Shown: positions 1 through 64,000 of the stretch, in pieces
Layout of the letters: every line of letters starts with the position of its first letter
Numbering within the stretch: the first letter of the stretch is position 1
NCBI GenBank assembly: GCA_019358945.1
Contig: JAHHIE010000004.1
Location: 1 to 64,000 of the forward strand
DNA from: Stenomitos rutilans HA7619-LM2
GTDB taxonomy: Bacteria; Cyanobacteriota; Cyanobacteriia; Leptolyngbyales; Leptolyngbyaceae
Length of the DNA stretch: 64,000 nucleotides
Direction of reading: 5' to 3'
Translations under genes and position numbers: made by a program
Notes under the pieces: generated by a model
The model's database searches: none
What the model saw: only the letters and a program-made list of their open reading frames with translations
What the model was told of the DNA's origin: nothing

Positions 1-427
1 AGATTTTTCGCCTTTTCTCAGGGCGTTATCGCAACCGTAGAAAGCGGTTTGGCTTACGCTTAAATCTAATCGCTGGGTTGCTGAACTACGAACTGGCACA
101 CCCCGCATGATTCATGCAGGAAGTCTACTCATTTACTGCGCTTTAGGTTGGGGCCAGTTTGATCAGATTGCTCCGCTCTGGTCTTAGCTTCACCACTCAT
201 TCGACATGAAGTTAGAAGTAGAACTCCGTGGTCAGCAGCCTACAAATTTGACCTCTGAAGTCCTGGCGATCGAATGGTTTCAGATGGAAGCTGGTTTAAT
301 TAAGCGCCGCTGGGGTGTAAGAGACTCGGCCCCTCACTTTAAGCAACTTGGCGTGGCAACCTAGTAACCGTGCTCCAGTGCAGCGTACAAAGTTATTCGA
401 CTGAGTTGGACTGGTGATCCCGTCAGT
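1..427. other. Left-edge spacer with no firm gene
   Basis: The first 63 bases are open in frame 1 and end at a TAA, so they could be the 3' tail of a gene that starts outside the window, but 20 residues are too few to recognise. The only other open stretch is a 52-codon frame at 206-364, listed separately. I see no RNA gene or clear inverted repeat here. Confidence 0.4.
206..364 (+). CDS. Possible small protein of 52 residues, unknown
   Basis: An ATG at 206 opens a frame to TAG at 362-364. The product is soluble and of mixed charge, with a GLIKRRWGV-like basic stretch in its second half. No Shine-Dalgarno sequence precedes the ATG and I do not recognise the family. It converges with the CRR6-like gene that ends at 428. 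It may be a real small gene, a remnant of a broken gene, or chance. Confidence 0.22.
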   Translation: MKLEVELRGQQPTNLTSEVLAIEWFQMEAGLIKRRWGVRDSAPHFKQLGVAT

Positions 428-895
428 TCACAGCAGTTCAAAAAAGTCGTTGTCGATCTCGTAGCCAAACATTTGAGTCATGGCTTTGAGTCGAGCGTTG
501 CCATCAATGCCGTGTTGTTGCATCCAGGTGCTTAGCGCAAATAATTTGTGCATCACAAAGATTTCTAATGCTTCTGGATTGTATTGAATGCCATCTTTGG
601 GGTGGAATTGGTGGGGCACTAACATGGCTGTGTAACGGGTTAGTTCGCCTGCTTTCCAGTCCAATAAGAAAGGCAACCAGGGATAGCGCGCATCCAGTCG
701 AATGAACCAGAGGCGCACTTCAGGGATTTCTGGCAACTCGCGGGGATCATCTGGCGCTTGCGGATAGTCGATCGCGAACTGAAGCTGTTGTTCATGCGTT
801 ATGATGCTTCCCTGCTTTAAGAGTGAGTCCACGACCGTTTGAATTGGTGCTAGATCAAGCGCGTTGATCAAGTTTGCGTTGAGGGCGATCGTCAT
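428..895 (-). CDS. CRR6-like NDH-1 assembly factor (DUF1817 type)
   Basis: A protein of 155 residues that resembles the cyanobacterial/plastid CRR6 family, which in plants helps mature the NdhI subunit of the photosynthetic NDH-1 complex. The recognised core is the segment with PEVRLWFIRLDARYPW, then FLLDWKAGELTRY, then GIQYNPEALEIFVMHK. It has no signal peptide or membrane segment, as expected for a cytosolic assembly factor. The frame is open to 1018, but codons beyond the tandem ATGs at 898/895 run into an inverted-repeat element, and the family is about 150 residues long, so I place the start at 895 (898 is equally possible). The family name is from memory of conserved motifs; the exact client in this organism is inference. 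Confidence 0.82.
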   Translation of the reverse strand: MTIALNANLINALDLAPIQTVVDSLLKQGSIITHEQQLQFAIDYPQAPDDPRELPEIPEVRLWFIRLDARYPWLPFLLDWKAGELTRYTAMLVPHQFHPKDGIQYNPEALEIFVMHKLFALSTWMQQHGIDGNARLKAMTQMFGYEIDNDFFELL

Positions 896-988
896 CATTG
901 CCGTGAAATCCAGAAAGACAGCATCCCCGTTTATTGTCCTCCGAAATTGCGATTCTTGAACTGAAGCATTAATCCTACCTTTTCTTCC

Positions 989-1131
989 AGGACTTACGCA
1001 AAAGCGGTCATCTTTCACCTCCTAGTCCCCAACTTATGGCCTTGGGGGCATTTGGGGGGTATACAAGAAAGGGGGAATCGAGCCAATGAAAGCCGCCAAA
1101 ATGGAGGGTTGGGGGCAAATGCGTAAGTCCT
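989..1131. repeat. MITE-like element with 12-bp perfect terminal inverted repeats
   Basis: The left end AGGACTTACGCA (989-1000) is matched exactly by its reverse complement TGCGTAAGTCCT (1120-1131). The 143-bp element has G-rich internal runs and no coding capacity. Inverted ends of this type are common in cyanobacterial non-autonomous elements. It lies between the CRR6-like gene and the permease, just upstream of the former, and creates a spurious N-terminal extension of that frame. No clear target duplication is visible. Confidence 0.7.
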
Positions 1132-1156
1132 ACTATGTATTTCTTACAGGCAAACT

Positions 1157-2302
1157 TTACGTGCGAACCAACTTACTCGTGGTTGCCGTATCAGCGTCAC
1201 CAGTGGGATTCTCTGCGTTCATTGTCTCCCGCTTGCGCGATCGCTCTGCTCTGGCTTCAGCAATGCGTTTGGGGCGAAGATACAGGTTTTCCAGCAGAAC
1301 AGCAGCACCAGCCACCCACGGCGGCACAATGACCGCGCCAAGAATACCTAAAACCTGAGTGCCGCCAAACACAGCTAAAAGTTGATACAGCGGATGGATG
1401 TTGACAGAGGAGCCGACCAGTAAGGGATCAAGAATATAGCTCTCCAGGTTTTGCACGATCGCAAACAGCAGCAACACCCATAGCCAGGTGACCCCACCCA
1501 TCGATAGGGACACGATGAGAGCTGGGATCGCTCCCAGGAAAGGGCCAACAAAAGGAATCAGATTGGTCAAGCCTGCGATCGCGCCCAGTGCCAGGGATAC
1601 TTCAGACAGTCCCAGAACGTTTAAGCCGACCGTCGTGACAACCCCCAGGATTGCAGAAACAACCACGCGACCTTGAATGAACCCACCCATACGCTGGCTT
1701 ACAGGCTTGACTTGTGCGGCGAGACGACGATCCCACGGATGGGGAAACAGTTGCACAACGCCCTGGATCAACGTCTTGCTGCCTGCTACCATATAGCCGG
1801 AAATCAGCAGAACAAGAATGACGCTGAACAATGCGCCCACAATGTTTTTTGTTAAACCGAACGATCGCAGCAACACCTGTTGACTGGAGCGAAACACCCA
1901 GTTCGTCAACGCTTGCGGATTCACCAGTTGCGGCACAAGCTCTGGATGAGACGTATTCAGTCGCAAGGCAAGCCCCTGAACCCAGTTGAACAGGGTTTCT
2001 GAATAAACGGGAATTTGGGTAATCAGGCGATCGGTTTGCTCCACCACTGTGGGGCCAATCAGCACACCCGCGCCGACAAACCCACCAATCAGCGTCAGGT
2101 ACACACCAATCACCGCTAACCACCGGGGTACTCGCCGACTTTCTGCCCAGTTCACGATCGGGCTAAGGGTCGCCGCCAAGATCACTGAGATCATCAGCAC
2201 AATCAGCAGACTCTGCAACTGCCACAGCAACACCAACAGCAGCACGGTCAACAGGATGCTGAAGATGGTAGAAAGCGAAATGGTAATGCGCTGGTCGGAC
2301 AT
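1157..2302 (-). CDS. AI-2E/PerM family membrane transporter
   Basis: A polytopic inner-membrane protein of 381 residues. Two hydrophobic helices span about residues 8-45, another lies at 62-83, and a cluster of helices follows from about 155 to 340. The conserved family core is visible as GLTNLIPFVGPFLGAIPALI (about 243-262), followed by the ILDPLLVGSSVNIHPLY segment. The family (PerM, YdiK, TqsA) includes exporters of autoinducer-2 and sodium/proton antiporters, so the substrate cannot be assigned. The C-terminus is a charged cytoplasmic tail. It lies 172 bp downstream of cysS on the same strand, with a repeat-bearing spacer between, so co-transcription is uncertain. Confidence 0.88.
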   Translation of the reverse strand: MSDQRITISLSTIFSILLTVLLLVLLWQLQSLLIVLMISVILAATLSPIVNWAESRRVPRWLAVIGVYLTLIGGFVGAGVLIGPTVVEQTDRLITQIPVYSETLFNWVQGLALRLNTSHPELVPQLVNPQALTNWVFRSSQQVLLRSFGLTKNIVGALFSVILVLLISGYMVAGSKTLIQGVVQLFPHPWDRRLAAQVKPVSQRMGGFIQGRVVVSAILGVVTTVGLNVLGLSEVSLALGAIAGLTNLIPFVGPFLGAIPALIVSLSMGGVTWLWVLLLFAIVQNLESYILDPLLVGSSVNIHPLYQLLAVFGGTQVLGILGAVIVPPWVAGAAVLLENLYLRPKRIAEARAERSRKRETMNAENPTGDADTATTSKLVRT

Positions 2303-2321
2303 AGGGGAAGAAAGGATAAAG

Positions 2322-2400
2322 TCTAAAAGCTAAAGGCTAAAAAAACAAAGTCTGAAAGCTAGAGGCTGAAAGAGTTTGAAGATCCTTCAGTCTGTAGAGA
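2322..2400. repeat. Simple intergenic repeat of AAAGGCTAAAAGCT type
   Basis: The spacer between cysS and the permease carries several imperfect copies of a taaAGTCTaAAAGCTaaAGGCTaa-like unit. The same vocabulary (AAAGGATGAAGGCTAAGGGCTAAAGG, CTTTAGCCTTCATCC) recurs near 6135, 42785 and 61705, so this is a dispersed spacer family rather than a local accident. Confidence 0.55.
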
Positions 2401-2474
2401 ATTCAAAGAATCAAGGAGACAGGTCACAGTTTCTAAAACACAGTCTTCTTTCATTTTTATCCTTTATCCTTTCC

Positions 2475-3920
2475 CTAGTTGCGGTGCCATCGCGTTACGC
2501 CATCCTTCTGGTCAATTAACGTAATGCCCTGTGCCTGAAGCTCGTTGCGGATGCGATCGCTCTCTGCCCAGTTTTTCGACTGTCGCGCCTCCTGCCGCTG
2601 CTGAATCAGGGCTTCAATTTTGGAGTCTGTTAAACCATCCGATGCAGTTGCCACTTCTATGGCTGTCTGAGCGGTTAAACCCAGCACATCAATGAGCTTA
2701 ATAAAGGTCTGCCACTGTTGCTGCAAGTGTTCGATCGTCAGATCGGGCTTGTCTTGATGCACTAATTGATGGCCTTCCCGACTGAGCAACTTTGCCAGTT
2801 CAAAGACAACCGAAAGGGCGATCGGGGTGTTGATGTCGTCGTCCATTGCCTCGTTGAAGCGATCGATCGTTTCCTGATCTAGCGCATCGACTTCAGATGA
2901 CCATCCGGGCAATCCAGTAAACTGGGTGCCAAACTGGAGTGCTTCCTTGAGGGTTTTCCAACCGTTGGCAGCCGCATCCATAGCATCAGCGGTGAAGTCG
3001 ATCGGCTTGCGGTAATGCGCCTGAAGCACAAACAACCGGAATGCCATTGGGTCATAGGTGGTTAATAAATCGCGCGTGAGTCGAAAATTGCCCAACGATT
3101 TGGACATCTTTTCGCCATCCATATTGATGAAGCCGTTGTGGAGCCAATACCGCGCCAGTGGCTTTTCTGTAACCGCTTCGCTTTGGGCGATTTCGTTCTC
3201 GTGATGGGGAAAGGTCAGATCCATACCGCCTGCGTGAATGTCGATCGACTCACCCAGTTCATCGCGCACCATCGCCGAGCATTCAATGTGCCAGCCGGGT
3301 CTGCCGTTGCCCCACGGTGATTCCCAGAATGGTTCATCCGGTTTGGCAGCTTTCCACAATGCAAAATCAGCGGGATCTTTCTTTTTGCCTGCGTCTTCAT
3401 CTACATCCACACGTCCGCTAGCCCCTGCTTGCATGTCCTCTAGCTTGCGTCCCGAAAGCTTGCCGTAGTCTGGAAACTGGCGTACAGCGTAATAGACATC
3501 TCCATCGGCAGCATAGGCGTACTGACGCTGCTCCAATTCGTGAATGAGGCGCTGAATGCCATCGATCGTGTGGGTTGCTCGTGGATACGCATTGGCACGG
3601 AGAATATTTAGGCGATCGGCATCCTCAAAATAGGCGGCAATATATTTCTCAGCAATGGCCCCCATTGTGGTGTTTTCTGCCAGTGCCCGTTTCAGAATCT
3701 TGTCGTCAATGTCGGTAAAGTTCTGCACATAGCGCACGGTATAGCCGCGCCACATGAGGTAGCGTCGCACCACGTCAAACATCACAAACGCTCTTGCATT
3801 GCCCACATGAAAGTAGTTGTACGCCGTGATGCCGCAGACATACATCCGCACCTTGCTCGGTTCGATCGGTTCAAACGGTTCTTTGCGACGAGTGAGCGTG
3901 TTGTAAAGCGTTAGTGGCAT
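2475..3920 (-). CDS. cysS: Cysteinyl-tRNA synthetase
   Basis: Cytosolic class I aminoacyl-tRNA synthetase that charges tRNA-Cys. The catalytic Rossmann core shows the zinc-ligand Cys in MYVCGIT, the HIGH-equivalent in NYFHVGNAR, the zinc-binding HIECSAM and FPHHENEIAQSEA segments, and the KMSKSLGNF loop. The C-terminal anticodon-binding part ends in IALIDQKDGVTRW-type sequence (here GITLIDQKDGVTRWHRN). Length is about 481 residues, normal for the family. The frame can be extended four codons to a TTG at 3932, but the ATG at 3920 fits the usual N-terminus (MPLTLYNTLTR). It is divergent from the CobW-type gene with a 247-bp spacer. Confidence 0.96.
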   Translation of the reverse strand: MPLTLYNTLTRRKEPFEPIEPSKVRMYVCGITAYNYFHVGNARAFVMFDVVRRYLMWRGYTVRYVQNFTDIDDKILKRALAENTTMGAIAEKYIAAYFEDADRLNILRANAYPRATHTIDGIQRLIHELEQRQYAYAADGDVYYAVRQFPDYGKLSGRKLEDMQAGASGRVDVDEDAGKKKDPADFALWKAAKPDEPFWESPWGNGRPGWHIECSAMVRDELGESIDIHAGGMDLTFPHHENEIAQSEAVTEKPLARYWLHNGFINMDGEKMSKSLGNFRLTRDLLTTYDPMAFRLFVLQAHYRKPIDFTADAMDAAANGWKTLKEALQFGTQFTGLPGWSSEVDALDQETIDRFNEAMDDDINTPIALSVVFELAKLLSREGHQLVHQDKPDLTIEHLQQQWQTFIKLIDVLGLTAQTAIEVATASDGLTDSKIEALIQQRQEARQSKNWAESDRIRNELQAQGITLIDQKDGVTRWHRN

Positions 3921-4167
3921 GGCAATGGGCAAACAGCAGTGGGCGAATAGAAAGGGACAAACAGAAATAACAGGGTTAACGGGGTAGCGATCGGTTTATT
4001 GGCGATCGATTTCTTTGCTATCGAACAACCTACTCCAGATCGGTAATAATAAGGGGGAAGTGAGCAAAACGCTTTGAGTCTTCCGGCGTTTACCAGAAAC
4101 CATTGTTTGCAACGGCTGCTGGCTAGCTCTATACTCTGCATTCTCTAACGTCTCGAACATTTGCGCT

Positions 4168-5319
4168 ATGCAATCAGCGGTCACTCCTGCCTCATCCTCT
4201 GCGATCAATGCTCCCAAGCATGGCTTACCCGTCACGATCATTACAGGTTTTTTGGGTAGCGGCAAAACCACCCTCCTTAACCATATCCTGACGAACCAGC
4301 AAGGGGTTAAAACAGCCGTTCTGGTGAACGAATTTGGCGAAATTGGGATCGATAACGAACTCATCATCACCACGGGCGAAGACATGGTGGAGTTGAGCAA
4401 CGGCTGCATCTGCTGCACCATCAATAATGATCTGGTCGAAGCGGTTTACAAAGTGCTGGAGCGACAAGACGCGATCGACTATCTCGTTGTGGAAACCACT
4501 GGACTCGCTGATCCCCTACCTGTAGCGCTCACCTTTCTGGGCACCGAACTGCGCGACATGACCAGACTCGATTCCATCATTACCCTGGTCGATGCCGAGA
4601 ATTTCAGCCTGGATCTGTTCAATAGCGAAGCGGCCTACAGCCAGATTAGCTACGGTGACATCATTCTGCTCAACAAAGCCGATCTGGTAGAAGAAGCCAC
4701 CCTGGATGCACTCGAAGTCAGAATCCGCGACATCAAGGAAGGGGCGAGAATCCTTCGGACGGTGAAAGGGCAGGTGCCACTGGCAATGCTGCTAAGCGTG
4801 GGGTTGTTTGAATCCGACAAATACTTTGACCCGGATGAGAACGCGCACGATCATGATCATTCTGGTCACGAGCATCACGATCATGATCATGCTGGGCATG
4901 AGCACCACAGCCATGAGCATCACGATCATGCTGCCTGCGACCACGATCATGGGCATTGTGAGCATGACCACGATCACGCCCATCACTCGCATCACTTGGA
5001 GAACGACGGCTTTACGTCTGTTTCCTTTGCGAGCGATAAGCCCTTCGACATTCGCAAATTTCAATTCTTTTTGGATAACCAGTTACCCGCCAATGTTTTC
5101 CGGGCTAAAGGCATTCTCTGGTTCAGCGAAAGCCCCAAACGTCATATCTTTCACCTCAGCGGCAAGCGCTTTTCGCTCGATGATGATGATTGGAAAGGCG
5201 CACCTAAAAATCAGCTCGTGTTGATTGGGCAAAATCTGGATCACGAAGCCTTGCGATCGCAGGTTGAGAACTGCCTCACCGTCGCATCTGCCAGTCGAGG
5301 CAAAGGGTTTAGGAAGTAG
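4168..5319 (+). CDS. CobW/COG0523-family GTP-dependent metallochaperone with His-rich loop
   Basis: A cytosolic G3E-family GTPase of 383 residues. The P-loop is GFLGSGKTT near residue 28, the metal-binding CxCC motif is NGCICCT near residue 90, and the guanine-specificity motif is LNKAD near residue 170. Between the GTPase core and the C-terminal CobW domain lies a loop, about residues 226-276, with 25 histidines in alternating HDHDH/HEHH patterns. Such loops bind Zn, Co or Ni, and family members deliver zinc, cobalt or nickel to client enzymes. The metal cannot be read from sequence. CobK is elsewhere in the window (34.5 kb) and is not linked. I looked for a Zur-type palindrome upstream and did not see a convincing one. 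Confidence 0.92.
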   Translation: MQSAVTPASSSAINAPKHGLPVTIITGFLGSGKTTLLNHILTNQQGVKTAVLVNEFGEIGIDNELIITTGEDMVELSNGCICCTINNDLVEAVYKVLERQDAIDYLVVETTGLADPLPVALTFLGTELRDMTRLDSIITLVDAENFSLDLFNSEAAYSQISYGDIILLNKADLVEEATLDALEVRIRDIKEGARILRTVKGQVPLAMLLSVGLFESDKYFDPDENAHDHDHSGHEHHDHDHAGHEHHSHEHHDHAACDHDHGHCEHDHDHAHHSHHLENDGFTSVSFASDKPFDIRKFQFFLDNQLPANVFRAKGILWFSESPKRHIFHLSGKRFSLDDDDWKGAPKNQLVLIGQNLDHEALRSQVENCLTVASASRGKGFRK

Positions 5320-5330
5320 TTTTGAATTTT

Positions 5331-5391
5331 GAGTGATGAATTCAATTGCTCGTAACTCAAAACTCAAAACTTAAAACTCTTAACTTTTACG
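5331..5391. repeat. AACTCAAAACT-type simple spacer repeat
   Basis: Three to four imperfect copies of a CTCAAAACTcaaaacttAAAACTCTTAAC-type unit fill the 73-bp gap between the CobW-type gene and the [2Fe-2S] protein. The same unit recurs at about 13900, 42725 and 60515-60545 in either orientation. Confidence 0.55.
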
Positions 5392-5392
5392 C

Positions 5393-5692
5393 ATGAACTC
5401 CGGTCGCCAGGTTCTAGTTTGTCAATACACCAATTGTTTGAGAAATGGGTCAGCGGCTGTGCTGGCTTCATTTCAAGCGTGGGCGACTCCCGGTACAATG
5501 GTGATCGGCTGTGGCTGCCAGGGGCAGTGCAATATGGGTGCCACCGTGCGGGTTTTGCCGGACGACACCTGGTACTGCCGAGTGAAGGCTCAGGATGTGC
5601 AGACGATCGTGGAAGAGCACCTTAAGCAAGGTCGCCCTGTCAGCTCACTTCTCCATCCGCGCTTTCACCCTGCTGGTGAAGAAGCTGTTTAA
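5393..5692 (+). CDS. Thioredoxin-like [2Fe-2S] ferredoxin-domain protein
   Basis: A 99-residue soluble protein with the cysteine spacing of thioredoxin-fold [2Fe-2S] proteins (NuoE C-terminal / Shethna-type): CQYTNC near residues 10-15, then a GCGCQGQCNMG segment near 39-49. A VRVLPDDTWYCRV strand and a VQTIVEEHLKQG helix complete the fold. Such proteins transfer electrons or sense redox state; the partner is not evident. It starts 73 bp after the CobW-type GTPase on the same strand. Whether they are co-transcribed is open because the gap is filled by a simple repeat. Confidence 0.85.
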   Translation: MNSGRQVLVCQYTNCLRNGSAAVLASFQAWATPGTMVIGCGCQGQCNMGATVRVLPDDTWYCRVKAQDVQTIVEEHLKQGRPVSSLLHPRFHPAGEEAV

Positions 5693-5894
5693 TGTCTGTG
5701 CAGTTGCTTCATGGGCGGTTTCGGTTCGGTAATTCCCCTATTAAAACTACCTTTTTTAGGAATTAGTTGTCAGCTCATTGGAGTATGCTAATATCAATGG
5801 CTGAAACGGCTGCTTCTCCGTCATAGCATTCATCTACACGTTGCCAAGACATTATTGAGAAGCGTCGAGCAGAGTATTTACAAAATTCAATTAC

Positions 5895-6131
5895 ATGACC
5901 AAAATCGGTATGAGCCAGCAGGTTACCCACCCAATGGTTAAATTGCAGCGTCAGGTGCGATCACTCGTCGATGGCAAGCTGCTAAAACCAACAGACAGCA
6001 TTTGGAAGATTGCGCTTCTCTATGGAGACGACTGGTCTCACTGGAAGCAAGAGTTACTATCGTTTGATTTCACCATGCAAGACCCCGTGAGCGATTTGCT
6101 GGCGGTTGAAAGCTGGGAAGAAGAAGAGTAG
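5895..6131 (+). CDS. DUF4327 family small protein
   Basis: A 78-residue protein that matches the pattern of the cyanobacterium-specific DUF4327 family: a helix RQVRSLVDGKLLKPTDSIW, a central WSHWKQELLSFDF segment, and a DLLAVESWEEEE acidic end where the family usually has DLI..E.W. Its function is unknown. It has no signal peptide or membrane helix. The gene stands alone, with 200 bp of spacer before it and a repeat-bearing spacer before the convergent kinase gene. Confidence 0.7.
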   Translation: MTKIGMSQQVTHPMVKLQRQVRSLVDGKLLKPTDSIWKIALLYGDDWSHWKQELLSFDFTMQDPVSDLLAVESWEEEE

Positions 6132-6203
6132 GAAAGAAAGGATGAAGGCTAAGGGCTAAAGGTCAACGCTTTTTATCCTTCGTTATTTATCTTTTAGCCT
6201 TTC
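6132..6203. repeat. GGCTAAGGGCTAAAGG-type spacer repeat between convergent genes
   Basis: The gap between DUF4327 and the kinase gene (both genes point into it) contains AAAGGATGAAGGCTAAGGGCTAAAGG on one side and TTTAGCCTTTCTT-like sequence on the other, so it can fold into an A/T-rich hairpin. It may serve as a two-way terminator as well as belonging to the dispersed spacer family. Confidence 0.45.
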
Positions 6204-7508
6204 TTATAGGCAGTTGGCTAGCGCTTGGCTTAGCTCTTTTGCAGACTGGTAGCGATCGCAAGCGCGAGGTTGCGTGACGTGATCAATGACTTGGCGCAAT
6301 GAGGGCGTGATGTCAGCGTAGTCATCCAACATAAATTGATAGCCGTTGCTCGTCCTTTTGTAAAGACGACTGGGGTTTTCGCCTGTAATCAAGTAGATGA
6401 GGCTGGGGCCGATCGCGTAAAGATCAGATTGGGTTACTGGTCGTCCCTGAGCTTGTTCAGGCGCGGCATACCCTTCTGCCCCAATGCGAGTGCCAGAGGG
6501 AATTCCTACCGCTTTGACCGCGCCAAAATCTAGTACAGCGATGCGGTTGGTGATTGCCTGTACCAGCAAATTGCCCGGTTTGATGTCGCGGTGAATGATG
6601 GGCGTGTGGTACGTGTGGAGATAGCCCAGCACGTCACAGGTTTGCATCATCCAGGCGATCGCTTGTTGGGGTGAGACCGGGCCATGCTGACGCAGCCGCT
6701 TCTCCAAATCTTGACCATGCAGCAGCGCCATCACTAAATATTTCTTACCCGCTTCAATAAAGAAGTCGTAGAATCTAGGAATACCAGGATGGTTAAGTTG
6801 TTTCAGCGTACTTGCCTCTCGCTCAAAGAGTTCCTGCGCTTTAGGGATTTTCGCCATATCGGCGTTCATTTCTTTGAGTACGCGTAGCGCATTCTGTGGT
6901 TCTCCAGTGGCTGATATGGAAGCCGGATGCCATACCAGGTAGGTGGTACCCATACCGCCTTTGCCCAGCACGCGCAGCACTTGATACTGTCGAATCGTTT
7001 TTTCGACCTTGACAGGCAACCCGCAGTGCGTACAAAACAAGTTGGCGGCGGGATTGCCACTATGGGTACAGGGTATCCGCTGCGGTTGCTTGAGTACTGG
7101 CGATGTCTGGGGAATGGCTGGCAGTTGAGGTTCTTTGATGATCGCAGACTGAGATAGGACGGCTGATCCCGTTGCCGCTAAGATTTGTAGTTTGAGTAAC
7201 GGCCCCCCGTGAGCGAGTTGCAGCAAGGACGTCTCTGTGATTAGCCCCTGGGACAATACGGCTCCGTTGACATAGGTGCCGTTAGAACTGTAATTCACGA
7301 GATGCCAGGAGGCCGTTCCCCCAACCGTAGTGCCTGTCGCAGAGACGTCTACCTGGCGTAAATCTAGATGGTGTCGAGACACCAGCAGATCATCCAGGAT
7401 GACATGATTTCCCGGTGCGCGACCAATCCGAATCAGCGACTCGCTTTGAAAGCACCACTGCTTGAGTGGTGTTCTGTATTGAGGGTGGAGGAGGGTCAGA
7501 ATGACCAT
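6204..7508 (-). CDS. FHA-domain serine/threonine protein kinase
   Basis: A 434-residue cytosolic Hanks-type kinase. An N-terminal FHA phosphothreonine-reading domain (residues about 15-100) has IRIGRAPGNHVILDD and VSRHHLDL. A short Cys-containing ribbon follows (CTHSGNPAANLFCTHCG, near 145-162), in which one expected Cys is replaced. The kinase domain runs from about 170 to 430: glycine loop LGKGGMGTTYL, catalytic loop HRDIKPGNLL, metal-binding DFGAVKA, and the GYAAPEQAQG activation segment with SDLYAIG. There is no membrane segment. The convergent or antiparallel neighbours do not overlap; the PP2C phosphatase gene lies 208 bp upstream on the same strand, so the two probably act on shared substrates. 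Confidence 0.93.
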   Translation of the reverse strand: MVILTLLHPQYRTPLKQWCFQSESLIRIGRAPGNHVILDDLLVSRHHLDLRQVDVSATGTTVGGTASWHLVNYSSNGTYVNGAVLSQGLITETSLLQLAHGGPLLKLQILAATGSAVLSQSAIIKEPQLPAIPQTSPVLKQPQRIPCTHSGNPAANLFCTHCGLPVKVEKTIRQYQVLRVLGKGGMGTTYLVWHPASISATGEPQNALRVLKEMNADMAKIPKAQELFEREASTLKQLNHPGIPRFYDFFIEAGKKYLVMALLHGQDLEKRLRQHGPVSPQQAIAWMMQTCDVLGYLHTYHTPIIHRDIKPGNLLVQAITNRIAVLDFGAVKAVGIPSGTRIGAEGYAAPEQAQGRPVTQSDLYAIGPSLIYLITGENPSRLYKRTSNGYQFMLDDYADITPSLRQVIDHVTQPRACDRYQSAKELSQALANCL

Positions 7509-7716
7509 GTTGGACGGTGAACTCTAGACGTTAAACAGAGGGTTGTAGAGTGTCTAGGTGCTGCGGCTAAGGGTCTGCTCAAGGTTTGTTTGCCCAACGT
7601 GATACCGACCCAACGTGATGCTTGCCCAACATGCACAATTGGCTAGAGCTGGCGGTTCGCCCAACTGTATCTGCTTTGAATCACGATCAACTCAACCATA
7701 TCAGCCGTACCGGGTG

Positions 7717-9828
7717 CTAGCGTAAATGATCCAGATTGGGGCGCACTTTAGCGCGAATGGCGATCGCCGTAATGTTGTCATGCCCATTGAATTGGTTGGC
7801 TAGCTCAACTAGTTGCGATACTCCCTGCTCTAAATTGGCTTGCGAACTGAGTAGCGGCTCTATATGTGTGCGCCAGTGAGTTTCCAGTAAGTCATTATCA
7901 GTCAGCCCATCTGAACATAGCAGCAGTAAGGTGTCTTCGTTGAGTTCAACGTACTGAATGTCTGGCTTGATGAAATGCTCATCGCGGGGGCCTAGCGCCT
8001 GCGTGAGTTGGTATGCGTCAGGTCGAGCGTAGGCAATATCAGGATCAACCCCCCGTTGAATCTCGCGTTGACCGACTTCGTGGTCGATCGTAATTTGCTC
8101 TAGCCCACGTTTGCGGGTGTAGCGATAAAGGCGACTATCGCCTACATGGGCTACGGCGGCTTCGGTATCTTGAATCAATAGAACGACCAGCGTAGTACCC
8201 ATGCGTCCACTGCCCGAGCGTGCGTTTTGCTGGTTGACGTCATAAATGGCTTTATTAGCAAGCTGAACAGCATCAATGAGCACATCTGGTCCCGGCAATT
8301 TGTTGGCAGCACCATCTGAAAAAGGCGTACTCTGCCACTTTTCTTGAAAATAGCGACGCAGAGTATCGACCGCTAGCGCGCTGGCTACCTCGCCGCCTGC
8401 GTGTCCGCCCATGCCATCGCACAAAATGTAGAGGTTGCGGGCGTGGACAGTCTTTCCAGACGGGCTTTCCAGTTTTGCGGTTTGGGTTTCAATGCCAAAG
8501 TAATCTTCGTTGTGATCACGCTGCCGACCAATATCGGTTCGTCCAGCATCTTCTAGGCTGAACAACTGCATGGGTAAAACGACGGTTGGGAGGTCATCGT
8601 TATCGTTATCGCCTTCTGGCGGTAGGGTTGGCTCTGGTAGGGGCACTTCTAAACGAGTCGCAGCCGTGGAGGGATTCAGTTCGGCACTGCTTGAAGGGGA
8701 TGCCTGCTCTGGTGCGATCGCGGGGTCAACGATAGATGCGTCAGTCGGTTCAAAGCTTTCAAAATCGGGCATAGTCTCAGTCTCAGGCTGGTTCGCCTGG
8801 AGTTCGTGGGCAATTTCCTCAATGCGCGATCGCAAATCGGCGATGGTCTCTAGTTTGCCAGCCTCTAAATCGGCTAGCAGCACGTAGATGGCACCAATTT
8901 GAGTCCGCTGCGATTGGGCGAACAAAGTCTGCCACAATTGCCCTAGATCGCGCAAGGTGAGCGGTACCGTTGGCAGGTCAGAATACAGGCGCTGCAAGCA
9001 AAGCGCTTGATCTTCGTCTACTTTCAGGTTGTCAATCTCTAGTAAGCTTCGGCAGGCTTGCCACGCTTCCAGGGCACTCCATAGCTCGACCATTTCGTAG
9101 AGCCAATGCAAAAGCTGCAGAGGCGGCAGGGAGACTTCATCATCTAGCCACAAATCAATCAGGCGTGGTAAAGTCGCCCGATCTTCTAGCAAAATAATTT
9201 GCTGTCCGTCTTGCTGCCAGGCATCGTGAATAACGGGTAGGGCTTGATGAAATTTACTGCCCAGTGTTAAGTATGGTTGAGCGATCGTAGGCACAGCCAT
9301 TGCTTGTACCGAAGGCAGCCGCTTGCCTGATGCTGTAAGCTCACTATCGTCTACTCCGTTAGCTTGACCTTCATTCTGGGGCTGTCCTATTGAGGAAGAC
9401 TCTGATCCCTGTTTCGCCAGCGCTTCTAGGAGCGACATCTGAAACGGTTGGCAATCCAAAACTCTAACGTGCCTTTCAAGTTGAGCGGCATCTGAGGATG
9501 GTAGCGTCTCTAACAGCCGATAGCGCTGACGGCGATCGAGAAATATTTGGGGTTGCTCGTCATTAATCGCTGCTGTAGCATCTACGACAGCTACGTTTGG
9601 TGCTGTGGCAATATTGGAAGAGCTTTCAGAAGATCCACGCGGCGCACCAACAATAAGCGCCCACCAAATGACCCCTGCAATCTCGCTACATTCCTCACAT
9701 TGCACCGCATCAAACGGTACAAGACTGCCGCACTCATGGCAGGTGTTTTGAGTCAGCGATGTGCCGCATTCCTGGCAAAACTTATTGGTATTGGGATTCT
9801 CAAACTGGCATTGAGGACAGACAAGCAT
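7717..9828 (-). CDS. Zinc-ribbon PP2C-type serine/threonine phosphatase
   Basis: A 703-residue protein. The N-terminus has two zinc-ribbon modules (CPQCQFENPNTNKFCQEC, then CHECG...CEEC) within the first 50 residues. A long low-complexity/helical middle with no recognised domain follows, rich in Ser/Glu/Pro between about 340 and 410. The C-terminal PP2C (PPM) domain, about 430-695, shows all metal-binding motifs: GRQRDHNEDYFG, LCDGMGGHAGG, VAHVGDSRLYRY, LLCSDGLTDND and FNGHDNITAIAI. It therefore should be an active Mn/Mg-dependent phosphatase. It lies directly upstream of the FHA kinase gene on the same strand, the usual kinase-phosphatase pairing. The start is an ATG followed by the zinc ribbon, which fixes it. 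Confidence 0.93.
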   Translation of the reverse strand: MLVCPQCQFENPNTNKFCQECGTSLTQNTCHECGSLVPFDAVQCEECSEIAGVIWWALIVGAPRGSSESSSNIATAPNVAVVDATAAINDEQPQIFLDRRQRYRLLETLPSSDAAQLERHVRVLDCQPFQMSLLEALAKQGSESSSIGQPQNEGQANGVDDSELTASGKRLPSVQAMAVPTIAQPYLTLGSKFHQALPVIHDAWQQDGQQIILLEDRATLPRLIDLWLDDEVSLPPLQLLHWLYEMVELWSALEAWQACRSLLEIDNLKVDEDQALCLQRLYSDLPTVPLTLRDLGQLWQTLFAQSQRTQIGAIYVLLADLEAGKLETIADLRSRIEEIAHELQANQPETETMPDFESFEPTDASIVDPAIAPEQASPSSSAELNPSTAATRLEVPLPEPTLPPEGDNDNDDLPTVVLPMQLFSLEDAGRTDIGRQRDHNEDYFGIETQTAKLESPSGKTVHARNLYILCDGMGGHAGGEVASALAVDTLRRYFQEKWQSTPFSDGAANKLPGPDVLIDAVQLANKAIYDVNQQNARSGSGRMGTTLVVLLIQDTEAAVAHVGDSRLYRYTRKRGLEQITIDHEVGQREIQRGVDPDIAYARPDAYQLTQALGPRDEHFIKPDIQYVELNEDTLLLLCSDGLTDNDLLETHWRTHIEPLLSSQANLEQGVSQLVELANQFNGHDNITAIAIRAKVRPNLDHLR

Positions 9829-10220
9829 AGTGGGATTTCCTTCATTCCCAGTTGGGAGGCTCAGGGTGGGGCATTAGCCGCAGAGATAAACCAGTACCCA
9901 TCACAGGGTTGAAATCAGGTCACTGCCGTCAGCACAATTTATAAGCTGTCAGACAAGACTGTAGCCTATTTAAGCAGAATTCCCAAAACTGCTCCTCTGT
10001 ATACAGCTTACCTAAATGTTTGACACTCGGCACTGATCGGCAAGGAGAAGGACATTTGAGTTATTTGGCGATTAGCGGAAAAGTTTTGAGTTAAGGGGTA
10101 GGGGGAAGGGGACAAGGGGGAAGAGGAAAGGAGTTAAAGTGATTGGTTCTACGGGCAACGTAGGAGTCAATAGTTTTAGAAGGAGTTAGAAAGTCACCCT
10201 TTAAGCCTTCAGCCGATGCT
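9829..10220. other. 392-bp spacer with a purine-rich low-complexity tract
   Basis: No gene is supported here. At about 10096-10135 a GGGGTAGGGGGAAGGGGACAAGGGGG-like purine run occurs, of the same type as those near 48440, 60420 and 61620. The rest holds whatever promoter serves the phosphatase gene; I could not pick a convincing -10/-35 pair. Confidence 0.4.
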
Positions 10221-11939
10221 CTACTGACTAGAAACGGCCAGTTTTTTTAACTGATAGTCTGCTCCTCGTTTGGCGGCACAAAAGCCCAGATCAATGGACT
10301 GATTCGGCTCAATGACTCGTCCCCATTCGGGTGGCTCTACGGTGTAGCGAGATCCTTGTCGGGTGAAGGTGCCGTTCCAGCTATTACGCATGGTTGCCTG
10401 GTTCATTTGAAAGCTTAAGCGCCAGTTTCGACGGCTGCTGCTGCTCTGGTTGGTCACCCGAATGGCCGTGCAAAAGCCTGTTTGCCAGTCTGATTGGATG
10501 GTTGATTGTACCTGTAGCTGTTGATCTGAGCTTGAAGGGGCGATCGAGGCGGGTGACGGTGATGGCAAGACGATCGGAGCAAGAGAAGGCTGAACCGATG
10601 ACCTGACAGATAACACACGTACAGTAGTTCCAGGAGTGGGTAGGAGTTGGTTGAGTAATTGCTGTTTTGCCTGGTCTACCGTGCGCCAATCGGCCTGTAA
10701 AATCCCCCCTGTATCGCTGCTGTCAGGGTTCCAACTCCAGTAGCTAAAGCTGAGTTTTTGCTGCTGAATGAAGCTAACGAACTGCCGTTGCCAGATGCCC
10801 TCTTTAGACGTGGTGTCTACCTGCCGCCCACCGAATTCACCGATCAGAATGGGGGCAAGGTTACGTTTTGCGAGGTAGTTAAAGCCAATCTCCCAGCGGT
10901 TGAGCAGATTTTTGGGAAAGGCCGCCTCTGAAAACCAGGGCTGATTGTAAACACCAGGGCCGTATTCATGGGGTGAGTAGACCAGCCGACCTGGCTTGTT
11001 GAGGCGCACTGGGTAGCGTCCCGCACCTTCCAAGTTGCCTCCCTGCCAGTGACCGGAGAGCTTTTGCCCAGGAACATTGCGTTCCACTCCTTCGACGACG
11101 ATGAGCCAGTGAGGGGCGATCGCTAAAATGGCATTACCCGCTCGTTCGGCTGCCAGTCGCCAATCGGTTGCGCGATCGTTGGTACCCCAACTGGCGCGAC
11201 CGTGCGGTTCGTTTTTCAGGTCTGCTCCAATCACGTTGGGCTGTCTCTGGTAGCGGGTTGCCAGTAATTTCCAGGTATCAATCCAGTCAGCTTCGGTAAA
11301 CCCGTCGCCATACCAAAGCTCAGGAATCTGCTGGTTGTTGAGACGATGGCTATCAAGCAAAATCATCAGCCCTTGCCGCTGCGCCTCCTGGATGATCAAA
11401 TCCATCGCTTCAAGGGGCGTTTTGTTTTGTAAATCGCGGTTGCTGCCGATCGTAAAGTCAACCCCGCTGATGGCTGTTGCACGTAAGCTCTGCACTGCAT
11501 ACGGCAGCCGAATGAGGTTGTAGCCCAACCCTTTAATCTGCGCCAACATTTCCTTGTAGTCACGCGCCCAAAGACCATGAGGCACTTGCGTTTCGGTTTC
11601 AATGCCAAACCAGTTAACGCCTCGTAGCAAAACTGCCTGACCGTTGGCATCAATGATTTGAGCGCCCTTGGTTGCAAGGGGAAGCTGAAGTGTTGCGGCG
11701 TCTGCCAGGGGTAGCCGATGCAGCGAGAGGCTCAGGAAGGTCGCAGCCAGAAACAGAATGATCCAACGCCAGCGCACATTTTGTTGATAAACATTTAGTT
11801 GGTGAGGGCTGCGTGTGTTGCAGTGCGGCTGAGGTGATGGCCACTGTTGCCCTTTCCAATGCCCTTTCCAAACAGACCTCAACCAACGTTGCTTTGCAGC
11901 CGTGCCGAGGCATCGAAGCCATCGCTCAAGTTGAAGCAT
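10221..11939 (-). CDS. Glycoside hydrolase family 5 endoglucanase-like protein with C-terminal CBM2
   Basis: A 572-residue exported enzyme. A basic N-terminus and a hydrophobic segment at about 58-80 (WIILFLAATFLSLSL) act as an unusually long signal peptide or a membrane anchor. The GH5 barrel starts with LLRGVNWFGIET, carries the acid/base Glu in ADLKNEPHGRASWG and the nucleophile Glu in PILIGEFGG, and includes the HEYGPGVY segment. A Ser/Pro-rich linker (about 440-470) joins a C-terminal carbohydrate-binding module of the CBM2 type (FCTAIRVTNQSSS... NWRLSFQMN... WNGTFTRQG). Expected substrate is cellulose or another beta-1,4-glucan, possibly the organism's own sheath. It is a stand-alone gene, divergent from the HerA-like ATPase. 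Confidence 0.9.
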   Translation of the reverse strand: MLQLERWLRCLGTAAKQRWLRSVWKGHWKGQQWPSPQPHCNTRSPHQLNVYQQNVRWRWIILFLAATFLSLSLHRLPLADAATLQLPLATKGAQIIDANGQAVLLRGVNWFGIETETQVPHGLWARDYKEMLAQIKGLGYNLIRLPYAVQSLRATAISGVDFTIGSNRDLQNKTPLEAMDLIIQEAQRQGLMILLDSHRLNNQQIPELWYGDGFTEADWIDTWKLLATRYQRQPNVIGADLKNEPHGRASWGTNDRATDWRLAAERAGNAILAIAPHWLIVVEGVERNVPGQKLSGHWQGGNLEGAGRYPVRLNKPGRLVYSPHEYGPGVYNQPWFSEAAFPKNLLNRWEIGFNYLAKRNLAPILIGEFGGRQVDTTSKEGIWQRQFVSFIQQQKLSFSYWSWNPDSSDTGGILQADWRTVDQAKQQLLNQLLPTPGTTVRVLSVRSSVQPSLAPIVLPSPSPASIAPSSSDQQLQVQSTIQSDWQTGFCTAIRVTNQSSSSRRNWRLSFQMNQATMRNSWNGTFTRQGSRYTVEPPEWGRVIEPNQSIDLGFCAAKRGADYQLKKLAVSSQ

Positions 11940-12106
11940 ATGCTCTACCAGATGTGCAGAACTGTTGACTCACTCTACTGTTGACTCACTCTAAGTCAAA
12001 GCGACGTAGATGCTCACATGCAATGCTGAAAAGGCTGACGTATCTTACCGATAAAAGGTGCCTTCGAGTGGTGGAAATGGTTGGCAGTGGCAACCCCTGA
12101 TTTCTT

Positions 12107-12142
12107 TCTATACCATTCATGCCTCTTTGTATAATTCAGAAG
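12107..12142 (+). promoter_or_regulatory. Extended -10 promoter for the HerA-like gene
   Basis: TGTATAAT at 12128-12135 is a near-perfect extended -10 element, about 35 bases before the ATG at 12169. There is no good TTGACA at the matching distance. Its position means the frame's earlier start at 12058 would lie upstream of transcription, so it supports the 12169 start. Confidence 0.55.
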
Positions 12143-12168
12143 ACTTCTTACAGAGAGCGTCCTTTGCT

Positions 12169-13725
12169 ATGCCAAACTCGCTGCTGATCGCTAAGGTTAT
12201 TGCCGCCGATCGCCCTTATGTTTGCAGCCTCTTACCTGCAATGGCTAACCGTCATGGGTTGATTGCAGGTGCTACAGGTACGGGTAAAACGGTGACGCTG
12301 CAAGTGCTTGCCGAGCGCTTTAGCCAGATTGGGGTGCCCGTCTTTATGGCGGATATTAAGGGCGATTTGTCCGGTTTGAGTCAGCCAGGAAGCGGCACGC
12401 CAAAGTTGCGCGATCGCCTTCAAACGTTACGACTAACCGATTTTCAGTTTGCCAGCTACCCCGTCGAATTTTGGGATGTGTTCGGTGAACAGGGGCATCC
12501 GCTACGTACTACCATTTCTGAAATGGGACCGCTGTTGCTGGCTCGTCTGCTGAATCTCAACGAAACGCAGTCAGGTGTTCTTCAGATTACATTTACCATT
12601 GCTGACGACATAGGTCTGTTGCTGCTGGATCTCAAAGATCTGCGATCGCTCATGCAGTTTGTGGGCGACAACGCCAAAGATTTTAAGACTACCTATGGCA
12701 ACATCTCAGCGGCTAGTGTTGGAGCCATTCAGCGAGGACTGCTGACCTTAGAGCAACAGGGGGGCGATCGTTTTTTTGGCGAACCGTCACTTAATTTGAT
12801 GGATTTGCTTCAAACCGATGCCAGGGGTTACGGCATCATCAATATTCTTGCTGCCAACAAACTGGTGCAGTCTCCCAAACTCTACGCTACCTTTCTGCTC
12901 TGGCTGCTGTCTGAGCTTTTTGAGCAACTGCCAGAAGTAGGTGATCTGGAGCAACCAAAACTCGTGTTCTTCTTTGATGAGGCGCATCTGTTGTTCGCCG
13001 ATGCCCCCAAAGCGTTGCAAGAAAAGCTTGAACAGGTTGTCCGCTTGATTCGCTCTAAAGGTATTGGCATTTACTTTTGCACCCAAAATCCGTTGGATGT
13101 GCCATTAAAAGTGCTGGGGCAACTGGGTAATCGGGTACAGCATGCGCTACGAGCCTTTACACCGCTGGATCAAAAAGCAGTCAAAGCGGCCGCGACAACG
13201 TTTCGCCCTAACCCATCCGTGAACGTTGAACAGTCGATCGTAGAACTAGGCGTTGGTGAAGCGCTGGTTTCCTTTCTGGATGAGCAAGGAGCGCCAACGA
13301 TGGTTGAGCGTGCGTTTGTCTTGCCACCCCAGAGTCATATTGGCGCGATCGACCCGCAACAGCGCGACCAAACCATCCACAGTTCAGTGCTGTATGGGCA
13401 TTACGAAGCCGTAGAAGATCGCGAATCCGCCTACGAACGGTTGCAGCAGAAAGCCGCCTCAGCCGCTCAAGCGATCGCGATGACTGAGGCGGAAAAGCTA
13501 GCGGCAAAAGAACGGCAATTGGCTGAAAAAGAGGCGATTCAAGCCCAGAAACAGGCTGAAAAAGCAGCAGCAGCGCAAGCCAGGGAAGACGCACGGATTG
13601 CACGTGAACGCGAAAAATTTCTCATCAACATGGCTGGAACCGCTGCCCAGGCGCTAGGCGGCTCCAAAAGTAAGAGCATTGTGCGGGGAGTGCTGGGCGG
13701 CATTCTCGGCACCAGACGACACTAG
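12169..13725 (+). CDS. HerA-like ATPase of the DUF853 family
   Basis: A cytosolic P-loop ATPase of 518 residues. The Walker A motif is [18 protein letters not shown], the DIKGDLSGL strand follows, and Walker B is [12 protein letters not shown], with a downstream CTQNPLDVP sensor segment. This arrangement is that of the FtsK/HerA superfamily member DUF853, a widespread bacterial protein without firm function; it is predicted to be a ring-forming DNA translocase-like ATPase. The last 100 residues form an Ala/Gln/Glu-rich coiled coil, then a glycine-rich tail. The frame is open back to 12058, but the internal ATG at 12169 follows a good extended -10 element and fits the family N-terminus ([13 protein letters not shown]). 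Confidence 0.88.
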
Positions 13726-13799
13726 CAGTCCTTACAGGCTTTGTAAGAAACAACCTTGCTGGCAGACGTGACTAGACTATTGTTGGTTGTATAGCCCGT

Positions 13800-13975
13800 T
13801 GGGCATTCAAGAAAAGTTGTTGGTTGTTAGAAGCTGGCAGAAAGCAGGTGAGAGGCGAGAGGTGTCAGAACTAACTAACCTCAAACCTCTTTGTGACTTC
13901 AAACTCAAAACTCAAAACTTCTACCTGCCCCCTGCCCGCTGATCGCCCTTCAACTCAAAACTTCTACACAAGCTA
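13800..13975. repeat. Spacer of short simple repeats (TTGTTGGTTGTTAGAAG, AACTCAAAACTTCTAC)
   Basis: The gap between the HerA-like gene and the SUI1 gene contains TTGTTGGTTGTTAGAAG, CAAACTCAAAACTCAAAACTTCTAC and a second CAACTCAAAACTTCTACAC. These match simple-repeat units in other spacers of the window. A GCCCGTTGGGCATTC stem lies at its left end and may terminate the HerA-like gene. Confidence 0.5.
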
Positions 13976-13989
13976 CTAAAGCTGATTTG

Positions 13990-14364
13990 TTAGCCTCCAC
14001 TGCCCTTTGCCTTATAGCCAAGCTTGATCAAAAACTCAACGACTTTTTGTTTGTGGTCGCCTTGAATCTCAAGTTCATTCTCTTTCACAGTTCCACCCGC
14101 CCCACAGTGGGCTTTGAGCTTTTTGAGGATATCTGCAAGCGTCTCTGAACTGGCTTGGAACCCGCGCACGATCGTGACTGTTTTGCCCTTTCGCCCAGCA
14201 CGAGAAGCTTCTACTCTCAAGTGTTGCTGGTTGGGTGGCAAGTCTGGCACTGCTCGCTTGAGAGCTTCTGCATGGTCAGTGTGACCAAATTCAGAATAGA
14301 CAACCCGCCCTTTGTCGGCAGGATTCGGTGGCGTTTGGTTAGAAGGGCGGTGTTTGGAAGACAT
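13990..14364 (-). CDS. SUI1/YciH-family translation initiation factor-like protein
   Basis: A 124-residue protein with the SUI1 (eIF1-like) domain in its C-terminal two thirds: LRVEASRAGRKGKTVTIVRGF, then ADILKKLKAHCGAGGTVKENELEIQGDH, then KVVEFLIKLGYKAKGSGG. The basic loop (RAGRKGKT) is the ribosome-contacting part of eIF1. Bacterial YciH acts in stress-related control of initiation. The N-terminal 35 residues are a polar tail. The frame is open to 14508, but that extension would be read through a terminator hairpin, so the ATG at 14364 (MSSKHRPSNQ) is preferred. Confidence 0.88.
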   Translation of the reverse strand: MSSKHRPSNQTPPNPADKGRVVYSEFGHTDHAEALKRAVPDLPPNQQHLRVEASRAGRKGKTVTIVRGFQASSETLADILKKLKAHCGAGGTVKENELEIQGDHKQKVVEFLIKLGYKAKGSGG

Positions 14365-14451
14365 GAGGCGCGAACAGAGCAATGATTGCAGAGGGCCGAT
14401 TATCATCTTAGCGGCAACCGTTGCGATCGACCGTGAGAATCCTGTACTCCC

Positions 14452-14478
14452 AACAAAAACCCCAGCACGAGGCTGGGG
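14452..14478 (-). terminator. Rho-independent terminator upstream of the SUI1 gene
   Basis: Read on the minus strand, CCCCAGC-CTCGT-GCTGGGG (14478-14460) is a perfect 7-bp GC-rich stem with a 5-base loop, followed at once by TTTTTGTTG. It lies about 90 bases before the SUI1 start, so it either ends a small upstream transcript or attenuates SUI1 expression. Confidence 0.65.
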
Positions 14479-14572
14479 GATACTTCTTCGAGGTCGTTTT
14501 GACAGCATGTCTAGGAAGAAGCCTGGGTCGGAGCACTTCAGAAGGCGCTCGAAAAATCATGGATTAGATAAG

Positions 14573-14600
14573 GAAGCCCCAGGGATGGGTCTGGGGCGAA
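14573..14600 (-). promoter_or_regulatory. Second CCCCAG/CTGGGG hairpin, possible attenuator partner
   Basis: GCCCCAG (14576-14582) pairs with CTGGGGC (14591-14597) around an 8-base loop. Its arms have the same sequence as the arms of the terminator at 14460-14478, so the two hairpins could exchange strands on a minus-strand transcript. No T-run follows this one. Confidence 0.35.
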
Positions 14601-14610
14601 TCTCTGTTGG

Positions 14611-14682
14611 CTATGCGGACGATCGCTGAATGAATGAGCGAAGCAGAATGGCTCGAATCATGCGATCACGCTCGTACTGCAT
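14611..14682 (-). CDS. Possible leader peptide or small protein, 23 residues or more
   Basis: An ATG at 14682 opens 23 codons to TAG at 14611, giving an Arg-rich helical peptide (MQYERDRMIRAILLRSFIQR...). The same frame is open upstream for about 30 more codons to a TAA, with only TTG/CTG starts available there. It sits just before the paired hairpins at 14573-14600 and 14452-14478. I do not recognise it. It may be a leader peptide, a small protein, or chance; there is no strong ribosome-binding site. Confidence 0.22.
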   Translation of the reverse strand: MQYERDRMIRAILLRSFIQRSSA

Positions 14683-14954
14683 AACGATGCTTTTAGATGA
14701 CCTTGCTCCAGGAACGCGATCAGGGCCAAGTTGAGAGCGGTTGTACAAGATCAAACCAGAGGAAAGTCGGTCAAAAACCAGCTTTTATACAGGGCAACCC
14801 AAAAGATTGATGCTTCGGGCATGAAAGTAGCTTAGGACGGTTGCTCTCCAAATACCTTCCTTTGTTGTGCACATCACTTTCCACATTTGGAAAGACGGTG
14901 GTGCTGTGCCTCAGGTCTTGGTCTGCATCCTGTGATCTTTCAGCCCTTTAACGC

Positions 14955-17900
14955 TCATCGACCATTGCACGATCGCCCTAAAACAAGTGCTCCGCTTGCC
15001 AGTTGGTAGATACCATCCACTTCAGCCATGACTTCTTCTGAGGACGGGAGAGCCTTGTCTAAGTGAGCTTCTGGCGTGGTTTGCGGAGCCTCTGCGCTCG
15101 GATTGATGGCCTCTCCTGGTGTAGTGGTGCCTCCTGGCGTAGTGGTGTAGGTGGGGAACGGTGCTGTGGCTAAATCATCTGGTTGATTTGGCAAGCCGCC
15201 TGCTCCTGTAACGATGAAGCTGCCTTGACGAGCACTACGCGCGATGCAGCTATGGGCGATGAGCCTGCTTGTATCAATCACCTCGGTTGGCAAAGGAGTT
15301 ACGCTGGGCTGAAGGGTGACTTCTGGCAGCGTCACGGTTCCAGCTCGAAGCCTACCACTGGCATTGACATCTACCTGGTTATTGCCGTCTAGAGTTTCTG
15401 TATTGCTGGTTGCATTGGGTTGATAGCGAAAGCCAAAAAAAGCAGGCGTTCTCAAGGTAATGGTGCCGCCACTGCCATCGCGGGAAAACGCCAGAATGTC
15501 ACTGTCATCTAGTGCCACGATCGCCCGTGCGCTCAGGGTGATATTGCCACCCCCACCCGCACCACTCAAGACGCTCGTGGTGAGGTCACTGTCGCCCTGT
15601 AAACCAATGAAGCGAGCCGCGATCGCAATGTTGCCGCCTGCCGATTGCGTCGCGCTGGTTAAGATCTGACCGTCTTGTACTAGCAGAAGATTCCGCAGGC
15701 GAATGGCAATATTTCCAGCGGTTCCTTTTCCCATGCTTTCGGCAGAAATGGTTGCACCATCTTGCAAGTAGAGCGATCGCGCAGCAAGATTGATATCACC
15801 ACCATTACTTAGAGAATCCGTCGCGCTAAAAAGGCCACTTAGCAGATTAGTTACAGCACTTTTACCTGTAATGCGAACATCATCCAAGATGTTGACGTTT
15901 AGCGTGCCCGCCGAGAAGCTTTGATCAGGTTTATCTGTGGGAAACCGCCTGCCCACTACAAACTGTGCCCCATTTGTTAGGGTCAACGATCGCGCTGTAA
16001 ATGTGATGTCGCTGGTGCCAATTGCATTAAAGCTTATACGGCTAAAAATGCCGCTAGGAAAGCCATCTGAGCCAGCACCATCAAACAAAGCTGCACCTGT
16101 AATGTTGATGTTGACAGTGGCAGTTTTACCGCGTCCTAGCGTACTAGAGGCAATCACAGCCCCATTTGTCACAGCAAGTGAGTCAGCGGTGAAGTTAATC
16201 TGTCCACTATTGCCTTTCCCAATAGTGGATACGCTACTGAAGATGCCGCTCGAAAAAACACCTGTCGTCCCGTCATTACGCAGGAAAACTGTTCCCCCAT
16301 CTATAGTGACAGGACCAACAATTTGCAGGTTGATGTCACCAGCATTTCCCTGTCCGAAGGTGCTAGCAACCAGTGCAGCGCCGTTATCGAGAGAGAGCGA
16401 TCGGGCGCTGAGACTAATGCCACTACTATTGCCGATCGCTTTCTCACCAATGAAGCTATAGATGCCGCCAGGATCGGCGAGTTGGCCTGGCGGGGTGCCT
16501 TTGAGCTGAACAGCATTGGACACTTGAATCGCAATTTTACCGGCATCACCCCGCCCATAGGTACTGGCATCGAGCGCTGCGCCGCCTGCCAACAAGAGAT
16601 TTTGTGCTGTAATGTTAATGCCACCACTGCTGCCAATGGCCTTGCCCTGCACACCGCTGTAAGCACCGCTGGGAAACTGGTCAATGGCACTAACACCCAC
16701 AAAGCGTACATCTCGGTTGACATTAATCGTAACGCTGCCTGCGTTGCCTTTGCCCAGTGTATTTGCAGTCAACAGCGCACCATTTGTCACGGCCAACGAA
16801 TCGGCAAAGATGTAGATACCACCACTGTTACCTGTGGCACCTTCATTTACACGGCTAAAGGTGCCACTGTACTGCCTATTAGGAGCTTCACCGTCAAAGG
16901 TAACAGCACCTTGAGATCGAATCGTGACCGTTCCCCCGTTGCCCTTCCCAAACGTGCTAGCGTTCACCTGTGACCCCTCTTTGATCAGCACAGAACCAGC
17001 CACAATGTTGACATTGCCACTATCACCCTCCCCCAGGGTTGAGTTGGCAATAAAGCTGCCCTCCGTCAGGGTGACAGCACCGGGAACGTCAAGGTCGATA
17101 TCACCTGCCTTGCTTCCTGGTGAGCCTTCACCGAGAGCAATACCGCCTCGCAGGATGCTTCTGTTTGCCATGCTGAAGTTTTGAGCATGAATGCCGATGC
17201 TGCCGCCTGACCGGACGTTGGCTTCTGATTGATTGATGAGCGTTACGTCTGCTAGTGATCGATCGGTTGCGCCAAAGCTCAAGTGCAGCTTATCGCCGCT
17301 GCCATCTAGCTCAACCACTCCCTTTCCTACCAATCCTCCTAGCTCAATGCGCCCATTTGAAGCCAGTAACGCACCCTGATTAAGCAAAACATTCCCACCG
17401 ACAAGTGCCAAACTTTGGCCGGGTGGCACCTGTAACCTGGCTTGACTGATAATCGACTGGTTGGCGAGCTGATTGAAGAGTAGCGCTGATGGATTGACTG
17501 TGAGCAACGGCGGTGCTTCGGGATTGGTGGCGCTGTAAACACCCTGGCTACCGAACTGCATCGCGCTGGCAGTGGTTGCGAGAAACGTACCGCCTAGATT
17601 AAGAGCGGCATTGGGGCCAAAAAGAATCCCACTGGGATTGATTAAAAAGAGATTGGCTGTCCCGTTAGCTCGGATTAACCCGTTAATGCTTGAGCGTTGC
17701 CCACCCGTCACACGGCTAATAATATTCGTGATGTTTGCTGCGTTGTTAAAAAGTGCGGCTTGCCCCTGCGTAAGAGAGAATTGCTCAAAACTGTGAAAGA
17801 GATTGCGATCGCGAACGGCCCCACCGTTGATCTGAAAGAGAGGGCCTGGAGATATCTGCGATCGTTCTCCCGGCGGGAGGGTAGTATCGGGTACAACCTG

Positions 17901-17999
17901 CGCCAACGCACGATCGTTCAGGCCCACAAAGCAAAGCAACACAAGCTGGTAGCACAGCCCGTGGCACAACAAATGCAACCACCACGATCGTTCAGCCAT
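14955..17999 (-). CDS. Two-partner-secretion (filamentous haemagglutinin-type) exoprotein
   Basis: A large predicted beta-helix exoprotein of about 1014 residues. After a signal peptide (hydrophobic WWLHLLCHGLCYQLVLLCFV, cleavage near RALA) comes the TPS domain: GAVRDRNLFHSFEQFSL, the NIISRVTGGQRSSINGLI segment, and the hallmark NLFLINPSGILFGPNA. The body repeats a unit of roughly 60-75 residues with the pattern N-S-G-I-x-I-x-A-x-S-L-x-L-T-N-G-A then TLGKGNAG-x-V-x-I, typical of parallel beta-helices. TPS proteins cross the outer membrane through a TpsB (ShlB/FhaC) porin, which is not in this window. The start at 17999 is chosen because GGAGGT (18014-18009) precedes it; the frame is open to 18035. 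It is divergent from the CHAT gene. Confidence 0.9.
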   Translation of the reverse strand: MAERSWWLHLLCHGLCYQLVLLCFVGLNDRALAQVVPDTTLPPGERSQISPGPLFQINGGAVRDRNLFHSFEQFSLTQGQAALFNNAANITNIISRVTGGQRSSINGLIRANGTANLFLINPSGILFGPNAALNLGGTFLATTASAMQFGSQGVYSATNPEAPPLLTVNPSALLFNQLANQSIISQARLQVPPGQSLALVGGNVLLNQGALLASNGRIELGGLVGKGVVELDGSGDKLHLSFGATDRSLADVTLINQSEANVRSGGSIGIHAQNFSMANRSILRGGIALGEGSPGSKAGDIDLDVPGAVTLTEGSFIANSTLGEGDSGNVNIVAGSVLIKEGSQVNASTFGKGNGGTVTIRSQGAVTFDGEAPNRQYSGTFSRVNEGATGNSGGIYIFADSLAVTNGALLTANTLGKGNAGSVTINVNRDVRFVGVSAIDQFPSGAYSGVQGKAIGSSGGINITAQNLLLAGGAALDASTYGRGDAGKIAIQVSNAVQLKGTPPGQLADPGGIYSFIGEKAIGNSSGISLSARSLSLDNGAALVASTFGQGNAGDINLQIVGPVTIDGGTVFLRNDGTTGVFSSGIFSSVSTIGKGNSGQINFTADSLAVTNGAVIASSTLGRGKTATVNINITGAALFDGAGSDGFPSGIFSRISFNAIGTSDITFTARSLTLTNGAQFVVGRRFPTDKPDQSFSAGTLNVNILDDVRITGKSAVTNLLSGLFSATDSLSNGGDINLAARSLYLQDGATISAESMGKGTAGNIAIRLRNLLLVQDGQILTSATQSAGGNIAIAARFIGLQGDSDLTTSVLSGAGGGGNITLSARAIVALDDSDILAFSRDGSGGTITLRTPAFFGFRYQPNATSNTETLDGNNQVDVNASGRLRAGTVTLPEVTLQPSVTPLPTEVIDTSRLIAHSCIARSARQGSFIVTGAGGLPNQPDDLATAPFPTYTTTPGGTTTPGEAINPSAEAPQTTPEAHLDKALPSSEEVMAEVDGIYQLASGALVLGRSCNGR

Positions 18000-18565
18000 C
18001 CTCAATCGACCTCCAATACCAACCGTTCGACCCAACGCCTCTCATCGCGTCTTACCGCATAACGAGGCAAGACATTGACTATCATTAACATCCCAGCTAG
18101 ATTGCTGGCATCAGCATGAAGTTCTAAAGGAATATAGCCCTCGATTACATGAATTTACGGGATAGCCCAGTTAACTTTGATGAGTCTTGAGCATTAAGCC
18201 TGTTGATCGAGCCTAAGCTTGAGACGTGGTTAACTTGCTGAGGCATCTTGTTCAGAACCAATTCGTCATGGCTAACTTATCCAAAAAGCATTGTCGAGTA
18301 CCTGTACGATTCGCTCTCTCGCAGAAGTTTGTCACAAAACTCGTATGGTCCTGTGTTGGGAAGGTGTGTCGTTAGTATGTAAAAGGTCTGTTGCGATCGG
18401 CTTGCCCCAAAAATGGCAATTCTTGAAGCGATGGCGCACTTTGACAGCCATAGCGTGAGCTGTTTTGTGTTCTGTTCTCATAGTGGCAAGTTTCGTTTGA
18501 CGGCTCGTTGTCTAACGTTCATAATCTAGCGTCCTGCCTGTGCTGCTGTTAAAAATTTGTCTCCT
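18000..18565. promoter_or_regulatory. Intergenic region between the divergent secretion-protein and CHAT genes
   Basis: About 560 bp without a supported gene separate the two divergent starts. It includes the GGAGGT ribosome-binding site of the minus-strand gene (18009-18014). It should hold both promoters. I could not identify a clear operator or hairpin, and no small reading frame here is convincing. Confidence 0.4.
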
Positions 18566-21409
18566 ATGCGCCGCTTGAATTCTCTGCACTGCTCAAAAGT
18601 GTTGCGCCTCGTTTTGTTTCTTGGAAGCCTGATCGTCTGCCTTTGGTGGGGACAAGTTTTGTTCAACAGTAGAGGGGAGAGCGACAGAGCCATTGCCACT
18701 GATACACCTCAGCTCATCCAGACAGGATGGGAGCAGTACCAGAGTGGAGATGTACAGGGCGCAATCGCCCGCTGGCAAACCGCTTTGAATCTTACGGCTG
18801 ATGCCTCTGAACTCAGAGCGACTGTTTTGAAGTATCTTGTGCGAGCCGATCAGCAAATAGGGGCAATGGATCACGCGATCGCGCACCTGACCCAGCTCAT
18901 GGCCTATTACCGTCAAACAAGCAACCCTTTACAAGTCGGCAGAATGATGACCGAACAAGCTCAGGTCTATACCAGCCTGGGGCAGCAGCGTAGAGCGATT
19001 GCCCTGCTGTGTGGAGAGGTCGATCAACCATGCGGAGGCGAGAGCGCGATCGCGATCGCCCGATCACATGTCGACTCTTCAGGTCAAATTGCGGCTTTTG
19101 GGAGCTTGGGAAATGCTTACCGCTTGCGTGGTGACTACGATCAGGCGCTGCACTATCTGGCGCTCACACTAAAGCTGGCCGAACAGATGCACTATCCATC
19201 CTACACACTGGCTGCATTGAATGGCTTAGGTAACACGTATACCAACCTGGCACAGCGAGACGATCGTCGTCGCCAGTCGGCTCAACAGTCTGATGACGAT
19301 GCAGAAGCACAGTCCCTGGCCCAACGTGTAAATTACTATCATCACCAGGCCATTCGCTACTTTGAAGCCAGCGTCAAGACTGCCCGTGCCCAAAAAGATA
19401 CACAGAACGAACTGCGATCGTTGCTCAACTTGGTGGTGCCGCTACAACATCTTGAGCTAGGGCTGATAGCGGATCAGGATCAGTACCGGGGCGATCGAGA
19501 CCATCGTTCCAATGGAGGGAGTTTGCCCGCATCTGATCTAACGCCTACTAGTGCACTGCAACAGGCGCAGGCTCTTGTAGAAGGCCTGCCAGCCACTCGT
19601 GATAAAGCATATGCAGCCATTCGCCTGGCGACACTAATGCAACTGGTAAGCGCGCAGACGACGCTCGACCCCGCGACCCATTGCGTTAGTGTGAAAGAAC
19701 CCCTACAAGCGATCGCATGGTTGCAGCAAGCAGCGACGATCGGGCGGCAAATTCAAGATCCTCAATCAGAAGCGTTTGCGCTGGGGCGTTTGGGACACGT
19801 GTACGAATGCCGTCAGGACTATGAGCAAGCGCTAGCCCTGACTCAGCAGGCGCAGCTTGTCGCTGCAAACTATGACAGCCGCTATCTGTGGGAATGGCAG
19901 TCAGGTCGCCTTTTACGGGCGCAAAATAAGCTTTCCTCAGCGATCGTCGCGTACAGTCTTGCCGTCAAAACGCTACAAACCATTCGAGGTGAGTTAGCGA
20001 TTGCCAGCCGCGATTTTCAGTTTGACTTTCGCGATACGGTCGAACCCATTTACCGAGAACTCACTGCCCTTTACTTAAACCAGGCAACCAATCAGCAAAA
20101 GCAGGCACAGCGTCAACCCGAAAGCGACCAGCGAGATCGTAAAAGCAAAGGTGGGCCTGCTGTCACGTTTGCACCGCTTACAACCGTTGAGTCAGCGCTG
20201 GAAACCATTGATCATCTGCGCCTGGCAGAGTTGCAAAATTATCTGGGTGAGGATTGTACCCTCAACACGATTGCCAAGCCGATTACCGTGATTGATCCCA
20301 AAACGGCTGTGCTTAGCTCCGTCATTCTCGGTGAACAGGTCGCGGTGATTCTCACCCTGCCTTTGCCAAACCAGCAGTTTCGCTCTCAGGTGCGGTGGTT
20401 GCCTGCCAATGCCCAAACCGTTACCACAACCATTAATGATCTGCGTCGTCGGCTAGAAAAACGCTCTGATCTCGCTGGTACCTACCAGGAGCCATCGCAG
20501 CAGGTTTACGACTGGCTCATTCGCCCCTTTACTCAGGACTTGCAAGCGGCCCACATTGAAACGCTGGTTTTCATCCAAGACGGCATTTTGCGGAGTGTAC
20601 CGATGGCAGCACTGTACGATGGCAACCAGTTTTTAGTCGAACAATATGCGATCGCCAGTACTCTCAGCCTGACGCTCATTGATCCCCTGCCGCTCGATCG
20701 CGCATCGCTTCGAGTGCTAGGATTTGGCTTAACAAAACCAGCGACAGTAGACGGCCCAACCTTCTTTGCACCGCTCAGCTACGTTAAAGGTGAGATTGAC
20801 AACATTGAGGCCGCAATTCCTGGCAGTAAAGGGCTACTGGATGATGCGTTTACCCTCGATCGTGTGCAGCAAGAACTGACGCACAATGCTTATCCAATCG
20901 TACATCTAGCTACTCATGCTCGCTTTGGCATTGATGCACGCGATACGTTTTTGGTGACAGGCAAGAAAGTGAGAGAGGGGAGAGGGGAGAAGGGAGAGGC
21001 CTATGGCAAAACCGAACCCACTCAACCTTCAACGCCAATGCCAGCCTTTAACGAAAAGCTCACGATGAATGCGCTGTACCAGATGCTGCGCTCAGTTGGT
21101 CAGGAAAGAGTACTGGAGTTATTGACCTTGACGGCCTGCGAGACTGCCGTGGGGAGCGATCGCGATGCGCTGGGTATTGCAGGCATCTCGCTTCAAGCGG
21201 GTGCAAAGAGTGCCGTTGCCTCACTCTGGCAGGTAGATGATGCCGCCACCGCGCAACTGATTACCCATTTCTACCAGGCCCTTAAACAAGGTATGAGTCG
21301 GGCAAAAGCGCTGCAAACGGCTCAAAAAACCTGGCTCCAGCAGCACTCAGGCGATCGCCACCATCCTGGCTACTGGGCAGCGCTGATTCTAGTCGGTAAT
21401 TGGCTTTAA
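18566..21409 (+). CDS. TPR-repeat protein with C-terminal CHAT caspase-like domain
   Basis: A 947-residue protein. An N-terminal hydrophobic segment (LRLVLFLGSLIVCLWWGQVLF) is a signal peptide or anchor that places the rest outside the cytoplasm. TPR-like helical repeats run from about 45 to 480. The CHAT (caspase HetF-associated with TPRs) domain fills the C-terminal 350 residues; the catalytic pair is the His in HLATHARFG and the Cys in LTACETAVG, followed by the conserved GAKSAVASLWQVDD and the HPGYWAALILVG end. A low-complexity insert (GRGEKGEAYG region) sits between His and Cys. The frame opens at a TTG (18557), but ATG 18566 is the more likely start. CHAT proteins are proteases or scaffolds; substrates here are unknown. 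Confidence 0.9.
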   Translation: MRRLNSLHCSKVLRLVLFLGSLIVCLWWGQVLFNSRGESDRAIATDTPQLIQTGWEQYQSGDVQGAIARWQTALNLTADASELRATVLKYLVRADQQIGAMDHAIAHLTQLMAYYRQTSNPLQVGRMMTEQAQVYTSLGQQRRAIALLCGEVDQPCGGESAIAIARSHVDSSGQIAAFGSLGNAYRLRGDYDQALHYLALTLKLAEQMHYPSYTLAALNGLGNTYTNLAQRDDRRRQSAQQSDDDAEAQSLAQRVNYYHHQAIRYFEASVKTARAQKDTQNELRSLLNLVVPLQHLELGLIADQDQYRGDRDHRSNGGSLPASDLTPTSALQQAQALVEGLPATRDKAYAAIRLATLMQLVSAQTTLDPATHCVSVKEPLQAIAWLQQAATIGRQIQDPQSEAFALGRLGHVYECRQDYEQALALTQQAQLVAANYDSRYLWEWQSGRLLRAQNKLSSAIVAYSLAVKTLQTIRGELAIASRDFQFDFRDTVEPIYRELTALYLNQATNQQKQAQRQPESDQRDRKSKGGPAVTFAPLTTVESALETIDHLRLAELQNYLGEDCTLNTIAKPITVIDPKTAVLSSVILGEQVAVILTLPLPNQQFRSQVRWLPANAQTVTTTINDLRRRLEKRSDLAGTYQEPSQQVYDWLIRPFTQDLQAAHIETLVFIQDGILRSVPMAALYDGNQFLVEQYAIASTLSLTLIDPLPLDRASLRVLGFGLTKPATVDGPTFFAPLSYVKGEIDNIEAAIPGSKGLLDDAFTLDRVQQELTHNAYPIVHLATHARFGIDARDTFLVTGKKVREGRGEKGEAYGKTEPTQPSTPMPAFNEKLTMNALYQMLRSVGQERVLELLTLTACETAVGSDRDALGIAGISLQAGAKSAVASLWQVDDAATAQLITHFYQALKQGMSRAKALQTAQKTWLQQHSGDRHHPGYWAALILVGNWL
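20966..21000 (+). repeat. Polypurine low-complexity insert inside the CHAT coding sequence
   Basis: A run of GTGAGAGAGGGGAGAGGGGAG-like purine sequence is read in frame as a Lys/Arg/Glu/Gly stretch between the CHAT His and Cys motifs. Its base composition matches the simple repeats in spacers (10096, 61622), which suggests that spacer-type repeat entered the gene. Confidence 0.5.
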
Positions 21410-21595
21410 GGGGTTGCTTGTCTTGTGGGGAGGGTGCTACAAGCACACAGGGAGATCATTTTTTGAAACGCGCCTTACCGCTCGCTCGTCAGCCCGTATC
21501 GTGAAAAAGTAAACAAGCTGTTCTTTGTCAATCAGGCTGCGATCGCTAAATACGCTGCCGATCGACCAGACAGAACAAGTTGTGTGAGGAAGACC

Positions 21596-22330
21596 ATGAA
21601 AACGGGTTTAACAATGTTGCTGGGAGTCAGTATTGGTATCGCTGGCTTGAATGCTGCAATCGCCCCTGTAGAGGCAGTACAGATGGACGCGATCGCGCAA
21701 ACTGATGGAGCAATGATCAAACCATCTCAACCCCCATTTGCGGATGCTGAATGGCTGCTAGAAGATTTGAACGGGACGGGAGTTGTTGATAATCTGCAAA
21801 CAACACTTCAGTTTGATGGGCGCGATCGCCTCTCTGGACAAGGCGGTTGCAATCGCTACATGGCCCAGGCGCATCTAATGGGTCGCCGCTTTACGGTAGG
21901 CGCGATCGCCTCGACTAAAAGGCTTTGCCCGCCTGCGGTAATGGATCAAGAAAATCGGTACTTTCAAGCCCTTCAAAACGCTGAGCGGGTCACATTGGAA
22001 GGCCCTTATCTGTTGGTCTACAGTCAAGGCACAAAGACCCCGCTACGGTTTACTCGCTTGACAGCAGCTCAGCCTGCTAATGAAACCCTGGTCACTTTTC
22101 AGGGACGACGTAACGCCGTGCGGGTATTCACCCAGGATGGACAAACGCGCCTGAATGTTTACGACAAGCGCGATCGCATCACCTGGATTCAAGGCACTCC
22201 CGTTAAAACTGAGCAAACCCCTGAAGGCACTCGCTATATCAATGTGGCTAGCGAAGCGTCCCTCATCGTTTTTGTGCCAACGACAGGTAAGGAACCAACG
22301 CTCACCATCAACAGTAAAGTCGATCGCTAA
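21596..22330 (+). CDS. Secreted META (HslJ-like) domain protein
   Basis: A 244-residue exported protein. The N-terminal signal peptide (GLTMLLGVSIGIAGLNAAIAPVEAV) is followed by a META domain at about 50-145: WLLEDLNGTGV, LQFDGRDRLSGQGGCNRYMA, then AIASTKRLCPPAVMDQENRYFQAL, with PLRFTRL closing it. META domains occur in HslJ and in stress- or heat-related envelope proteins. The C-terminal 80 residues form a second beta-rich region that I do not recognise. The frame is open from a GTG at 21584, but GAGGAAG just before ATG 21596 marks the real start. Confidence 0.84.
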   Translation: MKTGLTMLLGVSIGIAGLNAAIAPVEAVQMDAIAQTDGAMIKPSQPPFADAEWLLEDLNGTGVVDNLQTTLQFDGRDRLSGQGGCNRYMAQAHLMGRRFTVGAIASTKRLCPPAVMDQENRYFQALQNAERVTLEGPYLLVYSQGTKTPLRFTRLTAAQPANETLVTFQGRRNAVRVFTQDGQTRLNVYDKRDRITWIQGTPVKTEQTPEGTRYINVASEASLIVFVPTTGKEPTLTINSKVDR

Positions 22331-22612
22331 TTTCTCAGACAACTTTAGCGTCAAGCGGTTGATGCTATTTTCAGGTCAGGCGCTTTCCAAAGGCTGGGAT
22401 TTTAAGATTCGATCGACTTGCCAAATCTCCCCCTGTTGGTTGACGCAAAATCACGATGGCTCTGATTGACTAAGCGAAGACTGGCACTATGCTTTCATGC
22501 TTGAGATCAATGTCTACACTGCTGTGCGGCCAAAGACATAGATGTATTAAGTCAAGTATGAGCCAGCTTTCAGCAGCGATATTCCAGCATTAAAATTTGG
22601 GAGATGGGATCT

Positions 22613-25099
22613 ATGACTGTTGCAACTTCAGTACAGCCGCAACCTCTCAGTAGCAAAGAACTTCAGGCTATTCATGCGTATTGGCGTGCTGCAAATTATC
22701 TTTCAGTCGGCCAGATCTATTTGCTTGACAATCCGCTGCTACAAGAACCCCTCAAATTGGAGCATGTCAAGCCAAGACTACTGGGGCATTGGGGGACAAC
22801 ACCAGGATTGAATTTCGTTTACGCCCATCTCAATCGGGTCATTAAAGCCCAGGCTCTAGACGTGATTTACATCGCTGGCCCAGGGCATGGCGGCCCTGGG
22901 ATGGTGGCAAACACCTATTTAGAAGGCACGTATAGCGAACTGTATCCCAACATTCCGCAAGATGCTGGAGGAATCAAAAGTCTGTTTAAGCAATTCTCGT
23001 TTCCTGGTGGTATTCCTAGCCATGCCGCTCCCGAAACGCCTGGGTCGATCCACGAAGGGGGTGAATTAGGGTATGCACTGGTACATGCTTATGGTGCGGC
23101 CTTTGATAATCCTGATCTCATTGTCGCGTGTGTGGTTGGCGATGGCGAAGCGGAAACAGGCCCACTAGCGACCAGTTGGCATTCCAATAAATTTCTCAAT
23201 CCTGCGCGTGATGGGGCTGTTTTGCCCATTCTGCACCTCAACGGGTACAAGATTGCAAATCCAACGGTGCTGGCTCGGCTCCCACAGCACGAGTTAGAAA
23301 GTTTGTTTGTGGGGTATGGCTACAAGCCCTATTTCGTGGAAGGCTCTGATCCTGAAGCAATGCATCAGTTGATGGCTAGTACGCTTGATACCATCATTGC
23401 TGAGATTAAAAGCATTCAGCGAGAGGCGCGGGTACATGGCTTTCAGCAACGATCGCCCTTCCCCATGATCATCTTGCGATCGCCCAAAGGCTGGACAGGC
23501 CCTAAAGAGGTGGATGGTAAGAAAACAGAAGGCTATTGGCGATCGCATCAAGTGCCCCTGGCAGAAATGGCAAGCCATCCAGAGCATGTGCAACTGCTAG
23601 AAACCTGGATGAAGAGCTACAAACCAGAGGAACTCTTTGATGAGCAGGGAAGGCTGATGCCTGAATTGGTGGAACTTGTGCCAGAGGGCGATCGACGCAT
23701 GGGTGCCAATCCTCACGCAAACGGCGGCCTCTTACTTCGAGATCTCCATCTACCGCCATTCCGCAACTATGGGTTTGAGGTCAAAAATCCTGGCACTGAG
23801 ATGGCAGAATCGACGCGTATTCTGGGGCAATTTCTGCGGGATGTCATGCAGGCGAACCTGGAGAGCCGTAATTTTCGGATGATGAGTCCAGATGAAAACA
23901 ACTCCAATCGGCTCAATGCAGTACTTGACGTAACCGATCGAGTGTCTACGGCCGAGATCCTGTCAGATGATGATCACATTGATCCATCCGGGCGGGTGAT
24001 GGAAGTTTTAAGCGAACATATGTGCCAGGGCTGGCTCGAAGGGTACTTGCTGACGGGGAGACACGGGTTTTTCTCCTGCTACGAAGCGTTTATCCACATT
24101 GTCGATTCCATGTTTAACCAACACGCCAAGTGGTTAGAAAGCTGCATGGATATCACCTGGCGCAGACCGATCGCCTCCCTCAACTACCTGCTAACCTCCC
24201 ATGTCTGGCGGCAAGACCACAACGGGTTTAGCCATCAAGACCCGGGGTTTATCGATGTCGTGACGAACAAAAAAGCAAAAGTCGTGAGGGTGTATCTACC
24301 ACCCGATGCGAATACATTGCTTTCGGTAGCCGATCACTGCCTTCGGAGTCGTCAGTATGTCAACGTGATTGTCGCAGGCAAGCAGCCCGAATTGCAGTGG
24401 CTGGATATGGATGCAGCGGTGAAACACTGCACGGCTGGTTTAGGCATTTGGGACTGGGCCAGTAACGATCAGGGTAGCGAACCCGATGTGGTGATGGCCT
24501 GTGCAGGGGATGTGCCAACTCTAGAGACGCTGGCAGCAGTTGACTTTTTGCGATCGCACTTTCCCGACCTCAAAATGCGGGTCGTCAACGTGGTCGATTT
24601 GATGACGCTTCAGCCACCTAGCGAACATCCACACGGCATCTCTGGTTGGGACTTCGACTCTATTTTCACCACAGACAAGCCCATCATTTTTGCGTTTCAT
24701 GGCTATCCCTGGCTGATCCATCGTCTCCTCTACAAACGCACCAACCACAACAACCTGCATGTGCGTGGGTACAAGGAAGAAGGCACCACCACTACCCCAT
24801 TTGACATGGTTGTGTTGAATGACCTTGATCGCTTTCACCTCGCCCAGGATGTGATCGATCGTGTTCCTAAACTGAGCAAAATCGGTGCTTACGCCAAACA
24901 GCACATTCGCAACAAGCTGATCGAACACAAACACTACGTCACGACCTACGGCAAAGACATGCCCGAAGTGGAGCATTGGACGTGGCAAGCGTATAGCGGT
25001 GCCGTTAAACCTACTCAAACGGAGGCAAGCGCTGCTTCTGAAGGGGGTAGTGCGCCATCGCAGCAGGGAGGGGAAGGGACTGCCAGTTCACGAGCTTGA
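22613..25099 (+). CDS. Phosphoketolase (xylulose-5-phosphate/fructose-6-phosphate)
   Basis: A thiamine-diphosphate enzyme of 828 residues that cleaves xylulose 5-phosphate (and often fructose 6-phosphate) with phosphate to acetyl phosphate plus glyceraldehyde 3-phosphate or erythrose 4-phosphate. Family signatures are [45 protein letters not shown], the ThDP-binding VGDGEAETG... [11 protein letters not shown], and [18 protein letters not shown] with HQDPGFIDV. Length is normal. The C-terminus adds a Ser/Ala/Gly-rich tail. In cyanobacteria this enzyme gives a carbon-saving route from sugar phosphates to acetyl-CoA. Two ATGs lie at 22604 and 22613; GGGAG at about 22598 is too close to the first, so I prefer the second. 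A strong hairpin terminator follows. Confidence 0.95.
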
Positions 25100-25204
25100 C
25101 CTGCGCGTTGCCTTAAAGGGGCTGAAAAGATTGGAATGTGTTTTAACCTTTCGCCACGCTTCTTTCCCACCCGTGATTGAAATCCGGGCTAATAGCATGA
25201 GGTC

Positions 25205-25255
25205 CACTAAAGGGACTGCAAGCTGCCTTGAGTCCCTTTAGTGTAATTGGTTTTA
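25205..25255 (+). terminator. Hairpin terminator after phosphoketolase
   Basis: CACTAAAGGGACT (25205-25217) pairs perfectly with AGTCCCTTTAGTG (25231-25243) around a 13-base loop, followed by TAATTGGTTTT. It lies about 105 bases after the phosphoketolase stop. Confidence 0.72.
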
Positions 25256-25334
25256 TGAGCACGAACTTACAGTTCAGCGCGGATGAGCAACGCAGCAAAG
25301 AAGTCTTAAAACACGCTCTAGGTGGCTGAAAAGC

Positions 25335-25370
25335 TTAGGAACCCGGTAGATCACTCTACCGGGTTCCTAA
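25335..25370. terminator. 16-bp perfect palindrome terminator at the end of the sigma factor gene
   Basis: TTAGGAACCCGGTAGA (25335-25350) pairs without mismatch with TCTACCGGGTTCCTAA (25355-25370) around a 4-base loop. It lies 31 bases beyond the stop of the sigma factor gene and is followed on that strand by GCTTTTC, so it should stop transcription from the right; it could also back up the phosphoketolase terminator. Confidence 0.72.
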
Positions 25371-25400
25371 AGTTGTGAACGTTATTGATGCTGCAACAGT

Positions 25401-26540
25401 CTAACGAATGTACTCTTTCAAGACACTATTGCGGTTAGGATGACGGAGCTTACGAAGTGCCTTGGCTTCGATCTGGCGAATGCGCTCACGAGTCACGTTG
25501 AAAATCTGACCGATCTCTTCCAACGTTTTCATGCGGCCATCATCCAAACCGTACCGCAGCCGCAACACATCGCGCTCACGAGGGCTGAGAGTATCCAGAA
25601 CACTTTCCAGATCTTCGCGCAGCAGATTTTTAGACACCTGATCTTCAGGGGTTTCACCATCAGATTCGATGAAGTCGCCCAAGCGAGAGTCTTCTTCTTT
25701 GCCGATCGGCGTTTCTAGCGAAATGGGCAACTGAGCAGACTTGGCAATAAACCGCAGTTTCTCGATGGTCATCTCCATCCGAGTTGCAATTTCTTCTTCC
25801 GTCGGCTTGCGCCCCATTTCTTGCGAGAGAAGCTTGGTGGTCTTCTTGATGCGCGAAATGGTTTCGTAGAGGTGAACAGGCAGGCGAATTGTGCGCGACT
25901 GATCGGCGATCGCGCGGGTAATGGCCTGACGAATCCACCAGGTGGCGTAGGTCGAGAACTTATAACCCTTCTCGTGGTCAAACTTCTCTGCCGCACGAAT
26001 CAGACCCAGACTGCCTTCCTGAATCAAGTCCTGGAATGACAGACCCCGGTTCATGTATTTCTTGGCGATCGACACCACCAGTCGCAAGTTAGACTGCACC
26101 ATCTTGTCTTTGGCGCGGCGACCCAAGTGCAAGCGATGACGAAACGCCGAGAGCGGCATATTCACCGCATTAGCCCATTCTTTGTCTTGAGGATCACGGT
26201 CTAACTGGAGGAGCAAGTCTTCTCGAATGCGCTCTAGCTCAAGCAAATCGGCAATTTTGCGTGCAAGCTCAATTTCCTCATCTGCCCGCAAGAGTCGAAT
26301 ACGCCCAATTTCCTGCAAATACAAGCGAATTGAGTCTTCGGTGTAATGCTTCTTCTTCACTGCTGTCCGGCGACGAGTAGACCGAGCCTTACCAGGCTTA
26401 CCGTCTTCTTCATCCGTAGCCGCATCTGCCGATTCGTCCCGATCTTCATCCTCAGTGAAGAACCCTAATTCGCTCTCAGGCAAATCGCCAGAGGCATCGC
26501 TTAAAAGCTCAATTTCGAGTACGTCGTTGGCCTGGGTCAT
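25401..26540 (-). CDS. sigA: Principal (group 1) RNA polymerase sigma factor
   Basis: A 379-residue sigma-70 of the RpoD/SigA group. An acidic N-terminal part and a basic [22 protein letters not shown] segment lead into region 1.2 ([16 protein letters not shown]), region 2 ([62 protein letters not shown] is split over 2.1-2.4), region 3 (LPVHLYETI...), and region 4 with its helix-turn-helix ([38 protein letters not shown]). It directs transcription of housekeeping genes. The frame opens at 26582, but GAGGAACGCGGC before the ATG at 26540 (MTQANDVL) fixes the start. A gene-free region of over 900 bp lies upstream. Confidence 0.95.
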
Positions 26541-27478
26541 GCCGCGTTCCTCATGCTCCTTAACTAGAAAAAAATCAGTCAACAGAGAAATTCACATGCA
26601 AAACACAAAGTCGAAACAACCAAGATTGATGATTCAACTAAGGTTCTTCATGGGCTTATTGAAATATACTCCCTACCAAAACACATCTTTAGGCAGAGAC
26701 ACCAAATTCCAGAATACAGTAAGCAGAACTTCTGTGAGATGCCTCCGATTGTAGCCTTTCTAACAAAAAGGTGTATATCTTTACCCGGACTTCAGTGCAA
26801 AAGTATGGGCAGAGTGCATCGTCACCGTGCTCAAGCCTACTGGTCAAACTATCAGGATTCCATCACAAAACTAGAACACTCCCCTCAAAAAGGCTTTTTG
26901 CAAACAGGCAGTTAATGCTTTGAGTTCTAGACATCAGTGCTATGTGTAATCACGATACTTGGACAATGACTGGAATTGAATGTACGCACTACATGGTCAA
27001 GGTTTAATCAACGAAGCTGCAATGCCAGTCCCAGACAAATTCTAAAACTGCTTTGCGCTTCAGGCTCCGGATGGAGATGAACCTCTGATAGCTACGTTAA
27101 CTCAAATACCCTTTGTAGATCATCAAGTTTGCAGGGCAAAATGAATCGTTGCCGAACCCCTCTAAGATACTGAAAAACTACCGAGTGCAATCCTAAACAA
27201 TTTGCTGAAAGAGTTCAGCGATTCTAACGAATTCTTAAAATTCATTGTGGCTGGGAAGGGGCAATTGAGAGCACCAGAGCAATGGCTAAAACGTTTGATA
27301 GCTGGCACGTTCGGCTCACAGCCTGTGGCATTGGCTGCATATTGCCAATCCTTTTTACCTTGCGTACAGCGCTAGCCTTCCTGCTTTTATAACATTTTGT
27401 AAACGGAGTCGCGTTGCTTTCTTTGGTTTGGAGGGAGAAAGCGTTTGGTTGCCCACGGCTCAAGCCTGAATAAAACAG
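26541..27478. other. 938-bp gene-free region upstream of the sigma factor gene
   Basis: No gene is supported in either strand. The 73-codon frame at 27242-27463 on the minus strand has no recognisable content. The part nearest the sigma gene is A/T-rich and probably carries a long 5' leader and several promoters, as is usual for a principal sigma gene, but I could not single out a convincing promoter or riboswitch. Confidence 0.4.
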
Positions 27479-27829
27479 CTACTCACGGGCGGAAGGGCGA
27501 TCGGTAGAGGGTGCCTCTCTTGGAGGATGTAGCATCAGCTCTAAAAGGCCACAAGTGTCAGCCGTTAGCAAAATGCGTCCTGTTGAAGGATGACGCAAGC
27601 TAATCCAGAGGCTACAGCTAGTCACAGAACTGCTAAGCACAATGGCCGTATACTGTTGAGCCAGTTTGCAGCCAAGCTGATAGACTTGCGGACGTTTTTG
27701 GAGCGTAAATGACTCTAGACGGCAATACAGTTCACTTTGGTGATACATGCCGCAGTGAACACTGCCATTGAACCAAAAATTAAACGTAAAGATCTGATCC
27801 TCGTTAATTACTAAGGGCAACACAAGCAC
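27479..27829 (-). CDS. Conserved-looking cyanobacterial protein of unknown function
   Basis: A 116-residue protein that starts at a GTG (27829). The first 60 residues look like a folded beta-rich unit (VINEDQIFTFNFWFNGSVHCGMYH, then SELYCRLESFTL) and a helix (VYQLGCKLAQQ) follows; the last 15 residues are a Pro/Ser/Arg tail. It has no signal peptide or membrane helix. The regular alternation of hydrophobic residues and the aromatic content suggest a real protein, and I have the impression of similar short cyanobacterial proteins, but I cannot name a family. It stands alone. Confidence 0.55.
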   Translation of the reverse strand: MLVLPLVINEDQIFTFNFWFNGSVHCGMYHQSELYCRLESFTLQKRPQVYQLGCKLAQQYTAIVLSSSVTSCSLWISLRHPSTGRILLTADTCGLLELMLHPPREAPSTDRPSARE

Positions 27830-27869
27830 GACCTATAGAAAAACGGCTGAGTAGGCAGATCAAATTGTT

Positions 27870-28003
27870 TGTAGGATGGGTAGAGCAGAGCGAAACTCAT
27901 GCAGACGTAAAGCTTTTCCTTTGGAACGCTTCGTGAAGGGCATGGCTACGCTAAAGGTTTCATTCTATTGCTACGCAACGCTTACGTAACAGCCCAACCT
28001 ACA
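27870..28003. repeat. Degenerate inverted-repeat element of the GTAGGTTGGG family
   Basis: TGTAGGATGGGT at 27870-27881 is answered by CAGCCCAACCTACA at 27990-28003, an imperfect inverted pair about 134 bp apart. The left arm continues AGAGCAGAGCGAAACTCAT, the signature of a repeat very common in cyanobacterial spacers. Inside are further short inverted motifs (GGAACGCTTCGTG, GCTACGCAACGC). It occupies most of the 305-bp gap between two minus-strand genes. Confidence 0.65.
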
Positions 28004-28134
28004 TCATCTTCCATTTAATTGTGCCCACCTACTGACGTGATTCGACAACCTGCTTTCCAGTATGGGTTGAAGGGCTTGGTAACCAAACGTTACTCAAGAA
28101 ATAGTGACAAAGAAATAATGGCAGAAAAGCAATG

Positions 28135-28851
28135 TTATGGTGCAACGTCCGTGTGCGATCGCCCGTTCTGTCTACTAGCTAGCCGTTCTTGCCAAAGTTG
28201 ATCGATCGTGACGAAGCGATAGCCTTGTGCCAGAAGTAAAGGTAGCAATTGCGCGACGGTTTCGGCTACATCGGCCCCACCATGAGCACCATCGTGCAGC
28301 ACAATAATGGAGCCGTTTCTCACCTGTTGCAGAATACGTTGTACAACCTTGGTTGCACCTGGTCTAACCCAGTCTTCAGGCACGACACTCCACATGACAG
28401 GGCGATACTGCCATTGCTGAAGCAGCGTCAGGGTGTGAGGGGTAAAGAGACCGTAAGGTGGTCGAACGTCGCGCACACTTGTTGAGGGAAGCTGGCAAGT
28501 TTGGGTGATTTCGGCCTGGGTTTGAGCCAGCGTTTGCTGGAGTGCTGCTGCCGAAAGGAGGGGAAACGAGCGATGGTCGTATCCATGTAGCCCAAGCCAG
28601 TGGCCTTGCTCGAAGATAGCGCGGGCAACAGTGGGCGATCGCTGTACACAGGCTCCTAACCAAAAGAAGCTAGCGGTGACACCGTAACGTTCTAAGGTTT
28701 CTAGGAGTGGGGGCGTGTAGCGAGGATGAGGCCCATCGTCAAAGGTCAGAGCGATCGTAGGGCGAGACTCGTCTCCAGACCACAAACAGTGAGGGAACAG
28801 TGGTTTGAGCGCTTGATACAGCAGCGGATAGGCAGGAGCGAAGGACATCAC
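28135..28851 (-). CDS. NodB-type polysaccharide deacetylase
   Basis: A 238-residue carbohydrate esterase family 4 protein that removes N- or O-acetyl groups from a polysaccharide such as peptidoglycan or chitin-like glycans. Motif 1 is ALTFDDGPHPRYTP (catalytic base and metal Asp), motif 2 is LGLHGYDHRSF (metal His), motif 3 is VRPPYGLFTP, and a later IIVLHDGAHGG supplies the remaining catalytic residues. In motif 2 the canonical H-S/T-x-x-H appears as H-G-Y-D-H. No clear signal peptide is seen; the N-terminus (YPLLYQALKPLFPHCLW) is mildly hydrophobic. The receiver-like gene ends 6 bases upstream, so the two are probably one operon. Confidence 0.9.
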   Translation of the reverse strand: MMSFAPAYPLLYQALKPLFPHCLWSGDESRPTIALTFDDGPHPRYTPPLLETLERYGVTASFFWLGACVQRSPTVARAIFEQGHWLGLHGYDHRSFPLLSAAALQQTLAQTQAEITQTCQLPSTSVRDVRPPYGLFTPHTLTLLQQWQYRPVMWSVVPEDWVRPGATKVVQRILQQVRNGSIIVLHDGAHGGADVAETVAQLLPLLLAQGYRFVTIDQLWQERLASRQNGRSHTDVAP

Positions 28852-28857
28852 GTTATG

Positions 28858-29253
28858 CTATACCGCCAGACAAAATGCTTGGCGAGTATGCGCCGATTGC
28901 ACTAACGATGACAACACTTCACTGCTTAACGGATAGACCAGAAAGCCATCAAAACCAGGATTTTCCTCTTGATGCATCCACCGGGGTGCATGAAAATCAG
29001 TCAAGGCAACAAATGTGGTGCGATAGGTGCTGGCGTAAGCACGCAAGTCTTGAAGTAGGGCATGAGACCAGTTTTGATGATCACCAGTCAAAATAATGAG
29101 AAACGGCGGCTGACGAGTGAGTTGAGCAAGCGCTTCCTCTTCCGAACCTGCACTCGTCACAGAGTAACTGGAGCAACGAAGCAACGATGCCAGCACATGC
29201 ACCTCACGGGGCTGCTTCGCCAATAGAAGAATATCGCTCGATGGTGATTGCAT
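28858..29253 (-). CDS. Degenerate receiver-like (pseudo-response-regulator) protein
   Basis: A 131-residue single-domain protein with the alternating strand-helix layout of a CheY-type receiver: DILLLAKQPREVHVLASLLR, SYSVTSAGSEEEALAQL, PPFLIILTGDH, TTFVALTDF and GFDGFLVYPLSSEVL. The phospho-acceptor position is unclear, and the invariant Lys before Pro in the last loop is Tyr (VYPLSS), so phosphorylation is unlikely. It would act as a phosphorylation-independent adaptor. It lies 6 bases before the NodB-type deacetylase on the same strand, which suggests a joint role, perhaps in cell-envelope control. Confidence 0.65.
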   Translation of the reverse strand: MQSPSSDILLLAKQPREVHVLASLLRCSSYSVTSAGSEEEALAQLTRQPPFLIILTGDHQNWSHALLQDLRAYASTYRTTFVALTDFHAPRWMHQEENPGFDGFLVYPLSSEVLSSLVQSAHTRQAFCLAV

Positions 29254-29793
29254 AGTGCAAAACGGCAGGCTGTTTGCCCATATCAGAAAGAATCTTGTCC
29301 AGGGAAGAACTTAACGCTGGAATTCAATATACCGTCTCTCAAGAGATTAGCTTGACAAGCGAAATCGCTGAAATCTTTTTGCTAATTCCTTTTGACGCTC
29401 TTTTGCTTGATTGCAGCGCTTCCATTTTTCTTAGTCTTTACCTTACTCTCAATAAAGGTTTTGAAACATTTCTTAGAATGGATACGATAAATTGTGATTT
29501 AAAACAACGCCTCTAATGGCTAGAGTAGCTTTTCCGTGAGTGTTTCTCTAGTTTCAGGTGCTGTACAAGAGTGGCTGTTTCTTACTTAACCTTACGCTTG
29601 ATACAAGGCAAAGATTTCTACTTGAAAGTTTAGAATTTCCGGCTTGCTCACAGATTGTTTAACTGACAATCTTTAGAATTAATTCCAATTTCCGACTATC
29701 TTCTGTAAGCAAGCCGCCATGTTTCAGGAGGCGATCGCCACCCGCTTGAGCCAATATTTCTTTGCTCCATCCTTTAACGCTTCGAGGATAGCT

Positions 29794-30303
29794 ATGATGA
29801 CCACAAAGCCTGTTAATACTGTTATCGGTGTTGTACTGACAATAGCTTTAGCTGGTTGTACCAGGCTCACCACCGATCGCTACGAGGCGACGGCACTCAC
29901 TCGCTATACGTGGCAAGTGTCGTACAGTGCCGATCCAACCCATACGCGAGGGCAACGCTTTGAAGCCTTTAGCTCGACTACGTTGCTGAACCAGAATGGT
30001 CAAAACCCTGTAGACGCGGTAACAGGGCCAGACGATCGTGGCTTGTGGTGGGCTGCCCTACCGCCACGCCCTACGATGGAGTCGATCGAGCGGCGGCAGC
30101 AACCGTTAGAGCAACCAGATACACCTCAGTTGATTAAGCAAGTAGACTATCGCCTCAGCTTTCAGCGCAAGGGGGCAATGATGACTCTGCCGACCAACTA
30201 CGATGTCTACCGTGAGGCTGTGAAGGCAAAGCGCATTGGCGCTTCACTAGCGCTGACATTGGGCTTGGGCGATCGCACAGTTGAAAAAGCCGAGCACCGC
30301 TGA
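29794..30303 (+). CDS. Predicted lipoprotein of unknown function
   Basis: A 169-residue protein with a lipoprotein signal peptide: basic start MMTTKPVN, hydrophobic TVIGVVLTIA, and lipobox LAGC, with lipidation at Cys about residue 22. The mature part is beta-rich with a YTWQVSYSADPTHTRGQRF stretch, a central polar linker, and a final helix. I do not recognise a domain. The frame is open to 29719, but the signal peptide requires one of the ATGs at 29794/29797. It converges with thyX; the two stops are about 50 bases apart. Confidence 0.7.
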   Translation: MMTTKPVNTVIGVVLTIALAGCTRLTTDRYEATALTRYTWQVSYSADPTHTRGQRFEAFSSTTLLNQNGQNPVDAVTGPDDRGLWWAALPPRPTMESIERRQQPLEQPDTPQLIKQVDYRLSFQRKGAMMTLPTNYDVYREAVKAKRIGASLALTLGLGDRTVEKAEHR

Positions 30304-30356
30304 CGTTTGAACCGCACTCAATTGAAATTGAATCACTGTTTGATAGCGATTGTGTT

Positions 30357-31079
30357 CTATGGTGATAAGCGTGCTTTTTTGAGGCGATTGGCTTCGTACC
30401 AGTCAGCGATCGCGGGTACCCACGCTTGAAAATGGGGCCAGATAAATTCACACAGCTTTTGGGCTTCTAACTGAGCATCGAGCTTCCAGCGCAGATCGAG
30501 CAGGTGCATGAGCGATCGCACGTTGGCTGACATAACCCAGTGCTGCCGCACATCAAAAGGAATTAAGCCTCTAGCGTGTTCCTCCGAAAAGCCTTGCTGG
30601 ATGCGATCAGCATAGTGCTGGCAGGCGGTCAAACACCAGTCCACATCTTGTTGGCGCTGCTCCAGCGTGTAGTCGTAGCGCTTGCCCTGGCGATCGGTGT
30701 AGGCACCCAAGGGACGTAGGTAAAACACGGCTTCGACGGCTTGCTTTCCAGCAGCCACATCGAGAATCCGCTGACCTGTATAGCGAAATGACTGCACGTC
30801 AAAGCTTACGCCCACACGATGCGTCCGGATTTGCTGCATGGTGCTGTGGGGAAACCAGCCGCAGTTGAGAATAATCTGAGGATGTTCGAGTGGCCCATAA
30901 TGTCCCCGATTGCCAGCCAGCAGATTTTTGACGACGATCTCACCACATTTGGTTTCATCGGGCCACTCAGCGCGATCGTCCCAAACAAAGGCTTCGGCAT
31001 AGTCCTGATGCATCGCCGCATAAATCGCCTGCTGGGGATTGGGCGTCTGGCTAATAACCGCAACGGTAAAACGATCCAT
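30357..31079 (-). CDS. thyX: Flavin-dependent thymidylate synthase
   Basis: A 240-residue enzyme that makes dTMP from dUMP using FAD, NADPH and methylene-tetrahydrofolate. The ThyX signature RTHRVGVSFDVQSFRYTGQR (RHR-x7-S type) is intact, and GPLEHPQIILN supplies the substrate-site His. Length is normal. The C-terminal MSANVRSLMHLLDLRWKLDAQLE segment matches the conserved region that binds dUMP. It is present in many cyanobacteria instead of ThyA. It stands alone, converging with a lipoprotein gene. Confidence 0.95.
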   Translation of the reverse strand: MDRFTVAVISQTPNPQQAIYAAMHQDYAEAFVWDDRAEWPDETKCGEIVVKNLLAGNRGHYGPLEHPQIILNCGWFPHSTMQQIRTHRVGVSFDVQSFRYTGQRILDVAAGKQAVEAVFYLRPLGAYTDRQGKRYDYTLEQRQQDVDWCLTACQHYADRIQQGFSEEHARGLIPFDVRQHWVMSANVRSLMHLLDLRWKLDAQLEAQKLCEFIWPHFQAWVPAIADWYEANRLKKARLSP

Positions 31080-31188
31080 ACGTGGAGCACTAGAACTTTA
31101 AGCTCTCTAGAATACGAGGTTTGGTCAGCAATAGAGATTTGATTGGAATTTCTTAATGCTCTCAGTAGCGACGTTCTCTGTTACGCCA

Positions 31189-31818
31189 TTATTTCACTAC
31201 CGACAGCGACTGTAAGACTTGCGTGTAGGTTTCGATGTTCACGGCACGGCACGGCTTCCAACCGCTACTCGCTGTACTGTCTGGTTGCATGCCGCCTGAA
31301 ATCAGCATTGGGTTTCCTTTAATGCCTAAAAAGCTTACAAGACTCTTGCGATCGTGCAGCTTTTCCGCGTACACCGTTACCAGTCCAAAGCGTGTCCGTA
31401 CTTGCTTGACTTTTTCTAACCCACGCGGCCCATCTTGAGAGGTTCGGATGCTAAGGCAGGTATTTTGTTCTCCCTGATAGTCGATCGCGTAGCCAGAATC
31501 ATCATCACCATTCGCATAGCGGCCTGCCTCACCTTCAGCCCGCACTAACCGAAAGCCGACCGGAAGCCTCGTGGGTACAACGACTGGAATCGGAAGCTGA
31601 GTGAGCCGAGCTTTTTGCACTGGGGAGAGCAAGTTTCCGGTTGCCTGCGCTAGTAGAACAGCCGCTTTTGGTTTAAGCAAGGGGCCAGTAGTTGAAATGG
31701 CGGCAGAGGCGATCACCTCATCTTTGAAGAGCGAGTTGGCGTAACCCAGCTTCGGGGCAAGCGCAACTAGGGTGATCACGAAGGAAGCGCAGGCAGCGGC
31801 TTGGTGAGAGCAGCTCAT
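31189..31818 (-). CDS. Secreted protein of unknown function
   Basis: A 209-residue exported protein: hydrophobic AAACASFVITLVALAPKLGYA gives a signal peptide cleaved near residue 27. The mature region has a linker with KPKAAVLLAQATG, then a compact domain starting at PVVVPTRLPVGFRL and including a pair of Cys (NTCLSIR and GWKPCRAV) that could form a disulfide. I know no function; similar short secreted cyanobacterial proteins with PTRLPxGF motifs seem to exist. It is divergent from the SLATT gene with a 121-bp spacer. Confidence 0.65.
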   Translation of the reverse strand: MSCSHQAAACASFVITLVALAPKLGYANSLFKDEVIASAAISTTGPLLKPKAAVLLAQATGNLLSPVQKARLTQLPIPVVVPTRLPVGFRLVRAEGEAGRYANGDDDSGYAIDYQGEQNTCLSIRTSQDGPRGLEKVKQVRTRFGLVTVYAEKLHDRKSLVSFLGIKGNPMLISGGMQPDSTASSGWKPCRAVNIETYTQVLQSLSVVK

Positions 31819-31939
31819 TCGGTTATCCTTTCAATAGCTAAAAATCTATAAGGTAAATGGCAAGAGCCTTGAACAAGGGCAGCACCAAAATTATTCAGTT
31901 ACCTGTAACACTAACTCGACTTCATACACGCTAAAAATT

Positions 31940-32584
31940 ATGGACACCAAAACAAATCAGCTTAGGCCCAGCACTAACCTGAGACCCCAAAGATTTCCTT
32001 CCGACCTCGACTGGAGCCCGACCAAAAGATTCGACTCGCTTGATCAGCTCTTCAATTTTGTAAATATGGAATGCGAGGATGCGATTCACTGGTATTACGA
32101 GAAAAAGAAATCTAAGGCCATACTTGGCTATTGGCTTCGGTTAGGGGCGATTGTTGCAGTGGCAGCCGCAGGACTCATACCGATTATAGGCATACTATGT
32201 AGCAAGGATCGGGTGCCATGTCTATCTCCGGCATGGGCAACCGTTTCTCTTGCCATTGCTGCTTTATTGATTTCACTTGATCGCTTTGGTGGCTACACAA
32301 GTGGATGGGTGCGGTACGTTAGGACAGCGCAGATCATGACATCTTTGCAAGGAGACTTTCTACACGATTGGCAAGTACATCGACACGATCGACAGGCACA
32401 AACGAGTGAAGAAACGAATATTAAAATTACCCAGGACGGTATTTCTATGTGTAAAAAATTTCTCCAAAGCGTAAACACTTTGGTACAGAGTGAGACAAGT
32501 GTATGGGCACAGGAGTTTCAGCAGGCTTTGATGGAAGTCGATCGAGGGTCTAAATCTCGTTCAGATGAATCGAATAATGGATGA
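31940..32584 (+). CDS. SLATT-type two-transmembrane protein
   Basis: A 214-residue protein with two adjacent membrane helices (about 65-88 and 97-115) between cytoplasmic helical arms. The arrangement of an amphipathic YYEKKKSKAILGYWLRLGA segment, a first helix with proline, a second helix ending SLDRFGGYTSGWVRY, and a C-terminal long helix is that of SLATT domains (SMODS- and SLOG-associating two-TM effectors). These are predicted pore-forming effectors in nucleotide-signal defence systems. No cyclase or SLOG partner is adjacent: neighbours are a secreted protein and a TPR protein. The second-strand hairpin at 32727 likely ends the transcript. The family call is by pattern, not by search. 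Confidence 0.7.
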   Translation: MDTKTNQLRPSTNLRPQRFPSDLDWSPTKRFDSLDQLFNFVNMECEDAIHWYYEKKKSKAILGYWLRLGAIVAVAAAGLIPIIGILCSKDRVPCLSPAWATVSLAIAALLISLDRFGGYTSGWVRYVRTAQIMTSLQGDFLHDWQVHRHDRQAQTSEETNIKITQDGISMCKKFLQSVNTLVQSETSVWAQEFQQALMEVDRGSKSRSDESNNG

Positions 32585-32726
32585 AGCATAGAGGCAAAGC
32601 GTACAGGAAAGCTTGCGCTCTTAAGAAGGAATGACTGGACGTAAGCTTTGCCCTACTCTGATTTGTCATTGGCGCTCAGTTTTGGCTGGATTAGCAGTGT
32701 TTCTTCTGCCTTTGTGCTAGCGATCC

Positions 32727-32760
32727 TGCCCGAAAGACATTTTCCGGGCATTTTTATGGT
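32727..32760 (+). terminator. Terminator after the SLATT gene
   Basis: TGCCCG (32727-32732) and CGGGCA (32745-32750), extended by AAA/TTT with one bulged base, form a stem with a short loop, followed by TTTTTATGGTTTT. It lies about 140 bases after the SLATT stop and before the TPR gene. Confidence 0.65.
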
Positions 32761-32829
32761 TTTATGCCACCATAGACAGCAGATGAAGTAAGCCATCTAT
32801 TATCTATCCAACGTTTCAAAGGCTGACCC

Positions 32830-33714
32830 GTGCCCAATCGTAATTCTTTCCTGGCATTCGTCTTTCTTCTTGGCTTATGGGGTGCTGCCCAGCCAGCTTC
32901 GGCGCAGTCTTTGGTGCCTCATACAGTGCAGTTAGATTCAACAAAGTTAGAGCGACAGGGGTTAAGCTTGGCGCAGGAAGCCGCACAGTTGGCTCAGTTT
33001 CAGCAGTATGAGTTGGCACTGCCAAGGGCACGCTTGGCTACTCAGCTAGCGCCGAAGAGTCCCGAAATCTGGTCGCTGCTGGGCGGTCTGTATTTGCAAA
33101 CCAATGACCTGGATGGTGGCATTACTGCTCTTAAAACGGCGCAGACCCTGGATCAAAAAAATGCAGCCGTGCTGTTTGCTCTGGGATCAGCTTATTTTCA
33201 GAAAAACAGTTACACGACGGCGATCGATTATCTGAAATCGGGTCTAAAGATCAAGCCAAATGTTCCAGGCGCTTTGTTTGACCTGGGCAATGCGTATTTG
33301 ATGCTGCGTCAATTTACAGATGCACTGGCTCAATACGAGAAAGCGGTGGCTCAAGATAAAACGTTCTGGCCTGCGATTAACAATATTGGGTTGATCAAAT
33401 ACGAAAGCGGCGACGTGGATGAAGCGATTCGGCGCTGGCGGGCGGCTGTGGCGATTGATACCAAAGCGGCAGAACCTCAGCTTGCAATGGCTGTCGCGCT
33501 GTATGCTAAAGGCGATCGTGAGCAGGGTTTGGCGTTAGGCGAAACGGCAATTCAGATCGATAGTCGCTACAGCGATTTGAAATTTCTCAAAGAGAATCTT
33601 TGGGGCAATCGCTTATTAGCCGATACAAAGAAATTTCTTGAGACCCCTCGCATCAGAGCCACGATTGCCCAGGCGCAAGGGTCTACCCCAAAGCGACCGT
33701 CTTCACCGCAGTAG
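32830..33714 (+). CDS. Exported TPR-repeat protein
   Basis: A 294-residue protein that starts at GTG 32830. A signal peptide (FLAFVFLLGLWGAAQPASAQS) is followed by at least five tetratricopeptide repeats between about 45 and 255, for example EIWSLLGGLYLQTNDLDGGI, AVLFALGSAYFQKNSYTTAI, GALFDLGNAYLMLRQFTDAL and PAINNIGLIKYESGDVDEAI. TPR solenoids bind partner proteins; this one is likely periplasmic or in the thylakoid lumen. The next gene, a YdcF-like protein, begins about 120 bases downstream on the same strand. Confidence 0.85.
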   Translation: MPNRNSFLAFVFLLGLWGAAQPASAQSLVPHTVQLDSTKLERQGLSLAQEAAQLAQFQQYELALPRARLATQLAPKSPEIWSLLGGLYLQTNDLDGGITALKTAQTLDQKNAAVLFALGSAYFQKNSYTTAIDYLKSGLKIKPNVPGALFDLGNAYLMLRQFTDALAQYEKAVAQDKTFWPAINNIGLIKYESGDVDEAIRRWRAAVAIDTKAAEPQLAMAVALYAKGDREQGLALGETAIQIDSRYSDLKFLKENLWGNRLLADTKKFLETPRIRATIAQAQGSTPKRPSSPQ

Positions 33715-33836
33715 AGGCAGGGCTTTGAGCCGTTTGAGACAAAAAACGGCTGCATTCTAAAAAATGGCGTTGTTTTTGACAGGGGTGCTATCAAAAGTGT
33801 GATAGCTTGCCCCCAACAGTGTTTGACGCATTCATC

Positions 33837-34448
33837 ATGGGACTGAGGGGACTGCTCTACTTGAATCATGCACGCGTCAGGGTTCATAAGCCCAGACGGC
33901 TGAAGGTGCGATCGTTGCTATGGCTGCTGATCCTTGCGCCATCGCTCTGGTTTGGCTATCGCGAACTTAAAAGCTATTTTGTGCGACCACAGGCCATATT
34001 GGTGCTGGGTGGCACACCCAAACGTGAGAACTTTGCGGCTGAGTTTGCGCGGCAGCATCCAAAAATTCCGATTTGGGTTTCTGGCGGTAGCCCAGAGGCT
34101 TATACAGAGGGCGTTTTTGCAGATGCAGGTGTAAACCCGATGCGTCTTCATATCGATCGCAACGCGGTTGATACGGTCAGCAACTTTACTACCCTGGTTG
34201 ATCAGTTTCGAGCCAGAAGGATCAATAGCGTTTATTTAATTACCTCTGACTACCACATGCGTCGTGCCCGCGTGATTGGGGAACTTGTCTTTGGCAGTCG
34301 AGGAATTGTTCTCAAACCAGTACCCATGCCGTCTGACCGGGCAACCGAGCCGTTGGCTAAAACGGTGCGAGATGGTGCAAGGGCAATGCTGTGGCTGACA
34401 ACAGGGCATACAGGCTCTACGTTGGTGCACCGTGCCGACGATCGCTAA
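33837..34448 (+). CDS. YdcF-family (DUF218) membrane-anchored protein
   Basis: A 203-residue protein with a basic N-terminus, one membrane helix (SLLWLLILAPSLWFGY, about 24-39), and a DUF218 domain: AILVLGGTPKRENFAAEFA, then KIPIWVSGGSPEAY, then RNAVDTVSNFTTLVDQF and YLITSDYHMRRARVIG. This pattern (LGG, SGG, T..N, TS.YH..R) is intact. DUF218 proteins such as SanA and YdcF affect envelope integrity and one binds S-adenosylmethionine; the substrate is unknown. The frame is open from a TTG at 33807, but ATG 33837 is preferred. Confidence 0.85.
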   Translation: MGLRGLLYLNHARVRVHKPRRLKVRSLLWLLILAPSLWFGYRELKSYFVRPQAILVLGGTPKRENFAAEFARQHPKIPIWVSGGSPEAYTEGVFADAGVNPMRLHIDRNAVDTVSNFTTLVDQFRARRINSVYLITSDYHMRRARVIGELVFGSRGIVLKPVPMPSDRATEPLAKTVRDGARAMLWLTTGHTGSTLVHRADDR

Positions 34449-34488
34449 ACCCAGCGCTTGGCTCAGGGGTACTCTTCAGAAAGCTTGC

Positions 34489-35226
34489 TTAGAGACGCTG
34501 CTTCACCCATGCTACGGCACTTGGAACATCAGCGACTCGATCGCCCTGAGGCATCGGCGGACGCTGCACCATGACGATCGGCAGCCCTAACTCTCTTGCC
34601 GCCATAATCTTGGCGTAGGTTGCATCGCCCCCACTGTTTTTACTGACGATCGCGTCAATCTCATACTTCTTCAGCAGGTCTCTTTCGCTATCCAGGGTAA
34701 AAGGGCCACGATCAAGCAACAGTTCTCCAGATGGTAATGGTAGATCGGCTGCTGGGGGATCAATCGAGCGCATCAGAAACCAGCGATCGGTTATGGGGGC
34801 AAACGGTGCCAGTTGCTGCCTACCGATCGTCAGAAAAACTCGCTTGGCAGATTTCGGCATGGCTTGGGCGGCAGCTTCTACGGTCTCAACTTCCAACCAG
34901 CGATCGCCCACTATCTTTTGCCACTCCGGTCGTACCAGCATTAAATGTGGTAAACCGACTGTGGTAGCAGCAGCAGCAGCATGCCAGGAAATTTGGGCGG
35001 CAAACGGGTGCGTCGCATCGATCAGTAGATCAATACAGTGTTCTTGAAGATAGGTGGCAAGTCCATTTGAACCGCCAAAACCACCTATACGTATCATCCC
35101 TACAGGGGCAGAGGGTTGTAGAGTCCGTCCAGCCAGCGATGAAGTAACCGTAACGCCCGGAAGTTGTAAGAGATGGGTTGCTAAGGCGGTTGCATCACCT
35201 GTGCCACCCAAAATGAGCACTTGCAT
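34489..35226 (-). CDS. cobK: Precorrin-6A/cobalt-precorrin-6A reductase
   Basis: A 245-residue enzyme that reduces precorrin-6A (or its cobalt form) in cobalamin synthesis. The NAD(P)-binding start is MQVLILGGTGDATALA; LLIDATHPFAAQISWHAA and FLTIGRQQLAPF are family landmarks, followed by the LLDRGPFTLDSERDLLKKYEIDAIVSKNSGG segment (split here: RGPFTLDSE and KNSGGDATYAKI), which is the classic CobK/CbiJ signature. Length is normal. The frame is open to a TTG at 35244, but ATG 35226 fits the family. No other cobalamin gene is adjacent, so the pathway is scattered. Confidence 0.93.
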   Translation of the reverse strand: MQVLILGGTGDATALATHLLQLPGVTVTSSLAGRTLQPSAPVGMIRIGGFGGSNGLATYLQEHCIDLLIDATHPFAAQISWHAAAAATTVGLPHLMLVRPEWQKIVGDRWLEVETVEAAAQAMPKSAKRVFLTIGRQQLAPFAPITDRWFLMRSIDPPAADLPLPSGELLLDRGPFTLDSERDLLKKYEIDAIVSKNSGGDATYAKIMAARELGLPIVMVQRPPMPQGDRVADVPSAVAWVKQRL

Positions 35227-35334
35227 AGTTTGATTAGCGATCAATAGTCAGCCAAAAGCTGATCGCTGACTGCTGACCGCTAACGGCTTTAACCCAAATC
35301 ATGTTCCTGAACCCAAGCTGATCGCTCAATATCC

Positions 35335-36147
35335 TTACTTCGTTGATAGCTTTGCCGGATCGAGATTGATAAACGGAAGCGCTCCGTTGCCGCCCATCAC
35401 CTGCGGAAACTTGCCGTCCCATTTTTCGATCGCCTGTTTCTGAAGCAGTTCTGGGGTCAGCGTTTCACGTAGTAGGCGCTGGGCTTCTGCCTGCCCCTTA
35501 GAGCGATTTACCGTAGCCTCCGCTTCTTGCTCGGCTTCCTGAGCCACATAAACGGCTCGTTGTGCCCGCTGTTCCGCAATTTGCTTCTCTTCCACCGCTT
35601 TAGAAAATTCGGGCGAAAACGTGAGATCGACCACGCTGGTATCCAGCACGATAATGCCGTATTTATTCAGGCGTTCGCCCAACGCCATGTCAAAGTCTTG
35701 CTTCAACTCATCCCGTTTGGTAATGGCCTCTTCGATCGTGCGTCGTGCTGCCGCAATCTTAAACGACTCCTGGGTTTGCGGGGCAATAATCTTCGACACA
35801 ATATTTTGCAAGCTACCTTGCGTTCGTCGAATATTTACAACCTGAGTGGGATCTAAGCGAAAGTTAATGGCAAAGCTAGCGGTCAAATCTTGTAAATCGC
35901 GAGTCGAACTCTGTGCGGGTACCTCAAACTTTTGCACCGTCAGATCATAAATATCAACTCTGGAGACAAACGGCGGTTTGACGTGAATCCCTTCGAGCAA
36001 CTCCCCGTCCCGCGCTTTACCCAGAATGCTCATAACTCCAGCTTCACCGGGATTGATGATAACAAAGGCATTCAGCCCTAACAGCGCCACAATGCCGACG
36101 ATCACCAATAATGCGGTCGTCTGCCAAGTTTGATGCGAACTACTCAC
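35335..36147 (-). CDS. SPFH/prohibitin-like membrane protein
   Basis: A 270-residue protein anchored by one N-terminal helix (TTALLVIVGIVALLGLNAFVII) with an SPFH domain behind it: INPGEAGVMSILGKARDGELLEGIHVKPPF in two parts, then ASFAINFRLDPTQVVNI, then a long helix (KAVEEKQIAEQRAQRAVYVAQEAEQEAEA). It is most like cyanobacterial prohibitin (Phb) proteins, which form large membrane-bound rings. Its start is a GTG at 36147, selected by the perfect AAAGGAGAT ribosome-binding site just upstream; the open frame to 36216 has no such site. Confidence 0.9.
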   Translation of the reverse strand: MSSSHQTWQTTALLVIVGIVALLGLNAFVIINPGEAGVMSILGKARDGELLEGIHVKPPFVSRVDIYDLTVQKFEVPAQSSTRDLQDLTASFAINFRLDPTQVVNIRRTQGSLQNIVSKIIAPQTQESFKIAAARRTIEEAITKRDELKQDFDMALGERLNKYGIIVLDTSVVDLTFSPEFSKAVEEKQIAEQRAQRAVYVAQEAEQEAEATVNRSKGQAEAQRLLRETLTPELLQKQAIEKWDGKFPQVMGGNGALPFINLDPAKLSTK

Positions 36148-36154
36148 GTCTCGA

Positions 36155-36163
36155 TCTCCTTTG
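36155..36163 (-). promoter_or_regulatory. Strong ribosome-binding site that fixes the GTG start of the SPFH gene
   Basis: On the minus strand AAAGGAGAT lies 7 bases before GTG 36147. It is the strongest Shine-Dalgarno match near the SPFH gene and favours a GTG start over the upstream ATG at 36216. Confidence 0.7.
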
Positions 36164-36255
36164 TTTATGTCCCTCCTACGACCATAGGCGATCGACGGTG
36201 CATCATGCTTGACCACAACAGCGATCGCACAGGGACTACCTTGAATATGTCGTGT

Positions 36256-37629
36256 TTAATCAACTGGTAGGTCGCGTAGAAAGTAGAAGCGATCGCTCTG
36301 TAAATTAATTCCTTGAACTCTACCTAAGTAACCTGCCAAAGGTGAAGAAAGCTCCACTAGAAGTTCATAAACAATTTTTTCATTGTCAAGGAAATGTGTA
36401 AACTTACTGTTATGGTAAATACGAATTTCTGCTGCACTAAATTTACCTTGACTTTCTCGCTCAGATAACTCTTTAACAGATTGAACCATCTGAAATCGTA
36501 GTTTTATCTCATTAAGAATTTTGTCAATATACTCTTGAATTTTATCATCGATTTGTCCTGGTATCAGATAATCCTTAAGTTCAATCAGATTGATTGAATT
36601 AGGATACTTTGCTTGAAGCTCAACCAATTTCTGCAAAGACATGGCGCTAATAATACTAATTTCTGATGTTATGGCAGATTCTCGAAGCTGCTTAGTTGGC
36701 TGACCAGAACCGATGATTAGCCTTGCAGCCGTCATATAGTCCTTCTTTAAATGACGTTTGCCGATTCGATCTAACTCCTCAACAGAGCGATCTGGAATAC
36801 TTTTACCTGATTTACACTCTCCTACTAGAGAGTAGGGTTTTGAGCAGAAGAGATCTAAACCTCCTGCACCACCATGATAAGCTTCTTCGACTTTGAAACC
36901 CAAAAATTCAAGGCTTCGCTGAACAATTCTTTCAAAATCTGTTCCAGCTTCATAGGTGGTTTTCTTGGCAGATTCTGCTTCTATACTCCGATCGCCCAGT
37001 GAAGCTATAGTACTAATCCACAACAACTTTGGATCGTGTTTCTTTATAGGTAAATTACTTGTCCAGCCCAAAAATGTTTGAATATATTGATCGAATTCAT
37101 TAGCAAAAGGAACATTATCGCTAGCTAGTCGAGCGATAATGTTCTGCAACTCTTCCAATTCAGGATAAACTGGCGGACTCAATTTTTCCAGCTTTTGTCT
37201 GTACTGCTCAAAAGTTATACCGTCTAATACAGGCAAAGAATTTGAGACTAAACCAGGTTCAACCAGAGATAAAAATTCTCCTTTTCCTGCTCTGAAAATT
37301 TCAAAAGCTTGAGGCATTTTGCAGATTCTCAGATAAGCTACGAAGATGTAATTTCTTTTCTGAAAACTAATTCTGAGAGCTTCTTCTGTCCACACAGTAA
37401 GTCTAGATAAAGGGCTTAAGAGTTCTGGAATATCTATACTTCTACAGAATTCACACCTTGCCCAAAACTGGGTGTGAGTAGTGTCATCATCTTCAGAACA
37501 AAGAGCAAATGACTGTCCTTGAGAAAGAAAACTCCAAGGCATTGCTACAATTGTTTCCCCCTGAATTAAAGCCTGATAGTCAGCAGAGGGAATGCAAAGT
37601 GCGTTTGCAAGAAAAACTAGCTCAGTCAT
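36256..37629 (-). CDS. PD-(D/E)XK nuclease with N-terminal beta-rich domain (cassette gene 3)
   Basis: A 457-residue protein of the three-gene cassette. The centre, about 228-300, is a restriction-endonuclease-like (Mrr-type) core: AGTDFERIVQRSLEFLGF with Glu233, GGAGGLDLF with Asp259, and LVGECKSGK with Glu271 and Lys273, so all catalytic residues of a D...ExK site are present. The first 130 residues are beta-rich (LIQGETIVAMPWSFLSQGQS, FWARCEFC) and could be a PUA/ASCH-like reader of nucleic acid; that is inference. The C-terminal 150 residues are helical then beta, with no recognised domain. Its ATG overlaps the stop of the ATPase gene by 4 bases, so translation is coupled. A DNA-cleaving effector is likely. 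Confidence 0.75.
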   Translation of the reverse strand: MTELVFLANALCIPSADYQALIQGETIVAMPWSFLSQGQSFALCSEDDDTTHTQFWARCEFCRSIDIPELLSPLSRLTVWTEEALRISFQKRNYIFVAYLRICKMPQAFEIFRAGKGEFLSLVEPGLVSNSLPVLDGITFEQYRQKLEKLSPPVYPELEELQNIIARLASDNVPFANEFDQYIQTFLGWTSNLPIKKHDPKLLWISTIASLGDRSIEAESAKKTTYEAGTDFERIVQRSLEFLGFKVEEAYHGGAGGLDLFCSKPYSLVGECKSGKSIPDRSVEELDRIGKRHLKKDYMTAARLIIGSGQPTKQLRESAITSEISIISAMSLQKLVELQAKYPNSINLIELKDYLIPGQIDDKIQEYIDKILNEIKLRFQMVQSVKELSERESQGKFSAAEIRIYHNSKFTHFLDNEKIVYELLVELSSPLAGYLGRVQGINLQSDRFYFLRDLPVD

Positions 37630-39605
37630 ACACCTAATGTTGTGAGAAGCTCATCTGCATTCGTCAAAGAATCTGTCGTTTCCATTTTTACAGTGGCAGT
37701 GATCAGTTGATCTTCATCAATCACATCTGTAGGAATCTGTCCTGAAGGATCACTTAAAATCTCACGGATGAGATAGCTACTCTCGGCGATTTTCCTCTCT
37801 TGCATAAACTCAAGAACCTCCTCTTCAGTTACCTCGTATTCCTCGTGAGAGTTGTATACAAAAAGAATCGCCAGCAAGGGTTGCAAATCTTTACCCTTTA
37901 GTGACACCCACTCTCCACCTAATTCAGAAAGAAGAGTATTAAGATATTTATTACCTGATGTATGAGCTTTAACCGCCTTGGAACGTACTAAACAACCACG
38001 ACTGAGATCAAATTTCCTGTAATCGATCAAGCGTTTAAGAGCGGCGCTAACATATCTAGCACCAGATTCTTGAAGAACTGAAACCCCTATTTTGACTGTT
38101 TTCCTATTTTCCTTTCCAACCACTCTAAAACTGATGTAACCCCTATCAGCAGTCTTTGTCTCAATTTCTTCAATGTCTTGAACTTGAACTTTTTCAACGG
38201 TTATACCCATCAAACTGGCAAAGCCAAGCCATAGCGCTTCAACAATCAACTCACTATCTTCTAAATAATCATCGACGTTGCTATCCAACGCTAATAGCTG
38301 CTCATTGAATGCCACTTCGACTTGACGAAAAGAATTATTTTCAGATCTTGAAGAAGTCTCTTGATTGCAGCTTTTACCCGTAAGCTCAGCTTGATCAGTC
38401 TCTTTACTTTCAGGCTCTACTTCAGCAGGAATTTTCCAGTTCTCCCGACACCATTTCAAAACTTTTCTGACGATAGGCTTTTCCTTACCTAGTTCGTGTA
38501 ATTCTCTCTCATCAAATGGGAATGTAGCGGCACCTGGAGTTAGCCCTTTACAGTCATAAAAATCCTTGAGCCAATGAGAAACAAGAGCAACGACATCATC
38601 AGAGTTAAGGTATTTTAGATCAAAGTCCTTTTCCCCAATCCGATCTACCACTGATTCTGCTTGTGGCATCGTTTTTACCTGAAACGCCCATGCTTGTGGA
38701 GAGATTGACATCATGAGTACACCACGTTTGATCTTGCTATAAAGGTCTTTAGCAAGAAGTGCGACCACTTGTGGAGTTGATAGACCTTTGAAATTAGAAG
38801 ACTTTGGTTCAACTTCATCAAAGCAGATGACAATTGATCTATAGTCACCAATGAGGTCTAAAACTTGGCTAGCAATACCTAACGCTCTGGATTCTCTATC
38901 TTCATCTTTAGAAGCAGGTAATCCCATTGCGTCTGCTTGCGCTTGCGTCAGTTCCTTTCCTGATAGCCAATTGATGGCAAAGATCTCTCTACCCTCTACT
39001 AGAGTCCAGAGAATCGCTTGAGCTACGTATGGATCTGTAATATGTGGCTTAATCTTACAAATTCTTGTGGTTGACTTATCAATTAACTGTGGATCTTTAG
39101 TTAAAGCCGGAGAAAATCGCTTTAGAAGATCTTGAGGAGACAAATTAGAGTTGTAAGCTGAGTTGATTAATGCAGTTGCTAGTTCTTGCCACTGGGTTAC
39201 ATTCTGGCTTCCCTGTTGCTTCAAGCTTAGAGCAAGCGTGCTCAAAAAATGGGAGTTTATTCTGTTGAGATCACCATAATCTGTTTCACTCATATAGACG
39301 AAGAAGCAACCACCTTTTTCTTTAAGATGGCGGCGAATTCGACTAAGTAAATGGCTTTTCCCTAGTCCTTTTTCTGCCCTTATTGTAATTCCAAGCACTG
39401 AACGCTGACCTTTACGGATTTGTTCAATCCCTTGAAATACAGCGTCAGAGATATGCTTATTAATGGAAGGAACATCAGGAAATTTATGTTCCCAAACATC
39501 ATGGCTTCTAACAGATAAAGATCTGTCAAATGGGTTCTCGCTCTCAATGAGCTTATGAAGGTCTGAAACAGCAGATGGAGAGTGGGGCGTTGCTTCTGTA
39601 GACAT
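37626..39605 (-). CDS. AAA+/ORC-like ATPase (cassette gene 2)
   Basis: A 659-residue P-loop ATPase. Walker A is AEKGLGKSHLLSRIRRHL (near residue 77), Walker B is IVICFDEVE (about 257), and a sensor-1-like MMSISPQAWAF strand follows. The layout NPFDRSLSVRSHD...HISDAVFQGIEQI before the P-loop, plus a FDLKYLNSDDVVALVSHWL lid-type helix after it, resembles Orc1/Cdc6-like or BREX-type ATPases, which load on DNA. An acidic linker follows, then a C-terminal domain with DRGYISFRVVGKENRKTV and a KVLRKLID-like repeat (AALKRLIDYRKFDL) that I do not recognise. The start is taken at ATG 39605; the frame opens at 39626. It ends inside the nuclease start codon and lies 56 bases after gene 1. Confidence 0.72.
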   Translation of the reverse strand: MSTEATPHSPSAVSDLHKLIESENPFDRSLSVRSHDVWEHKFPDVPSINKHISDAVFQGIEQIRKGQRSVLGITIRAEKGLGKSHLLSRIRRHLKEKGGCFFVYMSETDYGDLNRINSHFLSTLALSLKQQGSQNVTQWQELATALINSAYNSNLSPQDLLKRFSPALTKDPQLIDKSTTRICKIKPHITDPYVAQAILWTLVEGREIFAINWLSGKELTQAQADAMGLPASKDEDRESRALGIASQVLDLIGDYRSIVICFDEVEPKSSNFKGLSTPQVVALLAKDLYSKIKRGVLMMSISPQAWAFQVKTMPQAESVVDRIGEKDFDLKYLNSDDVVALVSHWLKDFYDCKGLTPGAATFPFDERELHELGKEKPIVRKVLKWCRENWKIPAEVEPESKETDQAELTGKSCNQETSSRSENNSFRQVEVAFNEQLLALDSNVDDYLEDSELIVEALWLGFASLMGITVEKVQVQDIEEIETKTADRGYISFRVVGKENRKTVKIGVSVLQESGARYVSAALKRLIDYRKFDLSRGCLVRSKAVKAHTSGNKYLNTLLSELGGEWVSLKGKDLQPLLAILFVYNSHEEYEVTEEEVLEFMQERKIAESSYLIREILSDPSGQIPTDVIDEDQLITATVKMETTDSLTNADELLTTLGV

Positions 39606-39661
39606 GAGATACCTGCAAAATCGCAAATGTTTAATGCTGCTGAAAAAATTGAAACCTAGAT

Positions 39662-40327
39662 CTATAGACGTTTGGCATAGCAGCGCAAACCACTGACTTT
39701 AGTTGTGATAGAGTCTTCAATTTTGTCAGGGGCACTATCCTCTACGCTGCCTTCTAAAAGTTGAAAAATATCCTTTTCTTGCATTTTTAGTAGCCACTCA
39801 TCAAACTGGAAACGAGCAACCTGATCACCAATTCCACGACGGATTCGATAGATCGGTACTAAGTTGTCTAAGTTGTAGTCACGGTTGAGACGATCGTAAA
39901 CATCAAGTGCAACTGACTTAAATTCTTCGTAGGAAGCGATCGCATCTTTTGTCGCTTTGCCATTTGTAGAAGCAACTACCGCGATGTTCTCCATTTGTTG
40001 CAGCCACTTCAACAAACCTCTCGCCATCCAGGCTCCAGTCGTCGTACCTGTAAGCGCAAAATCCACTGTTTTAAGTTCTTTAGCCAGTTGTGCTACTCCT
40101 TTCGCTTCCAGAGAGACTAACGAGTACGACTTTTGTTTTTCGACCTTAATCGCGCCGTCTTCTACTAATTGTTTAAAGGGTTCAGCTTTCTTCGCACGAT
40201 CGGGCAACTTCCCTTTTGGCAAAGCTGTTTTGTCTGCACCCAACTCCCACAAAGCTAAAAGCAAGCGAGTTGTTTCCTGAGACTTCGCTGTAGACGTTTT
40301 TTCTTCAAGAAGAGTCTGAGATGACAT
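39662..40327 (-). CDS. Predicted winged-helix protein (cassette gene 1)
   Basis: A 221-residue soluble protein that opens the cassette. Residues about 18-85 (RLLLALWELGADKTALPKGK... FKQLVEDGAIKVE... YSLVSLEAKGVAQLAKEL) read like a winged helix-turn-helix: helix, turn with glycine and proline, helix, then a beta wing ending in Ser-Leu. The second half is helical (MARGLLKWLQQM, YEEFKSVALDVYDRLN) with an RIRRGIGDQVARFQFDEWLLKMQ segment. I do not recognise a named family. In the cassette it could be a DNA-binding specificity factor or a regulator. It is transcribed first; an AGGATT before the ATG may serve as its ribosome-binding site. Confidence 0.6.
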   Translation of the reverse strand: MSSQTLLEEKTSTAKSQETTRLLLALWELGADKTALPKGKLPDRAKKAEPFKQLVEDGAIKVEKQKSYSLVSLEAKGVAQLAKELKTVDFALTGTTTGAWMARGLLKWLQQMENIAVVASTNGKATKDAIASYEEFKSVALDVYDRLNRDYNLDNLVPIYRIRRGIGDQVARFQFDEWLLKMQEKDIFQLLEGSVEDSAPDKIEDSITTKVSGLRCYAKRL

Positions 40328-40648
40328 AAGGTCAATCCTGCATTCGCTAGGGTAAGTTGTTGCGCCTTTCTCATGTTTCCCCTAGAAATCAGCAAGATCA
40401 CGATCTCACGTTACGAACTTCATCAAATTCCTACACGACGCACGTTCGTTGTATAGCAATTCCACTAGAGGTAATCTAGGCTACCCTTGCTTGTACAGAT
40501 TACTGAGTTTGCTAGCGTTGCTCCCGCTCCAGCCTTCTTGCCAACACGATCGCTCCCAACTGCGATCGCCCTTTGCCCATTAACCCATCAAGAATTGGGC
40601 AGAACAACCATTGTTGGGTTGATAGGTAAAACGGAAGGAAAGATCGCA
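40328..40648. other. 321-bp spacer between the cassette and the LysR-type gene
   Basis: This region lies upstream of the cassette and downstream of the LysR-type gene, both on the minus strand. It should hold the cassette promoter. The plus-strand frame at 40487-40708 has no recognisable content and overlaps the LysR gene. I saw no clear promoter, operator or terminator; a weak inverted pair around AACCCATCAA/TTGGGTTGAT lies at about 40580-40625. Confidence 0.35.
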
Positions 40649-41668
40649 TTAATCCATTTCTGGTACCACGAGGCGCTTCATGCTTGCACTAGAGGCAAGC
40701 GGCTTTAACGGCTCCACATGCTCAGATTCGCAAGGCTGTAGATTGGCATAGCCTGCAAACTTGGGCAAAATATCGCGGCAAAAGGCTTCGGCGGCTTTCG
40801 ATCGATAGCGGTTTGGGTTGATGATGACCGAGAGGGTACGTTTGACTACGACATCATCCATCCGGGCACGGTGCAGCACACCCATTTGCAGTTCTTTTTC
40901 GATCGCTGAAATTGACACAAACGCTGCGCCTAAGCCAGATTGCACCGCGTTCTTAATGGCTTCGATCGAGTTTAGCTCCATCTCGATCTTGAGGCGACGG
41001 GTTTCGATGCCGCAGCGAGTCAGCACCTGGTCAATCACCTTGCGAATGGTTGACTGCGAGTCGAGCGCGATGAACTGAAGCTTATACAAGTCATCTTTTT
41101 GAATCGTTTCAGCTTTTGCCAACGGATGAAAGACAGGCAAAATCAGTGCTAGTTCATCTTCAGCGTAGGGAATAATTTCTAGAGAGTCTTGCAATTCAGG
41201 TGAGATTTCACCACCGATGATAGCAAGGTCGATCTGTCCATTCGCCACACTCCAGGAGGTGCGACGCGTTGAATGCACATGTAACTGCACAGCGACATCA
41301 GGATACTGCTGCCGAAAGACCCCAATCATCCGTGGTAGCAGATAGGTTCCAGTGGTTTGGCTGGCTCCAATAATCAACGTGCCACCCTGAAGATTTTGCA
41401 AATCTTCGATCGCACGACAGGTTTCCTGGCAAAGTGTGAGAATTTTTTCTCCGTAGCTTAAAAGGAGATGCCCCGCTTCGGTAAGCTGTGCGCGTCTACC
41501 GCCCCGGTCAAACAAGGGGACATCCAACTGGCGTTCCAGGTTTTGGACTTGCAAGCTAACGGCAGGCTGAGAGACGTAGAGACTATCGGCAGCGCGCTTA
41601 AAACTTCCCTCAGCGGCGATCGCTTTGAGAATGCGTAACTGATCCAGAGTAAATGGAAGGTCAGACAT
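40649..41668 (-). CDS. LysR-type transcriptional regulator, RbcR type
   Basis: A 339-residue LysR regulator. The N-terminal winged helix is exactly in the cyanobacterial/plastid RbcR pattern: [20 protein letters not shown], then [20 protein letters not shown], then [20 protein letters not shown]. The effector-binding domain follows ([31 protein letters not shown]). RbcR and its relatives CmpR and NdhR control RuBisCO and inorganic-carbon genes in response to metabolites; this one most resembles RbcR. Target genes are not in the window. The frame opens at 41728, but ATG 41668 ([11 protein letters not shown]) matches the family start. Confidence 0.9.
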
Positions 41669-41843
41669 ACTGCTAAACCTGAGATTTTGGAGGAGCCGGA
41701 GTGTACTCACCTGCTGGTACAGAAGCAATCGGTAGATCAGACGATCGATCCGCTTCTAAACCAGAAACCCTAACACAGTCATCCGAATAATCCCTAACAG
41801 TACCGTGTGCCATGTATCGTATTGAAACGTAAATTAAAGAACT

Positions 41844-42722
41844 ATGAAACGGGAGGTTATTCAGGACTTTCTGAATTTACCAGGAATTGCGGGCGTTGCC
41901 CTAATGGATGGGCGCTCTCGACCTTATTTTTGTGGTATTGATCAGACCCTGAACTTTCAACAAAAGGAAGCCCTTGCCCAGGGCATCTTACAGGTCGTTG
42001 AAACCATACCAAGTGGCTTCAATCTCTTTGAGTTTCAATTTACCGAGTATCAAGCGCATCTTTATCGGCTCGATCGCGGCATGGTTTTGCTGGTCTTAAC
42101 CGATCAGGATCTGGTTTATGCAGATTACCTGAGCGTAATCCAACAACTGCAAACCGTCTTGCGGGAGGATATGCCAAATGCGATCGCTACCTTTCGGCTC
42201 ATGGCGGGCAACATTACCCTGACTGGGCTGCATTACCGCAAGCACAGTGCTGACCCAGCACCCACTGAAAAACTAGATGCTGACCCAACCCCCGCAAGTG
42301 CAGAAGCAGCGGTATCAGAAACGCCTCCTGCAATAGTGCTATCTGCTCCTGAATCGGCTAATCAGGCACCGTCCAAACCAGCCACGCTAAAGGACGCGAT
42401 CGCCGCTCTCAATCACCTCAGCCAGTTTACAACCCAGTATCTCGGTACGCATGTCATTGCCAATTACTGGAAAGCCACGCGCCCTCAACTCGACTGGTTA
42501 GCCAATGTTCAGGTTGATCGTACCGCCCAATTTTCCTTTACTGGAGCGTCAGCCCAAGAGATGACCACCTCCCTTACCCCTCAACAGCAAGAATGGCTAC
42601 AAACCTGGGTGACTGCGTTCATCAAACGCTGTGCACAAGTAATCCGCGACTTCCCCACGATCGTGAAGCAAAAAGGACTCAACGACCAGCAAGCCACGCT
42701 GCTCTTAATGCGTGAGGAGTGA
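41844..42722 (+). CDS. Cyanobacterial protein with a possible Roadblock/LC7-like N-terminal domain
   Basis: A 292-residue soluble protein. The first 125 residues (VIQDFLNLPGIAGVALMDGRSRPY, FNLFEFQFTEYQAHLYRLDRGMVLLVLTDQD in parts) have the strand order and the VALMDG/MVLLVL features of Roadblock/LC7 domains, which bind small GTPases. A Pro/Ala/Glu linker (about 132-180) joins a helical C-terminal domain (LKDAIAALNHLSQFTTQYLG to the end) with a conserved-looking WKATRPQLDWLANVQV stretch. I know similar proteins in cyanobacteria but no function. It is divergent from the RbcR-type gene with a 175-bp spacer and is followed by a repeat-rich gap. Confidence 0.55.
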   Translation: MKREVIQDFLNLPGIAGVALMDGRSRPYFCGIDQTLNFQQKEALAQGILQVVETIPSGFNLFEFQFTEYQAHLYRLDRGMVLLVLTDQDLVYADYLSVIQQLQTVLREDMPNAIATFRLMAGNITLTGLHYRKHSADPAPTEKLDADPTPASAEAAVSETPPAIVLSAPESANQAPSKPATLKDAIAALNHLSQFTTQYLGTHVIANYWKATRPQLDWLANVQVDRTAQFSFTGASAQEMTTSLTPQQQEWLQTWVTAFIKRCAQVIRDFPTIVKQKGLNDQQATLLLMREE

Positions 42723-42884
42723 GGGGTAGAAAGTTAAGAGTTTTGAGTTAAGAGTTTTGAGTTGATTGAGCGGTCAGCGGTCAGCCTTTAGCCTTCATCC
42801 TTTAGCTTTTAGCCTTCCGCCCTCATTCCTCATCCCTCATCCTTCCACCCTCTGCCTTCCATCCCTTTATCCTCCTTAAAACCA
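42723..42884. repeat. Dense simple-repeat spacer
   Basis: The gap before the ferredoxin gene is built almost wholly from simple units: two copies of GAGTTAAGAGTTTTGAGTTAA, GCGGTCAGCGGTCAGC, then CTTTAGCCTTCATCCTTTAGC and a run of CATCC/CTCATCC pyrimidine units. These are the same vocabularies found in at least eight other spacers here. Confidence 0.65.
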
Positions 42885-43370
42885 ATGGCTAAAACCGTTA
42901 GACTCGAACCGATCGCCCAGGAAACCTCTGTTGAAACCAACGGCAACCTGCTCTCCGTCCTCCTGAACAAAGACCTGGATGTCTTGAAAGAATGTGGTGG
43001 TAGAGGGATGTGTGCCACCTGTCACATTTATGTGCAACAAGGCATGGAGTCTCTTTCCCCGATCAGTCGCCGCGAACAGCGCACGTTGGAGGTAATCACC
43101 ACCTGCAAGCCCAACTCTCGCCTTGCGTGCCAGTCCAGAGTCTTGCAGGATGGCGTGGTAGTCGAACTGCCGCCAGGGATGTATATCAATTCGATTAAGG
43201 ACATTGAGGATCTGATTGGCCGCCGCGCTGATCAAGATTTGCTGCATCCTCTAACCGGGAAAGTGCTGGTAGAAGCTGGCAAACTTATTACGCGATCGAC
43301 GCTGAAGCAGATCGAAGACACCACGAGCTTTAATGCCAACAGCTACTTCTCGCACACGACAGATTATTAA
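42885..43370 (+). CDS. [2Fe-2S] ferredoxin with C-terminal extension
   Basis: A 161-residue soluble protein. The N-terminal domain has the vertebrate/adrenodoxin-type cluster motif: ECGGRGMCATCHIYV (Cys37, Cys43, Cys46) with the fourth Cys in RLACQSRVL. The preceding LLSVLLNKDLDVLK helix and the following GVVVELPPGMY strand complete the fold. The last 60 residues (SIKDIEDLIGRRADQDLLHP to the end) are an extension beyond the typical 90-100-residue ferredoxin, with no cysteines. It should be an electron carrier for a specific partner; none is adjacent. Confidence 0.88.
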   Translation: MAKTVRLEPIAQETSVETNGNLLSVLLNKDLDVLKECGGRGMCATCHIYVQQGMESLSPISRREQRTLEVITTCKPNSRLACQSRVLQDGVVVELPPGMYINSIKDIEDLIGRRADQDLLHPLTGKVLVEAGKLITRSTLKQIEDTTSFNANSYFSHTTDY

Positions 43371-43594
43371 TCGCAGGCAGCACTCATCAGGGTTTTGCAG
43401 ACTGTTTTATACCTGCTAGCCGTTTTAGGTATAAAAACGTTTAAAGCGTTGATATGTTTGAATATCTTCCAGAGCCTGCTTTGTAAAGGTAAGGTCAAGG
43501 GAATTGCCCAAAGGGAACACTGTGAATACGGAGCGAGTTTAAGGACTTAGTTTACCTTCTAAACGCTTGAACTACGTTAACTTTACACAGAAGG

Positions 43595-44797
43595 ATGGCA
43601 ATTTCCATGTCGCGCACACCATCGATCAAATTTCTTAGCAAACGGCTGCTCACGGCAGCGGGGTTGGCAATGCTCACGGCGATTCCTGCGACAGCCAGCG
43701 TTTTTAACCCAGCCTCTCAAGCGACTTCTCCTAACAGCGCTTCCCTTAGCCAGACGACCGGGGGTGATCAGTGGCTTGTAGCAGACAAGAAGAACGGTAA
43801 GAAAGACCGTGATGACGACGATCGCGGACGTGGGCGCGATCGGGATGATGACGATAAACGCGAAGTACGGATTGATCTCAATCGTGCCAAGAATCTTGCT
43901 CGCCAAGCCGCAGAAGCAGCCAATGGTGGCATTCAGTTCTACCGCGCCGAAGATTCAATGCATGGGCCTGCTGTGCGTTGTCCTTACGTTGATAATGGCG
44001 ATTCGTGGACGTTTACGTTCTTGGGTAGTCGGGTTGGCTCATATACCAAGACCATTCAGAGCGTTGTGACTGTCTATAAGAACAGCAGCCGGATTTTGGT
44101 TGCTTACAACGGGCCGATTCGCACAGTGCAACAAACGCAAATCACCAGTTTTACAACGACCCAACGCACAGTGCTGACGGAGTTGCTACAAGGCAACTGT
44201 AGCTGTAACAATCTTTTGACCAGCGCCACACGGACTCAGATCATCAGCCAATCGCGTTCTCTCCCACCGGGCATTCAAAAGCAACTGCTGCGCGGTAAAG
44301 GTTTGCCGCCCGGTATTGCTAAGAAATTAGTACCGTTGCCGAAGCAGGTGAATAGCTACATCAATCTGCCAGCCTCTTACGACCTGTTTGTCATTGGATC
44401 AAATGTGGTGCTGGTTGATCAGGTGAATTATGTTGTCGTGGACTACATTTCTGATGTGTTTCTGTCTCAAACGACAAGCTTTACAACGGCCCAACGCACG
44501 ACGTTGGTGGAAATGCTACGAGGTGACTGTAGCTGTAACAATGTCTTGACTAGCGCCACACGGACTCAAATCATCAGCCAATCGCGTTCTCTCCCACCGG
44601 GCATTCAAAAACAACTGCTGCGCGGTAAAGGCTTACCTCCTGGCATTGCTAAGAAATTAGTGCCATTGCCAAAGCAAGTGAATAGCTACATTAATCTGCC
44701 GACCACTTACGATCTGTTTGTCGTTGGGTCGAATGTGCTGCTGGTTGATCAGGTGAACACCGTTGTCGTGGACTACATTACCAACGTGTTTCTGTAA
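43595..44797 (+). CDS. Secreted protein with a 110-residue tandem duplication, RcnB-like units
   Basis: A 400-residue exported protein. A signal peptide (LLTAAGLAMLTAIPATASV) is followed by a basic Asp/Arg/Lys linker (about 65-90), a domain with VRCPYVDNGDSWTFTFLG, then two copies of a unit from about 186 to 400. Each unit has TSFTT-QRT-LTELL-G-CSC, SATRTQIISQSRSLPPGIQKQL, RGKGLPPGIAKKL and a YDLFVVGSNVLLVDQ end. The GLPPGIAKKLVPLP / VVVDYI part resembles RcnB/DUF1236 envelope proteins. Each unit has a C-S-C pair that may form a disulfide. Function is unknown. The two units are nearly identical in DNA, so the duplication is young or kept uniform. Confidence 0.7.
   Translation: MAISMSRTPSIKFLSKRLLTAAGLAMLTAIPATASVFNPASQATSPNSASLSQTTGGDQWLVADKKNGKKDRDDDDRGRGRDRDDDDKREVRIDLNRAKNLARQAAEAANGGIQFYRAEDSMHGPAVRCPYVDNGDSWTFTFLGSRVGSYTKTIQSVVTVYKNSSRILVAYNGPIRTVQQTQITSFTTTQRTVLTELLQGNCSCNNLLTSATRTQIISQSRSLPPGIQKQLLRGKGLPPGIAKKLVPLPKQVNSYINLPASYDLFVIGSNVVLVDQVNYVVVDYISDVFLSQTTSFTTAQRTTLVEMLRGDCSCNNVLTSATRTQIISQSRSLPPGIQKQLLRGKGLPPGIAKKLVPLPKQVNSYINLPTTYDLFVVGSNVLLVDQVNTVVVDYITNVFL
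44151..44480 (+). repeat. Direct repeat copy 1 (330 bp) in the secreted protein gene
   Basis: This 330-bp block is repeated immediately at 44481-44797. Long stretches are identical, for instance the parts encoding SATRTQIISQSRSLPPG and KQVNSYINLP, while scattered third-position changes separate the copies. The offset is an exact multiple of three, so the frame is kept. Confidence 0.85.
44481..44797 (+). repeat. Direct repeat copy 2 in the secreted protein gene
   Basis: Second copy of the unit at 44151, ending at the stop codon. It differs from copy 1 by isolated substitutions such as VEMLRGDC against TELLQGNC and TTYDLF against ASYDLF. Confidence 0.85.
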
Positions 44798-45042
44798 GCC
44801 GATCTTTTTGTAAGTCGATTATGTTTAAGTGGGTGCATCTATCCAATCACACGATCGCACCCATCGCACGGCCTTCAATACCGTGGGTTGACAGGATAGC
44901 TCAAGCTTTTGACCACTCGTGTCATGTCAGTTGCGTGATCATCGGTCGGGTGAAGTTAATTGCACTCGACAGTGGCTGTATTTAGGGAAGAATAGAGACA
45001 GAAGCGTCAGAGGCTGTCTTCCCGTCTAATGCTACCGTTCCG

Positions 45043-46398
45043 ATGCGAATTATTGCTTATCTCTATAGCGATCCACTGTTAGAGCCAACGCCCGATCGAG
45101 CGCTGTGGGGGTGGGAGATTGATCAGGTCTATCAAGATCTTGCCAGTGTCGCCGCACCCAAAAAAGGGACGATCGCGCGTCAGCAGTGGCAGCAGCTTTT
45201 AGAAGACTGTCAGACAGAGCCAACCGATTATTTGCTCATTCGACGCGTGGAAGAACTGGGCGACTCGGCTCAAACGGTGGGCGATCGCCTTGCGGAGTTA
45301 GAGGCGTTGGGCATTCGTCTCATTGTGACGGAGCAAGCAACTGGCACACTCGATCCGACCTTAGCTGATCAACCCATCCTGAAAGGCGCAGACCTACAGG
45401 CAGATTTACTCAAGCTCTTGCAGCAAGTCCAGTGGTCGCAACGGAGCCGTCGTATCCGTCAGGGACATGCCCAGAATCGTCTGAAGGCACTGCCGCCACC
45501 AGGGAAAGCACCTTATGGCTATCGACGCAGCAAGACTCGTTACGTCGTCGATCGCAGCACGGCTCCCGTTGTCAAAGACTTTTTTGACCAATTTCTGTTG
45601 TATGGTTCCCTGAGTGGGGCCGTCCGCTATTTAGCAAAAAAATACAGCAAAAAAATCGCGCGATCGACCGGGCATCGTTGGCTGACCAATCCTGTCTATC
45701 GCGGTGATACAGCCTATCAAAACGGTGATCTGATCAGCGATACCCATGCGCCCATCATTTCGCGGGAGGAAGCCGCTCAGGTCGATCGCTTGCTGCGACG
45801 CAATCGCCAGCTACCACCCCGCACAGCTAGCGCACCTCGTTCCTTGGCAGGGCTAGTGGTGTGCAGCGACTGTCGATCGCCCATGACCATTACCCGTGTC
45901 TCAGCCCCCCGTCGCGATCGCGAGTATCTGTATCTGCGCCCAACCGGATGCACCCAAACACCCAAATGCGGGGCGATCGCCTATGATGCCATCCTGCAGC
46001 AAACCATTGAACGGATCTGTGAAGAGTTGCCGCGTGCGGTTGCCGCAGTTGAGCTACCGGATGTGGGCACAATAAAGCAGGGAATTAATGGCGCGATCGC
46101 TGCCAAGCGAGCCATCCTGTCCCAACTGCCTCCACTGATCACCAGTGGCGTACTCGATCAAGAAACTGCCGACCTCCGCGCCTATAAACTCCGCACCGAA
46201 ATGGCTGTTCTGGAAAGCAAACTGGCACAATTACCGCCCGTCAATTTACAAGCGATCGCCCAGACTGTGTCTATCCCCCAATTTTGGCTCGACCTGTCGG
46301 AACCCGAACGCCGCTTCTACTTCCGCGAATTTATCCGCCAAATCGAACTGATCCGTCAAACGGAAATGTGGAAGCTGAAGTTGATGTTTATGTTTTAA
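45043..46398 (+). CDS. XisF-like large serine recombinase
   Basis: A 451-residue serine recombinase. The N-terminal catalytic domain is shortened: the Ser is in IAYLYSDP (Ser9), and LIRRVEELGDSAQTVGDRL replaces the usual RLDRLGRS region. A recombinase DNA-binding domain follows (PGKAPYGYRRSKTRYVVDRS, FFDQFLLYGSLSGAVRYL, RWLTNPVYRGDTAYQNG), then a zinc ribbon (VVCSDCRSPMTI... GCTQTPKCG), then a C-terminal coiled coil. The pattern matches XisF, which excises the fdxN element in Anabaena, and its orthologs that are kept in many cyanobacteria without an element. No recognisable attachment sites are visible here. Confidence 0.85.
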   Translation: MRIIAYLYSDPLLEPTPDRALWGWEIDQVYQDLASVAAPKKGTIARQQWQQLLEDCQTEPTDYLLIRRVEELGDSAQTVGDRLAELEALGIRLIVTEQATGTLDPTLADQPILKGADLQADLLKLLQQVQWSQRSRRIRQGHAQNRLKALPPPGKAPYGYRRSKTRYVVDRSTAPVVKDFFDQFLLYGSLSGAVRYLAKKYSKKIARSTGHRWLTNPVYRGDTAYQNGDLISDTHAPIISREEAAQVDRLLRRNRQLPPRTASAPRSLAGLVVCSDCRSPMTITRVSAPRRDREYLYLRPTGCTQTPKCGAIAYDAILQQTIERICEELPRAVAAVELPDVGTIKQGINGAIAAKRAILSQLPPLITSGVLDQETADLRAYKLRTEMAVLESKLAQLPPVNLQAIAQTVSIPQFWLDLSEPERRFYFREFIRQIELIRQTEMWKLKLMFMF

Positions 46399-46460
46399 GG
46401 AGCCGAAGGAGAAAGTTTTGAGGCGAGAAGTTGTTATACGGCTCAGATTGAACTGGAGTA

Positions 46461-46943
46461 ATGGATATCTATGACTACGTTACTCAAATGAAGTTGTTTC
46501 TAGAGGGGCAAAATGACGTTTGGGCTAAAGCACAAAGTTCAGTGTCTGCTGTTTTGGTGATGCGCTTTCGTCGAGCTATTGTGTTGAATATTCTACAATC
46601 GAAACAATTCCTTGCACAATTTTCGTCCATCCAACAAATTCAGTATGTTGAAATAGCTGAACTGCATCACGATCAATGGATTCATGATCCGATTGAAAAC
46701 GATCTGATTGTGCGTCCACTGTATGAGTTGATTTGTGAGGAAGTGCAGCGAGAAGCTGAGTTATGGCATCAGCAAAAACTTGCTGAGTTGGAGCAACAAG
46801 CGCCAAACGTTGCAGAATTATTCCGTAATGGACGTGGCTTAAGTCATGTCTATTGGGCAAACGTAAAGCGACTGTTATGGGAGCGGCATCAAATTGAGTG
46901 GAAATCACCAGCAGAGATGAATCCGTGGAGAATTTTCGATTAG
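46461..46943 (+). CDS. Hypothetical protein of 160 residues
   Basis: A soluble, mostly helical, acidic protein (MDIYDYVTQMKLFLEGQN, a middle YVEIAELHHDQWIHDPIEND and a long helix ICEEVQREAELWHQQKLAEL). No signal peptide, membrane helix or known motif. It follows the XisF-like gene after 62 bases on the same strand, but with its own repeat-bearing downstream gap. It is probably real because codon use and length are reasonable, but I cannot assign a function. Confidence 0.55.
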   Translation: MDIYDYVTQMKLFLEGQNDVWAKAQSSVSAVLVMRFRRAIVLNILQSKQFLAQFSSIQQIQYVEIAELHHDQWIHDPIENDLIVRPLYELICEEVQREAELWHQQKLAELEQQAPNVAELFRNGRGLSHVYWANVKRLLWERHQIEWKSPAEMNPWRIFD

Positions 46944-47009
46944 TTTTCCTGTTATAAAAGCTGACTACTATCTACTTCTAATTGCTAACAACTAACAACC
47001 AACAACAAC

Positions 47010-47022
47010 AAGGAGACTTCCC
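47010..47022 (+). promoter_or_regulatory. Ribosome-binding site for a TTG-start acyltransferase
   Basis: AAGGAGA at 47010-47016 lies 6 bases before TTG 47023 and supports this rare start codon, because no in-frame ATG is near. Confidence 0.6.
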
Positions 47023-48441
47023 TTGCAGCGTTCTATTCGTCAAGCCCAACCGCCGCTGGAATTCATTCCGCCTCAGCTCAATTTGTTGCTGGTTCGAGGG
47101 TTGCAAGGGTTGTTGCCGCTAATCATGCGATCGCGCACGGCGATTCGCCAGGTTGAAGCAGAAAACGTTGAGGTGTTAGTTGATCTTTACCGTCAATTTC
47201 AAGCAGGTAATGTACGCTTTCTCATAGCGTTTCGACATCCGAGTGCTAATGACCCGTTTGTACTGGCCTATCTGCTGTCTCGTCTTGTGCCTAGGGTCGC
47301 TCGTCAGCAAAAGGTGGCGCTACAGCGTCCAGTGCACGCCCATTTTATGTACGATCGCGGCATTCCACTCTGGGCGGGCGCGCTGATGGGTTGGCTCTAT
47401 TCACGGCTAGGTGGTACGCCGATCCATCGTGGCAAGGTTGATCGTGTTGGCCTACGGTCTGCCCGCGATTTGTTTGTCAACGGGTCTTTGCCATTGGCGG
47501 CGGCTCCTGAAGGGGCTACGAATGGTCATACTGAAATTGTCAGCCCACTGGAACCAGGGCTGAGCCAACTTGCCTTTTGGTGTGTTGAGGATCTGCAAAA
47601 AACCAAGCGCTCTGAAACGGTGCTTGTCGTCCCGATCGGCATTCAATATCGCTACATTACGCCGCCCTGGAGCGCGATCGAGCAGCTTTTGACGACGCTA
47701 GAAACCGATGTTGGTTTAGCAACTGTCCCTACTTCTAGTGCTGATGCAGCCATAGAACTCATTCTCTACAAGCGGCTGTATCGCCTGGGTGAACACTTGC
47801 TCTCGGTCATGGAACAATTCTACAGTCGGTTTTATCATCAGTCTTTAGCAACTGTAAAAGACGGCAGTACGGCTCCACCCTCCAACCTGGACGCGCCCAT
47901 CTCCCACAAAGAATTTGCGGCTCGCCTTAATGCGTTGATGGATGCGGCGTTGAAGGTCGCAGAGCAGTATTTCAACTTGCAGCCGAAAGGTAGCGTGATC
48001 GATCGCTGTAGGCGGTTGGAGCAGGCTGGATGGGACTACATCTATCGGGAAGATCTGAAGTCGATCGAGCAAGTGTCGCTCCTGGAGCACGGACTGGCTG
48101 ACCGCATTGCAGAAGAGGCCGATCTACGCCTCTGGCACATGCGCATTGTTGAAAGTTTCGTCGCCGTCACGGGTAAGTATGTGCTCGAAAAACCTACCGT
48201 CGAGCGCTTTGCTGAAACGACCCTCCTCATGTGGGACATGATTGCTCGCATTAAAGGTCAAAGCCCCTTCGATCGGCCTAAGCTCGGTAAGCAAAAGGCA
48301 GTATTGTCTATTGGAGAACCGCTTTCAGTGACCGATCGTTGGCAAGACTATACAGGTAATCGACGCAGCGCAAAACAGGCCGTTACAACCTTGACGCAAG
48401 ACCTGCAAACCGCACTAGAGAAAATGGCAATCAGGGAGTAG
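47023..48441 (+). CDS. 1-acylglycerol-3-phosphate acyltransferase-like protein (PlsC family)
   Basis: A 472-residue phospholipid acyltransferase-type enzyme. The catalytic HX4D motif is HPSANDPF near residue 76, the substrate-binding GTPIHRGKVDR follows, and the AAAPEGATNGH motif provides the third family block. The family acylates lysophosphatidate or a related acceptor at the membrane. The C-terminal half (about 260-470) is helical and unlike the short 1-acylglycerol-3-phosphate acyltransferases, so the acceptor may differ. No strong membrane helix is seen apart from the region PLWAGALMGWLYSRL. It starts with TTG behind a good ribosome-binding site. Confidence 0.82.
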   Translation: MQRSIRQAQPPLEFIPPQLNLLLVRGLQGLLPLIMRSRTAIRQVEAENVEVLVDLYRQFQAGNVRFLIAFRHPSANDPFVLAYLLSRLVPRVARQQKVALQRPVHAHFMYDRGIPLWAGALMGWLYSRLGGTPIHRGKVDRVGLRSARDLFVNGSLPLAAAPEGATNGHTEIVSPLEPGLSQLAFWCVEDLQKTKRSETVLVVPIGIQYRYITPPWSAIEQLLTTLETDVGLATVPTSSADAAIELILYKRLYRLGEHLLSVMEQFYSRFYHQSLATVKDGSTAPPSNLDAPISHKEFAARLNALMDAALKVAEQYFNLQPKGSVIDRCRRLEQAGWDYIYREDLKSIEQVSLLEHGLADRIAEEADLRLWHMRIVESFVAVTGKYVLEKPTVERFAETTLLMWDMIARIKGQSPFDRPKLGKQKAVLSIGEPLSVTDRWQDYTGNRRSAKQAVTTLTQDLQTALEKMAIRE

Positions 48442-48569
48442 CAGGGGGGGAAGTAGGGAGCCGAAGCAAGAGAGTAGGGGCGGTAGGGCTCTTGAAGGCT
48501 GACTGATTTTCTGAACGCAAAACACAAACGCTCCTTGAGCCTTACTCCTCTCCCATCATGCCTCTCTTG

Positions 48570-50789
48570 CTACTTCGCCGTTTCTTTCGTTTCAGATGAG
48601 GGCGGCTTGCTACCCGAATTGCGGACATTCATGATCTTGCCCAGCAAATCAAACCAAAACGGCGCGCCCATTGAAATGGCAAGACCACTGACAATCCAAC
48701 CAATCAACAGCTTGATCAGGTCGATCGGTTTTGCCAAAAGCAATTGTAAAATTGTGGCTGCATTCAATGCGTCGGGTTTGCCAGAAAAGGCTGCGCAGGA
48801 AGGAGCGCTTGCCGTTGCGTCCTGTGGTTGACACTCAAACTGCCTAACAAAATTTTCGGGTTTCCATCCCACCGGCAAGGTCAGATCTTTAAGCGCTGCA
48901 TCCGTTTGTTGTTTGACAGTTTCAAGGTTTAAGCTGTTGGGTGCTGATGGATCACGCACTGGCGTGACTGCTGCTGCTTTGTCGGTAATAGCCTTGCGTA
49001 AATTATCATCATTGGAAAGACGATTGACGATATAGAACGCGTCTGAATTTGTCACACTTGCCAGCGTTAGGCCAATTAAGATCGCCACCCCTTTGGCATT
49101 TCGCTTGTAAACACCAGAGGCACGTTCCATCGATCGATCGAACCAGGCTCCAACTTCCACACGAAATTGATTTAGATCGTGGCTGGTTTGCTGTACTTTA
49201 GACTGCGCTCGTCTAGCAAGAATGGAAAAACTTTCTTTGATGGAAGTGGGCAATTTTTCTAGAGCTTGTCGAATTACTTTATAGGTCTGGTAGTTGTCAT
49301 ACACCGAGCGATCGGCGTTTGTCAGTCCCAACTTAACAAAGACAATATTGATAACAGCGTAACGCTGCTCGTTGCTCAGTTCTTCCAGACTTCTATGAAT
49401 AATGAGCGTGCGTTCTTCGTCGCCAAACTGATTGAGTACAGCGTTTAGAATTTGCTGCCGTTGCTCTACACCCAGTTGACCCAATGCAGTATGAATCGTG
49501 CGTTTCTGTTGCTTCAACAAGTTAACTTGTGAATTCAGCTTGGCACGATAGATTTTGCGCCTGCGATCGGTTAACTGTTTTTCAACTGTCTTAAACGTGT
49601 CTGGCGCGATCGCCAAAAACTGCTCCTCAACCGTCTCTGGATATGCTTGCACAATCTCTTTCTCGATCGCTTCGGGATAGAACTCTAAAAGCTGCTGCTC
49701 AAGTTCTGGATTAATTAGCGCTTCCAGTGGTTGTGCCTTCGCAAGCATCGATTCATAAGACTGGGCTACTTCTTGATACGTCGAGCTGCTTTCATCGACT
49801 AACTGAGCAATTTCAGCCAAGCTTGGACGTAAGCCACCAGACACGATCGCTCGTTCATTGCCCTCGCCAAAAAGACTCAGCTTTAAGGCTCTCAATCGCC
49901 TTGGGAAGTAGAGGGGAACTTCACCCATTGCTGAAGGGGGTGCTCCAGCAACTGGCACTTCAGCTTGAGGTGTTTCAGCTTGAGGTGTTTCAGTCGCCCC
50001 TCCCTCAGCCGCATAGCTTTCAGGCTGGAATCCTGCGGGTTCAGTTGTTTGAGGTGTAGCCGTTTGAGACGCGTTGGACGCTCCCGTTGATTCATTTGGT
50101 AGCGGATAGTTTGCAATATAAGCATCAAGACTTTCTCCCATCCGCTCAACGCTGGTCGCTAACGTTGTTTCTTCAGCCTTAAAGTCATTGAGAATATCAT
50201 TGTATTCTTCTACCAGCGCTGTAAAGTTAGGATCACTGCTCAAATCTTTGTTCGCTTTCTCAGCAATAACCCTAATTCGGCCTTTTTCCCAATCGCTTAC
50301 TGATGCTGTATCCGTTTGCAGTGCAAAGCTACCAACAATTCTAGTCGCAAACTTTTCTAACCTGACTTCGACTAGCTTTTTAGCTAAAGTCGCCATTCCT
50401 AACCGTTCTAGTAATGACGTTGAAAATGTTTCCGAAGCGATATACGAAGGTCCAGTAGATTGATTGAAACCAAACGCTCCTTTCCTATTGCCAGGAATAA
50501 GCCAGCGGGTGATTTCTCTAGCGCCCTTAGTAATCAAACCTTTTGATTCTTGATTTACGTTTTTAAGCAGAGGATCGTCATAAAGTTTACTAACCAAACT
50601 CTTAACTTCTTCTGCTTCTGGTGTGCTGCTACCGCCCGCTAGAAAGACTTCGATCGAGTCTCTTAAATGCTTTGCTCGCCACTGAAAAAGCGTTGTTAGT
50701 AGCTCTTGAAGCTCCGATGCAAGCAGGCTCAGAATCAAATAGATAAAAATTAACCCGATCGCAACGTCTAGAACAAACGTTATACCCAT
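48570..50789 (-). CDS. Large membrane-anchored coiled-coil protein, unknown
   Basis: A 739-residue protein with a membrane helix at the N-terminus (MGITFVLDVAIGLIFIYLILSLLASEL, given in part), two more near 560-580 (AKGVAILIGLTLASVTNSDAF) and 690-715 (LLIGWIVSGLAISMGAPFW), and a very long soluble helical stretch between. The C-terminal pattern GAPFWFDLLGKIMNVR is shared, from memory, with a widespread uncharacterised family. A PQAETPQAE repeat-rich linker is at about 265-285. Coiled-coil potential is high around 380-440. It may be a structural scaffold of the membrane; no function can be assigned. It is convergent with the acyltransferase gene. Confidence 0.6.
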   Translation of the reverse strand: MGITFVLDVAIGLIFIYLILSLLASELQELLTTLFQWRAKHLRDSIEVFLAGGSSTPEAEEVKSLVSKLYDDPLLKNVNQESKGLITKGAREITRWLIPGNRKGAFGFNQSTGPSYIASETFSTSLLERLGMATLAKKLVEVRLEKFATRIVGSFALQTDTASVSDWEKGRIRVIAEKANKDLSSDPNFTALVEEYNDILNDFKAEETTLATSVERMGESLDAYIANYPLPNESTGASNASQTATPQTTEPAGFQPESYAAEGGATETPQAETPQAEVPVAGAPPSAMGEVPLYFPRRLRALKLSLFGEGNERAIVSGGLRPSLAEIAQLVDESSSTYQEVAQSYESMLAKAQPLEALINPELEQQLLEFYPEAIEKEIVQAYPETVEEQFLAIAPDTFKTVEKQLTDRRRKIYRAKLNSQVNLLKQQKRTIHTALGQLGVEQRQQILNAVLNQFGDEERTLIIHRSLEELSNEQRYAVINIVFVKLGLTNADRSVYDNYQTYKVIRQALEKLPTSIKESFSILARRAQSKVQQTSHDLNQFRVEVGAWFDRSMERASGVYKRNAKGVAILIGLTLASVTNSDAFYIVNRLSNDDNLRKAITDKAAAVTPVRDPSAPNSLNLETVKQQTDAALKDLTLPVGWKPENFVRQFECQPQDATASAPSCAAFSGKPDALNAATILQLLLAKPIDLIKLLIGWIVSGLAISMGAPFWFDLLGKIMNVRNSGSKPPSSETKETAK

Positions 50790-51352
50790 AGAAACTGACC
50801 CCGGTAGCGAAAGAACTCAATCAAATCCCAAGTCTGACGAGTGAGCATGAGTAATATACAGGGCAGCGGCAGGGTTGCCTCCTTACTTAAACAAAACTTA
50901 GGAACGAGAATTAATCAACGTGTGCTTTTGAGAGGGTCGTGGGCATCCTACTGTCGTAAAGGGCAGAAGGCTAGAGAAGTTAGTTGTTGGTTGTTAGAAG
51001 ACCGCTGACGGCTGACGGCTGACGGCTGACCGCTGATGGCTCAAGAAGGCAGAAGGCAAAACCTTTGTTAGTTCTGCGTTTGGGCAGTGATGGGTTATTT
51101 CCGATAAGGCGTACTAGTCGTTCGTCATCGCACCCGGTTTCTAGAAAAGCAAGCAGGCTCCAACGCGATCGTAAAACTCACAAAAAATTTATAAAAAGGT
51201 GACGGGTATGTTGAGTCAGTAAGCGAATGAAGCAGGGGTATGCGAGCAAACAATTGCTTGGTACCACTGGTGACAGATTGATTGAGTCGTCTGTTTATTT
51301 AATAAGCTTAAGGTCATAATCAGTATGCCTCTATCGGTGAGCGTTTTTAGTG
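50790..51352. other. 563-bp spacer upstream of the PBP2 gene
   Basis: It separates the divergent large membrane protein and PBP2 genes. At about 51001-51038 a tandem CTGACGGCTGACGGCTGACGG unit (7 bp) occurs, followed by GACCGCTGATGGCTC, the same unit type as in other spacers. The rest has no gene. The final 100 bases before the PBP2 start should hold its promoter. Confidence 0.45.
51001..51038. repeat. Heptameric CTGACGG tandem repeat
   Basis: Four to five copies of a 7-bp unit (GCTGACG, with one variant GCTGACC). Similar GCTGACCGCTGAC-type units occur in spacers at 42768, 55083 and 60483. Confidence 0.6.
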
Positions 51353-53122
51353 ATGGCTAGTGGTCTTTCGGTTAATTCAAAAAGCCGTCGCATTCATGTA
51401 GCGCTGACGCAGCGATCGCAGCGATCGGTCATCTTTCTGCTCATCCTCACGGGATTGATCAGCGGTTGCCTGTTGCGTCTGATCCAACTCCAGTTAGTGC
51501 AAGGGCAATATAATCGGCACCTGGTGGATAAAAACCGCATTTCGCTAGTGCCGTCTCCGTCCGATCGAGGCAATATCCTCGATCGCAACGGCAAACTACT
51601 GGCAGCTAATCGTTTGGCGCGATCGGTCTACCTTTCACCTAGAGAAGAATCAAAAGCCCAGTGGGCAGAAACGGCGACTGCCTTAAGCCGAATCCTCAAC
51701 GTACCGCGTGAAGAGATCCTCACGAAGCTAGAGCAAGTTGGGTACCGTGCCCCAATGCCTGTGAGGATTAGCCGCGATTTGACGCTTCCTGCCTTTGTGG
51801 CACTGGCAGAAAAACACAATCAATTTCCAGGCTTAGAAATTCGCGGCGAGTCCAACCGCGACTACCCCAACGCCGATTTAGCAGCACACGTTTTGGGTTA
51901 CATCCGTGAGGCAACAGCGGACGATTTAAAGAAAAACCCCGACTACCCAATGGGCATGCTCGTTGGGCAAATGGGCATTGAACGCATTGCCAACACAACC
52001 TTGCAAGGGAAGTGGGGCGGACAATTGCTGGAAGTGGATGCTTCTGGGCAGGTGGTCAAAGCGCTGGGGATGAAGCCAGCCAAAGCAGGCACGTCCATGC
52101 AGTTGACGCTTGATTTAGCGTTGCAAAAAACGGCTGAGAAAGCATTGGCGAAGCGTCGTGGAGCCGTCGTGGTATTGGATGTGAAAACGGGTGAAGTACT
52201 AGCCCTCGCCAGCGGGCCAACCTTCGATCCCAACCTGTTTACTCGCCGCATTTCACCAACCGATTGGAAACAGCTACAAAGCCGCAATCAGCCTTTTCTA
52301 AACCGGGCGCTGCAAGGGTACCCACCTGGAAGCACGTTTAAGGTCGTAACGGCAGCGGCTGGCATACAGTCTGGCAAGTTTTCGCCCGATTCAACCCTGG
52401 CAACCTTTGCAGCACTCAATCTAGGTGGACACCTGTTTCACGAACATGGCGGAGGCTACGGCGTGATTGGGTTTCGGGAGGCGTTTGCTTATAGCAGTAA
52501 CACGTTCTTTTACCAAGTGGGTTTGGCAGCAGGCCCAGAAGCGATCGCGAAGTGGGCCAAACGACTGGGGATCGGTACGACCGATAATATGGGGCTTGAA
52601 GGCGGGACTCACGGCCTGGTACCAACCCCTGCGGAAAAGGAGAAGCTTTTCAAGGAACCCTGGTACGGGGGCGATACCGTCAGCATGTCGATCGGACAAG
52701 GGTTGGTGCAGGTCACTCCGCTAGAAATGGCCGTCATGGTGTCATCGATCGTCAACGGTGGCAAACGCGTCAAGCCTCATCTCTTGCTGTCAGAAACCAA
52801 CACACCAGCCATGCAACCTGTAACGACAGGTTTAGACCCTGGCACGATCGCCATTATTAAAGCAGGACTCATCGCGGTGGTGCAACAAGGCACGGCCAGC
52901 CAATTGAATGATGGTTCCATTCCACTCACAGGTGGTAAAACCGGAACAGCAGAAGTGCCAGGGCAACCAGATAATGCTCTGTATGTCGGCTTTGGGCCAG
53001 CGAGTAACCCAAGCATTGCCGTTGCGGTAGTAGTGGAGAACGGCGGCTTTGGAGCAGTATCAGCCGTACCGATCGCGAAAGAAATCTACAAAACCTACTT
53101 CCGATCGCATCCGAAGCAGTAA
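51353..53122 (+). CDS. Penicillin-binding protein 2 (class B transpeptidase)
   Basis: A 589-residue class B PBP for lateral peptidoglycan synthesis, partner of RodA in the elongasome. A single N-terminal anchor (VIFLLILTGLISGCLLRLI) is followed by the dimerisation domain with DRGNILDRNGKLLAANRL and the transpeptidase domain: SxxK in PPGSTFKVV, SxN in YSSNTFFYQ, and KTG in GGKTGTAEVP. YPNADLAAHVLGYI is typical of this group. GTG-ATG (51350/51353) begin the frame; I prefer the ATG. The gene is directly followed by the DnaA-box cluster. Confidence 0.94.
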   Translation: MASGLSVNSKSRRIHVALTQRSQRSVIFLLILTGLISGCLLRLIQLQLVQGQYNRHLVDKNRISLVPSPSDRGNILDRNGKLLAANRLARSVYLSPREESKAQWAETATALSRILNVPREEILTKLEQVGYRAPMPVRISRDLTLPAFVALAEKHNQFPGLEIRGESNRDYPNADLAAHVLGYIREATADDLKKNPDYPMGMLVGQMGIERIANTTLQGKWGGQLLEVDASGQVVKALGMKPAKAGTSMQLTLDLALQKTAEKALAKRRGAVVVLDVKTGEVLALASGPTFDPNLFTRRISPTDWKQLQSRNQPFLNRALQGYPPGSTFKVVTAAAGIQSGKFSPDSTLATFAALNLGGHLFHEHGGGYGVIGFREAFAYSSNTFFYQVGLAAGPEAIAKWAKRLGIGTTDNMGLEGGTHGLVPTPAEKEKLFKEPWYGGDTVSMSIGQGLVQVTPLEMAVMVSSIVNGGKRVKPHLLLSETNTPAMQPVTTGLDPGTIAIIKAGLIAVVQQGTASQLNDGSIPLTGGKTGTAEVPGQPDNALYVGFGPASNPSIAVAVVVENGGFGAVSAVPIAKEIYKTYFRSHPKQ

Positions 53123-53751
53123 GTTGCTTATCAAACTACAAAGACGCAAAGGTCGCAGAGAGTTTCTCAGCGATCGCTGCGTCTCTGCGGTCATACCTCT
53201 GGGGATCACACGCAAAATTTTTGAAAAATCATGACGTTTATCACTTTTGCAATTCTTATCATTGCGGTCGCTTTTCCCCACGCAATCCACACTGTTTCCA
53301 CAAAAATTTTGCGTCTTCTCCACACCTTCTCCACAGGTTCTCCACAGGTTTACGTTTGTTTTCCACAAGCTTCACGCAACAATCGGGCTTTGCCGCCGCG
53401 ATCGACCAACTGGGGACGATCGGGATCAATGAGCCAGAAGCGCATGAACTTCATAACTTTATGTAACAAAAAAGTCCTTCAAATCCCGATTCTCTCGTAA
53501 ATCTTTTGATCATCTAAAGTTGCGTGTAACATTTCGCAGCATTGACAAGATGGGGAAGGCGACTGCACAATGTGACGACCTGCTTGAAAGCGCACTGAAC
53601 CGATCGCTGGCAAACATCCATCCTGTCTTTATTTGAGAGAGGAGTTGGCACCAGCAAGGTCTGGCTTTGCGCTGCGTTTGGCTGCTTAAACCGCTAGCCG
53701 ACAGATGTACACCCATTCACCCTGCCCATGCAAGGGAGAACCCAAAATTCT
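53123..53751. other. 629-bp gene-free region holding the DnaA-box array
   Basis: No gene is supported in this gap between PBP2 and DUF2811. It begins with a simple repeat (AAGACGCAAAGGTCGCAGAGAG, then a GCGTCTCTGCGG unit), then an A/T-rich stretch around 53211-53262, the array of TTCTCCACA-like boxes (53283-53367), and a second A/T-rich stretch around 53450-53520. Reading frames that cross the array are artefacts of its repeated sequence. Confidence 0.55.
53283..53367 (+). other. Cluster of six phased DnaA-box-like 9-mers (candidate oriC or DnaA-binding locus)
   Basis: Six 9-mers of the form N-N-N-T-C-C-A-C-A lie on one strand: CAATCCACA at 53283, GTTTCCACA at 53294, TTCTCCACA at 53316, 53327 and 53338, and TTTTCCACA at 53359. 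The last equals the DnaA-box variant common in cyanobacteria. Start-to-start spacings are 11, 22, 11, 11 and 21 bases, i.e. whole turns of the helix. A/T-rich stretches flank the array on both sides. No dnaA or dnaN gene is in the window. This could be the replication origin or another cooperative DnaA site. Confidence 0.62.
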
Positions 53752-53988
53752 ATGAATAGCACCGTTAGCTTGTTAGTTGAAGTTCCCGAAGTTCTACATG
53801 ATTCGCTAAAGCACTATCTCGAAATTCGCCCCGATTGGGATCAAGACCGGGTGTTTGCGGCAGCCCTGTCTCTGTTCCTGCTGCAAAATCGCAGTACTGA
53901 TGCCTTCCCCGAAAAACAAAACCAGCGTCAAGCGTCGCGGATTTACCTGGATGCGTTGTTCAAACGTCCGATCGGGCAGAACAATTAG
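53752..53988 (+). CDS. DUF2811 family small protein
   Basis: A 78-residue soluble protein of the cyanobacterial DUF2811 family. Visible family features are the N-terminus MNSTVSLLVEVPEVLHDSLK, the central YLEIRPDWDQDRVFAAALSL, LFLLQN, and the C-terminal SRIYLDALF. It resembles a short ribbon-helix-helix-like unit, but the function is unknown. The frame is open to 53728; ATG 53752 matches the family. It follows the DnaA-box region directly. Confidence 0.82.
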   Translation: MNSTVSLLVEVPEVLHDSLKHYLEIRPDWDQDRVFAAALSLFLLQNRSTDAFPEKQNQRQASRIYLDALFKRPIGQNN

Positions 53989-54060
53989 GAGATAGGGATT
54001 AGGGATTGAGGGTTAGAGGCAAGCATTCTAACAACCAACAACCCAAAACTAGTCATGCCC
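53989..54060. repeat. Simple spacer repeat (AGGGATTAGGGATT, CTAACAACCAACAACCC)
   Basis: Between DUF2811 and the nuclease gene the units AGATAGGGATTAGGGATTGAGGG and CTAACAACCAACAACCC occur. The second unit also occurs at 46988-47005 and, reversed, near 50985. Confidence 0.5.
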
Positions 54061-54116
54061 CCTGTAGATAACGGATTGCATCTCCTCGTAAAGCTTCTCA
54101 TTCAAAATCGAACAGT

Positions 54117-54908
54117 ATGGCTTACCAAATTTCAGCGACGAAGCTTCAGGCGTATAACCGCTGCCCCTATGCCTACTACCTTCGCTATGAGCGAAAGCTA
54201 ACGACGAATGAGTTTTTTGGGTCGGCCTCTTTGGGGATTGCACTCCATCAGGCGCTTGCTCAATGCCACCGAGACTGGCACTACGAACAGCCGCTACCTG
54301 ATTTGCGTTGGGTGCATCACTGCTGGCGACAGCATTCCACAGAATTAAGCGCCAATCAGGTTTTAGAAGGCTTTGAGATTCTGGAAAATTACTACTACCG
54401 CTTCATCGCCAGTCAGGTTGCATTAACGCAACCACTGGCGGTGGAAGGTAGAATTCAAGGCTTTTTGCAAGTTGAGAATCTGGAGTTTTTGATTACTGGA
54501 CGGTACGATCGCCTCGATTTTCTCTCAGACGGTTTAGAGCTGATTGACTACAAATCGAGCCGTGAGGTCAAGTTTCCCGATGCCACCGAAATGGATGTGC
54601 AAATCGGGCTGTATTACCTGGCTTTAGAGCAGACTTATCAGCAGAGCTTAAAATACCTGAGCCTGCTCTTTCTTCGCACAGGTGAAAAAATTCGCTTTGA
54701 AGCCACGCCTGCTCACAAACAGCGCGTGGAGACGATGGTAAGCGATCTGGCCGTGCGGTTGCGCTACGACCAGGGATGGGAACCAACCCCAAGCAGCCAG
54801 TGCGATCGCTGCACCTTTGCCCGCTACTGTTCAGCCGTCAGTGCAACTCCTACACCGTTACCCGAAAGCCGTGCAAAATCACAACTTCAGTTAGCGTTAA
54901 ATCTCTAG
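54117..54908 (+). CDS. PD-(D/E)XK nuclease of the Cas4/RecB-like family
   Basis: A 263-residue predicted nuclease. The N-terminal QISATKLQAYNRCPYAYYLRY gives the first Cys of a [4Fe-4S] site and the helix typical of the family. The catalytic core has GRYDRLDFLSDGLELIDYKS: Asp in GRYDRLD, Asp in LIDYKS and Lys in YKS. The last three Cys are in CDRCTFARYC near the C-terminus, so the iron-sulfur cluster of the AddB/Cas4-type PD-(D/E)XK proteins is complete. No CRISPR array or recBCD gene is adjacent, so a repair or general DNA-processing role is more likely than CRISPR adaptation. Confidence 0.85.
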   Translation: MAYQISATKLQAYNRCPYAYYLRYERKLTTNEFFGSASLGIALHQALAQCHRDWHYEQPLPDLRWVHHCWRQHSTELSANQVLEGFEILENYYYRFIASQVALTQPLAVEGRIQGFLQVENLEFLITGRYDRLDFLSDGLELIDYKSSREVKFPDATEMDVQIGLYYLALEQTYQQSLKYLSLLFLRTGEKIRFEATPAHKQRVETMVSDLAVRLRYDQGWEPTPSSQCDRCTFARYCSAVSATPTPLPESRAKSQLQLALNL

Positions 54909-54963
54909 CTATCAACCATCAGCCTCTACTGATACCAAATCTTTCTGTAGAGTAGCGGGATCG

Positions 54964-55035
54964 GTAGGGGCGAAGCATTTGGCAAAAGCATTGTACTCCA
55001 GTTGCAGGAAGTGTATCCGAATGCTTCGCCCGTAC
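54964..55035. repeat. GTAGGGGCGAAGCATT inverted-repeat element
   Basis: GTAGGGGCGAAGCATTTGG at 54964-54982 pairs with CCGAATGCTTCGCCCGTAC at 55017-55035 with two mismatches. It is a known type of dispersed cyanobacterial inverted repeat, about 72 bp long with no coding content, in the gap between two plus-strand genes. Confidence 0.72.
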
Positions 55036-55185
55036 ATCAAAATAGTGCTTCTTTATGAAACGGGTTCCGTATGAATAAGAGGCCCAACCGCTGACTGCTA
55101 ACCGCTAATAGCTAAACCTCTCGAACGATGCACGAGACACAGAGCCAGCGTTACAGTAGGCGTGACCCATAGACTAGAGACAGAT

Positions 55186-56537
<1,352 letters not shown>

Positions 56538-56606
56538 ACAATGAGTGTGGGATGAATCTAAACAAGTGAAAATTGGATATTGAGCGATTCAAAATTGTCA
56601 AGGTTT

Positions 56607-57434
56607 CTAGGGGAGTAGCTTCCCCCAATCAACATGCCATTCGTCAGCACTCCAGTTGAACGTAAGTTGTTGTTGCCTACAGACAAAACCGTTAGGAAAA
56701 TCGCCCAAGTCTTTTCTAAAAATTAATCCATCAAGGTAAGCATGGCTGTAATAAGCGTCGTCACCAAAGTATTTATAGTCTTCAACCACAATCGCTCGCT
56801 GACCACTGGGAGATAGATAGGCTTTAGAACAAAGCAAGCGGCTACCAAAGTGGAAGTCTTGGAGTTTACCCAAAAGTAAGGCAAGTACGAGTACTAAGCC
56901 GATCGCTTGCAGCGTATAAACAACTCGTTCAGCGGCCTTAGATAGTGCTGCCTGCCTGACTAGAGATGCAACTACGTTAAAGAAAAAGACGATAGCAATA
57001 CACAAGAAAACAATACCTAATAGGCTCTGAACACCTAAACTAAGTTGGGCTGAGTCTATACTCCCAATTGTAGGGCTGAGAGGTCTGCCGATCGAGAAGA
57101 CTAAGACTAAGAGAATAATTATGACGACAAGCTGCAAGCAGAACAACAATACGCCTACTGGTATGACCACCAGTGCCCCGCTCCACATTAGTAAGAATAC
57201 AAGGGCAAACCGAGCGCCTAAAGGAGAAAAGATTGCAATGGGGGCAAGTGCAGTTGGCTGCCTGACTTTGACGATTAAGAAGGCTAGCAGAGCGATCGCG
57301 CTACTACCCACAACAGCGGTAGCAGGCAACCCCAAAAGACTGCCTCGCAGACTGTAGTGGTTAACGATCATTAGCCAAAATTGGAAGACGAAAAATGCTG
57401 TTAACTTCAGGAGGAGACTCAAACGTTCCTGCAT
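56607..57434 (-). CDS. Integral membrane protein of unknown function
   Basis: A 275-residue protein with about six to seven predicted membrane helices in the first 200 residues (for example LTAFFVFQFWLMIV, SSAIALLAFLIVKV, LVFLLMWSGALVVIPVGVLL, VVIIILLVLVFSIG, LLGIVFLCIAIVFFFNVVA, VLVLALLLG). The last 75 residues are an extramembrane beta-rich domain with LCSKAYLSPSGQRAIVVEDYKY, and a pair of Cys. I do not recognise a family. It is convergent with the VOC gene and stands alone. Confidence 0.6.
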   Translation of the reverse strand: MQERLSLLLKLTAFFVFQFWLMIVNHYSLRGSLLGLPATAVVGSSAIALLAFLIVKVRQPTALAPIAIFSPLGARFALVFLLMWSGALVVIPVGVLLFCLQLVVIIILLVLVFSIGRPLSPTIGSIDSAQLSLGVQSLLGIVFLCIAIVFFFNVVASLVRQAALSKAAERVVYTLQAIGLVLVLALLLGKLQDFHFGSRLLCSKAYLSPSGQRAIVVEDYKYFGDDAYYSHAYLDGLIFRKDLGDFPNGFVCRQQQLTFNWSADEWHVDWGKLLP

Positions 57435-57579
57435 TTTTCACCGCCTAGAAATAGTGCAACCCAACAAGTTGTCTCGATTCTAGGCTGTGGTTTTGGCGAT
57501 TGCTCTTAACATGAAGGCCATGTGAGTTTGACAGGTTGACTCAGGGATATTACAGACAAACATCCTGAACATTCACCGA

Positions 57580-58182
57580 TCACCAAATCTTCGCCATTTG
57601 TAAGACAAACCCTGGCAACTCTGGATCACCACTTACGGTATCAGGATTGTCTAAGATGAGTGGTTCCTGATTGGGGCGATAGAGATGCACCGTGCGATTT
57701 TTGCGATCGATCAGAAATCCCAGTAAAGCTCCATTCGCAAGATATTCCTTCAGCTTGTCTTGCAGACTGGTCAGCGTATCGCTGGAAGAACGTAGCTCAA
57801 TTACAAAGTCAGGACAAATGGGCGCGAAGGAGGCTTTTTCTTCTTCTGTTAACGCTTGCCAACGCTCCAACCTGACCCAGGAAGCATCAGGAGAGCGGGT
57901 TGCTCCGTTAAGAAGGGTGAACCCGGCGCTAGAGTCGAAACCTATGCCGGTGCCATCCTGGTCAGCCCAGTTAGCTAGTTGCTGAGCAATGTTAAAGTTA
58001 CGATTCCCGGTATCGGCAAACGCGGGTGGCATGATGATCACATCTCCGCTGGCAGTGCGTTCAATGCGTAAGTCACGATTGGCTAAACAAAATTCGTAGA
58101 ACTGCGCCTGGGTCATAGAGGCGATCGCAGGCAAATTTACTGTCAGTGGCGTATTGTCTGTTTGAATGAGCAGCGTTGTCAT
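57580..58182 (-). CDS. Uma2 family (DUF820) nuclease-like protein
   Basis: A 200-residue Uma2 protein, a PD-(D/E)XK-fold family that is greatly expanded in cyanobacteria. Landmarks are MTQAQFYEFCLANRDLRIER, DVIIMPPAF, GIGFDSSAGFTLLNG, SPDASWVRLERWQAL, the active-site strand PDFVIELRSSSD and the DKLKEYLANGALLGFLID helix and strand. The fold's Asp/Glu residues are present. Cellular role is unknown; Uma2 genes often occur as isolated copies with no partners, as here. Confidence 0.92.
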   Translation of the reverse strand: MTTLLIQTDNTPLTVNLPAIASMTQAQFYEFCLANRDLRIERTASGDVIIMPPAFADTGNRNFNIAQQLANWADQDGTGIGFDSSAGFTLLNGATRSPDASWVRLERWQALTEEEKASFAPICPDFVIELRSSSDTLTSLQDKLKEYLANGALLGFLIDRKNRTVHLYRPNQEPLILDNPDTVSGDPELPGFVLQMAKIW

Positions 58183-58216
58183 GGTTGCCTCTCAGCCTGT
58201 GAAGGGACGCGTGCCA

Positions 58217-58792
58217 TCAAGTCTTTTCTTTAAACACGGTTCTCCATGCTTCAACCGTGCCTTTGCCGATTTCGATGTCTTTCGTTTTGCCATTCTCCCA
58301 CACTAGTCGAATTCTCATATTGCCAATGGGTGCGTTTGCAAGAGTCGATGCTAACTCAGGGGCGATCGCGCCGTCTTCGTAAGTGTAAAGCTGACCATTA
58401 ACGGCAAACAAAATCGCTTTAGGTGTATCGTCAAAGCGGGTATAGCGATAAATTGGCTCCTGCTCAGAGTAGCGTTCTTCAATCTTTTTGCCCTTCTTTT
58501 TAATCCAGCGGCTACGCCAAACCGTGTTATAGCCAATAATGTCTGAGTCGTACCAGGTATAAGTGGCGCGAATGCCACCTTTTGACCAGCTTGTGACGAA
58601 AACAAACCCATGATCAGAAGGGCTAAAGTTTTTGTCATACACGACGACTCCATCAAAGGGATCGTTAATGACCTGAGACCACTGCACTTTGGCGCTGCCC
58701 TCGATCGGCGCAGGCTGAACGGCTCCCGCAACCGATTCCACACTCAAGGCGAATCCAATTCCAACACCGAATACGAGTAATTGTTTCTTCAT
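58217..58792 (-). CDS. Secreted protein of unknown function
   Basis: A 191-residue exported protein. A signal peptide (QLLVFGVGIGFALSVESVAGA) precedes a beta-rich mature domain with many Trp/Tyr (SKGGIRATYTWYDSDIIGYNTVWRSRWIKK in parts, EPIYRYTRFDDTPKAILFAVNGQ) and a final IRLVWENGKTKDIEIGKG strand pair. No cysteines or known motif. It lies 34 bases downstream of the Uma2 gene's start side on the same strand, but I see no reason to link their functions. Confidence 0.65.
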   Translation of the reverse strand: MKKQLLVFGVGIGFALSVESVAGAVQPAPIEGSAKVQWSQVINDPFDGVVVYDKNFSPSDHGFVFVTSWSKGGIRATYTWYDSDIIGYNTVWRSRWIKKKGKKIEERYSEQEPIYRYTRFDDTPKAILFAVNGQLYTYEDGAIAPELASTLANAPIGNMRIRLVWENGKTKDIEIGKGTVEAWRTVFKEKT

Positions 58793-58921
58793 CTCTATTT
58801 AATATGTGAAAGCAACTGATGACTTGGAACTTAAATCGTGATGCACAAGCTGATACTGACTTTCTACAAATGCGATGGGAGCGATCGTGGATGGTTTTCT
58901 GGACAGTTGAAGTAGAAGGCA

Positions 58922-58946
58922 ACCGCAGAGACGCAGAGACGCAGAA
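58922..58946. repeat. CGCAGAGACGCAGAGACGCAG tandem unit
   Basis: Two and a half copies of an 9-bp CGCAGAGA-type unit in the spacer before the S41 protease stop. A reversed GCGTCTCTGCGG copy is at 53178. Confidence 0.5.
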
Positions 58947-58990
58947 GTTAAACTCAAAAAACGTTCACGGCTTATGCTTTCCCTCACTCC

Positions 58991-60292
58991 TCACCCCTTT
59001 GCAGGCTTCTTGATCGCCTCTAGCACTGCTGCGATCGCCCCGTCCTTCTGCGGATCACGTCCTTGGGCATAAGGCACGGCAAACGGCACATCAATATCTG
59101 GGGCAACGCCTTTGCCTTCGATGCGCTGTCCATCAACCGATACATCGGCAACAGCGAGATAGAGCAGGCTGCCGTCCTGCATGATGTAGGCGCGTCCAGC
59201 TAGCACGGCCCCAGCCGTTGTGCTGCCCACAATTTTGCCGACCCGAAACTGCCGAAAGCCATAAGCAAGAATTTCTTTACCGCTACGCGATCCCTGATTG
59301 ACCAGCATCACAACTGGCTTTTTCCAAGGCAAGTCAAACTGGCCTTTGGTGCCGTTGCGGTTAGTAAACGTCACATTCAGCGCGGGTGCAGTAAACGGAT
59401 TCAGGTAACTGGGTTCGGCACCTCCCCAGCCATCCCGCAAATCCCAAACCAGACCATCCACTTGGCTGAGACGATCGCCCAATTCTTGCTCAAGCTGTCG
59501 CTGATAGGCATCATCGGCATACGACCAGACGTGAATGTAGCCAACTTTTTTACCGCTGCGATCGATGACTTGGACACTGGCCTTCATCGCATCCAGAAAC
59601 ATCGTCGTGGGGTCGAGACGCTTGGGCGTAACGGCGATCGCTTGGGGAGCCGTGTTGGGCATGCGCTGAATCTGGATCTCAACGGGGCGATCGGCCTTTT
59701 CAGCGAACGATTGAATGGGTTGAAACGGCTTTTCATTGACCGCTAGAAGCTGATCCCCGACCTTAAGACCACCGTTGGCAGCAGGCGAACCATCCAGCAC
59801 CGCACGTACAAACGTTTTACCATCCACCTCACGCGTGTAGGCACCAATGCCCACATACTCCAGCTTGCCATTCGGTAAGAAGGGTTTAAGTTGACGCTGA
59901 ATGCCGCGTCGCCAAAAAACACCTGCAAGCTGGTAGTATTCTGGCTCCGCTGCGGTGTAGTAGTGGGTATGGGAAGCTTTTAGCTCTGCAAGCATCTGAT
60001 TCACGACCACAGTCAATGCTTCCGGCGATCGTGTCTGAGCCGCCAGAGGTGAATACTTCTGCCGCATCGCCTTCCAGTCAACGCCGTTGAACTTTGGGTC
60101 GTAAAAATTGTCGTTGACCGTCTGCCAAATTTGCTCAAAAACTTTAGCTTGCGACGGCTCAGCGCGTGAAAGCACCGGTGTAACCGCCCAGAATACCATC
60201 GGCACTAGGAGACTTGCGAAGAGTGTGATTAACCAGCGATGGGGCGATCGCATGAAACGAGTGAGTGTCGATCGCATGAAATGGCTCAACAT
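58991..60292 (-). CDS. S41-family (tail-specific-like) peptidase with PDZ domain
   Basis: A 433-residue exported serine peptidase. An N-terminal anchor or signal peptide (WLITLFASLLVPMVFWAV, about 20-37) leads to a helical cap (VFEQIWQTVNDNFYDPKFNG), a PDZ domain (about 150-225, with GSPAANGGLKVGDQLLAVN), and the S41 catalytic core with VWDLRDGWGG, VMLVNQGSRSGKEILAYGF and KIVGSTTAGAVL. The nucleophile is probably Ser335 or Ser337; the Lys of the dyad is likely Lys353, but the spacing is not the classic 25 residues. It resembles Ctp-type periplasmic or lumenal proteases. The substrate is unknown. Confidence 0.88.
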   Translation of the reverse strand: MLSHFMRSTLTRFMRSPHRWLITLFASLLVPMVFWAVTPVLSRAEPSQAKVFEQIWQTVNDNFYDPKFNGVDWKAMRQKYSPLAAQTRSPEALTVVVNQMLAELKASHTHYYTAAEPEYYQLAGVFWRRGIQRQLKPFLPNGKLEYVGIGAYTREVDGKTFVRAVLDGSPAANGGLKVGDQLLAVNEKPFQPIQSFAEKADRPVEIQIQRMPNTAPQAIAVTPKRLDPTTMFLDAMKASVQVIDRSGKKVGYIHVWSYADDAYQRQLEQELGDRLSQVDGLVWDLRDGWGGAEPSYLNPFTAPALNVTFTNRNGTKGQFDLPWKKPVVMLVNQGSRSGKEILAYGFRQFRVGKIVGSTTAGAVLAGRAYIMQDGSLLYLAVADVSVDGQRIEGKGVAPDIDVPFAVPYAQGRDPQKDGAIAAVLEAIKKPAKG

Positions 60293-60409
60293 GCTTACCT
60301 TGCTATCATTCAGATAACGATTTACCTTTCTAAATTGAATTAAAGCGAATCACGAAAGTTCCACAAATCCCTCAATGGGCTTGTTTGGCTGGCGAGGGTG
60401 CGTGGGGTA

Positions 60410-60560
60410 GGGTGTAAGGGAGCGCAGGGGGCGCAGAGGAAGCAAGGGGAGAAGGCTCAACGCTCAACGCTAAAGGATAAACGGCTGACCGCTCACCACT
60501 GACTGCTCAATTAACTCCTAACTCAAAACTCTTAACTCAAAACTTTCTCCCTCCTCCCCC
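60410..60560. repeat. Simple-repeat spacer
   Basis: It contains GTGTAAGGGAGCGCAGGGGG purine units, CTCAACGCTCAACGCTAAAGG, GCTGACCGCTCACCACTGACTGCTC and CTCAAAACTCTTAACTCAAAAC. These are members of the same simple-repeat set found in the other spacers. Confidence 0.55.
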
Positions 60561-60570
60561 CCTTCTTCCC

Positions 60571-61629
60571 ATGCAGCTCCGCATCCAGCTTTTTACCGTT
60601 CACAAGCGCTGTCCTCTCACCATCAGCCGTGGCACAACGGCACAGACGACTAATGTTTGTGTGGCGATCGAGCATGAGGGCACCGAGGGTTGGGGAGAAG
60701 CTTCGCCCTTTTCGATCGGGGAGCAACCGCAGACAACGGACATGATCGCGCGATCGCTGCAAAAAATTGCGCCCCTCTTAAAAGCGCTCAATCCTCTAGA
60801 GCGCCAACGCATCGAACGACTGATGCTAGAAGCCCGGTTGCCGTCTGCTGCGCGTGCAGCTTTAGACATCGCATTACACGACTGGGCTGGAAAGCAAGCA
60901 AACCTACCGCTGTGGCAACTGTGGGGCTTAGACCGCGATCGCATCGTCCCAACGTCCATGACTATTGGGATCAACCCACCCGCTATCGCTCAGCAGCGTG
61001 TGCGAGATTGGCTGGGGCAGGTGCCAACGCTCCAGGCATTGAAGCTCAAGCTTGGTAGCCCAGAAGGGATTGAGGCAGACCAGGCAATGGTGTTAGCGGT
61101 ACAAAGTGCTGCTCCTCACATCACCCAGATTAGTGTTGATGCGAATGGTGGCTGGCACGTAGAGCAAGCGTTGAAAATGTCGCACTGGTTGGCAGATCGA
61201 GGCATCACCTACATCGAACAACCCTTGGCAAAAGGGCAGGAAGGAGATCTGCCTGCACTCTACCGAGAATCGCCACTGCCTATTTTTGTGGATGAAAGCT
61301 GCTTCACCAGTTATGACATTTTGCCACTGGTTGATCGTGTCCACGGGATCAATATCAAACTCATGAAAGCAGGCGGTATCACCGAAGCGTGGCGCATGAT
61401 TCACACCGCCCGCGCCTGTGGTTTAAAGGTGATGTTTGGCTGCTACTCTGATAGCGCCTTACTCAACACCGCTTTTAGCCAACTGTCACCCCTCGCTGAT
61501 CACCTGGATCTCGATAGTCATTTAAATCTGCTGGATGATCCCTTTACGGGTGCTAGCTTCCAGAATGGGCGTGTGCTGCCGGGTGAGAAGCCAGGGTTGG
61601 GGGTTAGGTTGAGGGCAGGAGGCGGCTAG
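60571..61629 (+). CDS. Dipeptide epimerase (enolase superfamily)
   Basis: A 352-residue muconate-lactonizing/mandelate-racemase-type enolase-superfamily enzyme. Key residues: KLKLG (KxK bases), DANGG (metal Asp), EQPLAKG (metal Glu), DESCF (metal Asp), and NIKLMKAGG (second Lys). This set and the RLPSAARAALDIALHDW segment are those of L-Ala-D/L-Glu (YcjG-type) and related dipeptide epimerases, which recycle peptidoglycan peptides. The exact dipeptide is inference. The frame starts with ATG 60571. A Gly-rich tail ends it. Confidence 0.87.
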   Translation: MQLRIQLFTVHKRCPLTISRGTTAQTTNVCVAIEHEGTEGWGEASPFSIGEQPQTTDMIARSLQKIAPLLKALNPLERQRIERLMLEARLPSAARAALDIALHDWAGKQANLPLWQLWGLDRDRIVPTSMTIGINPPAIAQQRVRDWLGQVPTLQALKLKLGSPEGIEADQAMVLAVQSAAPHITQISVDANGGWHVEQALKMSHWLADRGITYIEQPLAKGQEGDLPALYRESPLPIFVDESCFTSYDILPLVDRVHGINIKLMKAGGITEAWRMIHTARACGLKVMFGCYSDSALLNTAFSQLSPLADHLDLDSHLNLLDDPFTGASFQNGRVLPGEKPGLGVRLRAGGG

Positions 61630-61798
61630 GGGAGCAGGGGAAGCTAGGAGAGCGGAGGAAGCAGAAAAGTTTTGAGTTCTGAGTTAAGAAAGCTACCAGC
61701 GCTCAGCTTTTTAGCCTTTATACTTTAGCTTACCCTCCGGGAAGCAAGCTACAGCCTTCTCCCCTGCTTCCTCTGCTTCCTCTACCCCCTCTGCCTCC
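61622..61798. repeat. Mirrored purine/pyrimidine repeat spacer after the epimerase gene
   Basis: On the left lie GGGGAGCAGGGGAAGC and GGAGGAAGCAG units, in the middle AGTTTTGAGTTCTGAGTTAAG and CTTTTTAGCCTTTATACTTTAGC, and on the right CTTCTCCCCTGCTTCCTCTGC. Left and right arms are roughly reverse complements and can fold together, so this spacer may also end both convergent transcripts. Confidence 0.55.
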
Positions 61799-63384
<1,586 letters not shown>

Positions 63385-63597
63385 TTACGCCCCAAGCAGC
63401 GTAAATTCCCGAAAGAGTTGACGACGGCCACTACCACGGTGAAAGGTTTGCACGGTTGCATCTGCTAGCTGAGTCGTCGGCGCGGATTGATCCAAAGAGC
63501 GGAGTGCTTGATTTGCGATCGCCTTAGCATCACGCAAGTCCGAGATGAGAAGCACGAGCAGCAAGCCTGGTAACAATGCAGTCGGATGAAAGCCCAT
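63385..63597 (-). CDS. patX: PatX-like pattern-peptide precursor containing HRGSGR
   Basis: A 70-residue small protein upstream of hetR, on the same strand. The N-terminus has a hydrophobic segment (FHPTALLPGLLLVLLISDL) that looks like a signal peptide or export signal, followed by a polar middle. HRGSGR lies 17 residues before the C-terminus (63424-63441; the pentapeptide RGSGR at 63424-63438). PatX proteins, described as companions of HetR across filamentous cyanobacteria, have exactly this build: short, with an N-terminal export signal, and a C-terminal HRG(S/T)GR. Peptides of this sequence bind HetR and block it. The match of size, motif, position and strand makes the assignment strong. 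Confidence 0.85.
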   Translation of the reverse strand: MGFHPTALLPGLLLVLLISDLRDAKAIANQALRSLDQSAPTTQLADATVQTFHRGSGRRQLFREFTLLGA

Positions 63598-63940
63598 AAA
63601 TTTAGTTCGTGTTAGGTTCCTCTTACCTGTTACGGACGATTTGTCAATCCATCAGGACGAATTTCTAAGATTGGCGCTAATACTCTCGTTTATGTCTTCG
63701 TCGTGGGTCAGCAGTTTTCCGAACGCAAACCTGGCATTCTTGCTTGACTGTCTTCTGAAGCTAGGGATGGCATGCTTGTGTTAAGCGCTGACATCAAGAC
63801 TTACAGACTTTTTGTGCTTCTAGGTGAGAAGCTGGCTCTGCCTACAAACAACTGCGCGAACCAAGGAAATGTATCGGAGGCTACTGTTTGCAGTGGCCCT
63901 CACCCGTATTCATGAGGGGGTATGCATTGGATCAAGCGCT
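63598..63940. other. 343-bp spacer between patX-like and ATP-grasp genes
   Basis: It separates divergent starts. I see no gene or clear promoter. A TCCGGA-type DIF element, as found upstream of heterocyst genes, was not seen in the region upstream of the patX-like start. Confidence 0.4.
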
Positions 63941-64000
63941 GTGCAATTCAACGACTACGAACCAGAGAACTTTTACGATGAACTGTTTATGGCGAAAGGT
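63941..64000 (+). CDS. Start of a probable circularly permuted ATP-grasp protein (truncated by window end)
   Basis: A GTG at 63941 starts a frame that reads MQFNDYEPENFYDELFMAKG to the last base of the window. The FxxYDE(L/M)F pattern near the N-terminus is typical of the circularly permuted type 2 ATP-grasp family (formerly DUF404/407), common in cyanobacteria and often next to alpha-E and transglutaminase genes. Only 20 residues are visible, so the call rests on that short pattern, and no ribosome-binding site is obvious. Confidence 0.55.
   Translation, partial: MQFNDYEPENFYDELFMAKG

Follow-up and report, generated by a model that had tools for sequence, protein, structure and literature searches.

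A phased array of DnaA-box-like sites ahead of a small cyanobacterial gene looks like a gene switch rather than a chromosome origin

The window, a stretch of 64,000 nucleotides from Stenomitos rutilans HA7619-LM2, carries a dense array of DnaA-box-like 9-mers. Is this array the chromosome origin, or does it serve the gene that lies downstream of it? An earlier note had proposed oriC or a DnaA-titration/control site. The six 9-mers it reported at 53283 to 53367 are present, all on the + strand with start spacings of 11, 22, 11, 11 and 21, and profile matches (PF00905/PF03717 and PF10929) confirm their placement between a PBP2 gene and a DUF2811 gene. The core of all six is TCCACA. A degenerate seventh unit and a further conserved element precede them.

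53245 to 53263, + strand: TTTTGCAATTCTTATCATT element preceding the array; a run of some 19 columns without variation, in eight rows from seven same-genus genomes
53272 to 53280, + strand: degenerate box 0, TTTTCCCCA, a seventh unit 11 bp upstream of 53283
53283 to 53291, + strand: DnaA-box-like 9-mer CAATCCACA
53294 to 53302, + strand: DnaA-box-like 9-mer GTTTCCACA; 9/9 bases invariant in seven genomes
53316 to 53324, + strand: DnaA-box-like 9-mer TTCTCCACA
53327 to 53335, + strand: DnaA-box-like 9-mer TTCTCCACA; 6/9 bases invariant in seven genomes
53338 to 53346, + strand: DnaA-box-like 9-mer TTCTCCACA
53359 to 53367, + strand: last box, TTTTCCACA; 9/9 bases invariant in seven genomes

The highest same-strand count of TCCACA per 90 bp is six in the window and at most three in 300 first-order Markov shuffles; six such cores in 90 bp are beyond chance. 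Across the window's genome the box-triple pattern occurs in three places: the window array, a second and similar array at C39:461417-461486, and C3:49339-49372. The last was rejected as a box array, being a short TCCACAC tandem repeat. By the triple pattern the window array is the largest non-tandem box cluster of its genome. Three minus-strand TTTTCCACA boxes with spacings of 21 and 31 were also observed at C28:32550-32610 (L416:6551-6611), just downstream of what we take to be a guaA-like gene. An Rfam search returned only two non-credible lncRNA matches, far under their gathering scores.

The array lies in the following setting.

51350 to 53122, + strand: PBP2 gene (PF00905/PF03717), the upstream neighbour in the window's genus
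53368 to 53541, + strand: spacer of 174 bp from the last box to TTGACA; 91/174 columns invariant in the genus
53542 to 53571, + strand: promoter-like TTGACA-N18-CACAAT; 12/12 hexamer bases invariant in seven genomes
53752 to 53988, + strand: DUF2811 gene (PF10929, E 7.9e-24), long form of 78 aa
54117 to 54908, + strand: PD-(D/E)XK nuclease family gene (PF12705, E 2.2e-32), the downstream neighbour

The interval from PBP2 to DUF2811 was compared in seven same-genus genomes, the window's own included. The array sits in the same place in all seven. Box cores are invariant at 40/42 bases and the spacers inside the array at 5/33; the box at 53327 is replaced in two genus genomes by TTTTCCCCA and a shifted box. 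Since cores and promoter-like hexamers are near-invariant while the array spacers vary, both the boxes and the promoter-like site are under selection. The 11, 22, 11, 11, 21 architecture is kept in the other genera of the family that were fetched, some of which miss one box, and the box triple is absent from 4 of 42 genomes of the family. Among these other genera the upstream gene varies and DUF2811 remains downstream of the array; at the loci examined PBP2 is the neighbour only within the window's genus. The nuclease gene follows DUF2811 at all ten array-A loci fetched from the family. A second type, array B, has spacings of about 11, 11, 22 and 21 and stands ahead of a shorter DUF2811 paralogue. 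Both types occur in the window's genome, where the C39:461417-461486 array (L123) precedes the paralogue; the gene downstream of this paralogue is presumably HemJ-like. We note that genome G398 has two array units about 7 kb apart (L118). Sequence resembling TTTTGCAATTCTTATCATT precedes the boxes in several further families too. TTCTTA[TG] occurs within 170 bp before the last box at 140/164 loci, a count without a matched control, and the box 0-like TTTCC[CT]CA within 110 bp before it at 127/164.

To follow the array more widely, 168 DUF2811 loci were gathered. Eighty are from named Nostocales (the best 80 of 461) and the others were chosen by array, as best-scoring DUF2811 matches or for family spread. 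At least two same-strand TCCACA cores lie within 1200 bp upstream of DUF2811 at 160/168 loci and at least three at 152/168. The first count is inflated because the loci are related: 104/168 are Nostocales-type (family f7 being counted there by similarity), and all 104 have at least two boxes. Eleven loci, all Nostocales-type, repeat another's 400-bp upstream sequence; with these removed, 149 of 157 distinct loci keep at least two boxes. Outside the Nostocales-type and family f19 the figure is 52/56. Family f19 itself has at least two boxes at 4/8 loci, mostly one or two boxes with one locus having three. At least three boxes are found at 79/80 named Nostocales loci versus 0/782 control windows from those same loci. 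There are exceptions. No array was found close to DUF2811 in G014, G076, G080 and G093, four dnaA-positive genomes of a single genus (g8), and L204 (G308) has a single box upstream. Among the matches listed, 101 box-triple entries divide into 39 beside DUF2811, nine beside a located dnaA or dnaN and 53 beside neither, some of the last being simple repeats; 12 of the 51 listed genomes with a located DUF2811 have no listed triple beside it. In f19 and f17 (L336, L338, L340, L344, L361, L347 and L349) a forward box upstream of DUF2811 is followed 44 bp on by a reverse box, a layout unlike the phased array.

DUF2811 also occurs on plasmids. Thirteen such records were found by tblastn, all cyanobacterial. 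Eight of the 13 were examined and seven have at least two upstream boxes; TTGACA follows at 173-174 bp in five of the eight, two of these five having it also at 5 bp. This holds even though their proteins share only 42-54% identity with that of the window. The boxless gene, on a Leptolyngbya boryana plasmid, is inside an apparent operon. On chromosomes and plasmids, the array unit is linked to the DUF2811 gene, not to dnaN.

The distance between array and promoter-like site is close to fixed. The TTGACA that comes next after the last TTTTCCACA lies 172-175 bp from it at 131 of the 156 loci (of 168) that have both marks: 99/104 Nostocales-type loci, 32/49 other loci and 0/3 in f19. The remaining 17 of the 49 loci outside the Nostocales-type and f19 deviate. 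The distance from TTGACA to the ATG is looser, with a median of 198 bp, a middle half of 181-211 bp and a 5-95% range of 124-338 bp. When 34 selected loci were aligned, TTGACA was nearly invariant and a second hexamer, mostly CACAAT, lay 18-19 bp on. A promoter scan gave 10/12 matches at 53542-53571, and two sites in the region versus a shuffle mean of 0.9. As a -10 element CACAAT is poor, and sigma-70 promoters usually have spacers shorter than 18-19 bp. Within 53368-53541, after the array and ahead of the promoter-like site, lie the conserved GTAACAAAAA and TAACATTTCGC segments. Their conservation suggests that they are candidate sites for further DNA-binding proteins.

The assignment of the downstream gene to DUF2811 is secure, at 84.2 bits against a Pfam curated cut-off of 26.6. 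The window's genome has four DUF2811 matches in all, the array-A and array-B copies among them. Two AlphaFold2 models (mean pLDDT 58.1 and 61.2) have three helices. Foldseek returned nothing at E ≤ 0.001 for the first model and a best Z of 4.8 for the second, and searching the PDB by sequence produced two weak matches, the better at E 0.24. A ribbon-helix-helix fold, guessed from the sequence pattern, found no support in any of these searches and was dropped. No open-access paper that we found names DUF2811, subscription journals and papers giving only locus tags being outside the scope of that search. Among the open literature on cyanobacterial oriC and DnaA boxes, no title or opening of an abstract describes this locus.

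According to the excerpts of PMC7198777, one model cyanobacterium requires DnaA, others can do without it and some have lost it. We searched for dnaA and DUF2811 across the same 386 genomes, 186 of which are in the window's class. DUF2811 was found in 173 of the class genomes and missed in 13, and all 13 are also without dnaA. The four combinations number 167 (both present), 0 (dnaA only), 6 (DUF2811 only) and 13 (neither), giving a Fisher p of 8e-16 with related genomes counted and without correction for phylogeny. One dnaA-positive genome, G105, has only a partial DUF2811 profile match (E 4.1e-6). The 13 co-losses come from five family/genus groups; both genes are still present in other members of families f7 and f11. 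Where DUF2811 is retained without dnaA, the match is broken by stop codons in G306 and G147 and apparently intact in G054, G183, G268 and G374. Four of these six matches have no same-strand box upstream, two of the four having one or two reverse cores; the remaining two loci have one TTTTCCACA and a lone GTATCCACA. Counted from the triple table, box triples occur in 4/19 dnaA-less versus 100/167 dnaA-positive class genomes. Two of the four dnaA-less triples contain TTTTCCACA, in G109 (an exact 21-bp repeat) and G151.

We think it fairly probable that the array is a DnaA-responsive control region of DUF2811, itself a likely participant in the DnaA pathway. DnaA would assemble cooperatively into a filament on the phased same-strand boxes, and this filament would regulate the TTGACA-N18/19-CACAAT site across the near-fixed spacer of about 174 bp. 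Other bound factors probably join DnaA in acting on the promoter-like site, which would in turn drive the small DUF2811 protein. We infer a role for DUF2811 in the DnaA pathway because the gene is in every dnaA-positive class genome and is usually lost or broken without dnaA. DnaA binding and promoter activity are likewise predictions. The DnaA-control half of the original proposal gains support from boxes that are kept while their spacers vary, and from the loss of the array at the DUF2811 loci left in dnaA-less genomes.

A bolder form of this proposal makes DUF2811 a hitherto unrecognised regulator of cyanobacterial DnaA or initiation, placed in a feedback loop in which the array sets DUF2811 and DUF2811 acts back. 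We offer it tentatively, at somewhat less than an even chance. DnaA on the array would set the output of DUF2811 by way of a rigid regulatory complex of 174 bp; DUF2811 in turn would feed back to DnaA, to oriC or to the cell cycle, and the plasmid copies would tap the same control. Repeated co-loss would follow from such a loop, because the gene would be useless once DnaA-dependent replication was lost.

A titration or activity-switching site for DnaA, resembling datA, DARS or the B. subtilis clusters, with DUF2811 merely incidental, is a less likely reading. It would explain why boxes cluster away from where origins usually lie and why the DUF2811 loci of dnaA-less genomes have lost the array, and removal of six such clusters is reported to cause early initiation in B. 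subtilis (excerpts of PMC5295017). A titration site, however, need not keep one gene, one strand and a near-fixed promoter distance through rearrangement and plasmid transfer. Even so, some titration of DnaA by the array may occur as a by-product.

That the array is the chromosomal oriC, or one of several origins, we consider improbable. It does have the box cluster expected of a bacterial oriC: the boxes are dense and phased, with A/T-rich stretches on both sides. Adjacency to dnaN or dnaA is another mark of an origin, and here dnaA is on contig C19 and the dnaN-like genes on C104 and C30. Cyanobacterial oriC has been placed near dnaN (PMC4674748 and PMC7198777, in part) and adjoins it in most species according to the excerpts of PMC4674748. 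Two-stranded boxes were found upstream of dnaN at 36/54 loci, made up of 20/24 from the family and the Nostocales-type and 16/30 from a wider set. All five same-genus relatives searched have such a cluster, in one common layout and with a DnaA-trio-like run. The DnaA trio belongs to the basal unwinding system of bacterial origins, as the excerpts of PMC8287927 describe. By a simple (NTA)x3 pattern, a trio-like run after a box is present at 21/54 dnaN loci in all, and at 21 of the 36 dnaN loci with at least four boxes versus 0/168 DUF2811 loci, the window's included.

The position of the array argues in the same direction. In relatives, 45 dnaN-array pairs (three genomes counted twice; chromosome lengths partly rounded and not all chromosomes closed) have a median separation of 0.66 of half a chromosome, a scatter for which a uniform distribution is not rejected (p = 0.14); three pairs are less than 100 kb apart, which would suit an origin. 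The array unit also occurs twice in the window's genome and in several others, as well as on plasmids. The GC skew of the window by itself is uninformative. In relatives, skew was sampled in 20-kb stretches with errors of 0.01-0.02. In G397 negative values prevail as far as about 3.3 Mb, interrupted by positive ones at 1.72, 2.26 and 3.07 Mb, and the values between 3.6 and 4.7 Mb are positive. This places the sampled sign change, and with it the minimum, closer to dnaN (3.05 Mb) than to either array A (1.17 Mb) or array B (4.73 Mb), though weakly. G402 and G177 gave no clear skew pattern in the sampled stretches. In cyanobacteria GC skew frequently takes an irregular course, and replication in some species begins at several sites (excerpts of PMC7198777), which leaves more room for an origin at the array.

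Two further observations favour an origin. At 18/54 dnaN loci, including those of three Nostocales-type and three f18 genomes, there is no two-stranded cluster, so in these genomes the origin may lie elsewhere; this third of the dnaN loci raised our estimate very slightly. At L149, L151, L152, L364, L366, L368, L390, L391 and others, the 1500 bp ahead of the matched dnaN domain contain no box core. The second concerns the window's own genome (7.28 Mb in 119 contigs, with one dnaA on C19), in which no canonical dnaN/oriC segment was found and the array is the largest non-tandem cluster. Its only dnaN-like genes are two weak, divergent copies at C104:3000 and C30:33569, with no boxes near either; the latter is beside genes that we take to be dnaX-like and holA-like. 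The 901-bp segment upstream of dnaN in a same-genus relative has no match in the assembly. The array therefore keeps a small chance of being the origin of this genome. The oriC half of the earlier proposal is weakly supported, given the two-stranded dnaN clusters of relatives, the scattered array-dnaN distance and the plasmid copies. The earlier note had named two findings that together would count against its claim. A better cluster elsewhere does exist in relatives, same-genus ones included; failure of the array to be conserved was not seen, and the array is very well conserved, yet as part of the DUF2811 locus.

Equally improbable is that the array sites are recognised by some other protein than DnaA, DUF2811 or a further regulator for instance, and that their likeness to DnaA boxes is convergent. 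In favour of this, DUF2811, a small protein, might bind DNA and regulate its own gene, and a further conserved motif, TTTTGCAATTCTTATCATT, is next to the array. Against it, the array 9-mers match both the cyanobacterial DnaA box TTTTCCACA (given in the excerpts of PMC4674748) and the boxes at dnaN in relatives, and dnaA-less genomes have lost or eroded the array even at loci that retain DUF2811.

The cluster of likely DnaA sites is real and ancient, and it looks like the switch of a small gene rather than an origin. A class-wide gene with a conserved, putative DnaA-box control region is a concrete candidate; in our sample it accompanies dnaA without exception and is usually lost with it. Through it, the control of replication in polyploid cyanobacteria, and what disappears along with dnaA, become open to test. 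Predictors that rely on box clusters could mistake the DUF2811 locus for oriC.

Several known systems bear comparison with this one. Sda of B. subtilis is a small checkpoint protein. DnaA binds the promoter region of its gene, sda, and controls transcription according to replication status, as excerpts of PMC5295017 and PMC8203912 report; the same sources describe how replication in Bacillus is coupled to other processes by Sda, under DnaA control, and by SirA, which binds DnaA. The DUF2811 region resembles sda in having DnaA boxes upstream of the gene and conserved with it. It differs in phylum and protein family, in a phased array about 174 bp upstream of a promoter-like site, and in the co-loss of DUF2811 with dnaA, DnaA control here being putative. 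The B. subtilis DnaA-box clusters outside oriC are, like the array, multi-box and away from the origin; removal of all six advances initiation, and one restored at various places gives partial relief (PMC5295017, in part). Unlike these clusters, the window array is tied to one gene family with near-fixed geometry. In E. coli, datA, DARS1 and DARS2 are also DnaA-control loci outside oriC, but the excerpts of PMC5010248 and PMC4585315 present them as non-coding loci that control the nucleotide state of DnaA at a conserved distance from oriC, whereas the DUF2811 array unit is gene-linked and scattered relative to dnaN. Finally, cyanobacterial oriC at dnaN shares with the array the same 9-mer family TTTTCCACA, 11-bp steps included. 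The dnaN clusters, however, are two-stranded (36/54) and have trio-like runs (21/54), whereas the array is one-stranded and free of such a run.
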